A DNA stretch of 64,000 bases. Origin: an uncultured Rhizobiaceae group bacterium. GTDB taxonomy: Bacteria > Pseudomonadota > Alphaproteobacteria > Rhizobiales > Rhizobiaceae. The DNA lies in the NCBI GenBank assembly GCA_938010435.1, contig CALLUS010000002.1:1-64000 (forward strand), given 5' to 3'. The position numbers and the translations under genes were made by a program. This document shows, piece after piece, positions 1 through 64,000 of the stretch (the stretch's first letter is position 1; every line of letters starts with the position of its first letter). The notes under the pieces are model-generated. The model searched no databases. It saw only the letters and a program-made list of their open reading frames with translations, and was not told where the DNA came from.

Positions 1-241
1 GCAAAGTACAAACTAATGGCGTGAATCGGTCAGAATTACCCTCAACACGCCAATATCAGTGTAATCAACACTCGGTTCCAAAATTAAGCCAGAAACTAAA
101 CAACTCTAAAACGGACCGGAGTTTCCACACACCCTCCGGACGAAGTGGCCATCTTTGCAATGTCGCAGATAAGTAAAAATTCACACATACAGAAAATATG
201 AACGCAAACTTTTTGTCACACGTAAAAGCGAGCATCATACT
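1..241. other. Non-coding start of window
   Basis: No reading frame with coding character or ribosome-binding site is visible in these 241 bases. The stretch lies downstream of the leftward SDR gene. No convincing hairpin with a U-run was found. Confidence 0.4.
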
Positions 242-937
242 TTAGAGTCTGTAACCTCCTGATACGCTCAGAATTTCACCAGTTACAAATCCAGCGTCTT
301 CGCCAGCAAGGAAACGAACAACACTAGCGACATCTTCCGGCTTGCCAAGACGCCCAAGGGCGGTGTCTTTGAGAAACAGTTCTCTTAACTCTGGGGAGCG
401 TGGTTTGTCTGAAATGTCGATTGCACCAGGAGCCACTGCATTCACACGAATACCTTCTTCGCCTAGTTCTTTTGCCATTGCGCGGGTCCATAGATTCAAT
501 GCAGCTTTGCTCGCTCCGAAGATCGCAGCGGTTCTAGGAGGAAGGACTGCGTTTACTGACGAGATGTTTATGATAGACGCGCCGCGCTTTAAATGTGGCA
601 ATGCATGAGACAATAATTGACTTGGAACAAACAGATTTACGTCCATTATCTTCTGATGGTCTTCGTGATTAAACGCATCCTTCGGTGTTGATGCAGCAAC
701 CCCCGCATTGTTTACTATAACATCCAAACGGCTAAATTTTGTTATCACATTTTCTATTGCTGTCTTGCAACTACCTGATTGAGTTAAGTCCAGTTCCAGA
801 TGAAGAACTTCGTCGGATAAACTTTCAGGCGGGGTAGACTGCCATACAACGGCAACGTTGTGATCCTTAGAAAGGTTTTCAACGATTGCCAGACCAATGC
901 CGCGCGTTCCGCCTGTGACAAGCGCTGTTCTTCTCAT
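242..937 (-). CDS. SDR family oxidoreductase
   Basis: Predicted cytosolic NAD(P)-dependent short-chain dehydrogenase/reductase of about 231 residues. The N-terminus carries the Rossmann motif TGGTRGIG. NNAG follows in mid-protein, then the catalytic Ser region (INISSVNA) and a catalytic Lys in FGASKAAL. The usual Tyr of YxxxK is replaced by Phe (F-G-A-S-K), which is unusual and may affect catalysis. The C-terminus (FVTGEILSVSGGYRL) is typical of classical SDRs. The frame extends 15 codons further upstream, but GAGGAA lies 8 bases before the ATG at 937, so this start is preferred. The gene is alone, with no operon partner visible. The substrate cannot be named. Confidence 0.85.
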   Translation of the reverse strand: MRRTALVTGGTRGIGLAIVENLSKDHNVAVVWQSTPPESLSDEVLHLELDLTQSGSCKTAIENVITKFSRLDVIVNNAGVAASTPKDAFNHEDHQKIMDVNLFVPSQLLSHALPHLKRGASIINISSVNAVLPPRTAAIFGASKAALNLWTRAMAKELGEEGIRVNAVAPGAIDISDKPRSPELRELFLKDTALGRLGKPEDVASVVRFLAGEDAGFVTGEILSVSGGYRL

Positions 938-1253
938 AAGATCTGTTCCTCTTCCAATACAACCGCGCAGCAAAATCGACAAACAATGCTCACTTACCGA
1001 AGGTCATACGTCAATGTCGCAAGAGGTAGATACATGCCTCGTATACGTTGTCGATAAGGGCTCAAAGCCGCCATCGTATGATCAATACGACTAAAACATT
1101 TTAGCACACAACTTTTGACAATGCTGATTTGGTCTAAAGGGAATTGTGCCAGCATTTGTAAACACCTCATCCTATTGTCATTTTGATCCCTCTTTCACGT
1201 GAAGAGGTTGAGCCTTTCGACTGTACGATGAGAGTTGCTGTTGAACATTGGAT
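938..1253. other. Intergenic region, no gene seen
   Basis: About 315 bases between the SDR gene and the terminator of the envelope operon. Reading frames here lack start signals and recognisable protein features. The promoter of the SDR gene should lie at its left end, but no clear -35/-10 pair could be chosen. Confidence 0.4.
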
Positions 1254-1288
1254 AAAAAAAGCCGCCGCAAACTTCTGTGCGGCGGCTT
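1254..1288 (-). terminator. Intrinsic terminator of envelope operon
   Basis: Read on the minus strand, AAGCCGCCGCA pairs with TGCGGCGGCTT across an 8-base loop, and a run of seven U follows. It lies 26 bases past the stop of the HHH-protein gene and would end that leftward transcript. Confidence 0.9.
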
Positions 1289-1314
1289 TGAATTCGTAAC
1301 TTTTGAGAAGTCGC

Positions 1315-2190
1315 CTATGACTTACGGCTTGACTTGATCTGTCCTTTTTCAACGCGCTTGGCATGTTCAGTCGTACCACCGGCTGCAAGTACTTTGGACT
1401 CCCCTGCCCAGTTCTCACGTTCCGGACGGCCCGGGAAGCCGACAGAATTACCAAGCCAAACGAGTTCCGCCTTAGACATGCTGGCAACCTGATCGAAGTG
1501 ATAAATGCCCAGTTTGAACATCTTCTTTTCGATCGCGTTTCCTACACCGTCAATCAAAGTCAGATTATCCGCCTTGCCACCACGTGCTTTGCTCAGCATT
1601 CCCTTGGGTTTAGAGCCCATATCGCCTTTGTCAGCTTTGCCAACACTGCTGTTGACCGAGCCGGACTTTACGCGTTTGGCGAAATCTGTCGATCCACCTT
1701 TGGCCAGAACTTTGGCCTGTTTGACCCATTCTTCACGTTCGATACGTCCAGGGAATGCAAGAACGTCGCCGTAATGAGCCTCATCCTTTTTGTTCCAACC
1801 TGCGATTTGAACAAATTGGTTCACACCAAGCGCATTCAGTCGGCCTTCATTTTGCGGGCCAATTCCGCGGATTAGTTTTAGATTGTCTGGTTTCTTAGGC
1901 GTTGTTTTAGCCGGAGCTGGCTTGGTAACCTTTGGCTTCGGTTTGGACACCAGAGGAGCAGCTACAGGTTCAACCGGCTTGACCGGAGCTTGTGGCACAG
2001 GTGGTTTCGGCACGACAGGAGGTTTCGGTTTTGCCATGGACGCAGTCGCCGCTACCGCACCCACACCAACTGCAATTGGCGCTGCGGCTTCAGCCGCACC
2101 AAAAAGACGTCGCAGTAAACAACCGAGAATGCACCCAAGAATGAACGCAATCGCGAGAAGAAGGATAGTTTGAACAATTAAACTAAACAT
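1315..2190 (-). CDS. Membrane-anchored tandem helix-hairpin-helix protein
   Basis: 291-residue protein of unknown function. Residues 3-26 form one hydrophobic segment (with small-residue spacing GCILGC) followed by RR, suggesting an inner-membrane anchor with the rest in the cytoplasm. Residues 50-100 are a Pro/Lys/Ala-rich linker. Two related domains follow, at about 101-176 and 207-283. Each starts DNLxLIxGxG, as in helix-hairpin-helix modules, and ends in FPGRxERExW...KVLAxGGxT.hAKRV. Such HHH domains usually bind DNA non-specifically, but similar modules also occur as protein-interaction units, so a membrane-DNA tether is only a guess. It is the last gene of the envelope operon and a strong terminator follows. 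Confidence 0.8.
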   Translation of the reverse strand: MFSLIVQTILLLAIAFILGCILGCLLRRLFGAAEAAAPIAVGVGAVAATASMAKPKPPVVPKPPVPQAPVKPVEPVAAPLVSKPKPKVTKPAPAKTTPKKPDNLKLIRGIGPQNEGRLNALGVNQFVQIAGWNKKDEAHYGDVLAFPGRIEREEWVKQAKVLAKGGSTDFAKRVKSGSVNSSVGKADKGDMGSKPKGMLSKARGGKADNLTLIDGVGNAIEKKMFKLGIYHFDQVASMSKAELVWLGNSVGFPGRPERENWAGESKVLAAGGTTEHAKRVEKGQIKSSRKS

Positions 2191-2216
2191 TTGATTTTAT
2201 ATCCTTTTGTAACGCT

Positions 2217-2318
2217 CTAGCTGTGTTGACGTTTTTCTGAAGTCCACCAACCAACAACAATGCCAATGATGAATGCAATCAATAAAAACCAGATATATTG
2301 CTCGATTAGATACCACAT
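2217..2318 (-). CDS. 33-aa single-pass membrane peptide
   Basis: A short frame encodes 33 residues starting MWYLIEQYIWFLLIAF and ending WWTSEKRQHS. Nearly the whole peptide is one hydrophobic helix with a GIVVGWW motif and a short charged tail, so an inner-membrane miniprotein is likely. The sequence AAGGGA lies about 8 bases before its ATG. The stop lies 26 bases before the HHH gene, so the two are probably co-transcribed. Its helix resembles the N-terminal anchor of that neighbour (GCILGCL), which suggests the two may pack together. Function unknown. Homologues were not checked. Confidence 0.6.
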   Translation of the reverse strand: MWYLIEQYIWFLLIAFIIGIVVGWWTSEKRQHS

Positions 2319-2359
2319 GTGGCGCGTCCCTTACGTTAAGATGTCAGCCCCGAAAGGCC

Positions 2360-2389
2360 TGAGCAGCGCTACTTTTCGAGCGCTGCTCA
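2360..2389 (-). terminator. 11-bp stem-loop after BON/OmpA gene
   Basis: TGAGCAGCGCT and AGCGCTGCTCA form a perfect 11-bp stem with an 8-base loop, directly after the stop of the large envelope gene. Only a short, broken U-run follows on the minus strand. It may therefore be a partial terminator or an mRNA 3'-end stabiliser that sets lower expression of the two downstream genes. Confidence 0.6.
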
Positions 2390-2394
2390 ATGAA

Positions 2395-5300
2395 TTAATT
2401 TGCCGAAATAACCTTGAACTCGATGCGTCGATTCTTAGCACGATCAACAGGTAGGTTATTCGAGGCGATTGGGCTTTCTTCCCCATAGCCCTTGGCAACC
2501 AAATTATCAGCACTTGCTCCAGATTTGATCATGTATGCCACAACAGCTTGCGCACGAGCTTCACTCAAACCTTGGTTGTAAGAAGCGCTGCCACGTGAAT
2601 CCGTGTGTCCACCAATCTCAACCTTAGCTTTCGGGCACTCTTTCAGACCTGCTGCCAATTTGTTCAACAAACCATTACTCTCGTCTTTGATGACAGCACG
2701 GGCTGTATCAAAGAGGATCTTTTCATCCCCAAATATTCCGGCGAAATCTACTTCGCATACAGCTGGTTTGACCTCAACGACAGGTTCTGGTTTTGGCTCA
2801 GGTTTTGGTTCAGGTTTTGGTTCTGGCTTTGGCAGCGGATAAGAAATCTGATCCCGGAACTTATAGTTTGCCGGAAGAGATGCAGCGATCTCGCCACGTA
2901 TCTTATCAGCTTCTGCCTCTGAACTGGTGCGACCTTGAATGAATACATTTTCCCCCGTGATCGAACCACGACTGTTGTCGAGGCGGTCTACGCCCGACAC
3001 CAAAGCGGCAACAGCATTTCCAAATTCCGCAGGAGCGCCGCCACCAACGCGTTGCTTGTCATCGACTTCTTTTTCAAGAACAGCTTGGGTGGCTGCAACA
3101 TTAGTGTTGCCCATTCCACGGTTTGGCACGAAACCTGACAGCTCTGCTTTTTCACCACCCTTTACGATAGTCCATGTGAATGGCTTGATCGTTGGAGGAG
3201 TGATGTCGCGACGGGTCCATTTTGCACCGGCAACAAGAGGTTTCGCGGCCTGTGCGACAGCCATATCGTGATCGTTGACCGATTTTGAAAAACCAACCAC
3301 ACCCACTGTGTCATCCAAGATGTTCACCTTGCCATTTTTGAATTTGTTCAAAAGCCCAAGACCATTTCTTGTGTTCGACAGAAAGCCCTTTGGTGCCCCG
3401 GTTACGATCTCTTGAATATCAACAACATTCATACCCGGGTTCAAAGTTTTAGCACCACGAGCAATCGCCGACTTTGCTTTTTCGTTGGGAACCATGCCCA
3501 TCACAGTCACTACATTGCCGACCTTTTGAGCTGTCCAAACATAAGCACCATCTACCGCTGGTGGAACGATGTTGGCTTGTGCCAATTTCGTGTCACCGGG
3601 CAACGCGCCCTGCACATAGTTGTTTGCAGCCGGATAATCAGGAGATGTTTTCGCAACACCATTCACGGTCAAATTCAGATCTGACAGCGAAACATCGCCG
3701 CTGGAGAACCTTGGCAAGACCGCGATTGCGCCTTTTGATGCGCTTTCGAATTCGCCCGGCGCACCAGCTGCAATTTGCATTTTGTCAATAATCGTAGCCG
3801 CTGGCAGCTGAGACTTGGTTTCCGCAAGCAAACTATCGCGCGTCGCGCTGTCTGGAACGAAACCGTTCAACGTGACCGTGTTACCCGTGTAGTCTGCGTT
3901 CCATGTGTATGGAGACACGGATGGCGGCACGATATTTTCACTTGCCAATGTCATATCTGCGGGTAGTCCACCATCTACTGCAGCTTTAGCGGCAGTGTAT
4001 TTCGGACTGTCCAATGCGACACCACGAACGGCAAGTGCGCGATCTGACAAGGCAACTGAACCACTGGAGAAACGCGTCAACTGGTTTGAGCTGAAACGGG
4101 CAGCATTGACAAAACCTTCAGGTGCGCCGTTTGCAATCTGCATACCGTCAGTCACTTTAGCGTTTGGTAAAGCTTTGTTCACTGCGGACAAAATTGAAGC
4201 ACGCGCTTCATCATTCGGCACATACCCAGCTAAAGCCACCGCATCGCCGCTATAATCAGCAGTCCACTGGTACGGAGATACAGTTGCAGGAACAATTTCC
4301 TCACTCGCCAGTTTCATGTCAGCCGGCAGTGCGGAAGCAACCGCAGCTTTCGCTTGCGTGTATTGCTCACTGTCAAGTGAAACACCCTTAACGGTTAAAT
4401 CGAGATCAGACAGGCTGGTTGAGCCACTTGAAAAGCGTTTCAATTGCTCAACGCCGAACGATGTTGCACCTGCAAACGATGCAGGAGCACCCGCAGCAAT
4501 AGCCATTTTATCTTCGATTGAAGCTTCCGGCAAAGCACCTTTAACAGCTTCATTGATCGTGGCTCGTGCACCTGAGTCAGGCACAAAGCCAGACAATACA
4601 ACCGATTTTCCATCGTAGTCGGCAGACCATGTGTATGGAGAAATGGTCGCAGGAACAATTTGTTTGGTGGCCAAACTCATATTCGCAGGCAAATCAGATG
4701 CAACAGCAGCATTGGCAGATTGATAACTCGCAGAATCTTTCGCCACGCCCTTAACCGTCAAATCAAGGTTTGAGAGACCGACCATACCGCTGGAAAATCT
4801 CGGCAATTGTTCCAAAGCAAAATCGGTTGCGGAAGAAAATTCGTTTGGAACGCCCGCCGCAATTTGCATCTCGTCAACGATTTCAGCTCCGCTCAGTACA
4901 TTTCCTGCTTTCGCTACAACAGACTGGCGTGTTTCGCTGTCTGGAATGTAACCTGAAAGAGTGACTTTTTCACCATTATACTCAGCGTTCCAAGTGTACG
5001 GAGAGATAGTCGCTGGTTTGATATCACTGTTCGCCAACGCAATTCCAGCTGGTAGCGCTGCGCCTACGGCGCCCAAAGCAGTCGTGTAGTTTGCCGTGGA
5101 ATCTGCAACACCAGCGACGGATAGATCTAGGTCAGAGAGACCAACATTACCACTGGTAAAGCGTGGGAGTTGTTGCAAGGCAAAGCCCGCTGCATCTGTG
5201 AAGCCTTGGGGTTCGCCAGAAGCCAATTTTTGTTCATCAATGATCTCAGCATTTGGCAAAACTGATTTTGCGGATGCAATGATGCTTTCACGCGCTTCTT

Positions 5301-6033
5301 CTGAAGGCACGAAACCAGCCAATTTTATTTTTTGACCATCATAATCCGCATTCCAAATATAAGGAGATGCTGACGGTGCTGTTATGTCTTTAAGAGCGAG
5401 TTTAGCGCCACCCGGCAATTCACCGGATGCCAGAGCTGAGTTGATACCGTTATACGTATCGCGATCTGTTGCAGCACCTTTCAGGCTCAAGTTTTCATTT
5501 TCCAATGACATCTCGCCAGTTTCAAGGCCAGCGAGTTGCGTAAATCCGAAGCCCGCCATTGCGGCATATCCTTCAGGAGCTCCGCGTGCCAATTCCATTT
5601 TGTCAATGATTTCAACGTTTGGCAGAGCTTCTTTTGCAGAAGCCAGTACAGTTGCACGTGTTGCTTCGTCGGGTGTGAAACCGGTTAGTTCAACTTTATT
5701 ACCAGTGCGGTTGGCAGACAGTATATATGGACTTTGGGCAGCCATGAGTTGTGTGTTGTTCGCAACAACACGTACGTCATAGACTTCTACAGGATCATCG
5801 ACCACGAACTCGGCTTCTGCTTGAGATGCTTCACTGGGTGCGAGGCCCACGATTGTGGCATCGCGTCCGTCCATCTCAACTTTAGCCCAAGTTTGACCGC
5901 GTTCCGCAAGAACTTGATTGGCTTTTGCGGTCAGATCTTTTTCAATGAAATCCGCTTTCATCCAAAGAGCTAGAGCTGACAAAATGGCGATGGTGAGTAT
6001 TCCAGGCCAAATCCATTTTTTCCAATGACACAT
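2395..6033 (-). CDS. BON-repeat / OmpA-domain envelope protein
   Basis: 1,212-residue envelope protein. Residues 7-25 are a hydrophobic anchor or uncleaved signal. From about residue 101 to 1060 there are eight divergent units of about 121 residues. Each begins SPYxWxADYxG and continues with a BON-like GFVPDxxxR strand-helix, LPxAxIxD and RFSSGxxxLSDLxLxVxGVA. A PKPEPKPEP linker spans 1066-1084. The C-terminus (about 1105-1210) is an OmpA-type peptidoglycan-binding domain with GGHTDSRG and DRAKNRRIEF, holding the conserved Asp and Arg. BON domains contact phospholipid and OmpA domains bind diaminopimelate, so it probably bridges membrane and cell wall. AGAGGA lies 8 bases before the ATG. It is the first gene of a three-gene leftward operon. 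Confidence 0.9.
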   Translation of the reverse strand: MCHWKKWIWPGILTIAILSALALWMKADFIEKDLTAKANQVLAERGQTWAKVEMDGRDATIVGLAPSEASQAEAEFVVDDPVEVYDVRVVANNTQLMAAQSPYILSANRTGNKVELTGFTPDEATRATVLASAKEALPNVEIIDKMELARGAPEGYAAMAGFGFTQLAGLETGEMSLENENLSLKGAATDRDTYNGINSALASGELPGGAKLALKDITAPSASPYIWNADYDGQKIKLAGFVPSEEARESIIASAKSVLPNAEIIDEQKLASGEPQGFTDAAGFALQQLPRFTSGNVGLSDLDLSVAGVADSTANYTTALGAVGAALPAGIALANSDIKPATISPYTWNAEYNGEKVTLSGYIPDSETRQSVVAKAGNVLSGAEIVDEMQIAAGVPNEFSSATDFALEQLPRFSSGMVGLSNLDLTVKGVAKDSASYQSANAAVASDLPANMSLATKQIVPATISPYTWSADYDGKSVVLSGFVPDSGARATINEAVKGALPEASIEDKMAIAAGAPASFAGATSFGVEQLKRFSSGSTSLSDLDLTVKGVSLDSEQYTQAKAAVASALPADMKLASEEIVPATVSPYQWTADYSGDAVALAGYVPNDEARASILSAVNKALPNAKVTDGMQIANGAPEGFVNAARFSSNQLTRFSSGSVALSDRALAVRGVALDSPKYTAAKAAVDGGLPADMTLASENIVPPSVSPYTWNADYTGNTVTLNGFVPDSATRDSLLAETKSQLPAATIIDKMQIAAGAPGEFESASKGAIAVLPRFSSGDVSLSDLNLTVNGVAKTSPDYPAANNYVQGALPGDTKLAQANIVPPAVDGAYVWTAQKVGNVVTVMGMVPNEKAKSAIARGAKTLNPGMNVVDIQEIVTGAPKGFLSNTRNGLGLLNKFKNGKVNILDDTVGVVGFSKSVNDHDMAVAQAAKPLVAGAKWTRRDITPPTIKPFTWTIVKGGEKAELSGFVPNRGMGNTNVAATQAVLEKEVDDKQRVGGGAPAEFGNAVAALVSGVDRLDNSRGSITGENVFIQGRTSSEAEADKIRGEIAASLPANYKFRDQISYPLPKPEPKPEPKPEPKPEPVVEVKPAVCEVDFAGIFGDEKILFDTARAVIKDESNGLLNKLAAGLKECPKAKVEIGGHTDSRGSASYNQGLSEARAQAVVAYMIKSGASADNLVAKGYGEESPIASNNLPVDRAKNRRIEFKVISAN
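2860..5733 (-). repeat. Eight coding tandem repeats of about 363 bp
   Basis: The middle of the BON/OmpA gene is built from eight diverged in-frame units of about 121 codons. The first and last two units are the most divergent and units 3-6 the most alike. The pattern suggests growth by unequal recombination in the middle of the array. Confidence 0.8.
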
Positions 6034-6328
6034 TTATAAAGTCCTCTCATTGCCGCTGAGCAGCAAGCAATATGCAATCAATCTCGCTGAGAAGAGTATC
6101 AAGAACAGGAATTTCAGAAATGACGTCTTACCAATCACCAAAGTGATTGAACGTTTCTCCCTCTATTCCCCCAATTGAATGCTCTCCCATTCAAATTTGG
6201 CGAATAGTTACCCAAGCGTAAACAAATATCAAGCGATACGACCACTATGGGGGATTCATTCCCCAGACAAATTTGGCGTATTTTTGAACTTTTGGAGGGT
6301 CGCGCTGAATTTCAGCGATTAGAAACGC
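6034..6328. other. Upstream region of BON/OmpA gene
   Basis: About 295 bases without a gene. The stretch holds the promoter side of the leftward envelope operon and ends at the porin terminator. A small GGGGATTCATTCCCC hairpin is visible near 6250. No certain promoter could be picked. Confidence 0.4.
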
Positions 6329-6358
6329 AAAAAGCCCGGCAGTTGCCTGCCGGGCTTT
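6329..6358 (-). terminator. Intrinsic terminator of porin gene
   Basis: AAAGCCCGGCAG and CTGCCGGGCTTT form a perfect 12-bp stem around TTGC, and the minus-strand transcript continues with U residues. It lies 24 bases past the porin stop codon. Confidence 0.93.
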
Positions 6359-6381
6359 CATTATTCAATCAGATTAACTGA

Positions 6382-7467
6382 TTAGAATGTGCGGTATACG
6401 CGTACTGCGTAGGACTCGCCATCTTCACCAAATGCGGCTTCAGGACGAATGCTCAGACCTGGAACCGGGTTCCATTGTGCGCCGACTACGAAGAACTTAG
6501 AGTCACCACCAAGATCATTTTCATCAACTTCCGAGTAACCTGCACGAACTGCAAAAGTATCAGTTACGTTATAGTTAGCACCGATACCCCAAGCCCATTC
6601 GCCTGCACCTTGAACTTGACGGCTGTTATTGCCATCATCACCGACGTAGAAGCCTTTGATTGTCAAGTTTTCAACTGCTGTGATAGTTGCAGATACTTTC
6701 CAAGCGCTAACGCCTTCGTCTGTTGTACCAGCAAGAGCTGAAAGAACTCCGCCTGGTGCGTAAGCTGCGTCGTATTCTTCACCTTCTTCTTCATAAATGT
6801 AAGAAGCAGCAACTGACCCCCAAGAACCAGCGTATGAACCACCTACATAATAATCAAAATCAGTTGTAGTAGAACCAGCGCTTTGACCGATAGAATCTTG
6901 AATACCTACAGTCGCGGAAAAACCGTTAGCTGCATAGGTGTAATCAAAGAAAATAGCTTGGTCGAAACCGTAGAAGCCATCATACTTTTCAACTGGGAGG
7001 CCGTAACCGTGCAATGTTGTTGTGTATGAGTCTGAGTAACCGAGACGGAAACCAGCAAGGCTGATCAATGCACGGTCAACAAGAGCAGCAGTTCCCGCGC
7101 CATCATTTGCGGTACCTTGAAGACGGATTTGCGAACGCAAAGTACCGTAATCTGTTTCGTTACGTGCGTCGAAGTTCAAACGAGCACGGTATTGAAATGC
7201 GTTTCCGTCTACAGCGCCAGCAGCAGGCGTGCTAAAGCCAGCATTCTGTCCGCCATCTACGTCGTGTGTGTAATCGATACGCACATAACCGTTGATGTTC
7301 AGGCAAGTTTCTGTGCCCGGGATGTAGAAAAAGCCGTTGCCGTACATGTCGCAAACGCGAACGTATTCAACGGGCTCTGGGTCTGCAACAACAGCATCAG
7401 CAGCGCGAGCGCCAGTGACTGCGATCATCGCAGCAGCAGAACCTAAAAGAAGGGTCTTGAGTTTCAT
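6382..7467 (-). CDS. Outer-membrane porin, Omp2b/RopA type
   Basis: 361-residue outer-membrane beta-barrel. Residues 1-22 are a Sec signal peptide (MKLKTLLLGSAAAMIAV, then GARA-ADA). The mature start has the Hyphomicrobiales porin hallmarks: a VEYVRVCDMYGNGFFYIPG-type segment, a Cys pair (VCDMY...TETCLNINGYVRID) and alternating short strands to a C-terminal Phe (AVRVYRTF), the usual barrel-assembly signal. Length fits the family. TGGAGA lies 8 bases before the ATG. The gene is single, with its own strong terminator. It probably forms a trimeric general diffusion channel. Confidence 0.93.
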   Translation of the reverse strand: MKLKTLLLGSAAAMIAVTGARAADAVVADPEPVEYVRVCDMYGNGFFYIPGTETCLNINGYVRIDYTHDVDGGQNAGFSTPAAGAVDGNAFQYRARLNFDARNETDYGTLRSQIRLQGTANDGAGTAALVDRALISLAGFRLGYSDSYTTTLHGYGLPVEKYDGFYGFDQAIFFDYTYAANGFSATVGIQDSIGQSAGSTTTDFDYYVGGSYAGSWGSVAASYIYEEEGEEYDAAYAPGGVLSALAGTTDEGVSAWKVSATITAVENLTIKGFYVGDDGNNSRQVQGAGEWAWGIGANYNVTDTFAVRAGYSEVDENDLGGDSKFFVVGAQWNPVPGLSIRPEAAFGEDGESYAVRVYRTF

Positions 7468-7906
7468 TGGTTGATCTCCAGTAAAGAACCATTTGAGAAA
7501 GGAGCATTGCCCCGTTTGCGGTCAGACACGTATGCGCCCTTTCCGTAATTGGAAACTACCGTGTGGGAATTTGAACGCAATGGCATTTGTGGACAATTGT
7601 GGTGTGCAAGACTGTTTCACAAATCCGATGTTGCACAAATGACACGATTTCGATCACGAACCGCCCTCTTATCGTTAACAAAGCGTAAAATTGCGTGATG
7701 CAATTCTAATTTCCTGTTCAACTGACCACCACAAAAAGAGCTTTAAACCTGCAAAATACAAGTGTTTTGAGCGATTCCCCAAGAATCACCGGAAAACCCG
7801 CAAAAATGACGGCCAATGGTACCCATGTCTGGCAATTCAACCTGAACCGTGGTTTTAAAGGCGCAAGTCAAATAAAGCGCAGTTACGCCTTTTCGAGAAC
7901 GATATA
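7468..7906. promoter_or_regulatory. Divergent promoter region, porin / sugar dehydratase
   Basis: 439 bases between the leftward porin gene and the rightward 4,6-dehydratase gene. No coding frame is visible. A long 5' leader for the porin mRNA is likely. No -35/-10 pair stood out enough to place. Confidence 0.5.
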
Positions 7907-8932
7907 ATGAAAACACTCCCAAAATCAGTCCTTATAACCGGTGGCACGGGCTCCTTCGGCAAGACAATGCTGAACAAGCTTCTTGCTGATGGCGTTGAAG
8001 AGTTACGGATCTTGAGCCGCGATGAAGAAAAGCATGATGCACTGCGCAATGAACTGCGCGATGGCCGTGTGAAGTACTATATTGGCGATATCAGAGACCG
8101 CGACAGTGTTGATCGGGCCATGCGGGGTGTCGATTGCGTTTTCCATGCAGCAGCTCTTAAGCAAGTGCCATCTTGTGAGTTCTTTCCTATGGAAGCCGTG
8201 AAAACCAATATTGTCGGTTCTGAAAATATTGTGCGGGCTGCAATTGCCTCAAATGTCCGTTCTCTCGTTTGCCTGTCCACCGACAAAGCCGTGTTTCCAA
8301 TCAATGCAATGGGCATTTCTAAAGCAATGATGGAAAAAATTGCCCAATCAGCAGCTCGTGAAATTGGAGCTGATGCGACGACAACCATTTCATGCGTGCG
8401 CTATGGTAATGTGATGTATTCACGCGGCTCTGCAATTCCACTCTTTATAAGACAATTGAAGTCTGGCAAGCCGATTACGGTGACAGAACCAATGATGACA
8501 CGGTTTTTGATGCCCTTGCGCGACAGCGTGGCATTGGTGGATTACGCATTTTCAAATGCCAACCAAGGCGATTTGTTCATCAAAAAGGCCGCGGCATCGA
8601 CAATTGCTGACCTTGTTGAAGCTCTAAAACAATTGTTTCAACGCGAAAATCATCCTGTTGAGGCCATTGGTTGGCGACATGCGGAAAAGCTATTTGAAAC
8701 TTTGGCGACAGCACAAGAACTCGCGCAGTCAGAAGATTTGGGTGATTATTATCGTATTCGCATGGACAATCGCGACCTCAACTACAAAGCGTACTTCTCT
8801 GAAGGCGATGAAACGACAACTCAGTTTGAAGACTACCATTCCCACAATACCGAAAGGTTGGATGTGGAAGGCGTCAAAGAACTTCTGTTGTCACTTCCCG
8901 AAGTGAAAGCAGAACTTGAGGACTGGAGCTAA
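7907..8932 (+). CDS. UDP-GlcNAc 4,6-dehydratase-like SDR (CapE/FnlA type)
   Basis: 341-residue cytosolic extended SDR for nucleotide-sugar modification. It has TGGTGSFG for NAD(P) near residue 11, then CLSTDKAVFPINAMGISKAM. The catalytic Tyr of YxxxK is replaced by Met (MxxxK), as known for the CapE/WbjB/FnlA 4,6-dehydratases that start UDP-L-FucNAc or QuiNAc-type synthesis. Length matches this family (about 340). PseB/FlaA1 homologues are the main alternative. It stands convergent to a second sugar-nucleotide epimerase, which suggests a surface-polysaccharide role, although no glycosyltransferase is near. Confidence 0.82.
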   Translation: MKTLPKSVLITGGTGSFGKTMLNKLLADGVEELRILSRDEEKHDALRNELRDGRVKYYIGDIRDRDSVDRAMRGVDCVFHAAALKQVPSCEFFPMEAVKTNIVGSENIVRAAIASNVRSLVCLSTDKAVFPINAMGISKAMMEKIAQSAAREIGADATTTISCVRYGNVMYSRGSAIPLFIRQLKSGKPITVTEPMMTRFLMPLRDSVALVDYAFSNANQGDLFIKKAAASTIADLVEALKQLFQRENHPVEAIGWRHAEKLFETLATAQELAQSEDLGDYYRIRMDNRDLNYKAYFSEGDETTTQFEDYHSHNTERLDVEGVKELLLSLPEVKAELEDWS

Positions 8933-8961
8933 AGTTCGTGTGAGCTGCGCGGGCGGGCGGA

Positions 8962-9990
8962 TTAACCGTAAGCCGCGCCATGTTCTTTGTACCAAGCTAC
9001 AAAATCTCGAACACCGTCTTCCAGCTTAACTCGGCTTTCAAAGCCAGTGAGTTCTTTTAGCAAGTCGATTGAAGCATGGGTCCTGTGCACATCACCCGGT
9101 TGCATAGGCATATAGTTTCGTTTCGCTTCAATCCCCAGCTCCTTCTCAATACGGTCTATAAAGTCCAACAATCGAACTGGTTGCCCTGCCCCGATATTGA
9201 CGATGCGGTGAGGAGCCACTCGAGACAACGTATCGATTTCTGAGACCTCAACTCCTTCTCGCTCGTCAGGCACAGTTGGTACAACATCTATAAGCAGACG
9301 AATGCCTCGCACGATGTCACTCACATGGGTGAAATCCCGTTCCATGTTGCCATTGTTGTAAATGTCGATTGGATCGCCTTTGAGTATGGCGCGGGTGAAT
9401 TTCGTTAAAGCCAAATCGGGCCTGATCCAAGGACCATAAACCGTAAAGAAACGAAACCCGGTGGTCGGGATATTGTGAAGATGGGCGTAAGAGTGAGTCA
9501 TCTCCTCACTGGCTTTCTTCGTCGCCGCATAAATAGACATGGGTGAATCGCACCGTTGCATTTCTGTAAATGGCACGTCTTCATTGCCGCCATAGACAGA
9601 TGAAGAAGATGAGAACAAAAAATGGTTCGGTTTTTTCTGACGGGTTAATTCCATCAAATTAAAGGTGCCTATGATGTTGGAACTCACATAGGAGTGCGGA
9701 TTGTCCAGCGAATAGCGTACACCAGCTTGTGCCGCCAGATGGATCACCACATCAGGCTCAGATTCTAAATAAGCAGTTGAAAGTGCATCCACATCTTCCA
9801 ACATGCCTTCAACCGGGTGGAAGTGGTTTGAGGACGCTTGCAGCTCGGCGTGTCGCGCGCGCTTCATCTTCACATCATAATAATCGGTGAAACCATCATA
9901 TCCAACGACTTTAAAACCATGGGCCAACAGTTCTTGAGCAAGATTAAAACCAATAAACCCGGCCGTGCCGGTGATAAACGCTGTACGCAT
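8962..9990 (-). CDS. NAD-dependent epimerase, UDP-glucuronate 4-epimerase-like
   Basis: 342-residue extended SDR epimerase. The N-terminus MRTAFITGTAGFIGFN gives the NAD motif GxxGxxG. HLAAQAGVRYSL, the Ser-rich FSSSSSVYGG and the catalytic YAATKKASE (YxxxK) follow, then FFTVYGPWIRPD, characteristic of UDP-glucuronate 4-epimerases. The expected reaction is UDP-glucuronate to UDP-galacturonate in the cytosol. The frame extends upstream to 10044. The ATG at 9990 is preferred because it places the Rossmann strand at the N-terminus and has GAAGAAG before it; an ATG at 10005 is the alternative. Convergent with the dehydratase gene, 29 bases apart. Confidence 0.85.
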   Translation of the reverse strand: MRTAFITGTAGFIGFNLAQELLAHGFKVVGYDGFTDYYDVKMKRARHAELQASSNHFHPVEGMLEDVDALSTAYLESEPDVVIHLAAQAGVRYSLDNPHSYVSSNIIGTFNLMELTRQKKPNHFLFSSSSSVYGGNEDVPFTEMQRCDSPMSIYAATKKASEEMTHSYAHLHNIPTTGFRFFTVYGPWIRPDLALTKFTRAILKGDPIDIYNNGNMERDFTHVSDIVRGIRLLIDVVPTVPDEREGVEVSEIDTLSRVAPHRIVNIGAGQPVRLLDFIDRIEKELGIEAKRNYMPMQPGDVHRTHASIDLLKELTGFESRVKLEDGVRDFVAWYKEHGAAYG

Positions 9991-10098
9991 GAGGAACTTC
10001 TTCATTTCAGGAATTGGCCGCAACATAACGTCAAGGACAAACATTGCCAGCGGGAAGTTTTGAAACCTAGATAGCGAAACAGCGTGAACGCGGGTAAA

Positions 10099-10188
10099 TG
10101 GCGGAGCGGAAGGGATTCGAACCCTCGAGACGATTCCTCGCCTACGCCCTTAGCAGGGGCGCGCCTTCGACCACTCGGCCACCGCTCC
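10099..10188 (-). tRNA. tRNA-Ser (anticodon GCU)
   Basis: The minus strand folds as a 90-base class II tRNA with CCA encoded. The acceptor stem GGAGCGG pairs with CCGCTCC and the discriminator is G. The anticodon stem CGCCC/GGGCG encloses CTGCTAA, with anticodon GCT at 10152-10154. A long variable arm and GGTTCGAATCC in the T arm are present. It reads AGC/AGU serine codons. Confidence 0.97.
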
Positions 10189-10302
10189 GTTGCCGTGGTT
10201 AAGGGAAAAGGCGCGTGCAATCAAGACGCTAATTTCGTTGATTTGCCGTAGCCATGGGAAATGTTAAAATTCCCTATTCTCACAAGGCTTGAATGGGGCT
10301 TT

Positions 10303-10686
10303 TCAGGCGTAGCTGACGACCTCAAATTCAATATTGTCTTGATTGTGAAAATAAAAACGGCGTCCGGGTTCATAGTCGGCATGGGAGTGTGTTTCAAAAC
10401 CCATCTCTTTGACCTTTCGCTCAGTCCTATCCAAATCATCAACCACGACACCAATATGGTTCAATCCACCCTTGATCTCGTATGATGTGGATGCAGGCGC
10501 TGTTGTTTTAAGCGGTGAATATAGAGCAACGTAAGAAGTGTCGTTGCCTACATGGGCAGAGTAACCGCCATTCATAGAATCCCCTTCCCAACGAATTTTC
10601 CACCCAAACAGCTCACACAACTGTGCGGCAGTCGCCTTTGTGTCATCTACCGTGAAATTAACATGTTCCAAAATTGCTGCATTCAT
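10303..10686 (-). CDS. VOC family (glyoxalase-fold) protein
   Basis: 127-residue vicinal-oxygen-chelate protein with two beta-alpha-beta-beta-beta units. The first starts ILEHVNFTVDD and the second GLNHIGVVVDDLD; the C-terminus carries the metal-type Glu in NIEFEVVSYA. His in the first unit, His in the second and this Glu could form a metal site. The substrate is unknown; the family includes glyoxalases, thiol transferases for fosfomycin, and dioxygenases. The gene is divergent from soxR, and a SoxR-type promoter (10724-10754) points at it, so induction by redox-cycling compounds is likely. Confidence 0.85.
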   Translation of the reverse strand: MNAAILEHVNFTVDDTKATAAQLCELFGWKIRWEGDSMNGGYSAHVGNDTSYVALYSPLKTTAPASTSYEIKGGLNHIGVVVDDLDRTERKVKEMGFETHSHADYEPGRRFYFHNQDNIEFEVVSYA

Positions 10687-10723
10687 CTGTTTTATTCCTC
10701 GTGTTGAACTTGATATTTGCCTG

Positions 10724-10754
10724 ATTGTAATTTCTCAAGTTAACTTGAGGTCAA
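10724..10754 (-). promoter_or_regulatory. SoxR-controlled promoter with 19-bp spacer
   Basis: On the minus strand the -35 TTGACC (10749-10754) and -10 TACAAT (10724-10729) are 19 bp apart, the over-long spacing typical of MerR-family promoters. The spacer holds the perfect palindrome CTCAAGTTAACTTGAG (10734-10749), matching the SoxR operator known from soxS promoters. It reads towards the VOC gene. The site also lies 26 bases upstream of soxR, so autoregulation is possible. Confidence 0.93.
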
Positions 10755-10775
10755 GCTTTATTTTGGAAATTATTC

Positions 10776-11237
10776 ATGCGTGCATCCGACCTTCTTTCCA
10801 TTGGTGAAATTGCACGTCGTACAGGGCTGTCAGTATCGGCAATTCGTTTCTATGAGGAGAAGGGCTTGATTGAAAGTGAGCGCAATCGTGGCGGGCAGAG
10901 GCGATTTTTGAGGCGGGACATTCGCAGATTGTCTTTTGTTCTGATAGCGCAGAAATTCGGTTTCACGATTGGTGAAATCAAGAAGCATCTCGACACGCTG
11001 CCCAATGGGCGTACCCCCACAAAGGCCGACTGGGCCAAAATGAGCCAGACATTTCGGCAAAAGTTGAACAATCAGATCGATCATCTCACGCGGCTACGAG
11101 ACAATTTGGACGGATGTATCGGATGTGGTTGCCTGTCGCTTCAAAGTTGTGCGCTTTACAACCCCAACGATGAAGCAAATGAATTGGGCGATGGCCCTCG
11201 GGTTTTGCTAGGTGATAATCTGGAACCCAAAACTTGA
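10776..11237 (+). CDS. soxR: Redox-sensitive regulator SoxR
   Basis: 153-residue MerR-family activator. The HTH starts LSIGEIARRTGLSVSAIRFY at residue 7 and a coiled-coil dimerisation helix spans about 85-113. The [2Fe-2S] motif follows, with Cys114, 117, 119 and 125 (C-x2-C-x-C-x5-C). In SoxR, oxidation or nitrosylation of this cluster by redox-cycling drugs untwists the 19-bp promoter. Length and motif are diagnostic. No soxS follows, as expected outside enterobacteria, where SoxR directly controls a few target genes. Here the visible target is the divergent VOC gene. Confidence 0.96.
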   Translation: MRASDLLSIGEIARRTGLSVSAIRFYEEKGLIESERNRGGQRRFLRRDIRRLSFVLIAQKFGFTIGEIKKHLDTLPNGRTPTKADWAKMSQTFRQKLNNQIDHLTRLRDNLDGCIGCGCLSLQSCALYNPNDEANELGDGPRVLLGDNLEPKT

Positions 11238-11249
11238 CGAGGCGTTAAA

Positions 11250-11711
11250 TCATTCCACAACAATCGATCCGGTGGCTTGGTTGATGCGCACGTCAACAAT
11301 CGCTTTGTTTGATTTCACACCGTCCACATAACGCTCAACAGGAATACTCAACAGCAACCCTTTGGCTGCGTCATAACCGGATTTCATATTCCTGATATCA
11401 ACAAACTGAAAGCCCTGCCATTGTTGCCCATCGGACAATATTTTACACTGCTGGTTGCCCAATTCATCTTCCGGATCTGGGGCCAGAATGACCAAATGCG
11501 CTGAACAACAAGCGGGCTCTCCACCCGTATCGACGGTGACAATTCGAATTTTATCGTTGGCGAATGTGCGGGTTGCTTCGTTCCAAGGGTAAGTCACATT
11601 CGCGATGCTGGACGGGCCTTCGCAAGTTTCAATTGATGCTTCGGCAAAAGCCTGCTGGCTAGCTGTAATGATACAAAGGCAAAGCACCGACGCGGCGATT
11701 GGGTTTTTCAT
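11250..11711 (-). CDS. Secreted protein of unknown function
   Basis: 153-residue protein with a Sec signal peptide (MKNPIAASVLCLCIITASQQ, cleavage after AFA). The mature part has four Cys (TCEGP, PACCSAH, QQCKIL) that could form disulfides in the periplasm. No family was recognised. AAGGAG lies 7 bases before the ATG at 11711, so a longer frame reaching 11756 is rejected. The gene is convergent with soxR and divergent from the HAD/ackA pair; 68 bases separate the two divergent starts. Confidence 0.75.
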   Translation of the reverse strand: MKNPIAASVLCLCIITASQQAFAEASIETCEGPSSIANVTYPWNEATRTFANDKIRIVTVDTGGEPACCSAHLVILAPDPEDELGNQQCKILSDGQQWQGFQFVDIRNMKSGYDAAKGLLLSIPVERYVDGVKSNKAIVDVRINQATGSIVVE

Positions 11712-11779
11712 GGTCAACTCCTTTTCATCCCGCCATAGTGCAAGGCAATTGACCACAAGACTGCGATAAAGATCACATT

Positions 11780-12496
11780 ATGACAATTAAAGCCGTGTTG
11801 TTCGATAAAGACGGAACACTCATCGATTTCATGGGCACATTTGGACCCGCCACAGCCCGCGTGATTGAAAGATTAGCGAAGGGCGACACTCAATTGATAC
11901 AGGCACTTGCAGATGTGGCTGAGTTTAACATCAAGACATTGGACGTCCTTCCCACATCGGTTTTGATCGCGGGTAGTTTAGAAGATATTGTTCGCGACTT
12001 TGCACCCGTGCTCAACCAACCCTATTCAACCGATCTTCTGGCTCATGTGGATGACTTGTTTGTGAAATATTCAGCTGAAAGCCTGCAACCTTTCCCATTC
12101 ACCGAGACCGCTCTCGACACATTGTTAGATATGGGCCTCACATTGGGTGTGGCAACAAACGATTCTGAAAATGGAGCGATTTCCCATTTGAACAAATTGC
12201 AATTGTCCGACAGGTTTCGCTTTATCGCGGGCTATGACAGCGGCCATGGAGCCAAACCTGAACCGGGCATGGTCACTGCGTTTATCAATGAACTGGGTTT
12301 ACAGCCTCGCGAAGTGATGATGGTAGGAGATTCCACCCATGATCTCGTTGCAGGAAAAAAGGCGAAAGCTGTGAGTGTTGCTGTCACCAGCGGGGAAGCC
12401 GAAGCCGTAGACCTCACCCCTCACGCAGATCATGTTTTGGATGATATCAGCCACCTACCCTCATTGATTTCAAGTTTGAACGAAAGTACCCCATGA
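11780..12496 (+). CDS. HAD family hydrolase, phosphoglycolate phosphatase-like
   Basis: 238-residue cytosolic HAD phosphatase. Motif I is FDKDGTLID (nucleophile Asp9, acid/base Asp11), the helical C1 cap follows at about 20-90, motif II lies in LGVATND, a Lys in GAKPEPG, and motif IV is MVGDSTHD. The fold matches Gph/PGP-like enzymes, but the substrate cannot be read from the sequence. Its stop codon overlaps the ackA start by ATGA, so the two are translationally coupled. A role around two-carbon metabolites such as phosphoglycolate is only an inference from that pairing. Confidence 0.85.
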   Translation: MTIKAVLFDKDGTLIDFMGTFGPATARVIERLAKGDTQLIQALADVAEFNIKTLDVLPTSVLIAGSLEDIVRDFAPVLNQPYSTDLLAHVDDLFVKYSAESLQPFPFTETALDTLLDMGLTLGVATNDSENGAISHLNKLQLSDRFRFIAGYDSGHGAKPEPGMVTAFINELGLQPREVMMVGDSTHDLVAGKKAKAVSVAVTSGEAEAVDLTPHADHVLDDISHLPSLISSLNESTP

Positions 12497-13668
12497 AAAA
12501 CGTAATCCTCACGCTGAATGCCGGATCGTCCTCGGTTAAATTTGCCTTGTTCGATGCGGACGCAAATCTTGCGCTCGAATTCAAAGGTCAAGTGGATGGA
12601 ATCGGGTCGGACGCGCGTTTGAAAATCAAACGGGCCGACGGCACAGTGGTTGTCGAACGTGATTTGGACGAAGCTTCAACATGCTCTCCCAGCGATGCGC
12701 TTAACACGATTTTGTCGGAAGTACACGCGCTTGCACCCGATGCCGAAGTACAAGCTGTCGGCCATCGCATTGTCCATGGCGGCATTCATTTTGAAGGCCC
12801 GGTTTTGCTGGATGATGCCTGTGTACAAACGCTTTCAGAACTCACCCCATTTGCTCCACTCCACCAGCCTCACAATTTGGCAGGGGTTGCAGCCGCACAG
12901 GCAGCATTTCCAACTGTACCGCAGGTCGGCTGTTTCGACACAGCCTTTCACCGTTCGCACCCTTGGGTAAACGATACATTTGCCTTGCCCCGCGAATTGT
13001 ATGACAAAGGTGTTCGTCGTTTCGGATTTCACGGCCTGTCCTACGAATATATCAGCATGAAGCTCGACGAGATTGCGCCGCATTATCAAGACGGCAATGT
13101 GGTTGTGGCGCATTTGGGCAATGGCGCCAGCATGTGCGCCATTCGCGACGGTCATTCTGTTGGTTCCACAATGGGGTTTTCGGCGCTAGACGGTTTGCCC
13201 ATGGGTACCCGCTGCGGACAGCTCGACCCCGGCGTTGTGCTTTATCTCATGGATCAAATGAAGATGAGCGCGTCTGAAATCGAGAACATGCTCTACCGCG
13301 AAAGTGGCTTGAAGGGCCTATCAGGCATATCAAACGACATGCGCGAATTGCTGACCAGTTCCGACTCGCACGCCGCCCAAGCATTGGACTATTTCGTCGT
13401 GCGCATACGCCGTGAAATTGGTGCCATGGCCGCTATTCTAGGCGGATTGGACGCCGTCGTCTTCACAGGCGGCATCGGCGAAAACGCCTTCCAAATCCGC
13501 GAACGCATTTGCGACGATATGGACTGGATCGGCATGGAACTGGAAGAAACCCGCAACCGCCAAAACGCGGAGATCATTTCATCAGACAGAAGTCGTGTGA
13601 GGCTGTTCGTCTTACCAACGAATGAGGAACTGATGATTGCGCGGCATGTGGTTGGGATGGTGGGTTAA
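12493..13668 (+). CDS. ackA: Acetate kinase
   Basis: 391-residue acetate kinase (ATP + acetate to ADP + acetyl phosphate). It has the N-terminal signature LTLNAGSSSVKFALFD, then GHRIVHGG, RRFGFHGLSYEYI, AHLGNGASMCA, the FTGGIGENAFQIRE adenosine/phosphate region and a C-terminal Glu in TNEELMIA. Length is typical (about 390-400). It overlaps the HAD phosphatase gene upstream by 4 bases. No pta or phosphoketolase gene, the usual partners, is in the window. Confidence 0.96.
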   Translation: MKNVILTLNAGSSSVKFALFDADANLALEFKGQVDGIGSDARLKIKRADGTVVVERDLDEASTCSPSDALNTILSEVHALAPDAEVQAVGHRIVHGGIHFEGPVLLDDACVQTLSELTPFAPLHQPHNLAGVAAAQAAFPTVPQVGCFDTAFHRSHPWVNDTFALPRELYDKGVRRFGFHGLSYEYISMKLDEIAPHYQDGNVVVAHLGNGASMCAIRDGHSVGSTMGFSALDGLPMGTRCGQLDPGVVLYLMDQMKMSASEIENMLYRESGLKGLSGISNDMRELLTSSDSHAAQALDYFVVRIRREIGAMAAILGGLDAVVFTGGIGENAFQIRERICDDMDWIGMELEETRNRQNAEIISSDRSRVRLFVLPTNEELMIARHVVGMVG

Positions 13669-13692
13669 AAGGGCATTACTCAAGAGCTAACT

Positions 13693-14370
13693 CTACAAAC
13701 TTTTGAAGGCCCCAATTATTTTTCCAAGCGCATCAGAAACTTCAGGTGCAGACAAGATCGCAGTAGCAGCCGCAATCAATGTTGCTACAACGATTGATAT
13801 ACTGATGCTGTTGGTGATTCTGTTTACTTGCTTGAGATTGTCGCGCGCTGTTTTGAGTTCTTCTTGTGCATATTCAGGAAATTCATCAGGGTGTTCTAAA
13901 CGGTATTGGTCATAGTCCGATTGCTCATGATTAATATTATACCTTTTCAATATTTCATCATATTTTGCAGCGAATTCGGGCAAATTTGCATTTTTGGGAG
14001 AAGAATCCAATTCTCGGCGGAGAGAATTGACCTCTAGAGCGCACCTTTGAAATTGCTCCGCTTTAACTAGACCTGAATTGGATGAACGAATCAAAGATGA
14101 AGCCAAAATAAATATAGACAAAGCAACAGTAAGAAGCGCAATCGAGTTTTCAAGGAATTGAGTCATCGAGAAAAAAACGGGTAAAAGTGTGACCACAATA
14201 ACTGCAACTGAAGCATAAGCAGTGTTTTTAGTAGCTCTTACCTCAGACTCTTCAACTCTTTTGGATGCGTTAAACCTCACGCCTTTGGTGCGTTTCATAT
14301 CTTTAAGAAGTTTTTCACGCGCGACTTCGTTTTGATCTGTCAAGATGATTTCATATACTAGTGGTATCAA
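13693..14370 (-). CDS. SLATT-domain membrane protein (orphan effector-like)
   Basis: Up to 225 residues. A short N-terminal helix leads into TKGVRFNASKRVEESE, two transmembrane helices at about 51-68 and 76-94, the conserved KAEQFQRCALEVNSLRREL helix, a YNINHEQSDYD loop, and a third hydrophobic helix at 188-207. This order fits the SLATT family (SLATT_5-like), 2TM proteins predicted as pore-forming effectors in nucleotide-signal or reverse-transcriptase conflict systems. No cyclase, SMODS, SLOG or RT gene is adjacent. The DNA is AT-rich compared with ackA. The start is uncertain: TTG at 14370 or 14343 keeps the conserved N-terminal helix, the first ATG is at 14298, and none has a clear Shine-Dalgarno sequence. 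Confidence 0.7.
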   Translation of the reverse strand: MIPLVYEIILTDQNEVAREKLLKDMKRTKGVRFNASKRVEESEVRATKNTAYASVAVIVVTLLPVFFSMTQFLENSIALLTVALSIFILASSLIRSSNSGLVKAEQFQRCALEVNSLRRELDSSPKNANLPEFAAKYDEILKRYNINHEQSDYDQYRLEHPDEFPEYAQEELKTARDNLKQVNRITNSISISIVVATLIAAATAILSAPEVSDALGKIIGAFKSL

Positions 14371-14403
14371 TATTTAATATATATAGTTTATACAGAAAAT
14401 AAA

Positions 14404-15021
14404 TCAATACATCGTCTCCGCCTGACGTTTTGGCAGAGCTTTATCGTAGGTGTTGGCATCAAATTCTGGCATCGTGGACTTCACCAATTGGCCTGCCGTT
14501 GGCAGTGATTTGGCATCGGCCCAAGATTCAGGCTCCCACAGTTTGGCGCGCTTTAAAGCGCGGGCGCATTGGAAATACATGGTGTCGATTTTGATGACGA
14601 CCACGGATGCCGGAAGTTTTCCATTGAATTCAAAGCTTGTAATGAGATTAGGATCAGCGCTCACATGAGCTTGACCATTGATGCGGAGTGCTTCGTTCCA
14701 ACCGGGAATAAGACACAAAAGCGAAACACGCGGGTCGAGCACAATATTGCGGAGCGTGTCGAGGCGATTGTTGCCGCGCCTGTCTGCAAAGGCAATCGTA
14801 TTTTCATTCAAAATATGAATGCATCCAGCCCCATCCCCACGGGGTGAGCAATCCGTGCCCTCTTCTCCCACACTTGTCATTGCAAAGAAGGGAGTCGCTT
14901 CAATCAACTGGCGGTATTCATCATTGATCACAGCGGTTTCTTTTTCAGTTGTCGCCGGAGACATTTTGGAAATGCCCGGATACAGCGCCTCCAGCTGTTC
15001 GATTGTTTCAACGCGGCTCAT
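14404..15021 (-). CDS. Pyridoxamine 5'-phosphate oxidase family protein
   Basis: 205-residue split-barrel flavoprotein of the PNPOx-like family (MSMEG_1061 type). The core includes FFAMTSVGEEGTDCSPRGD, IAFADRRGNNRLDTLRN (FMN phosphate contact region) and VSLLCLIPGWNEALRINGQA. The C-terminus CARALKRAKLWEPESW is typical of this subgroup. It is probably cytosolic and binds FMN or F420; the substrate is unknown and it is unlikely to be true PdxH. It lies 44 bases downstream of the ATC-hydrolase-like gene, same strand, likely one transcript. Confidence 0.82.
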   Translation of the reverse strand: MSRVETIEQLEALYPGISKMSPATTEKETAVINDEYRQLIEATPFFAMTSVGEEGTDCSPRGDGAGCIHILNENTIAFADRRGNNRLDTLRNIVLDPRVSLLCLIPGWNEALRINGQAHVSADPNLITSFEFNGKLPASVVVIKIDTMYFQCARALKRAKLWEPESWADAKSLPTAGQLVKSTMPEFDANTYDKALPKRQAETMY

Positions 15022-15065
15022 TGGTCTTCCTCCCAGCGATAACGAAAGTTACAATGGCTTTTGCC

Positions 15066-15494
15066 TTACATGATCGTTTGTGTGCGGTCCAGTTTGATGT
15101 TTGGATTATAGCCCGTGCAGAACGTTCCATCGCGTCCGCATGACAAGATATGCCCTATCTCGGACAGACCCATTTCGCGATACATTTCCGCATACATGCA
15201 GCGCGTCACATTGTAATGCACTTGCGTGTCACTTTCTTCGAGCATGTCGACTTCCAGCGCGCCATTGGCTTTCCACTGGGGCAAGAGCGCATGGAAACCG
15301 TGCAGATCGTTCTCGCCCGTTTCGGTCTTGGCATAGGCTTGGCCTTGCTCGATTGAGTCTCGCGTGATCGCAGCACTGAGAATTTCCCGCGCCTTATCTT
15401 TACCAAGCCGTTCGACCATTTCGGCATAGATCGGTTTGATGATATTCGCCTCGATGCGGCGCTGTTCCAGTATGGGCAGGTCAGTTTTGGCCAT
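15066..15494 (-). CDS. L-2-amino-thiazoline-4-carboxylate hydrolase family protein
   Basis: 142-residue protein with the ATC-hydrolase-family pattern: a helical N-terminus (PILEQRRIEANIIKPIYAEM), VTRCMYAEMYREMG, and a Cys-rich end LSCGRDGTFCTGYNPNIKL. The founding enzyme opens a thiazoline ring to make S-carbamoyl-cysteine, but most relatives have unknown substrates. The start is the ATG at 15494. A terminator hairpin separates it from the ETF-QO gene upstream, so it begins a new leftward unit with the PNPOx-family gene. Confidence 0.82.
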   Translation of the reverse strand: MAKTDLPILEQRRIEANIIKPIYAEMVERLGKDKAREILSAAITRDSIEQGQAYAKTETGENDLHGFHALLPQWKANGALEVDMLEESDTQVHYNVTRCMYAEMYREMGLSEIGHILSCGRDGTFCTGYNPNIKLDRTQTIM

Positions 15495-15511
15495 ATTTCA
15501 AGTCCTCAAAT

Positions 15512-15537
15512 GAAAAGGGCCGGTTTGCACCAGCCCC
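15512..15537 (-). terminator. Terminator after ETF-QO gene
   Basis: On the minus strand GGGCTGGT pairs with ACCGGCCC (one G-U) around GCAA and UUUUC follows. It lies 7 bases past the ETF-QO stop and before the ATC-hydrolase-like gene. Confidence 0.8.
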
Positions 15538-15543
15538 ACTCAA

Positions 15544-17229
15544 TTACATGTTCGGATAAACAGGCCCCTCACCACCTTGCGGTGGGACCCAGTTGATATT
15601 CTGGTTCGGGTCTTTGATATCGCAGGTTTTGCAGTGCACGCAGTTTTGCGCGTTGATCACGTAGCTTGCTGAAGTATCACCGTCTTTGGCACTATCGCCT
15701 TTTGCATCGACCCATTCGTAAACGCCCACCGGACAATAGCGACGGGACATTCCCGCATAGATGAGAAATTCAGATGATTTTTGCAGCTTTGCGTCTTTCA
15801 ATTGCAAATGCTTTGGCTGATCTTCTGCATGGTTTGTATTCGATAAGAACACCGAAGATGAACGGTCAAACGTCAGCTTGCCATCGGGTTTTGGATAATC
15901 GATTGGCTTGTGTTGGGAAGCGGGCTCCGTGGCTTCGTAATCGGCTTTTGCGTGATGCATTGTACCAAAGGGCGACCAACCACCGAACAACGATGTACAC
16001 CACATATCGACACCGCTCAAAAGGGTGCCAAGAACGGAACCGTATTTTGTAACGATCGGCTTCACGTTGCGCACAGGTTTCAAATCACGGCCCACATCGC
16101 TTGCACGCCATGCGGCTTCATAAGTGGCCAATTCGTCGTTTGCACGGCCCGAAGATAATGCGTCAGCCACGTGTTCCGCGGCCAACATGCCAGACAACAT
16201 GGCGTTGTGACTGCCCTTGATGCGCGGAACGTTGACGAGACCCGCTGAACAACCCAACAATGCACCGCCCGGAAAGGACAGGCGAGGCACAGACTGCCAA
16301 CCACCCTGCGTGATCGCACGTGCGCCATAGGAAAGACGTTTGCCGCCTTCCAGAAGTGGCGCAATCGACGGGTGCGTTTTGAAACGCTGGAATTCTTCAA
16401 ACGGTGATAGATATGGATTTTTGTAACCCAGCGCGACCACGTAGCCCACGTAAACCTGATTATCCTCGATGTGATAAACGAATGAACCACCGTCTTGATT
16501 GTTTTTCAGTGGCCAGCCAAGCGTGTGAATGACGGTTCCTTCGTCATGTTTGCTTGGGTCAATTTCCCAAAGTTCTTTGAAGCCAAGGCCGTATTTCTGC
16601 GGGTCAGAATTTTCACCAAGATCAAACTTGGCAATCAAGTCCTTTGCCAAGGAACCGCGCGCGCCTTCCCCGATCAGCACATATTTTCCGTGGAGTTCCA
16701 CGCCGCGCTCGAAGTTCGGTCCGGGTGTTCCATCTGCCTGAACGCCCATATCGCCCGTGGCGACGCCAATCACAGCGCCTTCGTCATTGTAGATCACTTC
16801 GGAAGCCGCAAAGCCCGGGAAGACTTCAATGCCTAGCGCTTCGGCTTTTTCTGCCATCCAGCGGCACACATTGCCAAGAGAGACGATGTAATTGCCGTGG
16901 TTGTTCATCAATTTCGGCATGGCGAAAGTAGGCAGTGGAATACGCCCCCCCTCACCCATGAGGTAGAACTTGTCTTTCTTCACCGGAACCTTGAACGGGT
17001 GGTTGTCTTCATCACGCCACTTCGGGAACAGACGATCAACCGCAATGGGATCGACCACAGCGCCGGAAAGAATGTGCGCGCCCACTTCAGCGCCCTTTTC
17101 CAGCACAACCACGTTGATATTTTCATCAAGCTGTTTCAGGCGGATTGCGGCAGCGAGGCCAGACGGGCCGCCGCCGACGATCACAACATCAAATTCCATG
17201 CTTTCGCGGGGTTCAAGATTCTCGCTCAT
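15544..17229 (-). CDS. Electron transfer flavoprotein-ubiquinone oxidoreductase
   Basis: 561-residue ETF-QO, which passes electrons from acyl-CoA dehydrogenases via ETF to ubiquinone at the inner membrane. The FAD motif VVIVGGGPSGLAAAIRL lies near residue 15. GAHILSGAVVDP follows, then the ubiquinone-domain region, and a C-terminal 4Fe-4S ferredoxin motif YVINAQNCVHCKTCDIKDP followed by INWVPPQGGEGPVYPNM. Length and C-terminus match bacterial and mitochondrial ETF-QO. TAGGAG lies 6 bases before the ATG. It is encoded just downstream of the thioesterase/acyl-CoA dehydrogenase operon, which supports its role as the electron outlet. EtfAB are not in the window. Confidence 0.96.
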   Translation of the reverse strand: MSENLEPRESMEFDVVIVGGGPSGLAAAIRLKQLDENINVVVLEKGAEVGAHILSGAVVDPIAVDRLFPKWRDEDNHPFKVPVKKDKFYLMGEGGRIPLPTFAMPKLMNNHGNYIVSLGNVCRWMAEKAEALGIEVFPGFAASEVIYNDEGAVIGVATGDMGVQADGTPGPNFERGVELHGKYVLIGEGARGSLAKDLIAKFDLGENSDPQKYGLGFKELWEIDPSKHDEGTVIHTLGWPLKNNQDGGSFVYHIEDNQVYVGYVVALGYKNPYLSPFEEFQRFKTHPSIAPLLEGGKRLSYGARAITQGGWQSVPRLSFPGGALLGCSAGLVNVPRIKGSHNAMLSGMLAAEHVADALSSGRANDELATYEAAWRASDVGRDLKPVRNVKPIVTKYGSVLGTLLSGVDMWCTSLFGGWSPFGTMHHAKADYEATEPASQHKPIDYPKPDGKLTFDRSSSVFLSNTNHAEDQPKHLQLKDAKLQKSSEFLIYAGMSRRYCPVGVYEWVDAKGDSAKDGDTSASYVINAQNCVHCKTCDIKDPNQNINWVPPQGGEGPVYPNM

Positions 17230-17325
17230 GGCAAGCTCCTATTGGGTTCTCTCTCAAGGCCGTGAAATTTCAGCCATTTTTTTCATTTGATAGCCTAAAG
17301 CGAAGAGGCGATCAATGATGTGCGA

Positions 17326-17733
17326 TTAACCTCGCACACGTTTGAACACACCGCTTCCAGTGGCCAACAGCGTGCCTTCATCATCGAACACTTCACCGTT
17401 GGAATAAACCACAGATCCGCCAGCGCGGGATACTTTGCCCACAGCATAAACATGGTCTGATTTGGGTTGCGCTAAATAATTCACCGTCAGTGTTAGTGTT
17501 ATAACCTTTTGGTCAGCATCGTCTGACAAAGCTCTGCTTGCCGCAAAGCCACAGGCTGAATCCAGCAACATTGTGAAAATACCACCATGCAAAGTTCCAT
17601 GGCGGTTCGTATGCCTGTCATCCATCGTTAAATGGGTTTCGGTTCTGTCCGCAAACACATGGTTCACATAACTCAACGCGCGCTGAAGTCCTGTTTCATC
17701 ACCGATGATTTGTTCAGGCTTTTCACCACTCAT
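17326..17733 (-). CDS. PaaI-family hotdog thioesterase
   Basis: 135-residue cytosolic single-hotdog protein. The motif TLHGGIFTMLLDSACGFA carries the HGGxxxxxxD pattern of PaaI/YdiI-type acyl-CoA thioesterases, and TLTVNYLAQPKSD is the following strand. It may release CoA from dead-end acyl-CoA or finish the pathway. Its ATG overlaps the stop of the upstream acyl-CoA dehydrogenase gene (ATGA), so it is translationally coupled and belongs to the leftward catabolic operon. Confidence 0.88.
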   Translation of the reverse strand: MSGEKPEQIIGDETGLQRALSYVNHVFADRTETHLTMDDRHTNRHGTLHGGIFTMLLDSACGFAASRALSDDADQKVITLTLTVNYLAQPKSDHVYAVGKVSRAGGSVVYSNGEVFDDEGTLLATGSGVFKRVRG

Positions 17734-18854
17734 GCAGCACGGCCCAATTTGATGATTTGTTCCATGTGATGGTCCACGTCACCGAACATGTGATCGATCA
17801 TGATAATTCGTTTGGCAAAATGGCCAACCGCATATTCCCATGTCATCGCGATACCACCATGCATTTGAATGCTTTCTTCAGCGATCATGCGGCCAGAGCG
17901 GCCAATGAGGTTTTTGAGAGCGGAGATATTCCAATCGCGTTCCGGTGTGTTGAGATTTCCAGATGCATTAATGACTGCAGAACGGATTTGCTCACGCTCT
18001 GTCATCATGTCGGCCATACGATGTTGCAGCGCTTGGAACTTGCCAATCGGCACACCGAACTGCTTGCGGGTTTTGAGATAATCGAGCGTCATATCGATCG
18101 CTATTTCAATTGCGCCCAGCGCTTCGGCGGAAACAGCCAAAGTGCCTCGGGCAATCACGTCATGAATAATAGACAAACCTTGTCCTTCAGCACCAATCAA
18201 AGCGTCGGCGGAAACCGCCACATCTTTCAATGCAATTTCAGCAGCACGGTATCCATCAACAGTTGGATAACTGCGCACATGAATACCATCGGAATTTGCA
18301 GGCACGAGAAAGAGAGAAATGTGTTCCTCGTTTTGCTCATTGCCTTCGGTAACCGCCGACACGACGAGGTAATTTGCTGTGTCGCCGGAAATCACGACAG
18401 CCTTGTTGCCGTTCAGCACATAACCATCACCAGAGGTCTTGGCTGTAGTTTCAACATGGGCCAGGTCGTAACGGCTTGCAGGTTCACTGTGGGCAAATGC
18501 CAGCAAAGATTCGCCAGAAATCACGTTTTCTAAAACGGTTTTTTGTGTTTCATTGCCATATGTTAGGGCAGTTCCTGCAAGCAAATTTGCAAGGAATGGT
18601 TCAGTAACCAATCCTTTGCCCAGCTCTTCGAACACAACGGCAATGTCGAAACCAGCGCCGCCGAAACCGCCAGCGTCTTCAGAAAACAATGCACCGATCA
18701 AACCAAGCCCGGCCATCTGCGACCATGTCTCACGGGAAAAACCATCATCGGATTTCGCAGCTTCGTGGCGCGATTCCATCGGGTATTGCTCGCGTACGAA
18801 ACGTCCGGCCATATCAGCCAACATACGGCGATCATCTGTGTGATTAAAATCCAT
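17730..18854 (-). CDS. Acyl-CoA dehydrogenase (smaller partner)
   Basis: 374-residue FAD-dependent acyl-CoA dehydrogenase. The N-terminal helical domain begins MDFNHTDDRRMLADMAGRFV, a mid beta-domain follows, and the C-terminal helices hold YLKTRKQFGVPIGKFQALQH and QMHGGIAMTWEYAVGHFAKR. The Glu of TWE sits where many ACADs of the steroid and side-chain type have the base. It lies directly downstream of a second ACAD gene (9 bases). Adjacent ACAD pairs often form heterotetramers, as in steroid side-chain oxidation, so an alpha2beta2 enzyme is possible. The substrate cannot be read. Confidence 0.9.
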   Translation of the reverse strand: MDFNHTDDRRMLADMAGRFVREQYPMESRHEAAKSDDGFSRETWSQMAGLGLIGALFSEDAGGFGGAGFDIAVVFEELGKGLVTEPFLANLLAGTALTYGNETQKTVLENVISGESLLAFAHSEPASRYDLAHVETTAKTSGDGYVLNGNKAVVISGDTANYLVVSAVTEGNEQNEEHISLFLVPANSDGIHVRSYPTVDGYRAAEIALKDVAVSADALIGAEGQGLSIIHDVIARGTLAVSAEALGAIEIAIDMTLDYLKTRKQFGVPIGKFQALQHRMADMMTEREQIRSAVINASGNLNTPERDWNISALKNLIGRSGRMIAEESIQMHGGIAMTWEYAVGHFAKRIIMIDHMFGDVDHHMEQIIKLGRAA

Positions 18855-18863
18855 TATGCGCCC

Positions 18864-20060
18864 CTATAAACCCATCATCATTTTGGAAATGATGTTGCGT
18901 TGCACTTCGTTTGATCCGCCATAAATGCTTGTTTTGCGGTGGTTGAAATAGTCGACTGCAATCGGATTCGCATAATCCGGCCCAATCGGTTCTTCATTAT
19001 AACCTGCGTCCAGTGCTTCTGACACAAACGGCATGGCGTATGGGCCAAGGGCTCGGCGTGTGAGGTCGTTGATGCTTTGACGAATTTCCGTGCCTTTGAT
19101 TTTCAGCATCGATGTTTCCGGTCCGGGAGGCGCACCATCATCTGCTGCTTGGGTGACTCGCAGATTGCTTGTACGCATGGCAGAAAGATCCACTTCGATT
19201 TCGGCCAGACGGGACGCAAAGAATGGATCATCCAGTAACGGTTTGCCGTCTTTCATTTGGTCTTTTGCAATATGTTTCAAATGCTCAAGGCCAGACAGTG
19301 CAGCGCCCACACCTGCAATGCCGGAACGTTCGTGGACGAGTAAATATTTCGCGTAAGTCCAACCTTTGTTTTCTTCGCCAACAAGGTTCTCCGCAGGCAC
19401 CCGCACATCTGTGAACCAAACTTCGTTCACTTCGTGCGTTCCCTCCAGCAAGATTATCGGGCGCACTTCAACGCCGGGTGTGTCCATATCCACCAGAATG
19501 AAGGATATGCCTTCTTGTTGTTTGCCTTCTTTTGATGTGCGCACAAGACAGAAAATCATGTTGGCGTGCTGGCCTAGTGTCGTCCAAGTTTTCTGACCGT
19601 TCAAAATGTAATGGTCGCCATCACGTTCGGCAGACATTTTGAGCGAAGCCAGATCGGAACCCGCGCCCGGTTCGGAATATCCCTGACACCACCAATCGTC
19701 GCCATTTGCGATGCGTGGGAGATAATGGCTTTGCTGTTCAGGTGAGCCGAATGCCATCAGTACAGGTGCCAACATATTCAACCCAAATGGCACAAGACGT
19801 GGGCCGTTGGCTGCGGTCATTTCTTCATCAAAAATGGTGCGCTCAATCGCGTTCCAACCCTTGCCACCGAACTGTTCTGGCCAATGTCCTGTTAAATAGC
19901 CGGCTTCATTCAAGATGCTGTGCCATTCTTCCATGTCAGATTTGGTCAGGCGTTTGTGGTCGCGCGTTTTGTCCGCCAAGCGTTGTGGCAATTTCGCGGC
20001 CATAAATTCACGGATTTCGGCCTGAAAGGCCTGTTCACTGTCGGTGTAATTCAAATCCAT
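18864..20060 (-). CDS. Acyl-CoA dehydrogenase (larger partner)
   Basis: 398-residue acyl-CoA dehydrogenase. It begins MDLNYTDSEQAFQAEIREFM. Flavin/substrate motifs include CQGYSEPGAGSDLASLKMSA, YILNGQKTWTTLGQHANMIF and FTDVRVPAENLVGEENKGW. The C-terminus HRKTSIYGGSNEVQRNIISK is the usual ACAD end. It resembles FadE-type enzymes for bulky or branched acyl-CoA. It is followed closely by the shorter ACAD gene and is in the same operon as MaoC, SDRs and the APH-like kinase. Confidence 0.92.
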   Translation of the reverse strand: MDLNYTDSEQAFQAEIREFMAAKLPQRLADKTRDHKRLTKSDMEEWHSILNEAGYLTGHWPEQFGGKGWNAIERTIFDEEMTAANGPRLVPFGLNMLAPVLMAFGSPEQQSHYLPRIANGDDWWCQGYSEPGAGSDLASLKMSAERDGDHYILNGQKTWTTLGQHANMIFCLVRTSKEGKQQEGISFILVDMDTPGVEVRPIILLEGTHEVNEVWFTDVRVPAENLVGEENKGWTYAKYLLVHERSGIAGVGAALSGLEHLKHIAKDQMKDGKPLLDDPFFASRLAEIEVDLSAMRTSNLRVTQAADDGAPPGPETSMLKIKGTEIRQSINDLTRRALGPYAMPFVSEALDAGYNEEPIGPDYANPIAVDYFNHRKTSIYGGSNEVQRNIISKMMMGL

Positions 20061-20084
20061 TTCATATCTCCTCTTATCCGCATG

Positions 20085-20876
20085 CTACATCGCGGATGTG
20101 CCGCCATCCAAAGCGACGGCTTGTCCTGTCATGAATGAATTGCGGGGGTCGCAAATCCACAACATAGACCGTGTGATTTCTTCCGGTTCTGCCAAACGGC
20201 GCATGGGGACGCCACGCGTCAAAAAGTCTTCGGCTTCCTTAGCGCCATTGCTTCCAGCCAATAGCCCGTCTTCCACCATGGGGGTACGGGCAAAGGCGGG
20301 GCAGATCGCATTCACGCGAATGCCGCGACGGGCATATTCCAATGCAGCTGACTTCGTGAGACCCACTACACCAAACTTCGCTGCTGCGTACATGCCAAGG
20401 GTTGGTGCGCCACCTAAGCCTGCCAATGATGCTACGTTCAATATGCTAGATGTGCGGTTGTGAGTTTTGAACCCCTCTTCCATCAGCGGAATTTGGTGTT
20501 TCATGCCGTAGAAAACGCCCATCAAATCGACTTGAACGGTCATTTCAGCCTGTTTGGAATTCACTTGGGCCGTTTTTGCCGGGTCGTGGCCAATGCCCGC
20601 ATTGTTGATGGCAATGTCTAAACGGCCAAATGTACTTTGAGCCAGTTCGGCAGTTTCCTTGCAATGAGCTTCGTCCGCCACACTGCCTGCCAAAGTGGCG
20701 ACTTCCGCGCCTTTGGCTTTCAAGTTTTCGGCGAGTTCATTCAAGCCTGCCGCGTTGTAATCGGACAGCACAAGATTTGTGCCTTGTTCGGCAAAGAGTT
20801 CGGAAACAGATCGGCCAAACCCACCAGCTGCGCCAGTGATCAAAACCGTTTGACCGTCGAAGATTTTTTCACTCAT
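20085..20876 (-). CDS. SDR family oxidoreductase (catabolic operon)
   Basis: 263-residue classical SDR. The cofactor motif LITGAAGGFGRSV starts at residue 13. NNAGIGHD follows, then the catalytic Ser in ILNVASLAG and YAAAKFGVVGL (YxxxK), and the C-terminus FMTGQAVALDGGTSAM. Asp after the second strand (LVLSDYN) suggests NAD rather than NADP. It may be a 3- or 4-hydroxyacyl-CoA or alcohol dehydrogenase of the pathway. It lies 6 bases from the preceding kinase-like gene. Confidence 0.88.
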   Translation of the reverse strand: MSEKIFDGQTVLITGAAGGFGRSVSELFAEQGTNLVLSDYNAAGLNELAENLKAKGAEVATLAGSVADEAHCKETAELAQSTFGRLDIAINNAGIGHDPAKTAQVNSKQAEMTVQVDLMGVFYGMKHQIPLMEEGFKTHNRTSSILNVASLAGLGGAPTLGMYAAAKFGVVGLTKSAALEYARRGIRVNAICPAFARTPMVEDGLLAGSNGAKEAEDFLTRGVPMRRLAEPEEITRSMLWICDPRNSFMTGQAVALDGGTSAM

Positions 20877-20882
20877 CGGCTG

Positions 20883-21935
20883 TTATCTTCCTTTGATTTC
20901 TTGCTTGGCTGCTGCCGCCAACATGGGAATGGCCATACCCATTTGCTTGGCTTTTTCTGGATTGGACGCATTGCCGTCCAATGCGCGTCGGTACACGCCC
21001 TGCAAAATTGCGAGGAACCGGAACAGGTTGTAGGCGATGTAAAACGACCAGTTCGGAATTTCGCTGATGCCACGGCGCTCGCAATAGGCTTTCACATATT
21101 CTTCTTCGGTAGGCAGACCGATACTGTGACGATCAATTCCGGCCAAACCACGCGAGCCGCCACCATTGGGCAAACGCCAGTTCATACACTGATAAGACAG
21201 GTCTCCCATAGGATGACCCAATGTGGATAATTCCCAATCCAGCACTCCAATGACTTCATCACGATCAGGCGCGAAAATCATATTGTCGAGACGGTAGTCG
21301 CCGTGAACGATGGTCAATTGCCCATCGTCGTCGGGCATGTTGTTTTCCAACCAAGCGATCACGTCATGGACATCTTCATTGCGCTCAATTTCAGAGGCCC
21401 GATATTGTTTGGCCCAACGATCGGTTTGCCGCGCGAAATAGTTTCCCGGCTTACCAAACGTCTCCAAGCCCTGCTTGATCGGATCAACGTCATGGAGAGC
21501 CGCAAGTGTTTCGTTCATCGCATCATAGATACGACTGCGCGCCACATTGCCTTCGGCACCTTCGCCCAATTCTTTAATTGTGGGGTTCCAGAAAATGCGT
21601 CCTTCCAAAAACTCCATGACAAAAAACATACGGCCAATGGGCGAAGCATCCCCCTCTTCAGACAACACCAACATTTTTGGAACGGGCACATTTGTGTCTT
21701 GCAGCGCACTCATAACGCGGAACTCACGGTCAACGGCATGAGCGGATTTTAGCAATTCTCCCGGGGGTTTAGCCCGCAAAACATACGATCCTGATTCAGC
21801 TTCAACCTTATAAGTCGGGTTGGATTGACCATCCCCGAACTTACTCAATTTTTGGAAACCGCCGAACCCGCCAACATTCTCCTCCAACCAGGGAATGAGA
21901 AGCGCTTCATCCAATGCATTTGCGTCAGCCACCAT
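20883..21935 (-). CDS. APH-like phosphotransferase (ACAD10/11- or LvaA-type kinase)
   Basis: 350-residue aminoglycoside-phosphotransferase-fold kinase. It has GFGGFQKLSKFGDGQSNPTY near residue 23 for nucleotide, YVLRAKPPGELL (the Lys55-like position), the catalytic loop HGDYRLDN at 211-218 (Asp213, Asn218) and the metal motif DWE at 233-235. This subgroup matches the kinase half of mammalian ACAD10/ACAD11 and LvaA of levulinate catabolism, known to phosphorylate 4-hydroxyacyl-CoA before elimination by the dehydrogenase partner. An ACAD11-type dehydrogenase is encoded nearby at 24987. It overlaps the upstream SDR stop by one base. Confidence 0.87.
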   Translation of the reverse strand: MVADANALDEALLIPWLEENVGGFGGFQKLSKFGDGQSNPTYKVEAESGSYVLRAKPPGELLKSAHAVDREFRVMSALQDTNVPVPKMLVLSEEGDASPIGRMFFVMEFLEGRIFWNPTIKELGEGAEGNVARSRIYDAMNETLAALHDVDPIKQGLETFGKPGNYFARQTDRWAKQYRASEIERNEDVHDVIAWLENNMPDDDGQLTIVHGDYRLDNMIFAPDRDEVIGVLDWELSTLGHPMGDLSYQCMNWRLPNGGGSRGLAGIDRHSIGLPTEEEYVKAYCERRGISEIPNWSFYIAYNLFRFLAILQGVYRRALDGNASNPEKAKQMGMAIPMLAAAAKQEIKGR

Positions 21936-22840
21936 CAGCCTGCCAAAGCTTTCTGAACCATTTTCATCACATGGTCATTGCCCTGAAGGTGCTCCACGGC
22001 GCCGTTCATATCTGTCATGGCATCCCAGTTTTTGGCAATCATTTCTGCAGTGCGATCTTCCTCTTTGAGGTAAACGCCTTCGGCTTCCATCAATTTGGCA
22101 ACGGTGTATCCGCCAGCGCCAGCCAGTAAAATATTGCGGCTGCCTGCAGCATTAGAAGCAAGATAGATGACGGCTGGTGTTACCCATTTCGGGTCCAACA
22201 AGGCCAGTGCATCGGACGGAATAACATCTTCTGTCATGCGTGTTGCGGCGGTTGGCGAGATGCAATTCACATGGATGTTGTTTTTTGCACCCTCAATGTG
22301 AAGCGTGTTCATCAGACCCCAAACGCCCGTTTTTGCAGCGCCGTAATTGGCCTGACCAAAATTGCCATAAATGCCAGATGTGGACGTGGTCATGACGATG
22401 CGACCGTAATTCTGCGCCTTCATATGGTTCCAAACAGCCATAGAGCAGTTGGCTGAACCATTCAGATGCACATCGACCACGGCATCCCATTCTTCGCCCG
22501 TCATTTTGCCAAATGATTTATCGCGCAAAATGCCAGCATTATTCACGAGAACATCAATGTGCCCCCATTCGTCCATAGCTTGCTCCACCATGGCAGCAAC
22601 TTGCGTTCGATCCGCAACGTTTGCGCCATTGGCGATTGCTTCGCCGCCAGCCTCTGTGATCTCCGCCACAACAGCTTCAGCGGCTTGTGACGATCCACCT
22701 GTTCCGTCCCTTGCACCGCCAAAGTCATTGACCATCACGCAAGCCCCTCGCCTTGCAAATTCCAATGCGTGTGCTTTTCCAAGCCCGTTACCAGCGCCCG
22801 TCACAATAACGGCCTGGTTTTCAAAATTGATTTCGCTCAA
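21935..22840 (-). CDS. SDR, MFE-2/HSD17B4-type 3-hydroxyacyl-CoA dehydrogenase
   Basis: 301 residues from a TTG start. The sequence GAGNGLGKAHALEFARRG with VMVNDFGGARDGTGG is the N-terminal pattern of the (3R)-hydroxyacyl-CoA dehydrogenase domain of peroxisomal multifunctional enzyme 2. NNAGILRD, TTSTSGIYGN and YGAAKTGVWGL (YxxxK) follow. The start was chosen because AGAAGGAA lies 7 bases before this TTG, which overlaps the MaoC stop (TTGA). A longer GTG start at 22879 would lie inside maoC without a ribosome site. Expected NAD-dependent oxidation of 3-hydroxyacyl-CoA. Confidence 0.87.
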   Translation of the reverse strand: MSEINFENQAVIVTGAGNGLGKAHALEFARRGACVMVNDFGGARDGTGGSSQAAEAVVAEITEAGGEAIANGANVADRTQVAAMVEQAMDEWGHIDVLVNNAGILRDKSFGKMTGEEWDAVVDVHLNGSANCSMAVWNHMKAQNYGRIVMTTSTSGIYGNFGQANYGAAKTGVWGLMNTLHIEGAKNNIHVNCISPTAATRMTEDVIPSDALALLDPKWVTPAVIYLASNAAGSRNILLAGAGGYTVAKLMEAEGVYLKEEDRTAEMIAKNWDAMTDMNGAVEHLQGNDHVMKMVQKALAG

Positions 22841-23319
22841 GTGTTCATTCCTTCTTTGAGAACAGTATAGCCCAGCCACTCGGCAGTTAGTGCTGGACGA
22901 CTTTCCCCCTCAATTTCGATTGTTACACCACGGGTGGTGAGAATGTTGGTCGGTGTTTTTTCATCCACAGCCCGCGTGATGAATTTGGCGCGGACACGTG
23001 CTCCTTCCTTCACGGGCGATGTAAACCGCACCTTGTTAAATCCGTAGTTGATGGCCATTTCTGTGCCTTCAATCCCGCTCTCAGTATCATAACTCATGGC
23101 CGACAGCATAGAGATCGACAAAAACCCATGGGCAATTGTTCCACCAAAGGGTGTGTTGGTCGCCTTTTCTTGATCCACATGGATAAATTGCCAGTCTTCA
23201 GTGACATCAGCAAACGCATCGATGCGGCTTTGGTCGAGCGTGAACCAGCGCGAATAGCGCGGCTCTCCACCGACTTGCGCTTTCAGTTCTTCTAGTGAAA
23301 TGGTTGGCCGTTCAGTCAT
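22837..23319 (-). CDS. MaoC family (R)-specific enoyl-CoA hydratase
   Basis: 160-residue hotdog hydratase. The hydratase-2 signature is visible as EDWQFIHVDQEKATNTPFGG followed by TIAHGFLSISML, with the Asp/His catalytic pair region. It would hydrate trans-2-enoyl-CoA to 3-hydroxyacyl-CoA. The downstream SDR overlaps it by TTGA, so the two form a split MFE-2-like unit. No crotonase-type hydratase is in the operon, so this is probably the pathway hydratase. Confidence 0.9.
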   Translation of the reverse strand: MTERPTISLEELKAQVGGEPRYSRWFTLDQSRIDAFADVTEDWQFIHVDQEKATNTPFGGTIAHGFLSISMLSAMSYDTESGIEGTEMAINYGFNKVRFTSPVKEGARVRAKFITRAVDEKTPTNILTTRGVTIEIEGESRPALTAEWLGYTVLKEGMNT

Positions 23320-23331
23320 CTTGTTTCTTCC

Positions 23332-24156
23332 TCATCCCATATCCGGAAACAGTTCAGCGTCCCCTGTAGACACAGTGTATCCCCCATCCAATGGCAAAAC
23401 TGTGCCGGTGACGTAAGACCCGCCATAACCGCACAAGAACAGTGTGGCCGCAGCAATATCTTCAGCGCGACCTATCCGCCCCATGGGGTTCATAGCACCC
23501 GTATTGGCGGCACCTTCTTCTGAGGCGGTTGCAAACGCTGTCATTTTGCTGGGAAACGGACCCGGCGCAAATGCATTCACTGTGATGCGACGCTTGGTGA
23601 ATTCATTGGCCAGAATTTTGGTCAAGTGAATCACCGCTGCTTTGGACACCGAATAGGAATAGGCCCCATCAGCGATCGGAACGATCCCCATAACCGACGC
23701 TGTGTTGATCACGCGAGACGGGTCATCATCAGTTGCTGCATTTTCCAACAATGGGGTCAGATCGCGGGTTAATTCGAATATGGACGTGACATTCACGTTC
23801 ATGATCTTATCCCATGCCTTGCGCGGGAAGGTTTCAAACCCCTCTCCCCAAGTGGCTCCAGCATTGTTAGCCAAAATGTGAAGTTTGTCGGTTCTTGACT
23901 GCACTTGCCCGACCAAACCAGCCAAACCCTCTTCCGAAGATAAATCGCCAGCGAACCCCACAGCACTGCCTGCTGCATCCAGAGCGTTCAGCCGAGCTGC
24001 AACGGCTTCACAGGCTTCGCCCTTGCGTGACGCGATCATCACGGTTGCCCCCGCACGCACCATAGATTCGGCCATCATACGGCCGATGCCCGTTGCGCCA
24101 CCCGTTACCAACGCTGTTTTGCCTTCTAATGAAAATAGAGAGTTCAAATATGTCAT
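23332..24156 (-). CDS. SDR family oxidoreductase, first gene of operon
   Basis: 274-residue SDR. The start at MTYLNSLFSLEGKTALVTGG (24156) is preferred; the frame stays open far upstream but would run through the TetR operator and into tetR. TGGATGIG binds the cofactor; NNAGATWGEGFE, VINTASVMG and YSYSVSKAAVIHL (Tyr-Ser-Val-Ser-Lys) are the core; the C-terminus is VTGTVLPLDGGYTVSTG. The substrate is unknown. It is the promoter-proximal gene of the leftward catabolic operon and its promoter overlaps the 24218-24237 palindrome. Confidence 0.88.
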   Translation of the reverse strand: MTYLNSLFSLEGKTALVTGGATGIGRMMAESMVRAGATVMIASRKGEACEAVAARLNALDAAGSAVGFAGDLSSEEGLAGLVGQVQSRTDKLHILANNAGATWGEGFETFPRKAWDKIMNVNVTSIFELTRDLTPLLENAATDDDPSRVINTASVMGIVPIADGAYSYSVSKAAVIHLTKILANEFTKRRITVNAFAPGPFPSKMTAFATASEEGAANTGAMNPMGRIGRAEDIAAATLFLCGYGGSYVTGTVLPLDGGYTVSTGDAELFPDMG

Positions 24157-24193
24157 AGTGACCAATTGCAATTCCGCTTGTGTGTTAATCAGC

Positions 24194-24237
24194 CTAATCA
24201 TCGTTTGCGCCGTTGACAACATACTCGGTAGTATGTT
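24194..24237. promoter_or_regulatory. TetR operator in divergent promoter
   Basis: A 20-bp perfect inverted repeat, AACATACT-CGGT-AGTATGTT (24218-24237), lies between the leftward SDR operon and tetR. Leftward, TTGTCA (about 24213-24218) and TAGGCT (about 24190-24195) are 17 bp apart, so the operator abuts or overlaps the -35. Rightward, TTGACA begins at 24213. A repressor bound here could block both directions. Confidence 0.8.
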
Positions 24238-24277
24238 CCTCTTTTCTCCAAGAGAACTGTGGGAAACTTGGGTGTAG

Positions 24278-24994
24278 ATGTCAGTTGCTACGGAGAGTTT
24301 GGGCTTGGACGAGATGTTTGGAGAGCGTTCCTCCCCAAGCAAATCCAATTCCGACTCACGACGCGACATTCTTGTGACGGCTGCAAATTGTTTCCGCGAA
24401 AACGGCTTTTCAGCCACCAGCATTGACGACGTGGCCCATGCTTTGAGAGCCACCAAAGGCAGAATCTACCATCACTTCCGTTCCAAAACGGACCTGTTTT
24501 TTGCGGTTTACAGAATGGGTATGGAAATCAACTTCCGGGCAACAGAACCTCACACTAGAGGAGACGCCCCTGCATTGTTGAAACTGGCCAGAATGTCGGT
24601 GGCACACTCCATTGCGTTGATGCGAGAACAGAGCTTTCAGCGCGTTTTGGCACAGGGCGTAGCATTGCACCAACAGGGCTCAACAACAGCCGCACAACGC
24701 GAAACGTTGAGTGAGTTGATTGATATTCGCAACAGCTACGAAGCGTTGTTCCGGAAAGCAATTGAAGCCGCTGCCCAACAACACAAAATCAAATTGAGCG
24801 ATCCTTCTATCGCGTCAAAGAGCTTTCTGGCCGTATTGAACAGCACGGTGTTTTGGTATTCGCCTCGCGAAGACAATCCCCATGCTGAACAATTGGCGAT
24901 TGCACGAGAATTAGTCACCTACGCTTTGCGTGGAATAGGTGCAGATATGCCCGATGAGGCACTAACTTTTATGGAGCAAAGTAACGATGAGTGA
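24278..24994 (+). CDS. TetR family transcriptional regulator
   Basis: 238-residue one-component regulator. The HTH lies at about 28-72: RDILVTAANCFRENGFSAT, then SIDDVAHALRATKGRIYHHF, the classic TetR helix 2-3 and GxxYxHF pattern. The remaining helical domain would bind a ligand, likely an acyl-CoA. It is divergent from the SDR-led catabolic operon across a 20-bp palindrome and overlaps the following acyl-CoA dehydrogenase gene by 8 bases. It probably represses both directions until substrate CoA esters appear. The ATG at 24278 has no strong ribosome site; ATG at 24314 is an alternative. Confidence 0.9.
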   Translation: MSVATESLGLDEMFGERSSPSKSNSDSRRDILVTAANCFRENGFSATSIDDVAHALRATKGRIYHHFRSKTDLFFAVYRMGMEINFRATEPHTRGDAPALLKLARMSVAHSIALMREQSFQRVLAQGVALHQQGSTTAAQRETLSELIDIRNSYEALFRKAIEAAAQQHKIKLSDPSIASKSFLAVLNSTVFWYSPREDNPHAEQLAIARELVTYALRGIGADMPDEALTFMEQSNDE

Positions 24995-26234
24995 TGCAGT
25001 CATGGACCTTGGAGTTTCGCCACGCGTAGCCGAATTGCGCGACAAAGTCGCTGATATGATCCGCGAGCACGTTTTGCCCGTTGATGAAGAATATCTGGAA
25101 GAAGTGGGCAAAGGCGACCGCTGGACACTAACACCACGGATGGTCGAAATTCTCGATGCCCTTAAAACCGAAGCCAAAAAACGTGGCCTCTGGAATTTTT
25201 GGTTGACCGATTCTGATCGTGGTTACGGTTTGACCACTGTTGAATACGCCTATTTGGCTGAAGAAATGGGTAAAGCGCATTTGGGCGCAGAAACATTCAA
25301 CTGTTCGGCCCCAGACACTGGCAATATGGAAGTATTTGAACGTTACGGTACCGAAGAGATGAAGGAAAAATGGTTGAAGCCATTGCTCGAAGGCGAAATT
25401 CGGTCAGCTTATGCCATGACCGAACCTGATGTGGCCTCATCTGATGCAACAAACATCAACATGTCTTGCGTCAAAGATGGAGACGAATGGGTTCTTAACG
25501 GCGAAAAACACTGGATTTCCGGTGCCGGCGATCCGCGCTGCAAAGTTTACATCGTCATGGTGAGAACCGGCGGCGATGATGTGCCCCGTCATCAACAACA
25601 CTCCATGATTGTTGTTCCGGCAGACGCAGAAGGCATTGAAATTCTGCGTCCTATGCAAGTGTTCTCCATGGATGATGCGCCCCACGGCCACATGCACATG
25701 CGCTTCACCAATGTGCGCGTGCCTGCCGATGCGATCTTGTTGGGTGAAGGTCGCGGCTTTGAAATTGCACAAGGCCGGCTTGGCCCTGGCCGCATTCACC
25801 ATTGTATGCGCGCTATCGGGCAAGCAGAACTTGCCCTTGAACTGATGTGCAAACGCTCAGTGCAGCGTGAAGCTTTCGGCAAACCTTTGGCCCAACTGGG
25901 CGGCAATTTCGACATTATGGCTGACGCCCGTATGAATATCGAACAAGCGCGTTTGCTTTGTTTAAAAGCGGCTTGGATGATGGACCAAGGCGATGCCCGT
26001 GCGGCGGCCCCCTACATTTCGCAAATCAAAGTGGTTGCTCCATTGGTCGCATTGCAGGTGACCGATGATGCGATGCAAATGCATGGTGGTGTGGGCATAT
26101 CCCAAGACACACCTTTGGCCCGCCAATGGATGCATCTGCGCACACTGCGATTTGCCGATGGCCCAGATGCAGTGCACCGCCGCCAAATTGCGCGCAATGA
26201 GTTGAAAAAATACACACAACAGAAGATGGGTTAA
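24987..26234 (+). CDS. Acyl-CoA dehydrogenase, ACAD10/11-like
   Basis: 415-residue acyl-CoA dehydrogenase. Motifs are YAMTEPDVASSDATNINMSC, WVLNGEKHWISGAGDPRCK, FTNVRVPADAILLGEGRGF and QMHGGVGISQDTPLARQWMH. The C-terminal LRFADGPDAVHRRQIARNEL is the ending of ACAD10/11 and LvaC-like dehydrogenases. In that family the enzyme works on a 4-phospho-hydroxyacyl-CoA made by an APH-fold kinase; such a kinase is encoded at 20883-21935 under the same putative TetR operator. It is co-transcribed with tetR (8-base overlap) and followed 5 bases later by an MDR gene. Confidence 0.92.
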   Translation: MSDAVMDLGVSPRVAELRDKVADMIREHVLPVDEEYLEEVGKGDRWTLTPRMVEILDALKTEAKKRGLWNFWLTDSDRGYGLTTVEYAYLAEEMGKAHLGAETFNCSAPDTGNMEVFERYGTEEMKEKWLKPLLEGEIRSAYAMTEPDVASSDATNINMSCVKDGDEWVLNGEKHWISGAGDPRCKVYIVMVRTGGDDVPRHQQHSMIVVPADAEGIEILRPMQVFSMDDAPHGHMHMRFTNVRVPADAILLGEGRGFEIAQGRLGPGRIHHCMRAIGQAELALELMCKRSVQREAFGKPLAQLGGNFDIMADARMNIEQARLLCLKAAWMMDQGDARAAAPYISQIKVVAPLVALQVTDDAMQMHGGVGISQDTPLARQWMHLRTLRFADGPDAVHRRQIARNELKKYTQQKMG

Positions 26235-26239
26235 TCCTG

Positions 26240-27271
26240 ATGAAAGCACTGCTTTTAAAAAACGATGGCTTCGCACGCGAAGCTCCTAAAGACATTGTTC
26301 TATCGGATATGACGCCGTTCGTGGAATATGGCGATTTGGACGAGCCTGTTCCAACCGATGGACAAGTGAAAATCAAAGTCTCTCTGGCGTCCATCAATCC
26401 ATCAGACGAGATGTTCATTCAAGGTCTTTACGGCGTTCCCCGCAAAGCTGGAAACGCAGCCGGATTTGAAGGCGTTGGAACAGTTGTTGAATCTGGCGGC
26501 GGCGGAATTGCCGACGGCCTGAAAGGATTGCGCGTTGCGTTTGTGGCCGCCAATGCAGCGCCCGGCACTTGGGGTGAGTTTTCAATTGCCGATGCAGCGA
26601 CTTGCATCCCCTTGATCGATGGTGTGCGCGATGAAGACGGCGCAGCTATGATCGTGAATCCCCTCACCGCTTTGGCCATGTTCGACATCGTGAAAGAAGA
26701 AGGTGAAAAATCGTTCATTGTGTCAGCTGGTGCCAGTCAATTGTGCAAACTCATGATTGGTGCTGCAAAAGACGAAGGGTATGCGCCAATCGCAATCGTG
26801 CGTCGTGACAGCCAGATTGAACCGTTGAAAGCTTTGGGTGCAGCCCATGTTTTAAACAGCGAAAGCCCGACTTTCATGGAAGATTTTCGTGCACTTTCAA
26901 AAACTGAAAAACCACGCGTTTTCCTTGATGCGGTGTCCAATCAAACAAGCGCCCAAATTTTTGACGCCATGCCAAACCGTGGCCATTGGGTGATTTACGG
27001 AAAGCTAGATCAAGAGCTGCCAACCATCATGCAGCCCGGTCAAATGATTTTTCAATCGAAACGTATCGAAGGATTCTGGCTGACCCGCTGGATGATGGAC
27101 AAGCCCATGGGTGAAAAAATTGGTGCAATCCAAACTGTTCAAAAGCGTTTCGCAAGTGGCGATTGGCAAACGGACGTGACAGCAATCATCCCGTTGTCTG
27201 AAGCTATGGAAAAAGTTCCAGCCGCATTGGCCGAACTGAATGGCAAGGTTTTCATTAAGCCAGACGCCTAA
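26240..27271 (+). CDS. MDR-type zinc-independent oxidoreductase 1
   Basis: 343-residue medium-chain dehydrogenase/reductase. A GroES-like N-terminal domain (VKIKVSLASINPSDEMFIQG, AGFEGVGTVVE) precedes a Rossmann domain with VSAGASQLCKLMIGAA. Zinc-ligand Cys/His patterns of alcohol dehydrogenases are absent, so quinone- or enoyl-CoA-reductase-like chemistry is more likely. It lies 5 bases after the ACAD gene, in the same operon. A diverged paralogue follows at 27432 with about the same length. Confidence 0.87.
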   Translation: MKALLLKNDGFAREAPKDIVLSDMTPFVEYGDLDEPVPTDGQVKIKVSLASINPSDEMFIQGLYGVPRKAGNAAGFEGVGTVVESGGGGIADGLKGLRVAFVAANAAPGTWGEFSIADAATCIPLIDGVRDEDGAAMIVNPLTALAMFDIVKEEGEKSFIVSAGASQLCKLMIGAAKDEGYAPIAIVRRDSQIEPLKALGAAHVLNSESPTFMEDFRALSKTEKPRVFLDAVSNQTSAQIFDAMPNRGHWVIYGKLDQELPTIMQPGQMIFQSKRIEGFWLTRWMMDKPMGEKIGAIQTVQKRFASGDWQTDVTAIIPLSEAMEKVPAALAELNGKVFIKPDA

Positions 27272-27288
27272 AATTCACCTGCTATTTA

Positions 27289-27315
27289 CCCTTCGGCGAA
27301 CTAAACGCCGAAGGG
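27289..27315 (+). terminator. GC-rich stem-loop between MDR paralogues
   Basis: CCCTTCGGCG and CGCCGAAGGG form a perfect 10-bp stem with a 7-base loop, 18 bases after the stop. The following bases (TTCCAATTGTT) are only partly U-rich, so termination may be incomplete. Confidence 0.6.
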
Positions 27316-27431
27316 TTCCAATTGTTAATCAGCAAAAAAGGTCTTCACCACAGTATCCCCTCAAGAGACATAAGTTCTCTCAAAAGCTGTCGTGGGGATG
27401 GCTTTAAAACAAGTTTCGGGGAAGTCTGATC

Positions 27432-28460
27432 ATGAAAGCATTGGTTGCAAAGACAAGCGGTTTTGCTGAGAAGCACCCTGAAGACATAGCTCTTAAAAGC
27501 CTCAAGCCATTTCTTGAAAAAGCTGAAATCGAACACCGTCCTTTGAAAAAAGGCCAAGTACGCATTCAGGTGAAATATGCATCCGTGAATCCATCCGATG
27601 GCTTGTTCATGCAAGGAATCTACTACGGCCAGGCTCCTGAGACAGGCTCTCCTGTTGGGTTTGAGGGTGTTGGAATCATCACCGAAGCAGGACCAGGTGT
27701 TTTACCAAAACTTCTCAAGGGCCGCCGTGTTGCATTTGCCGTGACTGAAGACGGATCGGGAAGTTGGGCAGAATACGCCATCGCCGATGCTGATACCTGC
27801 GTCCCACTTCTGCCAAAAGTCAGCGATGTTGATGGTGCGGCTATGATCGTGAACCCATTAACAGCCTTGGCTATTCGCGACATCATCAAACAATCACCTT
27901 CTAAAGCGTTTGTTTACAATGCCGCTGCGAGTCAACTGGGCAAATTTCTTGCGTCCGTCACTAGCGAAGCGGGCCTCATTGGAATTGCGATCGTAAGACG
28001 TGACGACCAGATTGAGCCTCTAAAAGAACGCGGCGTGAAATATGTCCTAAATCAAAAAGATGCTGATTTTAAAGAACAGCTAGAGCGCATTGCTACAAAA
28101 GAAGATCCAAAGATGTTCTTCGATGCTGTTGGCGGTCAATCTTCCGTTGAAATATTTGAAGGTATGCCGTCTCATTCACGTTGGTTGAATTACGGATTGA
28201 TGAGCGATGATACGCCAGATTTGAAAGATCCTTCGCATCTCATTTTTCAACGCAAAACGATTGAAGGTTTTTGGCTTAAAGATTGGCTCGATAAAACGCC
28301 CCTTTGGAAAAAACTGTTGATTATCAATGAAGCTCAATCCCGTTTTTCCAGCGGTGAATGGAAAACAGATGTTGCCGCGATCATTCCCATGGATGAAGTC
28401 TTTAAGCGTCTTCCAAAAGAACTGGCAAAAGCCAATGGAAAGATTTTCATTCAACCGTAA
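27432..28460 (+). CDS. MDR-type zinc-independent oxidoreductase 2
   Basis: 342-residue paralogue of the preceding MDR gene. Shared blocks are VRIQVKYASVNPSDGLFMQG, VGFEGVGIITEAG, VDGAAMIVNPLTALAI, IAIVRRDDQIEPLK and LIFQRKTIEGFWLKDWLDK. Nucleotide-binding residues lie in VYNAAASQLGKFLA. It lacks the ADH zinc ligands, so a reductase of an enone or enoyl thioester is plausible. It has its own ribosome site and is followed by a strong terminator, hence may be a separate unit created by tandem duplication. Confidence 0.86.
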   Translation: MKALVAKTSGFAEKHPEDIALKSLKPFLEKAEIEHRPLKKGQVRIQVKYASVNPSDGLFMQGIYYGQAPETGSPVGFEGVGIITEAGPGVLPKLLKGRRVAFAVTEDGSGSWAEYAIADADTCVPLLPKVSDVDGAAMIVNPLTALAIRDIIKQSPSKAFVYNAAASQLGKFLASVTSEAGLIGIAIVRRDDQIEPLKERGVKYVLNQKDADFKEQLERIATKEDPKMFFDAVGGQSSVEIFEGMPSHSRWLNYGLMSDDTPDLKDPSHLIFQRKTIEGFWLKDWLDKTPLWKKLLIINEAQSRFSSGEWKTDVAAIIPMDEVFKRLPKELAKANGKIFIQP

Positions 28461-28485
28461 ATTGATTAGAAAATATCGCTATTTC

Positions 28486-28521
28486 AAAGCCGTGTATGCA
28501 CTTTTGCTACGCGGCTTTTTT
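28486..28521 (+). terminator. Intrinsic terminator after MDR 2
   Basis: AAAGCCGTGTA pairs with TACGCGGCTTT (one G-U) over a short inner GCA/TGC stem, followed by a run of T. It ends the rightward catabolic unit before the ABC transporter operon. Confidence 0.9.
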
Positions 28522-28723
28522 GTATTTTGTAGAAGGCTTATCAAAGCGACAGAACTTCTGACAAATTGATTCCGAAAAACCGCCTAAAACCCTTGTAAGA
28601 TATATAAAAAATTTACTTTTCCCCTTGCGTTGAGCCTGTAGGAAGTTATGCTTTAGATTGGAAATTATCAGTCCACGCAACGTGCGATATTATTGAGCAC
28701 GGCACACTCTGGGAGGAGATAGG
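28522..28723 (+). promoter_or_regulatory. Promoter region of ABC transporter operon
   Basis: 200 AT-rich bases without a gene lie upstream of the livH-type gene. TTGCGT near 28626 could be a -35, but no clear -10 was chosen. A strong ribosome site GGGAGGAG (28711-28718) precedes a TTG start at 28724. Confidence 0.5.
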
Positions 28724-29608
28724 TTGGATTTCATCCAGCTCGTAATAAGTGGCTTGGCAAATGGGTGCGTTTACGGCCTCATAGCGCTTGGTTTTGTACT
28801 TATTTACAAGGCGACTGAGGCGGTCAATTTCGCTCAGGGCGACTTCATGATGATCGGTGCATTCGTGTGTCTCGGCTTCACAAACTCAGAATTTTTAGGT
28901 CTGAATTTCTGGCTCTCTATCGTGTTGGCGATGGGGGTTATGGCTGTTCTGGGCTACCTATTTGATTGGGGTATTTTGCGCCACATGTCGGGGCAATCAC
29001 AAACGTCAATCGTGATCCTAACCATTGCTGTGGGCTTCGTTTTGCGCTTCGTCGCAGGCTCAGTTTGGAGCCATGAACCAGTCTCTTTGGAAACACCATT
29101 TGCAGGCGAATATGTACGCGCTGGTGGCTTGGTGCTGGGCGTCAACGAGATTTTGATCATCGTTGTAACTGTCCTCTTAACGCTTGGATTGTATTTGTTT
29201 TTCTCTCGCACAAAACTTGGCGTGGCCATGCAAGCGGCGTCTCAAAACCAGCTGGCCGCTTACTATATGGGCATTCCCGTCAAGCGTATTCAGAGCATGG
29301 TATGGGCATTGTCAGGTATGGTTGCAGCTGTTGCGGGTGTTCTGTTTGCGTCAAAGGGTGCGATTGATCCTTCATCAGGTTTACTGGGCATTAAAGCCTT
29401 CGCAGCGGCAGCTATTGGCGGCTTCGGGTCCCTGCCTGGCGCTTTGGTCGGTGGGTTAATTATCGGCCTGATTGAACCACTCTCTGCGCGTTACGCACCG
29501 GATGGATTTGCAGGCATTGCACGCATCGCGCCTTATGCAATTCTCATTATCGTGCTGATTTTCCGCCCTGGCGGACTGTTCTCACAAACCCAAAAGAAGA
29601 AGGTCTAA
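28724..29608 (+). CDS. Branched-chain amino acid-type ABC permease (LivH-like)
   Basis: 294-residue inner-membrane permease with about eight hydrophobic helices. It begins MDFIQLVISGLANGCVYGLI, the LivH family N-terminus, with ATEAVNFAQGDFMMIGAF and the cytoplasmic coupling loop SQNQLAAYYMGIPVKRI, ending RPGGLFSQTQKKKV. The start is a TTG 5 bases after GGGAGGAG. It is the first gene of a livHMGF-type operon carrying an acyl-CoA ligase and a binding protein, which suggests a carboxylic acid rather than an amino acid as substrate. Confidence 0.93.
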   Translation: MDFIQLVISGLANGCVYGLIALGFVLIYKATEAVNFAQGDFMMIGAFVCLGFTNSEFLGLNFWLSIVLAMGVMAVLGYLFDWGILRHMSGQSQTSIVILTIAVGFVLRFVAGSVWSHEPVSLETPFAGEYVRAGGLVLGVNEILIIVVTVLLTLGLYLFFSRTKLGVAMQAASQNQLAAYYMGIPVKRIQSMVWALSGMVAAVAGVLFASKGAIDPSSGLLGIKAFAAAAIGGFGSLPGALVGGLIIGLIEPLSARYAPDGFAGIARIAPYAILIIVLIFRPGGLFSQTQKKKV

Positions 29609-29612
29609 CGCC

Positions 29613-30719
29613 ATGCGCTTTGTATTCAAGACCTCCTATGATGCCGACATCAAATGGTTCAAACACGGCGCACAGCTGTTCTGGTACATATTGCTGTTGG
29701 CTGCCTTGATCGCCTTGCCGTTAATCTTCGTTTGGACAGGCAATCCGTATCTCCTCGGTGAAATCACTGCGGTGTTGATTTTCTCTGTTTCTTGTCTCGG
29801 CTTGATGTTGCTGACTGGTCAAACAGGACTGGCCAGCCTCGGCCATGCAGCCTTTATGGCTATGGGGTGTTACGCCAACATTCTTCTATTGCAAGCCGGA
29901 CTTCCCTGGTTGATTGCCTTCCCCTTGTCTGGCCTTCTCGCCGGCTTTTTTGGCACTATGATTGCCTTTCCGGTTCTGCGACTTCACGGGGTTTATTTGG
30001 CGCTTGCGACACTGGCAATGTCCATAATCACTGGCGATGTAATTGATCTAACCGAGCGTTGGACTGGCGGCGTGGGTGGTATGTCGGTGCCAGACATCGA
30101 CATTTTCGGCTTTGTCATCAACAAATATGCCAATCCTTATGCCTTCTATTACCTCTGCTTGGTCGTGGTAGTTCTGTGTGTTGCGGCCTATCGCAACCTG
30201 TTGCGCTCCCCGTCAGGACGCAGTTTTGCAGCCATTCGAGACTCTGAAGTGTCCGCACAAGCAATGGGCGTGAACCTCACGCGCACCAAGGCCACATCGT
30301 TCTTCCTGTCCTGCACGGCTGCCGGGCTTGCAGGTGCATTGTTCGGTCATTCTGCGACATTCGTGACCAACGAAACTTTCGACATTGTCATGTCCATCAC
30401 ACTGTTCCTCTCAATTGTGATCGGTGGTCTAGGTTTCATTCACGGTGCGTTTTTGGGGGCTATCATCAGTGGGCTTATTCCGGTTCTTATCGCCAATGGC
30501 CGAACTCTTTTGTCAACATCCATGGGCATCAACATAAACATTCCAGGCCTTGAATCAGCCTTATTTGCGGGCATTGTGATTGCATTCGTTCTGTTTGAAC
30601 CCATGGGTCTTTATGGACGCTGGTTGAAAATACGCACCTATTTCGAACTGTTCCCGTTCTATCGCAAAGATATGTTCCGCAGACAGAAAAGTTATCTGAA
30701 GACGGAGCGTGTACAATGA
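29613..30719 (+). CDS. Branched-chain amino acid-type ABC permease (LivM-like)
   Basis: 368-residue second permease subunit. It has about nine hydrophobic segments, the family motif LMLLTGQTGLASLGHAAFMA near residue 65, and the coupling loop FAAIRDSEVSAQAMGVNLTR. It starts 4 bases after livH and overlaps livG by ATGA. It pairs with the LivH-like protein as the transmembrane heterodimer. Confidence 0.94.
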   Translation: MRFVFKTSYDADIKWFKHGAQLFWYILLLAALIALPLIFVWTGNPYLLGEITAVLIFSVSCLGLMLLTGQTGLASLGHAAFMAMGCYANILLLQAGLPWLIAFPLSGLLAGFFGTMIAFPVLRLHGVYLALATLAMSIITGDVIDLTERWTGGVGGMSVPDIDIFGFVINKYANPYAFYYLCLVVVVLCVAAYRNLLRSPSGRSFAAIRDSEVSAQAMGVNLTRTKATSFFLSCTAAGLAGALFGHSATFVTNETFDIVMSITLFLSIVIGGLGFIHGAFLGAIISGLIPVLIANGRTLLSTSMGININIPGLESALFAGIVIAFVLFEPMGLYGRWLKIRTYFELFPFYRKDMFRRQKSYLKTERVQ

Positions 30720-31540
30720 GCGCTCCCCTTCTTGATATCAAAAACGCAACCCAACGTTTCGGCGGCGTTGTCGCTGTAAACGATGTGACCATGCATGTGA
30801 ACGAAGGAGAAGTGTTCGCGCTTGTGGGGCCGAATGGTGCAGGCAAATCAACCGTGTTCAACTTGTTGTCGCGCTTTTACACGCCCGCAGCAGGCTCTAT
30901 TCAATTCAACGGACAAGATCTTTTGAAATTGAGTTCTGATGAAGTGCCGTCATTGGGTATTGCGCGCACATTTCAAAATATTGAACTGTTTGAACAAGCC
31001 ACTGTGCTGCAGAATCTATTGGTAGGCCGTCACCGACACCGCAAGACAAATGTATTGTCTGAGATTTTCTTCACACCGAGCGCCCGCAATCAGGAACGCG
31101 AACACCGTCATGCCGTTGAAGAAGTAATAGATTTTCTCGACCTTCAAGCCTATCGCGACAAGATGATTTCCGGCCTACCGTATGGTGTGCGTAAAGTGGT
31201 GGAACTGGGCCGTGCGCTGGCCACACAACCGAAACTTCTTTTGTTGGATGAACCTGCTTCCGGTCTTTCTGTTGAAGAAACCCAAGACATGGCGTTTTGG
31301 ATTGAAGACATTCAAAAACAAATGGGCATCACTGTTTTGATGGTGGAGCACGATATGGGCCTTGTCTCCGCGGTTTCAAACCGCGTCATGGCTCTGGCCG
31401 ACGGTAAAGAGCTTGCCACGGGGACGCCGGCAGAAGTTCAATCGCACCCTGCTGTTATCGAAGCCTATTTGGGAACGAGTGGCATTCAAAAAGGCGGCAA
31501 GACTGACAAGAAGAAAAAATCGAAAGGAGCAGCGGCATGA
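30716..31540 (+). CDS. ABC transporter ATPase (LivG-like)
   Basis: 274-residue ATP-binding subunit. Walker A is GPNGAGKST near residue 38, the Q-loop sits in ARTFQNIELFEQATV, the signature region is GLPYGVRKVVELGRAL (degenerate, YGVRK, as common in LivG), Walker B is LLLLDEPASGLS, and the H-loop is MVEHDMG. It has a Lys-rich C-terminal tail. ATGA overlaps join it to livM and livF. It energises import at the inner membrane. Confidence 0.95.
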   Translation: MSAPLLDIKNATQRFGGVVAVNDVTMHVNEGEVFALVGPNGAGKSTVFNLLSRFYTPAAGSIQFNGQDLLKLSSDEVPSLGIARTFQNIELFEQATVLQNLLVGRHRHRKTNVLSEIFFTPSARNQEREHRHAVEEVIDFLDLQAYRDKMISGLPYGVRKVVELGRALATQPKLLLLDEPASGLSVEETQDMAFWIEDIQKQMGITVLMVEHDMGLVSAVSNRVMALADGKELATGTPAEVQSHPAVIEAYLGTSGIQKGGKTDKKKKSKGAAA

Positions 31541-32319
31541 GCAATGCAGATGTTGTCCTTCGAATAGATAATCTGGAATCTTATTACGGACCTATCCAAG
31601 CGATCCGCGGTGTTTCGCTTGAGGTACGCCAAGGTCAAATTGTAACCGTGCTTGGTGCCAATGGTGCGGGCAAAACGACTTTGTTAAAAACCATTTCCGG
31701 CGTCATGGACCCTGAAAAAGGAACTGTGAAACTGGAAGGCGTTGAAATCCAAGGCGCTGAACCGGATAAGATCGTCAACCGTGGTTTGGTTCACGTGCCT
31801 GAAGGCCGCGAAATCTTTCCGCTTTTGTCTGTTGCCGAAAATATCTCCATGGGTGCTTACACCCGCAACGACAAAGCCGAAATCGAACATGATGTGGAAT
31901 TGGTTTATTCCTACTTCCCTATTCTCAAAGAACGTATGACACAGGCGGCGGGCACGTTGTCTGGTGGGCAGCAACAAATGTTGGCGATTGGGCGTGGCCT
32001 TATGGCACGTCCCCGCATCATGTTGCTGGATGAACCCAGCCTTGGGTTATCCCCTCTGCTGACTGAAGAAATTTTTGATATCATCAGCCGTTTGAACAGT
32101 GAACAGAAAGTGACCATGATGTTGGTGGAGCAAAATGCTGCCGTTGCATTGAGTGTCGCGACCTATGGCTATGTGATGGAACTGGGCCGTATCGTGATGG
32201 CAGATAATGCTGCAACGCTGGCTGCTTCAAAAGATGTTCAAGAGTTTTACCTCGGCATCACCGAAGAAGAAAATCAGCGCGGCCAAAGACGCTGGAAACA
32301 ACGCAAGACTTGGCGTTAA
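31537..32319 (+). CDS. ABC transporter ATPase (LivF-like)
   Basis: 260-residue second ATP-binding subunit. It has Walker A GANGAGKTT, Q-loop MLVEQ and signature LSGGQQQMLAIGRGLM, Walker B IMLLDEPSLGLSPLL, and the LivF-typical RGLVHVPEGREIFPLLSVAEN. Its C-terminus (ENQRGQRRWKQRKTWR) is basic. It starts within the livG stop and is followed 41 bases later by the acyl-CoA synthetase gene. Confidence 0.95.
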   Translation: MSNADVVLRIDNLESYYGPIQAIRGVSLEVRQGQIVTVLGANGAGKTTLLKTISGVMDPEKGTVKLEGVEIQGAEPDKIVNRGLVHVPEGREIFPLLSVAENISMGAYTRNDKAEIEHDVELVYSYFPILKERMTQAAGTLSGGQQQMLAIGRGLMARPRIMLLDEPSLGLSPLLTEEIFDIISRLNSEQKVTMMLVEQNAAVALSVATYGYVMELGRIVMADNAATLAASKDVQEFYLGITEEENQRGQRRWKQRKTWR

Positions 32320-32360
32320 ACTGAGCACTGAATTGAAATCACAGAAAGGGAGTATCTCGA

Positions 32361-34259
32361 ATGGACGCCATTGTAGACAAGACCCCTGATATGCCGCCAC
32401 AACGCAAAGTGGCCGGAATGATGATCAACGCAGACCTGAATGAAGGACCGTTCTTCATTGATGGTTTTGACACGCTGCCAAAGCTGTTTGAATCTCGCTG
32501 CAAGGAGTTAGGTAATCGCACTGCTCACCGCGAAAAAGACTATGGCATTTGGCTTTCGTTCTCATGGGGAGACTTTTGGACCCATGCGAAACTCATCGGC
32601 CTTGGCCTTGTTTCATTAGGCCTCAAACGCGGCGAAGTTGTTTCCATTCTTTCTGAAGACAATAAGGAATGGATTTACACCGATATTGGCGTGCAATGTG
32701 TCGGTGGTGTTGGTTCTGGCATTTATACGACGGATTCCGCGAAGCAGTTGGAATATCTGGTCAATGATTCCGACAGTCGTTTTCTGTTCATTGAGAACGA
32801 CGAACAGCTCGACAAATACCTTGAAGTCAAAGACAAGATGAAAGGCCTGACCAAAGCCATCGTGTTAGACCGTGATGGCCTACATGATTTTAATGATGAC
32901 AGCGTGATTTTTCTTGATGAACTTTACGCTTACGGTCGCGAGTTCGAGAAATCCAACCCTGATTTTTTCGAAGCTGAAATCGCAAAATCCAAGCCTGATG
33001 ATACGTGTATCTTGGTGTACACATCCGGCACCACCGGAATGCCTAAAGGCGCCATGATCAGCCACAGCAATATGATGTACTCGTTGAGTTCAGGTTTGGA
33101 AAATGCACCCATATATCCAACTGACGAGCAAATTTGCTTCCTGCCCCTGTGCCATATTCTAGAGCGTCTGTTCTCCGGCTTCGGGCCAATTGCCTCTAAA
33201 GCGACACTGAACTTTGCTGAAAGCCCGGAAACGGTTTTCGACAATCTGCAAGAAGTGAGTCCACATACGTTTGTTGCCGTGCCGCGTCTTTGGGAAAAGA
33301 TATATTCCCGTGTCGCAATTCTTGTGGCCGATGCCACACCGACCCAAAAATGGGCGTTCAGCAAAGCTCTCGCGGTGGGCGAGAAAAAAGGCACACTTGA
33401 ACTGGAAGGCAAGCCTGTGCCCACCAGTACAGCTTTGGCTTACAAGTTTTGGGATATGGTAGTGCTTCGCAACTTACGCCGTATGTTAGGCATGGATCGT
33501 TTACGCCGTGGTGGAACAGGCGCTGCCCCAATCTCACCAGAACTGTTGGCTTGGTTCCGCGGTATTGGCGTGCCAGTGCTCGAAGGTTACGGCATGACGG
33601 AAAGCGCCGGTGTTATTTCAATCAACAGTTTCACCGAAAACAAAGTCGGGTCCGTTGGAGTCCCAGTTCCCGGTGCTGAAGTGCGCATCGCTGCAGATGG
33701 CGAAATTCAATATCGCGCGGGCAATGTCTTCCAAGGCTATTTGAACAAGCCTGAGAAAACTGCTGAGACCATCACAGAAGACGGTTGGCTCAAAACGGGC
33801 GATGTGGGTTATATGGACAATCAAGGGTTCCTGTCGATCACAGGTCGCTTGAAAGACATTATCATCACGGCTGGCGGCAAGAACATAACCCCTGCAGAAA
33901 TCGAGAACCGATTGAAGTTCTCACCTTATATCTCTGATGCGGTGATCATTGGCGACAAGCGCAAATATTTGACCTGTCTCGTGATGATTGATCAGGAAAA
34001 TGTAGAAAAATTTGCGCAAGACCGCAGAATACCGTTCAATAACTTTGCTTCACTTTGTGCGGCGAAAGAAGTGCAAGAATTGATCCGCGATGTGGTGAAC
34101 GAAGTGAACAAGGACTTTGCACGTGTTGAACAAATTAAGGACTTCCGTTTGATCGATATTTTACTCACCGCTGAAGACGATGAGCTAACACCCACAATGA
34201 AGCTGAAACGCAGCTTTGTGGAAACTAAACACGAGGCGCTTATCGCCGATATGTACTGA
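32361..34259 (+). CDS. AMP-binding long-chain acyl-CoA synthetase
   Basis: 632-residue adenylate-forming CoA ligase of the FAA1/long-chain type. The P-loop is VYTSGTTGMPKGAMISHSNM. LEGYGMTESAGVISIN (A5), YLKTGDVGYMD-like WLKTGDVGYMD (A7), ITGRLKDIIITAGGKNITPA (A8) and a C-terminal Lys-containing TPTMKLKRSFV (A10) complete the set. It activates a carboxylate with ATP and CoA, on the inner face of the membrane. Lying between the ATPase and binding-protein genes of an ABC importer, it probably traps the imported acid as a CoA thioester (vectorial acylation). Confidence 0.95.
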   Translation: MDAIVDKTPDMPPQRKVAGMMINADLNEGPFFIDGFDTLPKLFESRCKELGNRTAHREKDYGIWLSFSWGDFWTHAKLIGLGLVSLGLKRGEVVSILSEDNKEWIYTDIGVQCVGGVGSGIYTTDSAKQLEYLVNDSDSRFLFIENDEQLDKYLEVKDKMKGLTKAIVLDRDGLHDFNDDSVIFLDELYAYGREFEKSNPDFFEAEIAKSKPDDTCILVYTSGTTGMPKGAMISHSNMMYSLSSGLENAPIYPTDEQICFLPLCHILERLFSGFGPIASKATLNFAESPETVFDNLQEVSPHTFVAVPRLWEKIYSRVAILVADATPTQKWAFSKALAVGEKKGTLELEGKPVPTSTALAYKFWDMVVLRNLRRMLGMDRLRRGGTGAAPISPELLAWFRGIGVPVLEGYGMTESAGVISINSFTENKVGSVGVPVPGAEVRIAADGEIQYRAGNVFQGYLNKPEKTAETITEDGWLKTGDVGYMDNQGFLSITGRLKDIIITAGGKNITPAEIENRLKFSPYISDAVIIGDKRKYLTCLVMIDQENVEKFAQDRRIPFNNFASLCAAKEVQELIRDVVNEVNKDFARVEQIKDFRLIDILLTAEDDELTPTMKLKRSFVETKHEALIADMY

Positions 34260-34301
34260 CGACGAATAAACACTTTTCATATTCCAAGGGAGGAAATACC
34301 T

Positions 34302-35471
34302 ATGAAAATTCTTAAGAAACTGGCTTTGGCGACAGCCGTAAGCGCAATGGCCTTGACCAGCGCTATGGCTCAACAGGGTGTGACTGATACAGAAATCCTG
34401 ATCGGTTCCAACAACGACCTTTCCGGCCCATTCGCTGCTTTTGGCGGCCCGGGCACCCAAGCTGCACAAATTTACTTCGATGAAGTGAATGCTGCTGGCG
34501 GTATCCACGGCCGTAAAATCCGCTTCATCGTGGAAGACCATGGCTACCAAATGCCAAAAGCAATCGCTGGCATGAACAAACTTATCAACGGCGACAAAGT
34601 GTTTGCGATGTTCCTGTCTCTGGGCACACCCATGAATATTGCTGCAATGAAATTGCAAGACGCGAAAGGCATTCCAAACGTTTCGCCTCTTTCAGCTGCG
34701 CGCCAAATGGCAGAGCCGTTCCATCCATTGCATTACGCAGGAACAGCATCTTACTACGCACAAATCAAAGTTGGCGTACCTTATTTGGCAAAGGCCAAGG
34801 GCGTATCAAAGATTTGTTCCATGTATCTTCCAACCGATTTTGGTAAAGAAATCCAAGGTGGCTCAGTTGATGCGGCAAAAGAAATGGATGGTCTGGAATA
34901 TGTGACGGAAACAACTCACAAGCCGGATGATTCTGATTTTGTTGGTTCATTGCAAAAGCTTAAAGGTGCGGGCTGTCAGGTCGTCACTCTTGCACTTGGT
35001 GTTCGTCAAGCGATCACGGTTTCTGCAACAGCGAAGAAACTCGGCATCACAGATATGTATTTCATGAATGCATCTGCCGGCTTTCATACCGTGATGGCGA
35101 AAGTACCAGGCGGCATTACTGAAGGCCTTTACGCAGCCGCTGGCTGGGCTGACCTTCTGTCACGCATGGACAATCCTGAAGTGCAAAAGTTCTTCAAGGC
35201 TTACACAGAAAAATCAGGTGAGAAACTTCCGGGCACTGGTGCTGTTCTTGGCTATTCAGGCGCGAAATCTTTGGTGAAAGCTCTTGAAGCTGCCGGTAAA
35301 GACCTGACTGCTGATTCCTTCCAAAAAGGAATGGAAAGCCTGAATTATGAAGATGCTATTTCTGGTAACACTGTCGATTATTCCGCAACAGACCACCAAG
35401 GTGCAGATGAAATCATTATTTCAGTGATCGAAGGTGGCAACTGGAAAGAGCTGACACGTATCTCCGAATAA
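34302..35471 (+). CDS. ABC transporter substrate-binding protein (LivK-like)
   Basis: 389-residue periplasmic binding protein of type I fold. The Sec signal peptide is MKILKKLALATAVSAMAL, ending TSAMA-QQ. The mature start GVTDTEILIGSNNDLSGPFA and GGIHGRKIRFIVEDHGYQMP are typical of the Leu/Ile/Val-binding family. AGGGAGGA lies before the ATG. It is the last gene of the transporter operon and is followed by a terminator. The ligand is probably the acid activated by the upstream synthetase. Confidence 0.94.
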   Translation: MKILKKLALATAVSAMALTSAMAQQGVTDTEILIGSNNDLSGPFAAFGGPGTQAAQIYFDEVNAAGGIHGRKIRFIVEDHGYQMPKAIAGMNKLINGDKVFAMFLSLGTPMNIAAMKLQDAKGIPNVSPLSAARQMAEPFHPLHYAGTASYYAQIKVGVPYLAKAKGVSKICSMYLPTDFGKEIQGGSVDAAKEMDGLEYVTETTHKPDDSDFVGSLQKLKGAGCQVVTLALGVRQAITVSATAKKLGITDMYFMNASAGFHTVMAKVPGGITEGLYAAAGWADLLSRMDNPEVQKFFKAYTEKSGEKLPGTGAVLGYSGAKSLVKALEAAGKDLTADSFQKGMESLNYEDAISGNTVDYSATDHQGADEIIISVIEGGNWKELTRISE

Positions 35472-35498
35472 ATTCAGAGTATACGTGCTAGCTGATCA

Positions 35499-35525
35499 GG
35501 GGCGCTTTCGAGCGTCCCTTTTTTT
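35499..35525 (+). terminator. Intrinsic terminator of ABC transporter operon
   Basis: GGGGCGCT pairs with AGCGTCCC (one G-U) around a TTCG tetraloop, followed by seven T. It lies 27 bases after the binding-protein stop. Confidence 0.95.
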
Positions 35526-35544
35526 AATCGAATTGGGCATTTCA

Positions 35545-36441
35545 ATGGAATTCACGTCTCGTCATTTCAGCTGCAATGGCCAAACCATTCATACCAAAAT
35601 TGTAGGGCCGGAAGATGCACCCGTTATGCTTATGCTGCACGGATTTCCAGAATATTGGGCCGCTTGGACAAAGGTCGCTGAGAAGCTGACTGATACTTTC
35701 CGTCTCGTCTTGCCAGACCAGCGTGGGTTTAACCTGTCTTCCAAGCCAGCGAAACGAGAAGCCTACGAGACCAAACATCTGGTGGCCGATATGCTCTCGC
35801 TCACCGGTCAGATTTCTCCCAACGCACCCGTCATTTTGTGCGGCCATGATTGGGGGGCTTCTGTCGCTTACGCATTTGCCATGCGGCACAGTGACCGCGT
35901 TTCCAAGCTGATTATTGCAAACGGTGTTCATCCCATGTGTTTTCAAAAATCACTTTTGGCGGGCGGACCACAAACAGACGCAAGTCAATATATGAATGTC
36001 CTGCGGGCTGAAGGCAGTGAAGATCAATTGGCACGAGACGATTATCGACCTCTGCTCAATATGTTTGAAAAATTTTCCGCAGCCCCTTGGCTGGATGATG
36101 CTTTGAAAGACACCTATCGCGAAGCTTGGTCTCAAAAGGGCGCATTGTCAGCCATGTTGAATTGGTATCGCGGATCACCGATGGTCGTGCCAGACACAGG
36201 AACGCCACCGCAGCCCTTCCCCATCACATCAGATATGGAAGCAAAATACCGCATTTCGATGCCGCACCTGCTTTTGTGGGTGCAACAAGATGTGGCTCTG
36301 TTGTTTGAAGCGCGAGAAGACTTGCCGAAGTTTTGTAATGATCTTCATGTTGTTGAAACTAAAGACGCAAGCCATTGGATATTACATGAGAAGCCCGAAT
36401 GGGTGGCGGGTCAAATTCGCAAGTTTTTATCTGAGAAGTAA
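35545..36441 (+). CDS. Alpha/beta hydrolase, epoxide-hydrolase-like
   Basis: 298-residue alpha/beta-hydrolase-fold enzyme. The oxyanion region is LHGFPEYWAAW (HGFP), the nucleophile elbow CGHDWGASVAYAF places Asp as nucleophile as in epoxide hydrolases and haloalkane dehalogenases, and a late His is in DASHWILHEKPEW. Asp instead of Ser in GHDWG, together with HGFPE, favours epoxide hydrolase or fluoroacetate-dehalogenase-like activity. The start is the ATG at 35545, because an earlier start at 35485 would lie upstream of the terminator hairpin. It may be transcribed by read-through or its own promoter. Confidence 0.85.
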   Translation: MEFTSRHFSCNGQTIHTKIVGPEDAPVMLMLHGFPEYWAAWTKVAEKLTDTFRLVLPDQRGFNLSSKPAKREAYETKHLVADMLSLTGQISPNAPVILCGHDWGASVAYAFAMRHSDRVSKLIIANGVHPMCFQKSLLAGGPQTDASQYMNVLRAEGSEDQLARDDYRPLLNMFEKFSAAPWLDDALKDTYREAWSQKGALSAMLNWYRGSPMVVPDTGTPPQPFPITSDMEAKYRISMPHLLLWVQQDVALLFEAREDLPKFCNDLHVVETKDASHWILHEKPEWVAGQIRKFLSEK

Positions 36442-36590
36442 TTTTTATCACACTGCAGACAGACCAAACACGAAGTGTGTCTTATGCCACATTCGAAATT
36501 TTCGATCCTTGATACTTAAGCGCAACAGACGGTGCGGGGCGCAGCGTCATTCGCAAACCAGCCCTGCTGATGTCATCAAGGAATGCCCAA

Positions 36591-36872
36591 ATGGAAACTC
36601 TCACTCTTCTTCAAATGTGCGGCTTGGCCGGAGTGACCGGGTATATTGGAGGCTTCACGGCCCTTCAGTTCCAAATCTTGCGCGGTGACAGCTGTGCATA
36701 CAGCTTGCTGAACATTTTCTCGGCAAGCTTGGTGCTGATCAGCCTGACAGAGCATTTCAATCTCGCATCCGCAATCATTCAAGTTAGCTGGATTGTCATT
36801 GGCGTTTCCGGCTTGCTGTTCCGCATGGTGCGTAAGCACAAGGATAGCGGTCCGCTCGCCGAATATATCTAG
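36591..36872 (+). CDS. Small membrane protein, CBU_0592-like
   Basis: 93-residue protein with three hydrophobic helices (about 9-27, 37-55 and 62-80) and a charged C-terminus. The pattern GYIGGFTALQFQILRGDS, YSLLNIFSASLVLISL, HFNLAS and QVSWIVIGVSGL fits the CBU_0592 family of uncharacterised membrane proteins. AAGGA lies 8 bases before the ATG at 36591; an earlier start at 36570 has no such site. Convergent with the pcaD-like gene; a 6-bp hairpin (CTAGCC/GGCTAG) spans both stop codons. Confidence 0.75.
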   Translation: METLTLLQMCGLAGVTGYIGGFTALQFQILRGDSCAYSLLNIFSASLVLISLTEHFNLASAIIQVSWIVIGVSGLLFRMVRKHKDSGPLAEYI

Positions 36873-36882
36873 CCAATTCAGG

Positions 36883-37683
36883 CTAGGCTTTAATACTTGC
36901 ATCAGCAAAGAATGCCTTTATGATCTCAACCAGAATTTCAGGTTGCTCTACACACGGAATGTGCGCTGCGTTTTTGATCACTTCGTAACGGGATTCCGGA
37001 ATCATTTTTGCTGTTTCCACCACCAATGAAGGTGGCGTGGAACCATCTTCTTCACCCACAATACAGATAGTTGGCACTTTCGTTTGCGATGCGGCACCGC
37101 GCAGATCTGCATCACGAATGGCGATCATTGTGCCAATGAAGCCCTCCACTGGCATACGCAGGAACATGTTCTTTATGCCTTCCAGTGTATCTGCCTGTTC
37201 CTTGTGAAAAGCCGGCGTGAACCAACGCTGCATATTGCCATCCACAATGCCGGCCAGCCCGTGTTCACGCACGATCTCAATGCGTTCATTCCACATCTCG
37301 TCCGTGCCGATTTTCGCCGCTGTGTCGCACAAGATCATTGCACGCACCAAATCCGGGCGCAGAAAATTCAACCCTTGCGCAATCAAACCACCAACAGACA
37401 GACCACAAATAACCGCATTGTCGATGCCCAGATGATCGAGCAATCCAGCCAGATCATTTACGTGATCATCAAGCTTATAAGGCGACTTCCCAACGTCAGA
37501 CAGACCATGCCCGCGCTTGTCATACATGACGATGGAGCAATCCCCCACCATGCGCACAATCACATCACGCCAAATGCGAAAATCTGTGCCAAGTGAGTTT
37601 GAAAACACAATCGTCGGCTTGTCTTCCGGCGCACTGATCACCTGATAGTGCAGCGTGACATCATTGATTTTAGTAAATTGCAT
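36883..37683 (-). CDS. pcaD: 3-oxoadipate enol-lactonase
   Basis: 266-residue alpha/beta hydrolase matching PcaD of the beta-ketoadipate pathway (enol-lactone to 3-oxoadipate). It has VFSNSLGTDFRIW (oxyanion), YDKRGHGLSD, the nucleophile elbow CGLSVGGLIAQGL (Ser), an Asp in GEEDGSTPP and His in NAAHIPCVEQPE. Length is typical. None of the other pca genes is nearby, so a broader lactonase or hydrolase cannot be excluded. Confidence 0.88.
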   Translation of the reverse strand: MQFTKINDVTLHYQVISAPEDKPTIVFSNSLGTDFRIWRDVIVRMVGDCSIVMYDKRGHGLSDVGKSPYKLDDHVNDLAGLLDHLGIDNAVICGLSVGGLIAQGLNFLRPDLVRAMILCDTAAKIGTDEMWNERIEIVREHGLAGIVDGNMQRWFTPAFHKEQADTLEGIKNMFLRMPVEGFIGTMIAIRDADLRGAASQTKVPTICIVGEEDGSTPPSLVVETAKMIPESRYEVIKNAAHIPCVEQPEILVEIIKAFFADASIKA

Positions 37684-37887
37684 GGTCTGGGAGTTCCGTA
37701 TTGTCGTGACGGGAATTCATGACAGATTTGGAGTGATGAGTGCAAGGCTTCTTAAGTGCGAATTTTTTGAAGTGCAAATAGGTGCTCCGAGCGTCAGCGA
37801 GTATGAGCTTGCGACCACAATTTGGACGCCCTAAAAACATTCACGATGTTAGCTCACGAATGGGAGAGATTTTGAACAACACAAATT

Positions 37888-37911
37888 CAACTGACAGACC
37901 CTTGTCAGTTG
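37888..37911. promoter_or_regulatory. Palindromic operator before ABM/WYL operon
   Basis: CAACTGACA-GACCCT-TGTCAGTTG is a 9-bp inverted repeat 45 bases upstream of the operon start. CTGACA (37891-37896) and TAGATT (37915-37920) with an 18-bp spacer could be the promoter, so the repeat covers the -35 and spacer. A likely target of the WYL regulator encoded in the operon. Confidence 0.7.
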
Positions 37912-37955
37912 CGTTAGATTATTGAAAGCCATCAACCAATGATGGAGATATCAAT

Positions 37956-38261
37956 ATGACCAAACACACTATGGAAACTGTCACATTCAAACTTGCAGAA
38001 GGCATTACAAAAGACGCCTTTCTACAAACAGTTCCAGCATCCACTAAATACATGAAAGGCCGCTCTGGTTTTATCGCCCGCCGATTGTCATGCACCGATG
38101 ATGGGATGTGGATTGAGCAAATTGAATGGGAAACCATGGAAGATGCAAAAGGCGCTGCTGCAAACCTAGGCACAGCAGAATCTATTCATCCATTTTTGCA
38201 GGCGATAGATGGCCCAAGCGCAACGATGCATCACAGCACCATTGAAGTGACACTTAGCTAA
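37956..38261 (+). CDS. ABM-like dimeric alpha/beta-barrel protein
   Basis: 101-residue protein with the ferredoxin-like layout of antibiotic-biosynthesis-monooxygenase-type proteins: METVTFKLAEGITKDAFLQT, the FIARRLSCTDDGMWIEQIEW strands, and a C-terminal helix-strand. Function unknown. GGAG lies before the ATG. Its stop is directly followed by the WYL regulator start, and DUF6194 follows, so the three form a small self-regulated operon. Confidence 0.72.
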   Translation: MTKHTMETVTFKLAEGITKDAFLQTVPASTKYMKGRSGFIARRLSCTDDGMWIEQIEWETMEDAKGAAANLGTAESIHPFLQAIDGPSATMHHSTIEVTLS

Positions 38262-38954
38262 ATGAGGCGCACCGACCGTCTTTTTGAGATTATTCAAATC
38301 GTCAGAGATGGTCGGCTGCACCTTGCACGGGATATTGCGGATAGGCTGGAAGTATCTGTTCGCACAATCTATCGCGATATAGATACCTTGATTGCTTCAG
38401 GTATTCCTATCGAGGGCGAACGCGGTGTCGGTTATTTATTGCGAGAGCAGATTTTTCTGCCTCCTTTAACGCTAACACTGGCAGAATTAGAAGCACTACA
38501 ACTTGGCATGGCAATTGTCGGCAAAGCGGCCGACGAAGAACTTCGCGTCGCATCGCAGTCATTGCTGGCGAAAGTTGGTCAAGTCACTCCCAATAGACCA
38601 AATCTCCCAACCGAGTGGAGCTTTGGTGTTTATCCGACAGAGCAAACAATATTGGGTTTCAAACACATGCCAACTATCCGCACTGCAATTAGAACAATGA
38701 GCAAACTCAAAGTGCGTTATTTGTCTCTCAAAGGTGACCAGACAGAGCGCATAATCTGGCCGCTTCAAATTGAATATTGGGGACAGGTTTGGACGTTGGC
38801 GAGTTGGTGCGAACTGCGGGGTACATTTCGCGCGTTTCGGATCGACCGAATTGTTGAGTGTCATGAAACAAACAACACGTTTCAGCACCGTGAGGGCACA
38901 ACGCTTGCCGATTATTTTGAGTCATATGAAAGTGATTTAAAGAATGAAAATTGA
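38262..38954 (+). CDS. YafY-type HTH/WYL-domain transcriptional regulator
   Basis: 230-residue regulator. The N-terminal winged HTH is RRTDRLFEIIQIVRDGRLHL, then LEVSVRTIYRDIDTLIASG and GVGYLLRE, typical of the DeoR-like YafY family. The C-terminal WYL-type domain (about 135-210) carries KLKVRYLSLKG, ERIIWPLQIEYWGQVWTLAS and FRAFRIDRI. WYL domains sense small molecules or nucleic acid. It overlaps the DUF6194 gene by 11 bases and probably controls its own operon through the 37888 palindrome. Confidence 0.9.
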   Translation: MRRTDRLFEIIQIVRDGRLHLARDIADRLEVSVRTIYRDIDTLIASGIPIEGERGVGYLLREQIFLPPLTLTLAELEALQLGMAIVGKAADEELRVASQSLLAKVGQVTPNRPNLPTEWSFGVYPTEQTILGFKHMPTIRTAIRTMSKLKVRYLSLKGDQTERIIWPLQIEYWGQVWTLASWCELRGTFRAFRIDRIVECHETNNTFQHREGTTLADYFESYESDLKNEN

Positions 38955-39396
38955 AGCCGTTCATGCCTTTATTATGGATAATCTAGAGGGTGTTTTACCG
39001 CTCAATACATGGGGCGAAACAGCTTATTTTTACAACCCAAATAGGGTTCTAAAACGAGGAACATATTTCGGCACTATCAAAGAAAAAGACGGTGAAAACG
39101 ACAAAAGTTCACAACTTGACCGCGAGGGTATCTGGCGGCTGAACATGGGTGTTCAAAAAGCAACATTTCTAAAGACATTTAGTTTCACGCCTGCGCGACC
39201 AGCAAAAGGATGCATCATTGAAGGCCCGTGGAATTTTACGGAAATAGACCAAATTACACCGCACCCGATCTATGGATGGATGAACTGGATGGCAGTGCTT
39301 AACCCAAGCGTCGAAACATTCGAGATATGCAAACCGCTGATCTTAGATGCTCATGCAAGAGCGATGAAAACCTTCAACAAACGCGTGAAAGTTTAG
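38944..39396 (+). CDS. DUF6194 family protein
   Basis: 150-residue cytosolic protein. The blocks GETAYFYNPNRVLKRGTYFG, TIKEKDGENDKSSQLDR, WRLNMGVQKATFL and HPIYGWMNWMAVLNPS match the uncharacterised DUF6194 family. It is last in the operon with ABM-like and WYL genes. Similar trios with YafY regulators are common, but no biochemical role is known to me. Confidence 0.8.
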   Translation: MKIEAVHAFIMDNLEGVLPLNTWGETAYFYNPNRVLKRGTYFGTIKEKDGENDKSSQLDREGIWRLNMGVQKATFLKTFSFTPARPAKGCIIEGPWNFTEIDQITPHPIYGWMNWMAVLNPSVETFEICKPLILDAHARAMKTFNKRVKV

Positions 39397-39401
39397 TGTA
39401 A

Positions 39402-40703
39402 CTAACGTGCAATTGCCTTTGCCGTTGCGGCTTCCGTTTTATCAAACGCCATGAGTGCTTTGAAGCCTGTCAGATCGTAATCTGGATCTTTGCCATCTGC
39501 GAGACGGTAGATTTGCTCGTAATACCAACCGAGTTCACCCCATGCATTTAAGTCACGCAGGAAGCTGATGGGGGATGTGGGGCTGAGCAAGCCGCGACCT
39601 ATGCGGGTGTTTTCGGACATATCATTGATTTTAGAGATTTCACCATTCAACAGACGTGTGCCCACATCTGTGTCCACACAGAATGGACGGGCCAGACCCA
39701 CCATGTCGATATTGTCTTCTTCCACAGCGCGGCCCATGGCAGATGCGGTTCTAAAACCACCTGTTACCATGAGCGGAATCTTCAAATGTTCACGAAGATG
39801 AGGCACGAAATCCAAGAAATAAGCTTCGCGTTTGCGGGTGCTTTCGCGTTTCTTTTTATCAGCTTTAGGGTCCTTACGATCAAAATCGATCATCCGAGGC
39901 TGCTCATAATTGCCGCCTGATAATTCGATCATGTCGACACCAGCATCTTGTAACCAATCGGCCACAATGACGCTATCATCGTCAGAGAAACCGCCCTTTT
40001 GAAAGTCGGATGAGTTCAACTTCACTGTTACGGCAAAACCGGGTTTCACGGCATCGCGGGTTCTTCGTACAATTTCCATGAGGAACAGGGCGCGACCTTG
40101 AAGATCACCACCCCATTTGTCTGTACGGATATTGGACAACGGTGACAGGAATTGGGACATCAGGTAGCCGTGGGCAGCATGAAACTGCACCCCGTCAAAT
40201 CCCGTTTGCTCTGCCACAACGGCTGCATTCACATGGGCCGCAATCGTGTTTTCGATCTCATCTTCTGTCATGGGAATGGGTTTGCCAAAACGGCCATTGC
40301 CCATTTTCAGACCCACATTAGAAGGGGCGCTTGGGCGTTTGTTGATCATCTTCTGGGTCTGGCGGCCGGGATGGTTGATCTGCATCCAAATATGCGCGCC
40401 CTTGGCTTTTGCGGCAGAAGCCATATCGGCCAATCCAGCAAGAGCCTCGTTGCCCTGTGGACCATCAATCGCGATATTGCCACCACGTTCCAAATGCCAG
40501 CGGTCCACCAACACATTGCCTGTGATGTGCAGCCCTGCTCCACTTTCACCCCAACGGCGATAAAGTTCCACATGACGTTCATTTGCAATGTTTGTCGGGC
40601 CAGCAAGACCTTCGGTCATCGCCGCTTTGCAAATGCGATTTGGAATGACCGCGCCACATGGCAATTTCACACTGTCTGAAAGAATTTCAATGTCGGAACG
40701 CAT
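39402..40703 (-). CDS. NADH:flavin oxidoreductase, Old Yellow Enzyme family
   Basis: 433-residue FMN enzyme with a TIM barrel. The start MRSDIEILSDSVKLPCG... leads to NRICKAAMTEGLA (flavin pocket), WMQINHPGRQTQ, FDGVQFHAAHGYLMSQFLSP (His-Ala-His and Tyr active site), DKWGGDLQGRALFL and VTGGFRTASAM. It belongs to the 2,4-dienoyl-CoA reductase/OYE branch without the Fe-S extension. It probably reduces an enone or nitro substrate with NAD(P)H. The ATG at 40703 is preferred over a TTG at 40709. Confidence 0.88.
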   Translation of the reverse strand: MRSDIEILSDSVKLPCGAVIPNRICKAAMTEGLAGPTNIANERHVELYRRWGESGAGLHITGNVLVDRWHLERGGNIAIDGPQGNEALAGLADMASAAKAKGAHIWMQINHPGRQTQKMINKRPSAPSNVGLKMGNGRFGKPIPMTEDEIENTIAAHVNAAVVAEQTGFDGVQFHAAHGYLMSQFLSPLSNIRTDKWGGDLQGRALFLMEIVRRTRDAVKPGFAVTVKLNSSDFQKGGFSDDDSVIVADWLQDAGVDMIELSGGNYEQPRMIDFDRKDPKADKKKRESTRKREAYFLDFVPHLREHLKIPLMVTGGFRTASAMGRAVEEDNIDMVGLARPFCVDTDVGTRLLNGEISKINDMSENTRIGRGLLSPTSPISFLRDLNAWGELGWYYEQIYRLADGKDPDYDLTGFKALMAFDKTEAATAKAIAR

Positions 40704-40815
40704 ATACAAGCCCGCTGCTGCTCGAAGGTATTAACAAGACGTTAACAGAATATGGCTCATTGGTTGAAAATTGGAAGTAATTGTTGAGAACTGGGTTAAT
40801 AAAGCGCAGGTGCAA

Positions 40816-42045
40816 CTAAGCGTTTAAAACAGTGGCGACGACTGAATCCGTTTCCAATGTTCTGTGAACAGGACATTTGTCTGCAATTTCCAACAGTTTT
40901 GCTTGCAGTTCATCAGGCACACCGCCCTCCACTGAGATCGTTCTCTCAAAACGGTCAATCCGACCGGCGCGCCCTTTGTTCTCGGCAATGCATTCCTCGC
41001 AATCTTCCAGATGCACTTTGCCGTGACTCACATCCACTGTGATGCGACCAATCGCGATATTCTTCCGGTCGAAATACATGCGCAAGGTCATGCTTGTGCA
41101 AGTGCCCAACGCGATGGACATAAAATCATAGGGAGACGGGCCGGAATCCAAACCGCCATAGCTTTCCGGTTCATCTCCCAACATACGGTGTTTTCCAGAT
41201 TGCACAATTTGCTGGAATTTCCCTTCCATGGTTTCTGAAACGCGAACCTCGTCAAATGATTGTTCATCGATCTGTTTGTCATTGACAATATACCGTTCAA
41301 CCCAAGTGGAGATCACATCTGCCGCAAATGCTGCGTCTGCAGGTTGCATCAACAGGTGATCGGCATTGTCCAATGACACAAAGCTTTTAGGATGTTTGGC
41401 AGCACCAAAAATCGCCCCTGCGTTCTCGATACCGACAGTTGCATCAATCGGCGAATGCAAAACAAGCAATGCCTTTTTCATATTTGCAACGCCGTCCAAC
41501 ACTTTTGCACCGCGTGCATCTTCAACGAATTGCTTTTCAATCGTGAATTTTCGCCCCCCAAGATCAACCTCGGCCTGACCATCAGATTCTATTTCAGGCA
41601 AGCTCGAGCCAAAATTATGCAGCACATGCTCCACATCTGATGGCGCACCGATGGTCACAACCGCTTTCACATCATCTAATTGGGGCGCTGCAGCCAAAAC
41701 TGCAGCGCCACCCAGAGAATGACCAATCAGAATTTCTGGCGCCGCATGGTTCTGCTTCAAATATTCTGCCGCTAAAATAAGATCTTGAATATTGGACGAA
41801 AAATTCGTGGAGGCGAATTCGCCTTTAGACGATCCAAGCCCTGTAAAATCGAACCGCAACAACGCAATGCCTGAACGCGCCAATTGCACTGCAATTTGTT
41901 TCACCGCATTCAAATCTTTAGAACAGGTAAAACAATGGGCAAACAACGCATAGGCGCGTATTTGCCCCGCAGGAATGTCCAAACGGGCAGACAGTTTCGC
42001 TCCATTGTGACCTTCAAAACTCGTTTTTATGGATGTGGCGTTCAC
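40816..42045 (-). CDS. Alpha/beta hydrolase-OsmC fusion protein
   Basis: 409-residue two-domain protein. Residues 1-255 are an alpha/beta hydrolase with HCFTCSKDL, LRFDFTGLGSSKG and the nucleophile elbow EILIGHSLGGAAVL; His lies in DNADHLLMQP. Residues 270-409 are an OsmC/Ohr domain with the reactive Cys in SIALGTCTSMTLRMYF and the second in KCPVHRTLE. OsmC proteins reduce organic hydroperoxides, and the fused hydrolase may release the substrate acyl group. This architecture is known in proteobacteria. Divergent from uvrB; a CTGACA/TGTCAG repeat lies in between. Confidence 0.92.
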   Translation of the reverse strand: MNATSIKTSFEGHNGAKLSARLDIPAGQIRAYALFAHCFTCSKDLNAVKQIAVQLARSGIALLRFDFTGLGSSKGEFASTNFSSNIQDLILAAEYLKQNHAAPEILIGHSLGGAAVLAAAPQLDDVKAVVTIGAPSDVEHVLHNFGSSLPEIESDGQAEVDLGGRKFTIEKQFVEDARGAKVLDGVANMKKALLVLHSPIDATVGIENAGAIFGAAKHPKSFVSLDNADHLLMQPADAAFAADVISTWVERYIVNDKQIDEQSFDEVRVSETMEGKFQQIVQSGKHRMLGDEPESYGGLDSGPSPYDFMSIALGTCTSMTLRMYFDRKNIAIGRITVDVSHGKVHLEDCEECIAENKGRAGRIDRFERTISVEGGVPDELQAKLLEIADKCPVHRTLETDSVVATVLNA

Positions 42046-42103
42046 GAAATTAATTCCAATTTCTCTGATTCATTCACCCCGAACCTGCGACATATTTTTC
42101 CTA

Positions 42104-42120
42104 CTGACAATTCCTGTCAG
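42104..42120. promoter_or_regulatory. CTGACA-N5-TGTCAG inverted repeat
   Basis: An inverted repeat with the same half-sites as the operator at 37888-37911 (there N6) lies 59 bases upstream of the OsmC-fusion start, in the divergent region with uvrB. It could be a site for a YafY/WYL-type regulator. Confidence 0.45.
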
Positions 42121-42157
42121 CAAGATGCACCAAATTGTGACCTTACCTCTTCCATCT

Positions 42158-42172
42158 GTTCTGCATTCGTCC
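42158..42172 (+). promoter_or_regulatory. LexA-box-like site before uvrB
   Basis: GTTC-TGCATTC-GTCC differs by one base from the alphaproteobacterial LexA box GTTC-N7-GTTC. It lies 10 bases before the uvrB ATG, a position that could block initiation. SOS control of uvrB is common in bacteria. Confidence 0.55.
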
Positions 42173-42181
42173 CATATATGA

Positions 42182-45100
42182 ATGATGTCAGATTCCAAGA
42201 AAACGTCGAGCCCTTCCGGTTTTGAAGAAGCGCCTCAGGCCCAGTTTGAGGGCAAGCCGCTTTCAGGTGATATTTCTGCTTGGGCTGACGAGATTGAAGA
42301 AGAATCCCTGAGCGATCGCACCCGCGCGGCCTGGAAAGAAAAAGAAGCCGAGCGCGACGTTGAAAAGAAAGCCAAAGCGAAGAAGGCTAAAGCCGCAGCC
42401 AAAAAAGCCTCCGACCCCAAAGTTGGCGAAAAACGCACGGGTGGCGGCACGATTATTGGCGGCTCCAACGATGTAAAAACCCGTGTTGCAGCGGGTCTCA
42501 ACCCTGTTTCTGGTCTTGATGTTTCTGTTGAAGACGCGTTGGAAATGGCATCTACTTCCGGTGTCACAGCCACTGTTCAAGCCCTGTCCGATCTCATTGA
42601 GCATGGCCGCGATGAAATGCAGGGCGACATTTGGGTACCCCACCGCCCGGACCGTCCTGACAAAGACCCTGATCAAAAACCGTTTCAAGTTGTCAGCGAG
42701 TTTGAACCCAAAGGCGACCAACCTGTTGCGATCAAAGAGCTTGTTGAAGGTCTTCGTGGAATTGATTGGAATGCAACAGCAGCCGAAGAGGCTGTCGATG
42801 CTGATGCATCGCCCACGCGGAGCGAAGCCGACAGCGTGAGCGCAAGCCCAAGCAACGGTGCAAACCGTGGCGAACGCACACAGGTGTTGCTCGGTGTCAC
42901 GGGATCAGGCAAGACGTTCACCATGGCGAAGGTGATTGAAGAAACCCAACGCCCTGCCCTCATTCTGGCGCCCAACAAAACTCTGGCCGCGCAATTGTAT
43001 GGGGAAATGAAATCGTTCTTCCCCGAAAATGCGGTGGAATACTTCGTCTCTTACTACGATTACTACCAGCCGGAAGCTTATGTGCCGCGCTCGGACACGT
43101 TCATTGAGAAAGAAAGTTCCGTGAACGAGCAAATCGATCGGATGCGCCATGCGGCCACGCGCTCACTGTTGGAGCGGGACGATGTGATCATCGTCGCTTC
43201 CGTGTCGTGCATTTACGGTATCGGGTCGGTAGAAACTTACACCGCCATGACGTTCCAAATGAGCATTGGTGATAAACTTGACCAGCGCCAACTCCTCGCG
43301 GATCTCGTGGCCCAGCAATACAAACGCCGTGATGCGGATTTCCAGCGTGGTTCGTTCCGTGTGCGCGGTGATACGATTGAGATTTTTCCGGCTCACTTGG
43401 AAGATCGTGCTTGGCGCATTTCCCTGTTCGGGGACGAGATTGAAACCATAACGGAATTCGACCCCCTGACGGGCAAGAAAACCGATGCTCTGAAGTCGAT
43501 CAAAATCTACGCCAACAGCCACTATGTGACCCCGCGCCCGACGCTGAACCAAGCCGTAAAAGAGATCAAAAAAGAACTCACATGGCGGTTGGAAGAACTG
43601 ACCAACGCTGGACGCCTGTTGGAAGCGCAGCGGTTGGAACAGCGTGTGAAATTCGATATGGAAATGATCGAAGCCACCGGCTCGTGCGCCTCCATTGAAA
43701 ACTATTCGCGTTATCTCACCGGCCGCAAGCCGGGTGAACCACCACCCACATTGTTTGAATATCTGCCCGACAACGCTCTAGTGTTTGCCGATGAATCCCA
43801 TGTGACCATTCCGCAAATCGGCGGCATGTATCGCGGTGACTTCCGCCGCAAAGCAACACTGGCCGAATACGGTTTCCGCTTGCCATCCTGCATGGACAAC
43901 CGTCCGCTGCGCTTTGAGGAATGGGACGCCATGCGCCCGCAAACCATCGCCGTTTCCGCCACACCGGGTGGTTGGGAAATGGAACAGGCTGGCGGCGTGT
44001 TTGCAGAACAGATTATTCGCCCCACGGGTCTTATTGATCCGCCCGTGGAAATCCGCCCTGCCACCGCTCAGGTGGATGATGTGGTGGACGAAATCAAACA
44101 AGTCTCCGCCAACGGCTATCGCACGCTGGTCACAGTTTTGACCAAGCGCATGGCCGAAGACCTGACGGAATATATGCATGAACAGGGCGTGAAAGTGCGC
44201 TACATGCACAGTGATATCGACACGCTGGAACGTATTGAGATCATCCGCGACCTGCGCCTTGGCGCGTTTGATGTGCTGATCGGCATCAACCTGTTGCGCG
44301 AAGGTTTGGACATTCCCGAATGCGGTCTTGTGGCGATTTTGGATGCAGACAAGGAAGGCTTCCTGCGTTCTGAAACCAGCCTTGTGCAAACCATTGGCCG
44401 CGCCGCGCGGAACGTGGATGGCCGCGTGATCCTTTATGCCGATCGCAAGACCGGATCGATGGAACGGGCCATGGCGGAAACCGACCGCCGCCGCGAGAAG
44501 CAAGAAGCTTACAACACCGAACACGGCATCACCCCGCAAAGCATCAAACGCGATATTGGCGATATTCTGGGTTCTGTTTACGAGAGCGACCACGTCACTG
44601 TGGATGCAGGGCTTGGCGACAAAAAAGGCGCGTTGGTTGGCAACAACCTCAAGGCACACCTCGCCGCGCTGGAAAAAGACATGCGCGACGCCGCCGCCGA
44701 TCTGGATTTCGAAAAAGCCGCCAACCTGCGCGACGAAATCAAACGCTTGCAGGAAACCGAACTGCTGGTGGCCGACGACCCACTGGCGCGCAATGTGGGC
44801 ATCGAGAACACCCAAAAATCCCGTTCTACGAAAGCCAAACGGGGAAAGGCTGGCGGACGGGCGACGGATTCAGCAGATAAAAACAAGTCTTTGTTTGCAA
44901 AGCCCGAACTGGACGACATGACTGTGGGCCGCACCGAAAAGCCCGCCATACCAGAAGGTTGGACGGCGCCGAAGAAGCCGACCGACCTTGAGAGCGAAGA
45001 GCGACCCGCGACAGCGCACCCGCGTAGCGAAGGCGAAACCGACAGCGCGAGCGCACTCAAAGGTTGGGAACCACCGCGCAAAACATGGATGGACGATAGC

Positions 45101-45271
45101 CGCAAAGGGTTGAGTACGGATGGCTCGGTGCATGGGGATGCGCCGAAATCGAGTGCAAGAGGCGTGGAAGGGCACAGCCCTGACAGGGACCAAAGAAGAC
45201 CAGTGGCCCGCAGCACCAGTGGCAAACCGGGCCAACGCGGTGGGTTCAAGGAGAATAAGGGTCGGAATTAG
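42182..45271 (+). CDS. uvrB: Excinuclease ABC subunit B (UvrB)
   Basis: 1,029-residue UvrB of nucleotide-excision repair, a DNA-damage-verifying helicase-like ATPase working with UvrA and UvrC. A low-complexity N-terminal extension of about 165 residues (Lys/Ala-rich at 55-75) precedes the core start [18 protein letters not shown]. Walker A is [13 protein letters not shown], the beta-hairpin region is [26 protein letters not shown] is the helicase Walker B region, [11 protein letters not shown] and QTIGRAARN are motifs V/VI, and the UVR motif lies near [19 protein letters not shown]-terminal extension of about 160 residues follows. E. coli UvrB is about 670 residues. Two extra in-frame repeats are inserted. 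No Shine-Dalgarno is evident; the second ATG at 42185 is equivalent. Confidence 0.97.
42811..42849 (+). repeat. In-frame short repeat in uvrB, copy A
   Basis: A 39-base stretch reading CGCGGAGCGAAG then CCGACAGCGTGAGCGCA inserts about 12 residues ([12 protein letters not shown]) between the first helix of the UvrB core and the Walker A strand. It matches copy B at 45016 in 27 of 29 aligned bases, with a 6-base gap. Confidence 0.65.
45016..45058 (+). repeat. In-frame short repeat in uvrB, copy B
   Basis: A 43-base stretch reading CGCGTAGCGAAG, GCGAAA, then CCGACAGCGCGAGCGCA in the C-terminal tail, encoding [13 protein letters not shown]. It is the partner of the copy at 42811. The 6-base length difference keeps the frame. 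Confidence 0.65.
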
Positions 45272-45359
45272 TTAATTACCTGTTGAGATTACAATGAACT
45301 CTTGAATAATATTAAATTGTATAGAAACCTCTATTAAACTGCGGCAGAGATTTATTACA

Positions 45360-48300
45360 ATGAAGAGAATTGTTCACTTAACTGATATTCATTATTCAGG
45401 CTCTTGGGGAAATCAAGAGCTTGTAATAAAAGAAGCTCTAAATGATATAAAAAATAGATTTTCGACATCAACTCCAGATTTATTTATTATCTCTGGAGAT
45501 TTGGTTCAAAATCCTGACAGCAAAAACATTTTTGCATCGTTTAGAACCAAAATAATTGAACCATTAAGTACTCATTTTGGATTACCTTTCAATAAATTTG
45601 TGATTTGTCCGGGAAATCATGATTTCTCATTCACATATGCAAATTCTAAAAAGAATGATCATGCGGCCATTCAATCCGCAAGAACGCAAAATAATTGTCT
45701 GAAGTTCAACGAAGATGAAAACTTGCCATTCACAAATGGGGTGTTCAAAAGATTTTTTGAGCTTGCAGCTTCTCTAAATCAGAAATGGCAAAACCCCTAC
45801 ATTCGTATTCAAGAAGTCACAGACAACATATTGGTAGTTTCAATAAACAGTGCGTTTGCTTGCAGCCTTGAAGGGTCCGAAGAGGACAAAGGCAAGCTGC
45901 TGGTTGGTCTCAATGGAATTGAGACAGCTTTCTCAACTATAGACGATAGTAAGTTTGTTGTTGCGCAAATTCACCACCCTATAGATCAACTGATCACTCC
46001 AATAAGAGATCGCTTGTCTAGTCTGTTAAATCGATATTGCGACGTGCTCTTTTGTGGTCACATTCATAACGCCCAACCATACTTTCAAATAGGCGGCAGT
46101 TCTCAAACCACCATATTGCAAAGCGGCGCACTTTATAGTCATAAAAATTATTTCAAAGGCTATGGAATATTATCATTTGATGAGAACGACCACAGTTCGC
46201 AGCGGCTCGAGTATCGAACATTTTGGGATAAAAGAAGTGAGTTTGGACCAGCTGAAGACGTTGCAGAAAGTGGGAAATTGTACTCTCCAACCACGAGTGC
46301 TGAACTATTTGAGCGTGTAAGACGATCTGATCCCGAAACGTATGCAATTGTAGCATTGGATGCCGCACGGGAAATGCGTGATTCACTAATACTTTCAAGT
46401 TCGGAAAGGCATTATGTAGAGCCCATACTTTTGGAACGAAATAGCCATATCGAAGATGATGAAACCCCGGACGAAAAATCAAAACGAGAGATATTCATCG
46501 ATGATATTAGTGATTCAAACGCAAGCTTTGTTATAACAAGCGTTGCAGAAGGAGGTGGTTCTACACTACTTCGAGAAGTGGCAGCAAGAGTTTACGAAAG
46601 AGCATCAAAAAATGAAACACTGATATCTGCAATTTACTTAGATGCACGAAATTTAAAATTGACCCCTGCTCAGTTTGATAGAGCGTTAAGAGTCGGCATT
46701 CCTGATTCGATTAAACAAGAATTCTCTGTTGAAAAAATACTTAACGAATCTTTTGTTACTTTACTCGTCGACAATCTACCTAAGTCTACCGATTTTTTTG
46801 ACAAATTGATGAAGTTGACTTTGGATCGCTACCCAAACTCTCGTGTTGTTGCTGTGTTAGATGCAGAAGAATTGAGCCCAGATGGACTTGGGATGCGGTT
46901 AAATTTCAAAGAGTCTGTTCGACAAATTCATTTGATGCCGCTTGATCGAACTAGAGCAAGAAAGATTATTCAAAATCACGATTTTAGTCGATCTGATATA
47001 AATTTGGAAAACTTACTTGATGAAGTTGTTACTAGGTTCAAGGAACTTGGCATACCACTAACGCATGTTTTTTTGAAAATTTACATCTCGGTTATAGATG
47101 CTTCTCCTAGATTCAATCCAATCAACACCTCAACTCTTGTCGAGTATTTTGTGGAAGGTGTTTTGGTAAGAATGAAGAGTGAAAATGTATTTCGAGGTGA
47201 ATTTGATTTCGACAACCAAAGAAGTGCACTGGGAGCGTTGGCCGAATTTATGGTCAGGAATGCATCTGGTGACATAAGTTATGTTGAGGCGGTTTCCACA
47301 ATCGAGAAGCATTTGTTGGAAATTGGGATATCTACGGACATAGAGAAAATTTTTGCGACTTTTTTGAAATCGAGAATTCTGAAAAGCTTCGATGGCAGGA
47401 TTTGTTTTTCTTCAAGTGTATTTTTGAACTATTTTATCTCAATAAGAATGCGAGATCGCAAAGAATTTTTTGATCACATTTTTTCACCAGATAGATCATT
47501 GAACTATATTAGTGCTATCGAAATATACTGTGGACTCAATCGATCAGATACTCGCGCGCTACAATTTTCCAAGTCAACTTTTGATTCTGTTATCTCTGAA
47601 ATCATGCCTACTCTTCTCAGTTTTGATTCAAAGTCACAAATTGCGTCTTTGCCAATAAATTCATCTGAATTGGGCAGTGTCATGGAGAAGGAAGCAGAGA
47701 TGTCCGAAGCTTACCGAACTGATCGTGATAGCGCAGCCAGTAAACTCAGCGAACAAGAAGGTCCTGTGGTCGGCAAACCTGCGGTCGTATCAGAACAGCG
47801 AATAACCAATTCCGCATTCAGAGCTGTGTTGGCTGTCCGACTACTGTCAGTAGTTCTAAAAAACCTGGAAAACGTGCCGAGAAATTTAAAAGATCAACCC
47901 TTAAAAGAACTTGTGAGGACGTGGGGTTTTTTTGCAAGCATTGCAACTTATGGCTTGGTAATTTTGGCCCAATCAGGAAAATCCATATCCGTTGGTGACC
48001 TTGAAATTTCTCTTATTTTGCCGGACAAAATTGACGAGGACTTTATTCGTCGCCTCGCATCACAGATACCCGTCATGGTATCAGATCGAGTCAGAATCGA
48101 TTTAGGAACTCAAAAACTTTCTGCTTCGTTAGGGGATATTCATTCGTCCGAACTGATCGACTCGTTTATCTGCGAGACTCTGCTTATAGACATTTCAGGT
48201 GAAGAAGGGATCGAAGCCACTTATAATTTGGCGGAAAAATTTTCTGACAGTCCCTTTTTATCACGAGTTCTTTATAACCAAACACTTAATAGATACGTAA

Positions 48301-48500
48301 GAATAGGTAGCGGGTCAAAAAAACACAGCCGCGAAGAAGACCTGCATCGACGACGACTTATTGGCACCCTGCACGCTAACTGCCTTGGCTTGAAAGGAAA
48401 AGAAAGGGTGGCAGAAATAAAGCGCAGAACTTCACAATTGGAACTGGAAAATAACAAACGGACTTATAGGGATACCATTGAAAAAAATAAAACAGTTTGA
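45360..48500 (+). CDS. Metallophosphoesterase fused to STAND-like region
   Basis: 1,046-residue protein. Residues 1-300 are a calcineurin-like phosphoesterase with all metal motifs: Asp9/His11 (TDIHYSG), Asp47 (SGDLVQ), Asn86-His87-Asp88 (PGNHD), His205/206 (QIHHP) and His234/His236 (CGHIHN). After a linker, residues 388-475 look like a P-loop NTPase: FVITSVAEGGGSTLLREVA is a Walker A-like loop without the usual Lys, and FVTLLVDNLP is Walker B-like. Long helical regions follow to the C-terminus, as in STAND/NLR-type sensors. Its DNA is clearly AT-richer than uvrB. It is a single-gene unit with weak ribosome site. Calcineurin-type nuclease or phosphodiesterase domains on STAND proteins are known predicted effectors, so phage defence is the leading inference. 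A general regulatory phosphoesterase is the alternative. Confidence 0.78.
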   Translation: MKRIVHLTDIHYSGSWGNQELVIKEALNDIKNRFSTSTPDLFIISGDLVQNPDSKNIFASFRTKIIEPLSTHFGLPFNKFVICPGNHDFSFTYANSKKNDHAAIQSARTQNNCLKFNEDENLPFTNGVFKRFFELAASLNQKWQNPYIRIQEVTDNILVVSINSAFACSLEGSEEDKGKLLVGLNGIETAFSTIDDSKFVVAQIHHPIDQLITPIRDRLSSLLNRYCDVLFCGHIHNAQPYFQIGGSSQTTILQSGALYSHKNYFKGYGILSFDENDHSSQRLEYRTFWDKRSEFGPAEDVAESGKLYSPTTSAELFERVRRSDPETYAIVALDAAREMRDSLILSSSERHYVEPILLERNSHIEDDETPDEKSKREIFIDDISDSNASFVITSVAEGGGSTLLREVAARVYERASKNETLISAIYLDARNLKLTPAQFDRALRVGIPDSIKQEFSVEKILNESFVTLLVDNLPKSTDFFDKLMKLTLDRYPNSRVVAVLDAEELSPDGLGMRLNFKESVRQIHLMPLDRTRARKIIQNHDFSRSDINLENLLDEVVTRFKELGIPLTHVFLKIYISVIDASPRFNPINTSTLVEYFVEGVLVRMKSENVFRGEFDFDNQRSALGALAEFMVRNASGDISYVEAVSTIEKHLLEIGISTDIEKIFATFLKSRILKSFDGRICFSSSVFLNYFISIRMRDRKEFFDHIFSPDRSLNYISAIEIYCGLNRSDTRALQFSKSTFDSVISEIMPTLLSFDSKSQIASLPINSSELGSVMEKEAEMSEAYRTDRDSAASKLSEQEGPVVGKPAVVSEQRITNSAFRAVLAVRLLSVVLKNLENVPRNLKDQPLKELVRTWGFFASIATYGLVILAQSGKSISVGDLEISLILPDKIDEDFIRRLASQIPVMVSDRVRIDLGTQKLSASLGDIHSSELIDSFICETLLIDISGEEGIEATYNLAEKFSDSPFLSRVLYNQTLNRYVRIGSGSKKHSREEDLHRRRLIGTLHANCLGLKGKERVAEIKRRTSQLELENNKRTYRDTIEKNKTV

Positions 48501-48565
48501 GACCTGTTTGATGTCTCCTAGTTGATCACAATTTGATTGTAAGATTAGGAGAGCCACCTGGATTT

Positions 48566-49054
48566 TCACTCCACCCGCGCCGCCTTCACCGCAATCTCCA
48601 CTTTCCAATCCTCGCTCGCCAAGCCGCAGATTAGCATTGTTGATGCACAGGAATGGCCTTCTAGCATTTGGTCTCTCGTTTCGCGGTAGATGGGGCTTGC
48701 GCATTTCTGGTTCTTTGGCATCTCCATTCGCTGCCTTTCAAACTGCTTACGCAGTTTTCAAACGCGAATGCCGATACATCTTTGCTTTGAAAAACCAGGA
48801 ATTGCGCTGTCTGTGACGATGGCCAGCACGTCGATGATGTTTGTTTTGTTCATGCCAGCGGCTTCCAGAATGGCGAAGATGTTGCGCCATGCTTGTTTGT
48901 TTTGTTCGGCGGGGTCTTCAGAAAGCTCTCCCGACACCGTGTTGCCCACCTGCCCTGACACATGAAGAATGCGCGTGCCTGCTGGTGTTTCCACAGCTTG
49001 GCTGTAGTTGGAAAACGGGGCTGGGGCGTTTTCGGTTTTGATGGGTGTGTTCAT
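48566..49054 (-). pseudogene. RidA family gene interrupted in frame
   Basis: Read leftward from ATG at 49054, MNTPIKTENAPAPFSNYSQA, LHVSGQVGNTVSGEL and AWRNIFAILEAAGMN are a RidA (YjgF/YER057c) protein, a deaminase of reactive enamines/imines. After VTDSAIPG the frame meets a TGA at 48758-48760 inside a palindromic element. Beyond it, from about 48688, the same frame continues as YRETRDQMLEGHSCASTMLI, CGLASEDWKVEIAV, the expected RidA C-terminus, ending at 48566. So an element of about 92 bases with one stop codon splits the gene without a frameshift. It is either a pseudogene or makes a truncated protein. Confidence 0.8.
48707..48798. mobile_element. 92-bp palindromic element inside ridA
   Basis: The element is bounded by CTGGTT and AACCAG. 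Its arms share CATTCGC/GCGAATG, and the centre is a perfect AAACTGC-TTAC-GCAGTTT hairpin (48740-48757). The rest of the arms are imperfectly complementary. It looks like a non-autonomous palindromic (REP/RPE-like) insertion. Confidence 0.65.
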
Positions 49055-49356
49055 GGGTGATCTCGGCGCTCGGTTTTGGGTTGCGCCAAGGTTGGGGGCA
49101 TTGGAGTTGGGAACGCAAATCCGAGTTAGCTCTCCCGCGCGAGTCACGAGCCTCGCTTCGATGGGGCAGATGCCGATGCGTAGCGCAGGCAGAGGGGGAT
49201 TTGCGAAAGATAGAAAGCCTGTTCCCCCCCTCTGTCGCCTCTGGCGACATCTCCCCCACGGGTGGGGAGACTTAACAAGCCGCGAGTTCAAGCCTGTCAA
49301 TTCAAACTCCACTCTCTTCCTCAAAGGGGAGAATTAACAAGCCGACAGATCAAAAC
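49055..49356. other. Repeat-rich intergenic region
   Basis: About 300 bases without a credible gene lie between ridA and a secreted-protein gene. It contains an imperfect inverted repeat (CGCAAATCC at 49114-49122 against GGATTTTGCG at 49197-49206) and the REP at 49224-49269. The ridA promoter should lie at its left end. Confidence 0.5.
49224..49269. repeat. Rhizobial-type REP with two hairpins
   Basis: Two adjacent hairpins are visible: TGTCGCC-TCT-GGCGACA (49233-49249) and CTCCCC/GGGGAG (49251-49269), preceded by a C-run. From memory, near-identical GGGGGAGATGTC-type palindromes are widespread between genes in Hyphomicrobiales. Confidence 0.65.
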
Positions 49357-49812
49357 CTACTCAAATACAATTCCGCAGCTGGCTTCGCCCACGTCTTCGC
49401 AGACCTTCACTTTGTTGATTTCGCTTTCCACATCGTCTTCCCACACCACTTGCACGGCCACCCATTGGGCGGTGTTGAGGGGCATGGATTTGTAGACGCG
49501 GCCACCCAGAATATCTTTCTGGCCAATGTTGAAAGGAACAGCCTTGTTGCATTTCACCAATTCCACGTTCTGGTCCAACGCGTCAGAATTGATAGAATAG
49601 CGGATTTCTTTCAAACGGCAGTGGAGCGTTTGCAGCAAGGAGAAATAAAGCAATTGTTTGCCGTCGAAATTACGGAACTGCACCCAGCCCTTGGATTTGT
49701 TGGCTTCCAGCATGGTTGCATACAATGAACGCGGCGGAATGGTTTGGGCGTGTGCGCCAGTTGCGGTGACAGACAAATTGGCGGCGAGTAAGAATCGTGT
49801 GATGGGGCGCAT
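49357..49812 (-). CDS. Secreted protein of unknown function
   Basis: 151-residue protein with a signal peptide (MRPITRFLLAANLSVTATGA, cleavage after AHA). The mature part contains SLYATMLEANKSKGWVQFRN, a Cys in LHCRLKEIRYSI, LVKCNKAVPFNI and a C-terminal Cys pair (KVCEDVGEASCG), suggesting periplasmic disulfides. No family was recognised. CGGAGAA lies before the ATG at 49812; the frame opens earlier at 49875 but the signal peptide then would not be N-terminal. Confidence 0.72.
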   Translation of the reverse strand: MRPITRFLLAANLSVTATGAHAQTIPPRSLYATMLEANKSKGWVQFRNFDGKQLLYFSLLQTLHCRLKEIRYSINSDALDQNVELVKCNKAVPFNIGQKDILGGRVYKSMPLNTAQWVAVQVVWEDDVESEINKVKVCEDVGEASCGIVFE

Positions 49813-49955
49813 TTCTGAATTCTCCGATTGAGTAATGAATGCTGCACCGAAATCGGAAATAAGCGCAAGCACCACTAATTTAACTCACGAAATTAAGACC
49901 TTATTCAAGGTATTACCTTACGTTAGATCGCAACACTTATCGTTCCGGAGTGAAC

Positions 49956-50339
49956 ATGACTGACACTGAAAGAAAAGCCTTCTATTACGGCAAACTGTTG
50001 GCCGCGATGGCGAAAGCCGATAAGCGCTTGTTGAATATAGAAGACGTGAACGCGACTGCTTTGCTGGAGTGTCTGTGTCCCAATGCTTCTAAAGAAGCTA
50101 TTACTGCCTATCACGCCGATAAAAACGTGTTCTGGTTGGCTGAAAGCGGTCATTGCTTTGCTGCTTCCCTGATAGATTTACCGACGAATGAAAAGCTCGA
50201 CATGCTTCGCGCCCTTTGGTCTGTGGCCGCTTGCGATGGCGAAATTCACTACGATGAAGAAGAGTTTATGCTGAAGGTCACACATCAAATGATGGCAACC
50301 CCGGAGCAAAACCTAGAAGCACGCAGAGCCGTCGGCTAA
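49956..50339 (+). CDS. TerB-like acidic helical protein
   Basis: 127-residue all-helical protein. The second half, LRALWSVAACDGEIHYDEEE and FMLKVTHQMMATPEQ, matches the core of TerB/DjlA-N domains (hxxhAxADGxhxxxE), which bind Ca2+ in tellurite-resistance TerB. The first half is a diverged copy. GGAG lies 5 bases before the ATG. No other ter gene is near, so tellurite resistance should not be assumed. Confidence 0.75.
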   Translation: MTDTERKAFYYGKLLAAMAKADKRLLNIEDVNATALLECLCPNASKEAITAYHADKNVFWLAESGHCFAASLIDLPTNEKLDMLRALWSVAACDGEIHYDEEEFMLKVTHQMMATPEQNLEARRAVG

Positions 50340-50481
50340 GGTTCACTCTGAATTTCAAGACTGTCCAGTAAACACGTTTTCGAAACGTTTTGTTAAGCAC
50401 ACGATTTAGTCGCGTCGATGGGAAGTGACACTGCCCCATTGCAGTTCTATGTTCTTAGTCACATTGTATTTCCACAAGTGA

Positions 50482-51306
50482 TTGGACACAGTTTTGGGCG
50501 CACGATCCTACAGTTTTACCCACGCGATCACCCGCATGCCCGGGAATTCCATCGTCGACGGATTGCGGGCTGTGGATACGGGTACACCTTCGCTGGAAAC
50601 CCTGAAAGCCCATCACAAAGACTATATCAAAGCATTGAAATCCACAGGAGTAGACATTACCGAACTGCCCGCATTGGAACAATTTCCGGACGGGTTGTTT
50701 GTGGAAGATTCGGCTCTGTGCTTGCCCGAAGGCGCTGTCATAATGCGCCCTGGCGCGCCATCGCGTTTGGGCGAAGCTGCAGCAATGGCCCCTACTTTAC
50801 TGCAATTTTATGATGAAGTGGCAATGATAGAAGGTCTTGGGCAAGGTTCCGGCTATATCGAAGGCGGCGACATCCTCGTCACCGAACGGGAAATTCTAGT
50901 CGGACAGTCCGCGCGAACGGATTCCGTAGGGGTGAAACAATTGCGGGAAATCGTCTCCAAGTGGGGATATTCTGTGCGGGAAGTCATCACCCCACGCGGC
51001 GTGTTGCATTTCAAAACAGATTGTTCCCTGCTGGATGAAGAAACGATTTTGTCCACGCGCAAACTGTCTGCCAGCGGGTGTTTTGAAGGGTACAACATCA
51101 TACACGTGGCAGAGGGAGAAGAGGCTGCAGCCAATACAATACGGTTCAACGAACTGGTTATTATGCCATCGGGTTTTCCGAAAACTGCAGAAATTTTGGA
51201 CAAGGCAGGGTATAATATTCGTGAAGTGGGGAATTCTGAATGTGCGAAGTTGGACGGCGGAATGTCTTGTCTGTCCCTTCGGTTGAGCCCGGATGCAAGG
51301 AATTGA
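50482..51306 (+). CDS. Dimethylarginine dimethylaminohydrolase-like amidinohydrolase
   Basis: 274-residue guanidino-modifying enzyme. It has FTHAITRMPGNSIVDGL near the N-terminus, QFPDGLFVEDSALCLPEG (substrate Asp/Glu loop), YIEGGDILVTERE, the catalytic His in GVLHFKTDCSLLD and the C-terminal nucleophile Cys in KLDGGMSCLSLRL. This fits DDAH (dimethylarginine to citrulline plus dimethylamine); arginine deiminase-like activity is the alternative. No ATG opens the frame before the conserved start, so TTG at 50482 or 50494 is likely, without a strong ribosome site. Confidence 0.88.
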   Translation: MDTVLGARSYSFTHAITRMPGNSIVDGLRAVDTGTPSLETLKAHHKDYIKALKSTGVDITELPALEQFPDGLFVEDSALCLPEGAVIMRPGAPSRLGEAAAMAPTLLQFYDEVAMIEGLGQGSGYIEGGDILVTEREILVGQSARTDSVGVKQLREIVSKWGYSVREVITPRGVLHFKTDCSLLDEETILSTRKLSASGCFEGYNIIHVAEGEEAAANTIRFNELVIMPSGFPKTAEILDKAGYNIREVGNSECAKLDGGMSCLSLRLSPDARN

Positions 51307-51474
51307 CTTTCACCGACATCGCCTGATTCACGGTGTTCATTAAAGGTACATGTTTGAAAATTCACACTGTGCGTTTCAACACATTCATATTGGGTTCATT
51401 TGGCATAGGGTTAGTTCAGGACAGAGTGGCAAGTGACCCGCATTTATCACTCTGAACGAAAAAGGAGAGACCAA

Positions 51475-51798
51475 ATGAAGATTTCAACACTCGCAGCCGC
51501 AGCCGTTATTGGAGCTGCATTTACATTCATGGCGCCCAGCGCAGAGGCTATGTCTCGCACTGTAACCGCACCCGTTGACATCACGCAGACTACCGATGTT
51601 GAACAAGTACACGGTCGTCATTGCCGCATTCGTCGCGGCCACCGCTCGCGTTGCCGCAGTGCACGCCGCAGCCGTCACCGTCATTCACATCGCCATGGCG
51701 GATATCGTCATCGTCACCGTCACTACAGTGGACACCACCGTGGTCACCGCCGTTATCGTAGTGGACGTCCGCGCGTAGGTATCTACTTAGGTTTCTAG
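51475..51798 (+). CDS. Small secreted His/Arg-rich protein
   Basis: 107-residue protein. The signal peptide is MKISTLAAAAVIGAAFTFMA, cleaved near AEA-MS. The mature part, from about residue 45, is extremely rich in Arg and His (RHRHSHRHGGYRHRHRHY), ending GRPRVGIYLGF. Such basic, His-rich tails may bind metals (Cu, Zn, Ni) or polyanions in the periplasm. AAGGAGAG lies 6-8 bases before the ATG, and a terminator follows, so it is a monocistronic real gene. No family assigned. Confidence 0.8.
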   Translation: MKISTLAAAAVIGAAFTFMAPSAEAMSRTVTAPVDITQTTDVEQVHGRHCRIRRGHRSRCRSARRSRHRHSHRHGGYRHRHRHYSGHHRGHRRYRSGRPRVGIYLGF

Positions 51799-51824
51799 AA
51801 CAAACTGCTCAAGAACCATTGAGT

Positions 51825-51859
51825 AAAGGGCGGCCCTGTATTTCAGGTCCGCCTTTTTT
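51825..51859 (+). terminator. Intrinsic terminator after His/Arg-rich gene
   Basis: AAAGGGCGGCCCTG pairs with CAGGTCCGCCTTT (with a bulge) around TATTT, and a T-run follows. Confidence 0.85.
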
Positions 51860-51894
51860 AATTCTATCAAAAATAAAATACCATAAGATTTTGA

Positions 51895-52221
51895 TCAGGC
51901 TGCCAAAGCTGTAAATTCAGGTTTGGCTTTTTCTGCAGGGTGAATCCCGACCTGGCAGTGAGGGCATGTGGTTGTACGCAACACGGTATTCTTCGCATGT
52001 TCATCCACATAAGCCGCATCGAGCACATGTCGTAGATGATAGCTCAACTCGCGATGATGATCCGCACAAACCGAGTCTGAACACGAGCTTGCCGACGATG
52101 ATACCGCTGGCCTGTTGCCCGCAACAGCTATACCCGAGGGTAATGCGACAGTAGCGAAACCTGCTGCAGAACCTGCAAGCAAAGAACGGCGCGTGAATTT
52201 TAATGAGGTGGAATGAGACAT
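51895..52221 (-). CDS. Tat-exported small Cys/His-rich protein
   Basis: 108-residue protein. The N-terminus has a twin-arginine signal (KFTRRSLLAGSAAGFATVAL, cleavage near AVA). The mature part has CSDSVCADHHRELSYHLRH and TTTCPHCQVGIHP: a CX4C-HH and a CPHC motif rich in His, suggesting that it folds around a metal in the cytoplasm before Tat export. AAGGAGA lies before the ATG at 52221; the longer start at 52251 would bury the signal. No family recognised. Confidence 0.8.
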   Translation of the reverse strand: MSHSTSLKFTRRSLLAGSAAGFATVALPSGIAVAGNRPAVSSSASSCSDSVCADHHRELSYHLRHVLDAAYVDEHAKNTVLRTTTCPHCQVGIHPAEKAKPEFTALAA

Positions 52222-52427
52222 ATTGGTCTCCTTTACAGTTTCTGCATCCATGCCAATGCCACAGCGGAACCGATCGTGATGCTGTTTAGAAATGGGTTTG
52301 AACGATCAATAGTTCAAGAAAATTCATCAACAGACCAACCTTGCGCGATAGCCAGACACGCGGTATTCTTACGTATACGTCAATACTGACATGCGGCCGG
52401 GGCGATTTATCCGTTCGCAACGACACT

Positions 52428-52443
52428 CCTGATTGCAATCAGG
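52428..52443. promoter_or_regulatory. 16-bp perfect palindrome upstream of DUF2147 gene
   Basis: CCTGATTGCAATCAGG lies 17 bases before the DUF2147 start and directly before its Shine-Dalgarno. It could be an operator or an mRNA hairpin that limits ribosome access. Confidence 0.45.
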
Positions 52444-52460
52444 TCAATGGAGGAATGAGC

Positions 52461-52814
52461 ATGAAAAACGGATTGAAGATGGCTGTCGCCACCGCATTAC
52501 TGAGCACGAGTATGGTTGGAATAAGCTTTGCTGCAGAGCCTATTGTTGGCACGTGGAAGCGGGACAATGGAACACTGATTAAATATTCGGGAAAAGGCAG
52601 CACTTTTTGCGGCAAAGTTTTAAATGGCAAATACAAAGGCAAGTCTATTGGTTGTATGTCCGGCAAAGGTGGCAAATATCGCGGCAAGGTAATCGTTTTG
52701 GACGAAAACAAAACATATAAAGGCAAAGCTTCAGTGTCAGGAAAAACATTGAAACTGGCCGGTTGCGTTGCCGGTGGTTTGATTTGCAAAAGCGCAAACC
52801 TCAAACGCCAATAG
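52461..52814 (+). CDS. DUF2147 family secreted protein
   Basis: 117-residue protein. The signal peptide MKNGLKMAVATALLSTSMVG ends at SFA-AEP. The mature domain starts IVGTWKRDNGTLIKYSGKGS, then FCGKVLNGKYKGKSIG, TYKGKASVSGKTLKLAGC and LICKSANLKRQ, the DUF2147 lipocalin-like beta-barrel with conserved Cys. It is shorter than many relatives because the segment after the first Cys is replaced by a Gly/Lys-rich GKY/GK repeat. GGAGGA lies 6 bases before this ATG; the ATG at 52455 is too close to that site. Confidence 0.82.
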   Translation: MKNGLKMAVATALLSTSMVGISFAAEPIVGTWKRDNGTLIKYSGKGSTFCGKVLNGKYKGKSIGCMSGKGGKYRGKVIVLDENKTYKGKASVSGKTLKLAGCVAGGLICKSANLKRQ

Positions 52815-52843
52815 ATAGATTTAGATAATTGAAGATTTTGAAT

Positions 52844-52869
52844 GCGGGGCCAAAAGCCCCGCGTTTTTT
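52844..52869 (+). terminator. Intrinsic terminator after DUF2147 gene
   Basis: GCGGGGC and GCCCCGC form a 7-bp GC stem around CAAAA, followed by GTTTTTT. Confidence 0.93.
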
Positions 52870-53011
52870 ATTTCCCGTTTCGCTTATCTCCATCCATCAG
52901 CGCGAAAGTTAACTCTTTCTCAGTCGGCTTTATGAACGCCAGATGAACAGACCTTCCAGCATTGGTTCACATTCAATGTGGCAATGTTGTTGAAATTGAA
53001 AGGGGTTCTCT

Positions 53012-53227
53012 ATGTTGTTTCGTCGATTTGGAATTGTAACGCTCTCGCTGATGTTGACGGGTATATTACTGGCGCAAGCCGTAGAGACGCATCACCGCAG
53101 CGATGACAGCATTTCTCTTGAAAGCAGATTGAAGCAATGGGAGCGCTTTGAAGAAGATCGTACTTGCAAACAAAAACCTGAACTTGAACCGTGCTTGAAA
53201 GCTTCTACTGCCTTGCATGCAGCCTAA
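53012..53227 (+). CDS. Small exported hypothetical protein
   Basis: 71-residue protein with an N-terminal hydrophobic segment (FGIVTLSLMLTGILLAQAV) that may be a signal peptide or anchor. A charged region follows with two Cys (RTCKQKPELEPCLKAS). AAGGGG lies 7 bases before the ATG. Not recognised. It is separated from amn by 55 bases and may be a short periplasmic peptide. Confidence 0.6.
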   Translation: MLFRRFGIVTLSLMLTGILLAQAVETHHRSDDSISLESRLKQWERFEEDRTCKQKPELEPCLKASTALHAA

Positions 53228-53282
53228 ATTCAATAATTAAGAATGGGATTGTGCGCCACAATCAATCGCTATAAAGAGGTGC

Positions 53283-54785
53283 ATGACAAAACATATTATT
53301 CCTGATGCGCCCGAAGAATTTGATATTCTTTGTCCGAAAGCGCCCGACCCTCAACAATTTACCAATGCCAAAGACGCTGTAGCTGCGCTTTGTTCTTTAT
53401 ATGAACTGGGCACCCAATATTTACGCGAACGCTTTGCCGATGCTTTAAGTGGCAAAGTTGTAAAGGGAAAATATAGAGCATTTTATCCCGAAATTCGTTT
53501 CTCAACACGTTCGCACACACGGGTGGATTCCCGTTTGGCATTTGGATACGTGGCGGGACCTGGAGATTATTCCGCGACGGTTACACGACCTGATCTATTT
53601 GCTCATTACCTCGAAACACAAATTTCTCTGATTTTGAACAATCACAATGTGTCCGTGACGATAGCAATGTCCGAGACACCTATCCCGCTGCATTTCGCCT
53701 TTCTCGAAGGCACCCATGTGGAAGGTTCCATTGAAGATAAAATTGATCGCCCCATGCGCGATGTTTTCGATGTTCCTGATTTAGCGTCCACCGACGATAA
53801 AATCGTGAATTCAAAAATGGAATTCGGTCAAGATGAACGCATTCCACTCGCTCCGTTCACAGCCCAACGTACCGACTATTCATTGCACAGGCTGGCACAC
53901 TATACCGCTACATCACCAGCGCATTTTCAGAACTATGTTCTGTTCACCAACTATCAATTTTACATCGATGAGTTTGTGGAGTTCGCCAAAAAAGCCGTAG
54001 CAGATCCAGAGTCTGGCTACACCGAATTTGTTGAGCCTGGAAACCGCATCACCAAAGGAATGACAGAACCAACAGAGCCAGTACTTCCGCGGTTACCGCA
54101 AATGCCTGCTTATCATCTTAAACGTGAAGGCCAAAGTGGCATTACAATGGTGAATATCGGTGTTGGTCCTTCCAACGCGAAAACAATCACCGATCATGTG
54201 GCCGTTTTGCGTCCGCATACATGGCTCATGTTGGGGCACTGCGCGGGACTGCGCAACAGCCAAAGATTGGGCGATTATGTATTGGCCCATGCCTATGTTC
54301 GTGAAGACCATGTATTGGATGACGACCTGCCGGTCTGGATTCCGGTGCCTGCTCTTGCAGAGGTGCAAGTTGCGCTTGAAGAAGCTGTTGCGAATGTTAC
54401 CGGATATGACGGATACGACCTAAAACAGGTTATGCGGACAGGTACTGTAGCCACCATCGACAACAGAAATTGGGAACTCCGCGATCAAACGGGACCAGTT
54501 CAAAGACTGTCCCAAAGTCGGGCCATTGGGTTGGATATGGAATCTGCCACGATTGCGGCCAATGGATTTCGCTTTAGGGTACCTTATGGCACGCTGCTCT
54601 GCGTTTCCGACAAACCTCTGCATGGAGAATTGAAATTGCCCGGTATGGCAACAGAGTTCTACAACACGCAGGTGCGTCAACATTTGGCAATTGGCATTGC
54701 CGCACTAGAATCTCTGCGGGATATGCCTTCTGAACAATTGCACAGCCGGAAACTGCGTTCGTTCTTTGAAACCGCATTTCAATAA
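53283..54785 (+). CDS. amn: AMP nucleosidase
   Basis: 500-residue enzyme that splits AMP to adenine and ribose 5-phosphate. The N-terminal Amn domain (1-170) carries YPEIRFSTRSHTRVDSRLAF and FAHYLETQISLIL. The C-terminal phosphorylase-like domain carries MVNIGVGPSNAKTITDHVAV, WLMLGHCAGLRNSQRLGDYV and a late catalytic region GLDMESATIAANGFRFRVPY. Length equals the family norm (about 490). Its TAA stop shares one A with the ATG of the following gene, so they are coupled. Confidence 0.95.
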   Translation: MTKHIIPDAPEEFDILCPKAPDPQQFTNAKDAVAALCSLYELGTQYLRERFADALSGKVVKGKYRAFYPEIRFSTRSHTRVDSRLAFGYVAGPGDYSATVTRPDLFAHYLETQISLILNNHNVSVTIAMSETPIPLHFAFLEGTHVEGSIEDKIDRPMRDVFDVPDLASTDDKIVNSKMEFGQDERIPLAPFTAQRTDYSLHRLAHYTATSPAHFQNYVLFTNYQFYIDEFVEFAKKAVADPESGYTEFVEPGNRITKGMTEPTEPVLPRLPQMPAYHLKREGQSGITMVNIGVGPSNAKTITDHVAVLRPHTWLMLGHCAGLRNSQRLGDYVLAHAYVREDHVLDDDLPVWIPVPALAEVQVALEEAVANVTGYDGYDLKQVMRTGTVATIDNRNWELRDQTGPVQRLSQSRAIGLDMESATIAANGFRFRVPYGTLLCVSDKPLHGELKLPGMATEFYNTQVRQHLAIGIAALESLRDMPSEQLHSRKLRSFFETAFQ

Positions 54786-55810
54786 TGAAACGATTCATCG
54801 GCGGGATAAGTGCGTTTTGCGCACTGATATTGATCGTTTTGCTGGGGCTTGGGTTTGCACAGTCGTTGCACCCTGCTTTTGATAGTTTTTCGCATTTTCG
54901 TTTGATATTTGCCGGCTTTTTGTGTCTTGCAGCCCCTCTTCTATGGTTCATAGGCCGCAAACCAATCGCTATTGCTGCAATCGTGACGATTGCAATTGCT
55001 GCGATTGCGACGTTACCTTATTTGCCCGGATTGCAACGTGGCTTTGCCATTCCGCACATAGTCAAAGACTGGAACCACATTTCAATTACCCAGTTGAATA
55101 TGCGTTTCAACAACGAAGACACCGGCCGAATTGCTGCAACGCTTAAAAAATTCCCGTCCGATGTTTTATTGCTGCAAGAATTGACCAAAACCACATCACC
55201 CATTCTCAAAGCGTTTTCTCAAAGTCACCCTCACCAATTGGAATGCTATTCTTCTGGCGTTGGAAGTGTTGCTATTCTCTCAAAATTCCCGATCGTCGAA
55301 AACAATCAAAAAAGCTGCATTCGTTTCGAAGGTTTCGCCAGCACCACGCTGCAGGTGAACGATAAGTTGATAAATGTTGCCAGCTTTCATTCCCGTTGGC
55401 CTTGGCCTGTGGGCCAAAACACCCAGCTCAACAGACTCTCGTTCGCGTTCAGAAAGTTGAACACCGACTTTTCCATTCTCGCTGGCGACTTTAATGCAGC
55501 GCCATGGAGCCATGCCGTGAAAAGAGTTTCGGAAATGACCGGGTTGAAAATGACCTCCGGCTTGAAATTCACTTGGGCACCAAGGCTGCGCAACGCAAGA
55601 ATGATTTCTAAACATTTTCCCGATGTTCCCAATTCAATTGGAAATCTGGAATTGCCCCAATGGATAATCAATTTTCAAAACAGCTTTGGACCTATTTTAC
55701 CCATCGACCATGTTTTGCACTCGAAGATGTTATCGCCTCTTTCTCGAAACGTGTTGCCCGATGTAGGATCTGATCATTATCCCGTTCGCACGGAATTTGT
55801 TTGGAAGTGA
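54785..55810 (+). CDS. Membrane-anchored endonuclease/exonuclease/phosphatase family protein
   Basis: 341 residues. Three hydrophobic helices (about 5-25, 38-56 and 60-80) form a YdiU-like membrane anchor. An EEP catalytic domain follows: ITQLNMRFNN (Asn), DVLLLQE (Glu), VGSVAILSKFPI, NVASFHSRWP, ILAGDFNAAPWS (Asp-Phe-Asn) and a C-terminal VGSDHYPVRTEF (Ser-Asp-His). All catalytic residues are visible, so phosphodiesterase or phosphatase activity is likely, facing the periplasm. It starts one base inside the amn stop. Confidence 0.9.
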   Translation: MKRFIGGISAFCALILIVLLGLGFAQSLHPAFDSFSHFRLIFAGFLCLAAPLLWFIGRKPIAIAAIVTIAIAAIATLPYLPGLQRGFAIPHIVKDWNHISITQLNMRFNNEDTGRIAATLKKFPSDVLLLQELTKTTSPILKAFSQSHPHQLECYSSGVGSVAILSKFPIVENNQKSCIRFEGFASTTLQVNDKLINVASFHSRWPWPVGQNTQLNRLSFAFRKLNTDFSILAGDFNAAPWSHAVKRVSEMTGLKMTSGLKFTWAPRLRNARMISKHFPDVPNSIGNLELPQWIINFQNSFGPILPIDHVLHSKMLSPLSRNVLPDVGSDHYPVRTEFVWK

Positions 55811-55899
55811 ACCAGCGTGGTTTTGTCCACAAATACCAAACAAGAACTTTAAACCCGCACACCAAAAGTCTAACTTGACCTGCAACCAAGGAGACTGAA

Positions 55900-56751
55900 A
55901 TCGAACAACACCACAATATTGATGAACTTTTACGTTGGTACAACGAAGCCGGCGTCGATATTGCTTTGTCCGATGAACCCGTTGATCGGTTTTTAGAAAC
56001 CGCTGAACAAGTGTCAAAGCGCAAGGCTCCTGCTGCTGTCCAACACAGCGCCTCAAGTGCAACTCCACAATCAGCAAAACCACATCGAACTCAAAATCCC
56101 GTTGCCTCTCCACCTGTCCAACATACAACACCAACTGTTCCCAATGAGGGCGCGGTTGTAACGGCACAAGACGTGGCGGGATCAACTTCTACATTAAGCG
56201 AACTCAAAGCCCGTCTGGAAGCATTTGAAGCCTGCAATCTCAAATTCACAGCTCGTACAACCGTGTTCGCCGATGGTGATCCCACGTCCGGCATCATGTT
56301 CATTGGTGGCGCGCCGGACCGCGATGAAGATGAACAGGGGATTCCATTCGTTGGCAATCGCGGGCAATTGTTCGATAAAATGCTTGGTGCTATCGGGTTG
56401 AATCGCAATACGGTTTACCTGACCAGCGCGTTGCCATGGCGGCCGCCGGGCAATCGTGCGCCCTCACCTGCTGAGATGGATATTTGTCGACCGCTGATCC
56501 GCAGACATATTGAACATGCCGCCCCCAAAGTCCTTGTATTGGTAGGGTCACTGCCCGCCAAAATGTTGTTAGGTAATGGCGGTTCTGTAATGAGCCTTCG
56601 GGGCAAATGGACCGAACTTGATATTGGGGAGCGAGGTATTCCCACCTTATCCATGCTCAACCCTGCATATTTGTTACAAAACCCGGAACACAAACGACTG
56701 GCATGGAATGACTTATTGATTTTGAAACAGCACATGACTGCTCTGAAATAA
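55900..56751 (+). CDS. Uracil-DNA glycosylase-like protein (family 4), non-ATG start
   Basis: About 283 residues of the UDG superfamily, family 4/5 type. The conserved N-terminus IDELLRWYNEAGVDIALSDE lies upstream of any ATG, GTG or TTG; AAGGAG sits 6 bases before an ATC at 55900, which seems to be the start, with a stop codon 24 bases further upstream. Motif 1 reads FIGGAPDRDEDEQGIPFVGN, where the family has GEAPG, so the conserved Glu is Gly. Motif 3 reads MLNPAYLL instead of HPAYLL, so His is Asn. The expected N-terminal Cys ligands of the 4Fe-4S cluster are reduced. The protein may be inactive, decaying or repurposed. TTG at 55966 would lose the conserved helix. Confidence 0.75.
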   Translation: MEQHHNIDELLRWYNEAGVDIALSDEPVDRFLETAEQVSKRKAPAAVQHSASSATPQSAKPHRTQNPVASPPVQHTTPTVPNEGAVVTAQDVAGSTSTLSELKARLEAFEACNLKFTARTTVFADGDPTSGIMFIGGAPDRDEDEQGIPFVGNRGQLFDKMLGAIGLNRNTVYLTSALPWRPPGNRAPSPAEMDICRPLIRRHIEHAAPKVLVLVGSLPAKMLLGNGGSVMSLRGKWTELDIGERGIPTLSMLNPAYLLQNPEHKRLAWNDLLILKQHMTALK

Positions 56752-56889
56752 GACACATTCGGTCGTTTATTTATATATTCAGATTGTTATTCCTAGTGTA
56801 ATGAGAATTTCTGTTCATATTCAAAATGAGCAATTTGCAGCGTGCGGCACGAAGCGACATACGGCCGTCTAACGATATGGAACAAGCGC

Positions 56890-58200
56890 ATGGCGCGGCA
56901 AATCCTAGCAATTATGGCTCTGTTGAGCGGCATGGTTTTCCTCATGCTGGGCGGTGGCTTACAGGGTATTGTGATCCCTGTACGCGGTCAAATTGAAGGT
57001 TTTAGTGCGTTTCAACTCGGTTGGATTGGTACAGGTTGGGCTGTCGGGTTTACCGTTGGCTGCATCATTGTTCCAAGACTTGTGCGCCGCGCAGGTCACG
57101 TTAGAACATTCAGCACGCTGACAGCATTGCTTTCCGTTTCAGTTTTATTGAACGGCCTTTGGGTGGAAGCCAGTTTTTGGATATTGCTGCGGGCACTCTC
57201 CGGCTTTTGTTTCGCCGGTTGTTATATGGTGGCCGAAAGCTGGTTGAACGAACGTGTAACCAACGAGCAGCGCGGTTCCCTGTTTTCTATCTACGCGATT
57301 ACAACCATGGTCGCGATGGCAGGCGGCCAATACCTTCTGGTCGTCGCCGAAATTCGTCAAGATACGTTGTTCATGATCGGCGCGATCCTTTACGCGTTGG
57401 CGGTAGTGCCAACGGCCGTGTCCAAAGCACAGTCACCAGCGCCGTTGACCAATGTTAATCTCGATGTGCCCGGACTTTTCAAGAACTCACCCGCTGCTGC
57501 CGTAGGAGCATTTTTATCAGGTATAATTTCGTCCGCATGGGTCAATTTCGGCCCCGTGTTTGGTCAAGCTGTTGGTCTCACCAGCGCCATGATTGCAACC
57601 CTTTTGGGCGCTGCGATGTTGGGCAGTATTTTGTTTCAATATCCATTGGGCAAACTCTCCGACATGATTGACCGTCGTTTTGTCATGGCTATTGCAGGCT
57701 GTATCGGTATTGCAGCTGGCACGATGATGAGCTTGCTTTCCAATGTAGGGAATTATGACGTCTTCTTTTTCATAGCTGTCGTAGGCTATGGCGGGGTTAT
57801 CTTCTCAATTTATTCCCTCGCCGTTGCCCACGCTAACGATTATGCGGAAGATAATGATTTCGTCAAAATTTCCAGCGGTCTGCTTATTTTATATGGTTTT
57901 GGAACCATGGTCGGGCCATTGATGACTGCGCAATTGATGGATGTATTGGGACCATCCGGTGTTTTCACAACCACCACAATCGCCCACGCTGCTTTTGCCG
58001 GATACGCAATTTGGCGTTCATTCCGCCGCGAACGTGCCAGCGAAGAAGAACGCACAGACTTCCAAACCGTTGGTTTGGCCCGCACAACCACACCGGAATC
58101 CTACACGCTTGATCCGCGGTCTATGTCGGAAACTTATCTGATTGAAGAGGAAGACGATCTTCCTCCCATGCTGCCACCCATCAAGATGGATGATTTGTGA
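56890..58200 (+). CDS. MFS transporter, YcaD-like
   Basis: 436-residue major-facilitator protein with twelve hydrophobic segments. The start is the ATG at 56890 (MARQILAIMALLSG), with GGAA before it, rather than the earlier GTG-type frame at 56842. GTGWAVGFTVGCIIVPRLVR contains the loop 2-3 motif, YMVAESWLNERVTNEQRGSL is characteristic of the YcaD/MFS_1 subgroup, and a long acidic C-terminal tail (EEEDDLPPMLPP) is cytosolic. The substrate is unknown. It is convergent with the thi operon. Confidence 0.9.
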   Translation: MARQILAIMALLSGMVFLMLGGGLQGIVIPVRGQIEGFSAFQLGWIGTGWAVGFTVGCIIVPRLVRRAGHVRTFSTLTALLSVSVLLNGLWVEASFWILLRALSGFCFAGCYMVAESWLNERVTNEQRGSLFSIYAITTMVAMAGGQYLLVVAEIRQDTLFMIGAILYALAVVPTAVSKAQSPAPLTNVNLDVPGLFKNSPAAAVGAFLSGIISSAWVNFGPVFGQAVGLTSAMIATLLGAAMLGSILFQYPLGKLSDMIDRRFVMAIAGCIGIAAGTMMSLLSNVGNYDVFFFIAVVGYGGVIFSIYSLAVAHANDYAEDNDFVKISSGLLILYGFGTMVGPLMTAQLMDVLGPSGVFTTTTIAHAAFAGYAIWRSFRRERASEEERTDFQTVGLARTTTPESYTLDPRSMSETYLIEEEDDLPPMLPPIKMDDL

Positions 58201-58206
58201 TCTCCG

Positions 58207-59283
58207 TTATTTGCGCGCGGCCATAAATTTTTGAACAGATTGGGTAGACCAATCTTTCAAATGGCTGGAAGCATTGCGAAAACTTGTCACAGCCTCAGCC
58301 GTCAAAGCATCGCGTATTGAAAGATCATCCAGCGCAGCAACGGTTGCAACTGCGGCAGCTTCCAAGACGTCGCTAGGATAGTCGCGCAGTTGAACACCTT
58401 TTTCCTCAACCAAGGTCTTTAAGCGCGCTGCATTTTGCCATTCGGATTCACCCAACGCCAAAATATTCTCGGCTGCACATGCATTCTCGACAATAGCGCG
58501 CAAATCATCTGGTAATGCGTTCAGTGCTTCTAACGAAATGAGAGCTTCACCTGTGCCATTTGGTTCATGAAAACCGGGCGCATAGTAATATTTCGCGGCT
58601 TTATAAAACCCCATCGCAAAGTCGCTGGACGGGCCCAAAAATTCTGCGGCATCGATCACGCCTGTTTGGAGTGAAGATAGAATTTCTCCCGGCGGTAAGG
58701 TAATTGGCGCAGCACCCAAACGGCGTATCACTTCGCCACCCAAGCCAGGCATGCGAATTTTCAAACCTTTGAGATCGGCAAGCGAATTGATTTCATTCTT
58801 ATACCAACCACCCATTTGAAAACCGGTATTGCCCGCCATGAAAGGTCTGATACCAAAAGGCGCGTAGAGCTTGTCCCAAATTTCTTGGCCGCCACCATGA
58901 TTGATCCATGTGATGTGTTCAATCGGTGTCAGTCCAAACGGACCAGCCGTGAACAGCGGAGCTGCAGGTACTTTGCCACCCCAGAACAGTGATGCTGTAT
59001 GGGCCATTTGTGCAGCGCCGGTGGAGACCGCTGAAAACACTTCCAAAGCCGGCACAATTTCACCTGCTGAATAGAGTTTTACAGTAAGCCGTCCACCTGA
59101 CATGGTGGTAATCGCATCTGCCAATCTTTGCGCTGTGATGCCCGGCCCCGGCAGGTTTTTTGGCCACGATGTGACCATACGCCATTCGATACGGTTTTGC
59201 GAAAGCGCAGGCGTGGCCAATGTAGCGGCAACCGGAGCGGTGGCAATTAGTCTCAGTGCTTTGCGGCGGGATGTCTTCGTCAT
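58207..59283 (-). CDS. TRAP transporter solute-binding protein (TakP/DctP-like)
   Basis: 358-residue periplasmic binding protein. The signal region [20 protein letters not shown] has a twin-arginine look (SRRKALRLIA), cleaved near LSQ. The mature start IEWRMVTSWPKNLPG is typical of the TakP group for 2-oxoacids and related monocarboxylates. ADLKGLKIRMPGLGGEVIRR holds the conserved Arg, and GVIDAAEFLGPSSDFAMGFY the C-terminal binding strand. Its ATG overlaps the thiD stop (ATGA), so it is translated from the TPP-riboswitch transcript. No TRAP membrane subunits are next to it. A thiamine-precursor ligand is an inference from position only. Confidence 0.88.
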   Translation of the reverse strand: MTKTSRRKALRLIATAPVAATLATPALSQNRIEWRMVTSWPKNLPGPGITAQRLADAITTMSGGRLTVKLYSAGEIVPALEVFSAVSTGAAQMAHTASLFWGGKVPAAPLFTAGPFGLTPIEHITWINHGGGQEIWDKLYAPFGIRPFMAGNTGFQMGGWYKNEINSLADLKGLKIRMPGLGGEVIRRLGAAPITLPPGEILSSLQTGVIDAAEFLGPSSDFAMGFYKAAKYYYAPGFHEPNGTGEALISLEALNALPDDLRAIVENACAAENILALGESEWQNAARLKTLVEEKGVQLRDYPSDVLEAAAVATVAALDDLSIRDALTAEAVTSFRNASSHLKDWSTQSVQKFMAARK

Positions 59284-60089
59284 GAATTTTGTTTCCAAAG
59301 GGAATGAAAATGATGCACTGGCCCAGCGCCTTTGCCGACAGCAAGTTCGTCTGCATGTTGGATTGCACCAGTCAGCCATTGTTTTGATGTTTCAACAGCA
59401 TCAAAAAGCCCGTCATCATGGGCCAGACGTGCCGTGATAGCTGACGACAAAGAACAGCCCGTGCCGTGGGTGTTTTTCGTATCAATGAACGGTGCTGAAT
59501 ACCAACGGGCCTCTCCATCGCTGACCAAAACATCAGCAGCGTCTCTTCCCGTTGAGTGCCCCCCTTTGACCAATACGGAATTGGCCCCCATGGCTTGAAG
59601 AGCAATTGCTTGTTGTTCCATGGCTTCGTTTGTAGCCGCCATATTTTTGTTCAACAGGCAAGCGGCTTCGTGCAAATTTGGAGTGATCAAAGTTGCCAAT
59701 GGAAACAGATGTTCCACAAGCGAAGACACCGCATCTGCAGCCAACAGCGGGTCGCCGCTTTCAGCAACCATTACAGGGTCCAGAACAATCTGATCCACAT
59801 TGTATTTGCGCAAACCCGCAGCAACAGTTTCAATAATTGCAGGTTGCAACAGCATTCCTATCTTCACCACTTTCACATCAAGATCAGAAAACACAGCGTC
59901 CATTTGAGCGGCGATAAAATCGGTTGGTACATCGTGAATAGCCGTCACACCTAGAGTGTTTTGGGCTGTGAGCGCCGTTAGTACGCTTGCGCCATAAGTT
60001 CCCAATGCAGAGAATGTCTTTAGGTCCGCTTGTATGCCAGCGCCCCCGCCGGAATCTGAACCAGCGATTGTGAGTGTAATCGGGATCAT
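59280..60089 (-). CDS. thiD: Hydroxymethylpyrimidine/phosphomethylpyrimidine kinase
   Basis: 269-residue ribokinase-fold enzyme that phosphorylates HMP and HMP-P for thiamine synthesis. It begins [20 protein letters not shown], then [60 protein letters not shown] and the catalytic [12 protein letters not shown]. Length is typical. It overlaps thiE and the TRAP binding-protein gene by ATGA on both sides. Confidence 0.96.
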
Positions 60090-60733
60090 TTCAAATGCTC
60101 CTGCACAATCGATTTCAGACGTCGGGTCGCGGCAGTCACATCATCCACCATGAAAATTGCTGATATGATGGCCGCACCATCTGCACCCGCAATGAGTACA
60201 TCGGCCAAATTGCTTTCATCAATTCCAGCAATTGCACCAACGGGCAGTTCGGCATTCTTATCTTTAAAAACACCATGAATTTTCTGCCATCCTTCAATAC
60301 CGATATTGCTCGGATTGACTTTCGACAATGTGGAATAGACGCCACCGGCGCATGCATAATCCAACAACTCCAATGGTGCTTCACGGGCTTGTTGTTCGCT
60401 CTTGATTGTCAGGCCCACAATCACATTTTTGCCCATCAGCTTTCGCACATCAGCGGGGTGCATATCAGACTGCCCCACATGGACACCATCAGCGTCAGCG
60501 GCCATTGCCACATCAACACGATCGTTGATCAAGAGTGGAATGCTGAAAGGTACAAGTGCAGATTTTATGGCTCTCGCATTCTCAACGAGTTGTCGCGTGT
60601 CCGAACTCTTGTCACGATACTGAACAAGTGTGACGCCGCCTTCCGCAGCGCTCTGCGCCATTTCAATCAGATTTCTGCCTTGTGTTCGTGCAGGATCAAG
60701 AATTGCGTAAAGTGAAATGTCGCACGGGTTCAT
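60086..60733 (-). CDS. thiE: Thiamine phosphate synthase
   Basis: 215-residue TIM-barrel enzyme joining HMP-PP and thiazole phosphate into thiamine phosphate. It has [87 protein letters not shown] and a C-terminal [14 protein letters not shown] overlaps join it to thiM and thiD. It acts on the ThiM and ThiD products. Confidence 0.96.
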
Positions 60734-61503
60734 CGGAATTTTGCTCTCTGTTTGATGTCATCGTCGCCGAGATTATGAAGCGCATCCAAAAATACAGGGG
60801 CGAAACTACCGGGACCGTTGGTGTTTTTTCCAGCAACCTCCCCTGCTAAACCAAACATGACGAGTGCCGAAGTGATGGCCAGTGCCTCATTGTGTTCAGT
60901 CGCCATGAACCCAACCATCAAAGCCGTGAGCGCGCATCCCATGGCGGTAACTCGGTCCATAAATGGATGACCATTGGACACAGTGAGACGGCAGTTTGAT
61001 GCCCAAATTTGATCTTCTTCTCCGGTCACCGCAATTGAGGTTAAATTGTACTCTTTCAACTTGCTCAAATCAGCCGGATCAAAGTTACCGTCAAAAAGAA
61101 CCGTTCCTTCCCCCGCATTGCAGCGCACCAGCGACGGTTGTTGACCCAGCAGAAACTTCGCGAGTTCTAAACGGCTTGGTGATGCCTGAACGAAAACCGG
61201 GTCCAGCGCCCATGGCTTGTTCAACTGTTTGGCATGTTTTGCCGCAATATGAACCGACTTCATGCGTTCAAAATCGAGCGTTCCAAGATTGATCAGTAGG
61301 GCATCTGCCATATCAACAAATGAAGCAACTTCAGCAACTGCGACCGTCATGGATGGTGTGGCACCGGCTGCCAGCAAAACATTGGCAGTAAAATTTTGAG
61401 CCACAATATTCGTGATGCAATGAACATGCGGCTTTGAAGCACGAAAGTGCGAAACACATTCGGCAATCTCTTCAACTGTTATATCGGGTTGATTTGTCGT
61501 CAT
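60730..61503 (-). CDS. thiM: Hydroxyethylthiazole kinase
   Basis: 257-residue kinase that phosphorylates the thiazole alcohol for thiamine salvage. It has HCITNIVAQNFTANVLLAAG, PSMTVAVAEVASF, LLINLGTLD, NKPWALDPVFVQASPSR, GEGTVLFDG in place of the usual NAxE loop region (RCNAGEG), and the anion-hole VTAMGCALTALM. The ATG at 61503 is right after the riboswitch; a longer start would translate the aptamer. It is the first gene of thiM-thiE-thiD-TRAP SBP, a salvage set without thiC. Confidence 0.95.
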   Translation of the reverse strand: MTTNQPDITVEEIAECVSHFRASKPHVHCITNIVAQNFTANVLLAAGATPSMTVAVAEVASFVDMADALLINLGTLDFERMKSVHIAAKHAKQLNKPWALDPVFVQASPSRLELAKFLLGQQPSLVRCNAGEGTVLFDGNFDPADLSKLKEYNLTSIAVTGEEDQIWASNCRLTVSNGHPFMDRVTAMGCALTALMVGFMATEHNEALAITSALVMFGLAGEVAGKNTNGPGSFAPVFLDALHNLGDDDIKQRAKFR

Positions 61504-61504
61504 C

Positions 61505-61592
61505 CCATTCCCTCCGCCGGTACCATCCGGATCAGGTTCAAAGAGTTGAATGCAAACACATCCTCTCAGCCGATATGGCACCTCTATGAGAA
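61505..61592 (-). promoter_or_regulatory. TPP (THI-box) riboswitch
   Basis: On the minus strand the leader holds the THI signature: CTGAGAGG, CCTGATCCGG and TACCGGCGGAGGGAA. These form the pyrimidine- and pyrophosphate-sensor arms of the TPP aptamer. Its 3' end is at most a few bases from the thiM ATG, and the aptamer's GGAGGG is also the thiM ribosome site, so TPP binding should block translation directly. Confidence 0.95.
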
Positions 61593-61608
61593 TTTCTTTT
61601 GTTTAGGC

Positions 61609-61630
61609 GCTTGCCTCTGTTTAGGCAAGC
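61609..61630. terminator. Stem-loop after xanthine-dehydrogenase-type gene
   Basis: GCTTGCCT and AGGCAAGC form an 8-bp stem with a 6-base loop, 17 bases past the stop of the molybdoenzyme gene. The following minus-strand bases are not U-rich, so terminator function is uncertain. Confidence 0.5.
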
Positions 61631-61647
61631 CCGTTCATTCATTCGCG

Positions 61648-63969
61648 CTATGCGGCCTTAACATTCGCTTTTTGAATCGCATTCCACATGGCCACTGGCG
61701 TCACCGGCATGTCGATATGTTCGATACCGTATTCACGATGTAATGCGTTGACTACGGCGTTCATAACAGCTGGACCTGCACCAATGGTTCCGGCTTCACC
61801 CGCGCCTTTGATACCGAGCGCATTGGTTGTCGAAGGCACATTACGTGTTTCAAAATGAAAGTCAGGAATGTCGTGGGCACGCGGCATCCGATAATCCATG
61901 AAACTTGCCGTGACCAATTGGCCGTCATCGTCATAAACAGTCTCTTCCATGATGCATTGGCCGATGGCCTGAACGACGCCACCATGCACCTGCCCAGCCA
62001 GCATGACCGGATTCACCGTCACTCCGAAATCATCAACCATTGTGTAACTCACTACTTCGGTCACACCTGTTTCAGGATCGATTTCCACTTCGCAAATATG
62101 GGTTCCATTTGGAAATGTTGCTTCGTCTTGCTTGAATTCGCCAATAGCCGTGAGATCTTTTTCAGATGCCGCTGCCACATCAGCGAATGACATGGTGCGG
62201 TCGGTTCCCATAATCCGCACTTCACCCTGAACCAGTTCCAAATCAGAGGGCGACGCTTCCAGTTTATCAGCTGCAATTTCTTTGATCATTTCAGCGAGCG
62301 TTTCACTTCCGCGCTTCACGGAAACTGATCCGAGCGGAATGGAGCGTGAACCACCTGTTCCGCCACCATTGTCCAACTCATCGGTATCACCCTGGCGCAC
62401 CTCGACATCATCAATGTCAATGTTCAACGCTTCGGCCGCAAATTGAGCATAAGCCGTTTTATGTCCTTGCCCATTGGATTGAGTGCCAATCTTGATCGTG
62501 ATTTTCCCATCATCGCCAAGAGCTACATGAGCCGGTTCAGAACCGGCAAACGCGCAGGCTTCAATATAGGTCGACATGCCTTGCCCCCGAATTTTGCCAT
62601 TGGACTTGGATACCACAGCTCTTTTGTCAAAGTCCGACCAGTTGGCGACTTCCATACATTGGTCCATGTGGGCGGTGAACTCACCAGTATCATAGGTTCT
62701 GTCAAACACCGTTTTATAAGGCAGGTTTTCCGGTGTGATTACATTCACACGACGAATTTCATCCGGCGCCATTTTCATATCAAGCGCACATTTATCCACC
62801 AAACGTTCAAGAGCATAAATGGCTTCCGGCCGACCAGCGCCACGATAAGCATCCGTCGGTGTTGTGTGGGTGAAAACGCCTTGAATGAAAAAACGACATG
62901 CGGCTATATCATAGATGCCTGTCCCGATAGTAGTGCCCAAAAACGGTATATATGGACCATAAGTATGTAGGTAAGCGCCCATTGCGGCGATCAAATCCAC
63001 ATCGAGTGCCAGAAACTTTCCATTTTCATCCATGGCCATGCGCATGGTCACGACATTGTCGCGGCCGTGGGCGTCGGCCACAAAATGTTCGCCCCGTTCG
63101 CAACGCCATTTGACGGGTTTGCCAATCCGTTTTGCGGCGATCAGCGACAAAGGGTATTCGCGATACGGAAACACTTTTGTTCCAAAACCACCGCCCACGT
63201 CAGGTGTGATGACACGCAATTGGTCAGGATCGACATTGAGACACGGCGCAACTGTGCGACGCATCCCGTGAACTCCTTGTGACGGCACTGTTAATGTGTA
63301 GCGGTCTTCTTCATCTGACCATTGTGCCAAACACGCGCGCGTTTCCATATAATTGCAAACAAGACGGTTGTTGAGCAGCTTGAGTTCTGACACCCGGGGG
63401 GCCGTCTTGAAAATTTCGTCGGACTCTTCAAAATTTCCAGCAGTGATCTCAAATGCCAAATTCTTCGGCTTGTCGTTATATACAAGCGGAGCAGTATCGC
63501 TGAGAGAACCTTCCGTATCCACGGCCGCATCCATCATATCATAATCGACTTCAATTGCTTCTGCGGCTTCTTTAGCCTGCGCTAAAGTTTGCGCCACTAC
63601 AAAAGCAACCGCATCACCCACATGGCGCACTGTATCTTCGCAGAGAAGCGGAATGTCCTTGGGTTCAACCGCGGTGCCATCCGTTTGAGGTAACAGGGTT
63701 TGGCACCGTAAACCCTTGTGATCTTCAATATCCGCAGCCGTGAGGATCAACTCCACACCGTCTATATCGCGTGCTGTTTCCACATCACCAATTGTAAATT
63801 TGGCATGGGCATACGGAGATCGAAGTACAAATGCATGCAAGGCATCTACGCCACGAATGTCATCTGTATAAAGACCCGTGCCAGTGGTGAAATTTCCATC
63901 TTCTTTGCGCAACACAGGTTGCCCCATGCCAACGTGTTTGCCGAACTTCGGGGGCGTGTGAGCGTTCAT
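61648..63969 (-). CDS. Xanthine dehydrogenase-family molybdopterin subunit (form II CoxL-like)
   Basis: 773-residue large subunit of a molybdenum hydroxylase. The start MNAHTPPKFGKHVGMGQPVL has the GQPVxRxED motif, HAFVLRSPYAHAKF follows, then DVGGGFGTKVFPYREYP, the active-site loop DAYRGAGRPEA, TGTQ-like IKIGTQSNGQGHKTAYAQ and the catalytic Glu in IKGAGEAGTIGAGP. AYRGAGR marks form II; true CO dehydrogenase has AYRCSFR, so CO oxidation is unlikely and the substrate is probably an aldehyde or N-heterocycle. The medium (FAD) and small (2Fe-2S) subunits must lie outside the window. Thirty-one bases of upstream DNA remain. Confidence 0.93.
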   Translation of the reverse strand: MNAHTPPKFGKHVGMGQPVLRKEDGNFTTGTGLYTDDIRGVDALHAFVLRSPYAHAKFTIGDVETARDIDGVELILTAADIEDHKGLRCQTLLPQTDGTAVEPKDIPLLCEDTVRHVGDAVAFVVAQTLAQAKEAAEAIEVDYDMMDAAVDTEGSLSDTAPLVYNDKPKNLAFEITAGNFEESDEIFKTAPRVSELKLLNNRLVCNYMETRACLAQWSDEEDRYTLTVPSQGVHGMRRTVAPCLNVDPDQLRVITPDVGGGFGTKVFPYREYPLSLIAAKRIGKPVKWRCERGEHFVADAHGRDNVVTMRMAMDENGKFLALDVDLIAAMGAYLHTYGPYIPFLGTTIGTGIYDIAACRFFIQGVFTHTTPTDAYRGAGRPEAIYALERLVDKCALDMKMAPDEIRRVNVITPENLPYKTVFDRTYDTGEFTAHMDQCMEVANWSDFDKRAVVSKSNGKIRGQGMSTYIEACAFAGSEPAHVALGDDGKITIKIGTQSNGQGHKTAYAQFAAEALNIDIDDVEVRQGDTDELDNGGGTGGSRSIPLGSVSVKRGSETLAEMIKEIAADKLEASPSDLELVQGEVRIMGTDRTMSFADVAAASEKDLTAIGEFKQDEATFPNGTHICEVEIDPETGVTEVVSYTMVDDFGVTVNPVMLAGQVHGGVVQAIGQCIMEETVYDDDGQLVTASFMDYRMPRAHDIPDFHFETRNVPSTTNALGIKGAGEAGTIGAGPAVMNAVVNALHREYGIEHIDMPVTPVAMWNAIQKANVKAA

Positions 63970-64000
63970 TTGAATTGATCCAATTCCAAATTTTGATTTC

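Follow-up and report, generated by a model that had tools for sequence, protein, structure and literature searches.

A VOC-superfamily gene divergent from soxR as a probable SoxR target in a Rhizobiaceae bacterium and other Alphaproteobacteria

In the window, the whole stretch of 64,000 nucleotides analysed here from an uncultured Rhizobiaceae group bacterium, a small VOC-superfamily gene and soxR are encoded divergently, and a SoxR operator lies within the promoter of the VOC gene (Table 1). Based on the sequence and on its comparison across genomes, we regard direct regulation of the VOC gene by SoxR as highly likely; that the VOC protein removes the inducer or its product has roughly even odds. 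Taken as a whole, the reading that SoxR switches the VOC gene on directly, and that the product is a metalloenzyme that inactivates the inducing redox-cycler or a product of it, has a probability of about 0.6. Because a large number of related bacteria have retained the soxR-VOC pairing, the enzyme very probably belongs to the defence against redox-cycling chemicals. The proposal of an earlier note on this DNA that it detoxifies redox-cycling metabolites is plausible.

Table 1. Features of the soxR-VOC region, with positions in the window.
Feature	Positions	Strand	Basis
VOC-superfamily gene (127 aa; triad H8/H77/E122)	10303-10686	minus	open reading frame, PF13669/PF00903, conservation, VOC fold
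Shine-Dalgarno-like GAGGAA, ending 8 nt ahead of the VOC ATG	10695-10700	minus	read from sequence
Candidate soxR promoter, TTGAAC-18-TAATTT	10704-10733	plus	by eye, weak
VOC promoter -10 element, TACAAT	10724-10729	minus	sequence; TA conserved at equal distance in 118 aligned promoters
SoxR operator, perfect 16-bp palindrome CTCAAGTTAACTTGAG	10734-10749	strandless	sequence and conservation before VOC genes
VOC promoter -35 element, TTGACC	10749-10754	minus	sequence; spacing the same in 118 aligned promoters
soxR (153 aa; redox-sensitive MerR-family activator with CIGCGCLSLQSC)	10776-11237	plus	TIGR01950, E. coli SoxR 2zhg

The earlier note had described a SoxR promoter aimed at the VOC gene at 10724-10754, and this range is exactly the stretch from the -10 to the -35 element. 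The perfect palindrome, the 19-bp spacer and the two hexamers on the VOC strand were all confirmed in the sequence. The operator is contained in the spacer (10748-10730, minus strand), so that the region has the form of a SoxR-activated promoter, whose -35 and -10 elements are separated by an over-long spacer of 19 bp that contains the SoxR box; the -10 element is 37 bp from the start codon at 10686. On the minus strand, the 18-mer CCTCAAGTTAACTTGAGA matches at 17 of 18 positions the SoxR box of E. coli cited in excerpts of PMC4411124. The VOC promoter is absent from a generic sigma-70 consensus scan because the scan takes spacers of 16-18 only. The candidate soxR promoter was not picked up by the consensus scan either; a transcription start from it would fall inside the operator, making autoregulation possible.

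The divergent gene encodes a SoxR with all four cysteines, as had been claimed. The protein scores 189 bits against the TIGR01950 equivalog model (cut-off 116.9), its CX2CXCX5C cluster-binding motif is CIGCGCLSLQSC, and its residues 3-144 align with E. coli SoxR (2zhg). Among the SoxR proteins linked to a VOC gene, 107 of 109 carry the four-cysteine motif, and the remaining two sequences are truncated or masked. Another SoxR-like frame, interrupted by a single in-frame TGA and perhaps a copy in decay, is present at G007:C1:1403226-1403654 and G183:C9:1419161-1419586.

At up to three mismatches the SoxR palindrome has a single match in the window, the site itself (shuffle mean 0.20), and its only exact copy in the 3.57-Mb genome (3,570,319 bases in 37 contigs) is the VOC operator. 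This uniqueness, together with the conservation of the promoter before VOC genes, argues against the palindrome being a chance match and the VOC gene lying outside SoxR control, a reading to which we give next to no weight. The pattern TTGANCTNAAGNNNNCTTNAGNNNTTA, allowing up to two mismatches, matches once in this genome, at the VOC promoter. A looser promoter pattern adds one non-palindromic match, and its backwards control also yields one; the strict 18-mer with a free centre has no match in the genome, and the VOC site itself deviates from it at one end base. With up to three mismatches the palindrome is found at five genome sites including the VOC site, the other four having two or three mismatches. 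Such weak sites look like noise, because the backwards control gives 24 matches, exceeding the pattern itself. The next-best palindrome-like site (C2:137950) is inside a phage-integrase-like open reading frame. The earlier note's idea of a one-gene regulon beside its regulator therefore stands for this genome at the thresholds used. It is not a rule, because 9 of 20 related genomes show more than one promoter-shaped match. Some of the additional matches lie ahead of genes resembling MFS transporters (L188, L194, L198; site at 1501-1527), and the others look like chance matches (backwards controls, 9 matches in all).

We compared 199 genomes of the family, defining close VOC homologs by an E value below 1e-40 and SoxR by a best E value below 1e-25. 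At E 0.001 the VOC gene is detected in 23 genomes, two of which (G029 and G078) were left out since their sole matches are weak (E 4.9e-4 and 3.3e-5), leaving close homologs in 21 of 199. In front of all 21 VOC genes, TTGA runs directly into a recognisable SoxR box that differs from the E. coli 18-mer at 1-5 positions. At 19 of the 21 loci soxR is divergent in the same stretch; in one of the remaining genomes (G109) soxR and the VOC gene are both at contig ends, and in the other (G164) the sole SoxR is located elsewhere, away from the VOC gene. The VOC homolog is found in 21 of 91 soxR-positive genomes (counted by eye from the table) versus none of 108 soxR-negative genomes (Fisher test). Since the other 70 of the 91 soxR-positive genomes are without the VOC gene, it is not a core SoxR function. 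Distances between VOC proteins and between SoxR proteins are correlated (Mantel r 0.53, none of 2000 permutations as high), a result that we do not count as evidence because shared species descent also yields such a correlation. For the nearest SoxR proteins from loci without a VOC gene (L040 and L042, 61-62% identity), the stretch examined contains no box that could be recognised. In another SoxR subgroup (L055, L056, L057 and L059), the SoxR box faces an open reading frame of 127-158 aa, which begins with a sequence like RxxIxDEVxSWxGV and, by eye, is not related to the VOC gene.

The VOC gene is found in 15 of 297 genomes of the order sample and 14 of 385 of the class sample. A scan of GTDB genomes recovered at least 575 VOC relatives, the best 80 of which were kept; many of these 80 are labelled as Rhodobacteraceae, Roseobacter-group genera, Thalassospira, Roseibium or Hoeflea. 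Together, 129 alphaproteobacterial loci, including the best 80 of at least 575, collapse to 120 distinct VOC sequences. A fixed promoter pattern, written as a regular expression and expected about 0.004 times per 450-bp upstream region, precedes the VOC gene at 118 of these 120 loci, and the comparison thus strongly supports the earlier note's claim that the VOC gene is a direct SoxR target. The 118 promoters align without gaps as TTGACCTCAAGTTA[AG][CG]TTGAGGAATTA with constant spacing, and soxR is divergent at 108 of them and downstream at one. The pattern was found before none of six weaker VOC matches. It also overlooks some recognisable boxes (L203, L210, L232, L233 and L266, the last with a degenerate SoxR box only). 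Twenty further alphaproteobacterial loci (L201-L213 and L232-L238) were kept out of the 120, and 16 of them match the pattern. In Ruegeria sp. TM1040, the pair is on a megaplasmid and is annotated as SoxR and VOC family protein.

In the family of G737 (whose VOC sequence is identical to that of L064, titled Rhodobacteraceae), the VOC gene is detected in 83 of 198 genomes, sampled one per genus. The best 30 loci of this family provided 27 new stretches, two of them duplicates of earlier sequences, and the promoter pattern is present in 26 of the 27. The occurrence of a VOC gene with a SoxR promoter across so many genera, here and among the wider set of relatives, points to a common detoxification step.

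A natural test of the regulatory link is provided by the 11 of 120 distinct loci with no soxR in the stretch, nine with the box and two without it. In all nine boxed cases, the genome carries SoxR on another stretch, and for the two box-less loci (L078 and L113, both from metagenome-assembled genomes) no SoxR was found in the genome. The box thus persists where soxR lies elsewhere, and both loci that lack it are in genomes where the search turned up no SoxR, which argues for direct control by SoxR; the negative half of this comparison is weakened because metagenome-assembled genomes are incomplete and L113, titled Phycisphaeraceae, is possibly mis-binned.

Within a sample of the phylum, 41 of 398 genomes match the VOC protein at E 1e-15, eight of them outside Alphaproteobacteria. 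One of the eight (L223) has a close VOC homolog with soxR and the box, and the other seven VOC proteins share 27-34% identity with that of the window. Two of these diverged gammaproteobacterial loci (L228 and L229) combine a divergent soxR with an 18-bp SoxR box that is perfect, three (L225, L226 and L227) have the box with soxR not nearby, L230 has soxR and a weaker box, and L224 has no box. L231, a diverged second VOC copy that comes from within the class, has no box. A VOC gene on a Vibrio plasmid (36% identity) is preceded by TTGACC-19-TAGGCT surrounding a SoxR box, with no soxR in the surrounding 6.4 kb. Similar boxes precede VOC genes on Pseudoalteromonas and Vibrio campbellii replicons and at L242, and the gammaproteobacterial VOC gene of L241 is without a box. 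This gammaproteobacterial branch is rare, occurring in 3 of 219 genomes in an even class sample.

The VOC protein exceeds the Pfam cut-offs for PF13669 (40.4 bits, cut-off 27) and PF00903 (40.2 bits, cut-off 20.6), and its AlphaFold model (mean pLDDT 86.4) has an ordinary VOC fold that matches VOC structures; domain and fold both place it in the superfamily. No curated functional model reached its cut-off, and assignments are at the superfamily level only. Eight residues (H8, H45, Y52, H77, H102, Y105, E120 and E122) are invariant in an alignment of 101 VOC sequences that leaves out loci whose sequence is masked, stop-bearing or short; 98 of the 101 have Ala at position 54. Both VOC branches are spanned by a set of ten sequences in which H7, H44, Y51, H76 and E121 (numbered without the Met) are invariant. 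By alignment, H8, H77 and E122 are predicted metal ligands, and the site looks like a two-His, one-carboxylate triad. Such a triad is described for extradiol dioxygenases in excerpts of PMC3143149, and the 2-His-1-carboxylate site of the type I enzymes is present by alignment in 101 of 101 sequences. Those enzymes are large four-motif, two-domain chains (DHBD has four motifs according to excerpts of PMC3143149), whereas the VOC protein has 127 aa and one VOC domain.

The best structural match to the model is E. coli GloA (1f9z; Z 14.6, rmsd 2.2, 115 residues), and other neighbours are GloA2, TnmS3, FosA, FosX, ChaP and L-DOPA dioxygenase. The closeness of GloA, GloA2 and FosX would suit a direct SoxR target that is a thiol-dependent enzyme like FosA or glyoxalase I, adding glutathione to, or isomerising thiol adducts of, electrophiles that arise from redox stress (quinones, enals and oxo-aldehydes). 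Redox-cycling quinones are also electrophiles, and weak profile matches to GloA (11 of 21 family members) and FosA (1 of 21, the window protein having no match, although its fold is similar) point the same way. However, the window protein reaches only 23.8 bits against the glyoxalase I model (GloA, NF050074; cut-off 165), and in a profile alignment it has an Ala opposite a Gln of methylmalonyl-CoA epimerase 1jc4, a fourth-strand residue that we take to be the fourth metal ligand of that enzyme. We consider the thiol-dependent enzyme unlikely.

TnmS3 is also structurally close, with tiancimycin or riboflavin bound (5w27: Z 12.8, rmsd 3.0, 114 residues; 5umx: Z 12.6), as would be expected if the SoxR target only bound and sequestered a redox-active drug, with no turnover, like TnmS and bleomycin-resistance proteins. 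The invariant His-His-Glu and the further invariant His, Tyr and Glu look catalytic, and sequestration appears improbable. The TnmS proteins and FosA/FosX resemble the VOC protein in their single-chain VOC fold and similar size when compared by structure, but share only 14-25% sequence identity with it in the structural alignments, and we know of no SoxR control for any of them.

A SoxR target could also repair a damaged endogenous metabolite and leave the inducer alone. Ten of the 21 family members have weak matches to methylmalonyl-CoA epimerase, and the wide distribution shows no clear tie to a toxin-producing niche among the matches listed. Yet the window protein is far under the cut-off of the epimerase model (TIGR03081; 25.5 bits versus 114.95), and in the family sample the VOC gene is seen only together with soxR; such metabolite repair seems very improbable.

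Sensing and activation are established for other SoxR proteins, and in this organism induction would follow the same course. SoxR would bind the operator in the VOC promoter, whose -35 and -10 elements are set 19 bp apart, farther than usual; oxidation of its [2Fe-2S] cluster by redox-active compounds would then remodel the DNA and turn the VOC gene on directly, and the same operator may damp soxR itself. The product would be a small metalloenzyme with a 2-His-1-Glu site and an open coordination position. It could inactivate either the inducer, a compound resembling a quinone, phenazine or flavin that may be attacked when reduced and with the help of O2, or something formed from the inducer. 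Only a limited set of redox-active compounds triggers SoxR, so the candidate substrates are few. More tentatively, and in our view doubtfully, SoxR and VOC may together make up a two-gene defence system that is widespread in Alphaproteobacteria and has a diverged marine gammaproteobacterial counterpart. The VOC proteins would then be a so far unrecognised group of small enzymes with a His-His-Glu site that use O2 to destroy reduced forms of natural redox-cycling antibiotics or quinones, with the inducer as the substrate.

A VOC enzyme, TxDE, breaks down toxoflavin, a superoxide producer, when this compound is reduced and O2 is present (excerpts of PMC3143149). Like the protein studied here, TxDE belongs to the VOC superfamily; it acts on a compound thought to produce superoxide and depends on O2 and metal, as is proposed here for the SoxR-linked protein. 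It differs in its larger four-motif chain and His-Glu-Glu metal site, and these excerpts describe no SoxR link. Because it uses one His and two Glu and is a larger protein, the precedent that TxDE offers is loose.

In non-enteric bacteria, the known targets of SoxR activation are mainly pumps and oxidoreductases. One of the closest arrangements is that of Stenotrophomonas maltophilia, where soxR is divergent to a single target, mfsA, whose promoter has TTGACC, a 19-bp spacer and the box between -35 and -10, and where oxidised SoxR activates the over-spaced promoter directly; the target there is an MFS efflux pump rather than a VOC protein (excerpts of PMC4411124). Similarly, the SoxR of Streptomyces coelicolor directly controls a small set of enzymes and transporters with a presumed role in processing redox-active metabolites, but excerpts of PMC4146615 name an ABC transporter, oxidoreductases, a monooxygenase and an epimerase/dehydratase among its targets and no VOC protein. 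In Shewanella, a glyoxalase-like gene of the azr-SO3586 operon is under a regulator and has a proposed role in superoxide protection, but this regulator, AzrR, is of the AsnC type and is not SoxR (excerpts of PMC3223726). Excerpts of PMC3223726, PMC4741518, PMC9355187 and PMC11975290 contain no SoxR-VOC link. The architecture of SoxR promoters is well known; we found no description of the conserved SoxR-VOC pairing, or of a SoxR-controlled VOC protein, in the open-licence literature, and RegPrecise or subscription papers may record one. The "SoxR" of Hyphomicrobium sulfur oxidation is reportedly a repressor that responds to sulfane sulfur; it is an ArsR-type protein and shares only the name.

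Some loci have an extra small gene between the SoxR box and the VOC gene. In seven of them (L068, L077, L090, L091, L103, L117 and L119), the box is about 230-245 bp from the VOC gene and the interval contains an open reading frame of 57-72 aa with a RYCADPxALSAMKRDGLGWGHDLECGCF-like motif, for which two examples gave no Pfam match; judged from its position, it may be a second SoxR-controlled gene. At L010, whose VOC sequence is identical to that of L074, the interval between the box and the VOC gene encodes a DUF1127-like protein (1144-1464) that scores slightly below the Pfam cut-off. Finally, at L160 the VOC gene is followed downstream by three further, degraded tandem copies of its last ~160 bp (G752:C7:66556-67061).
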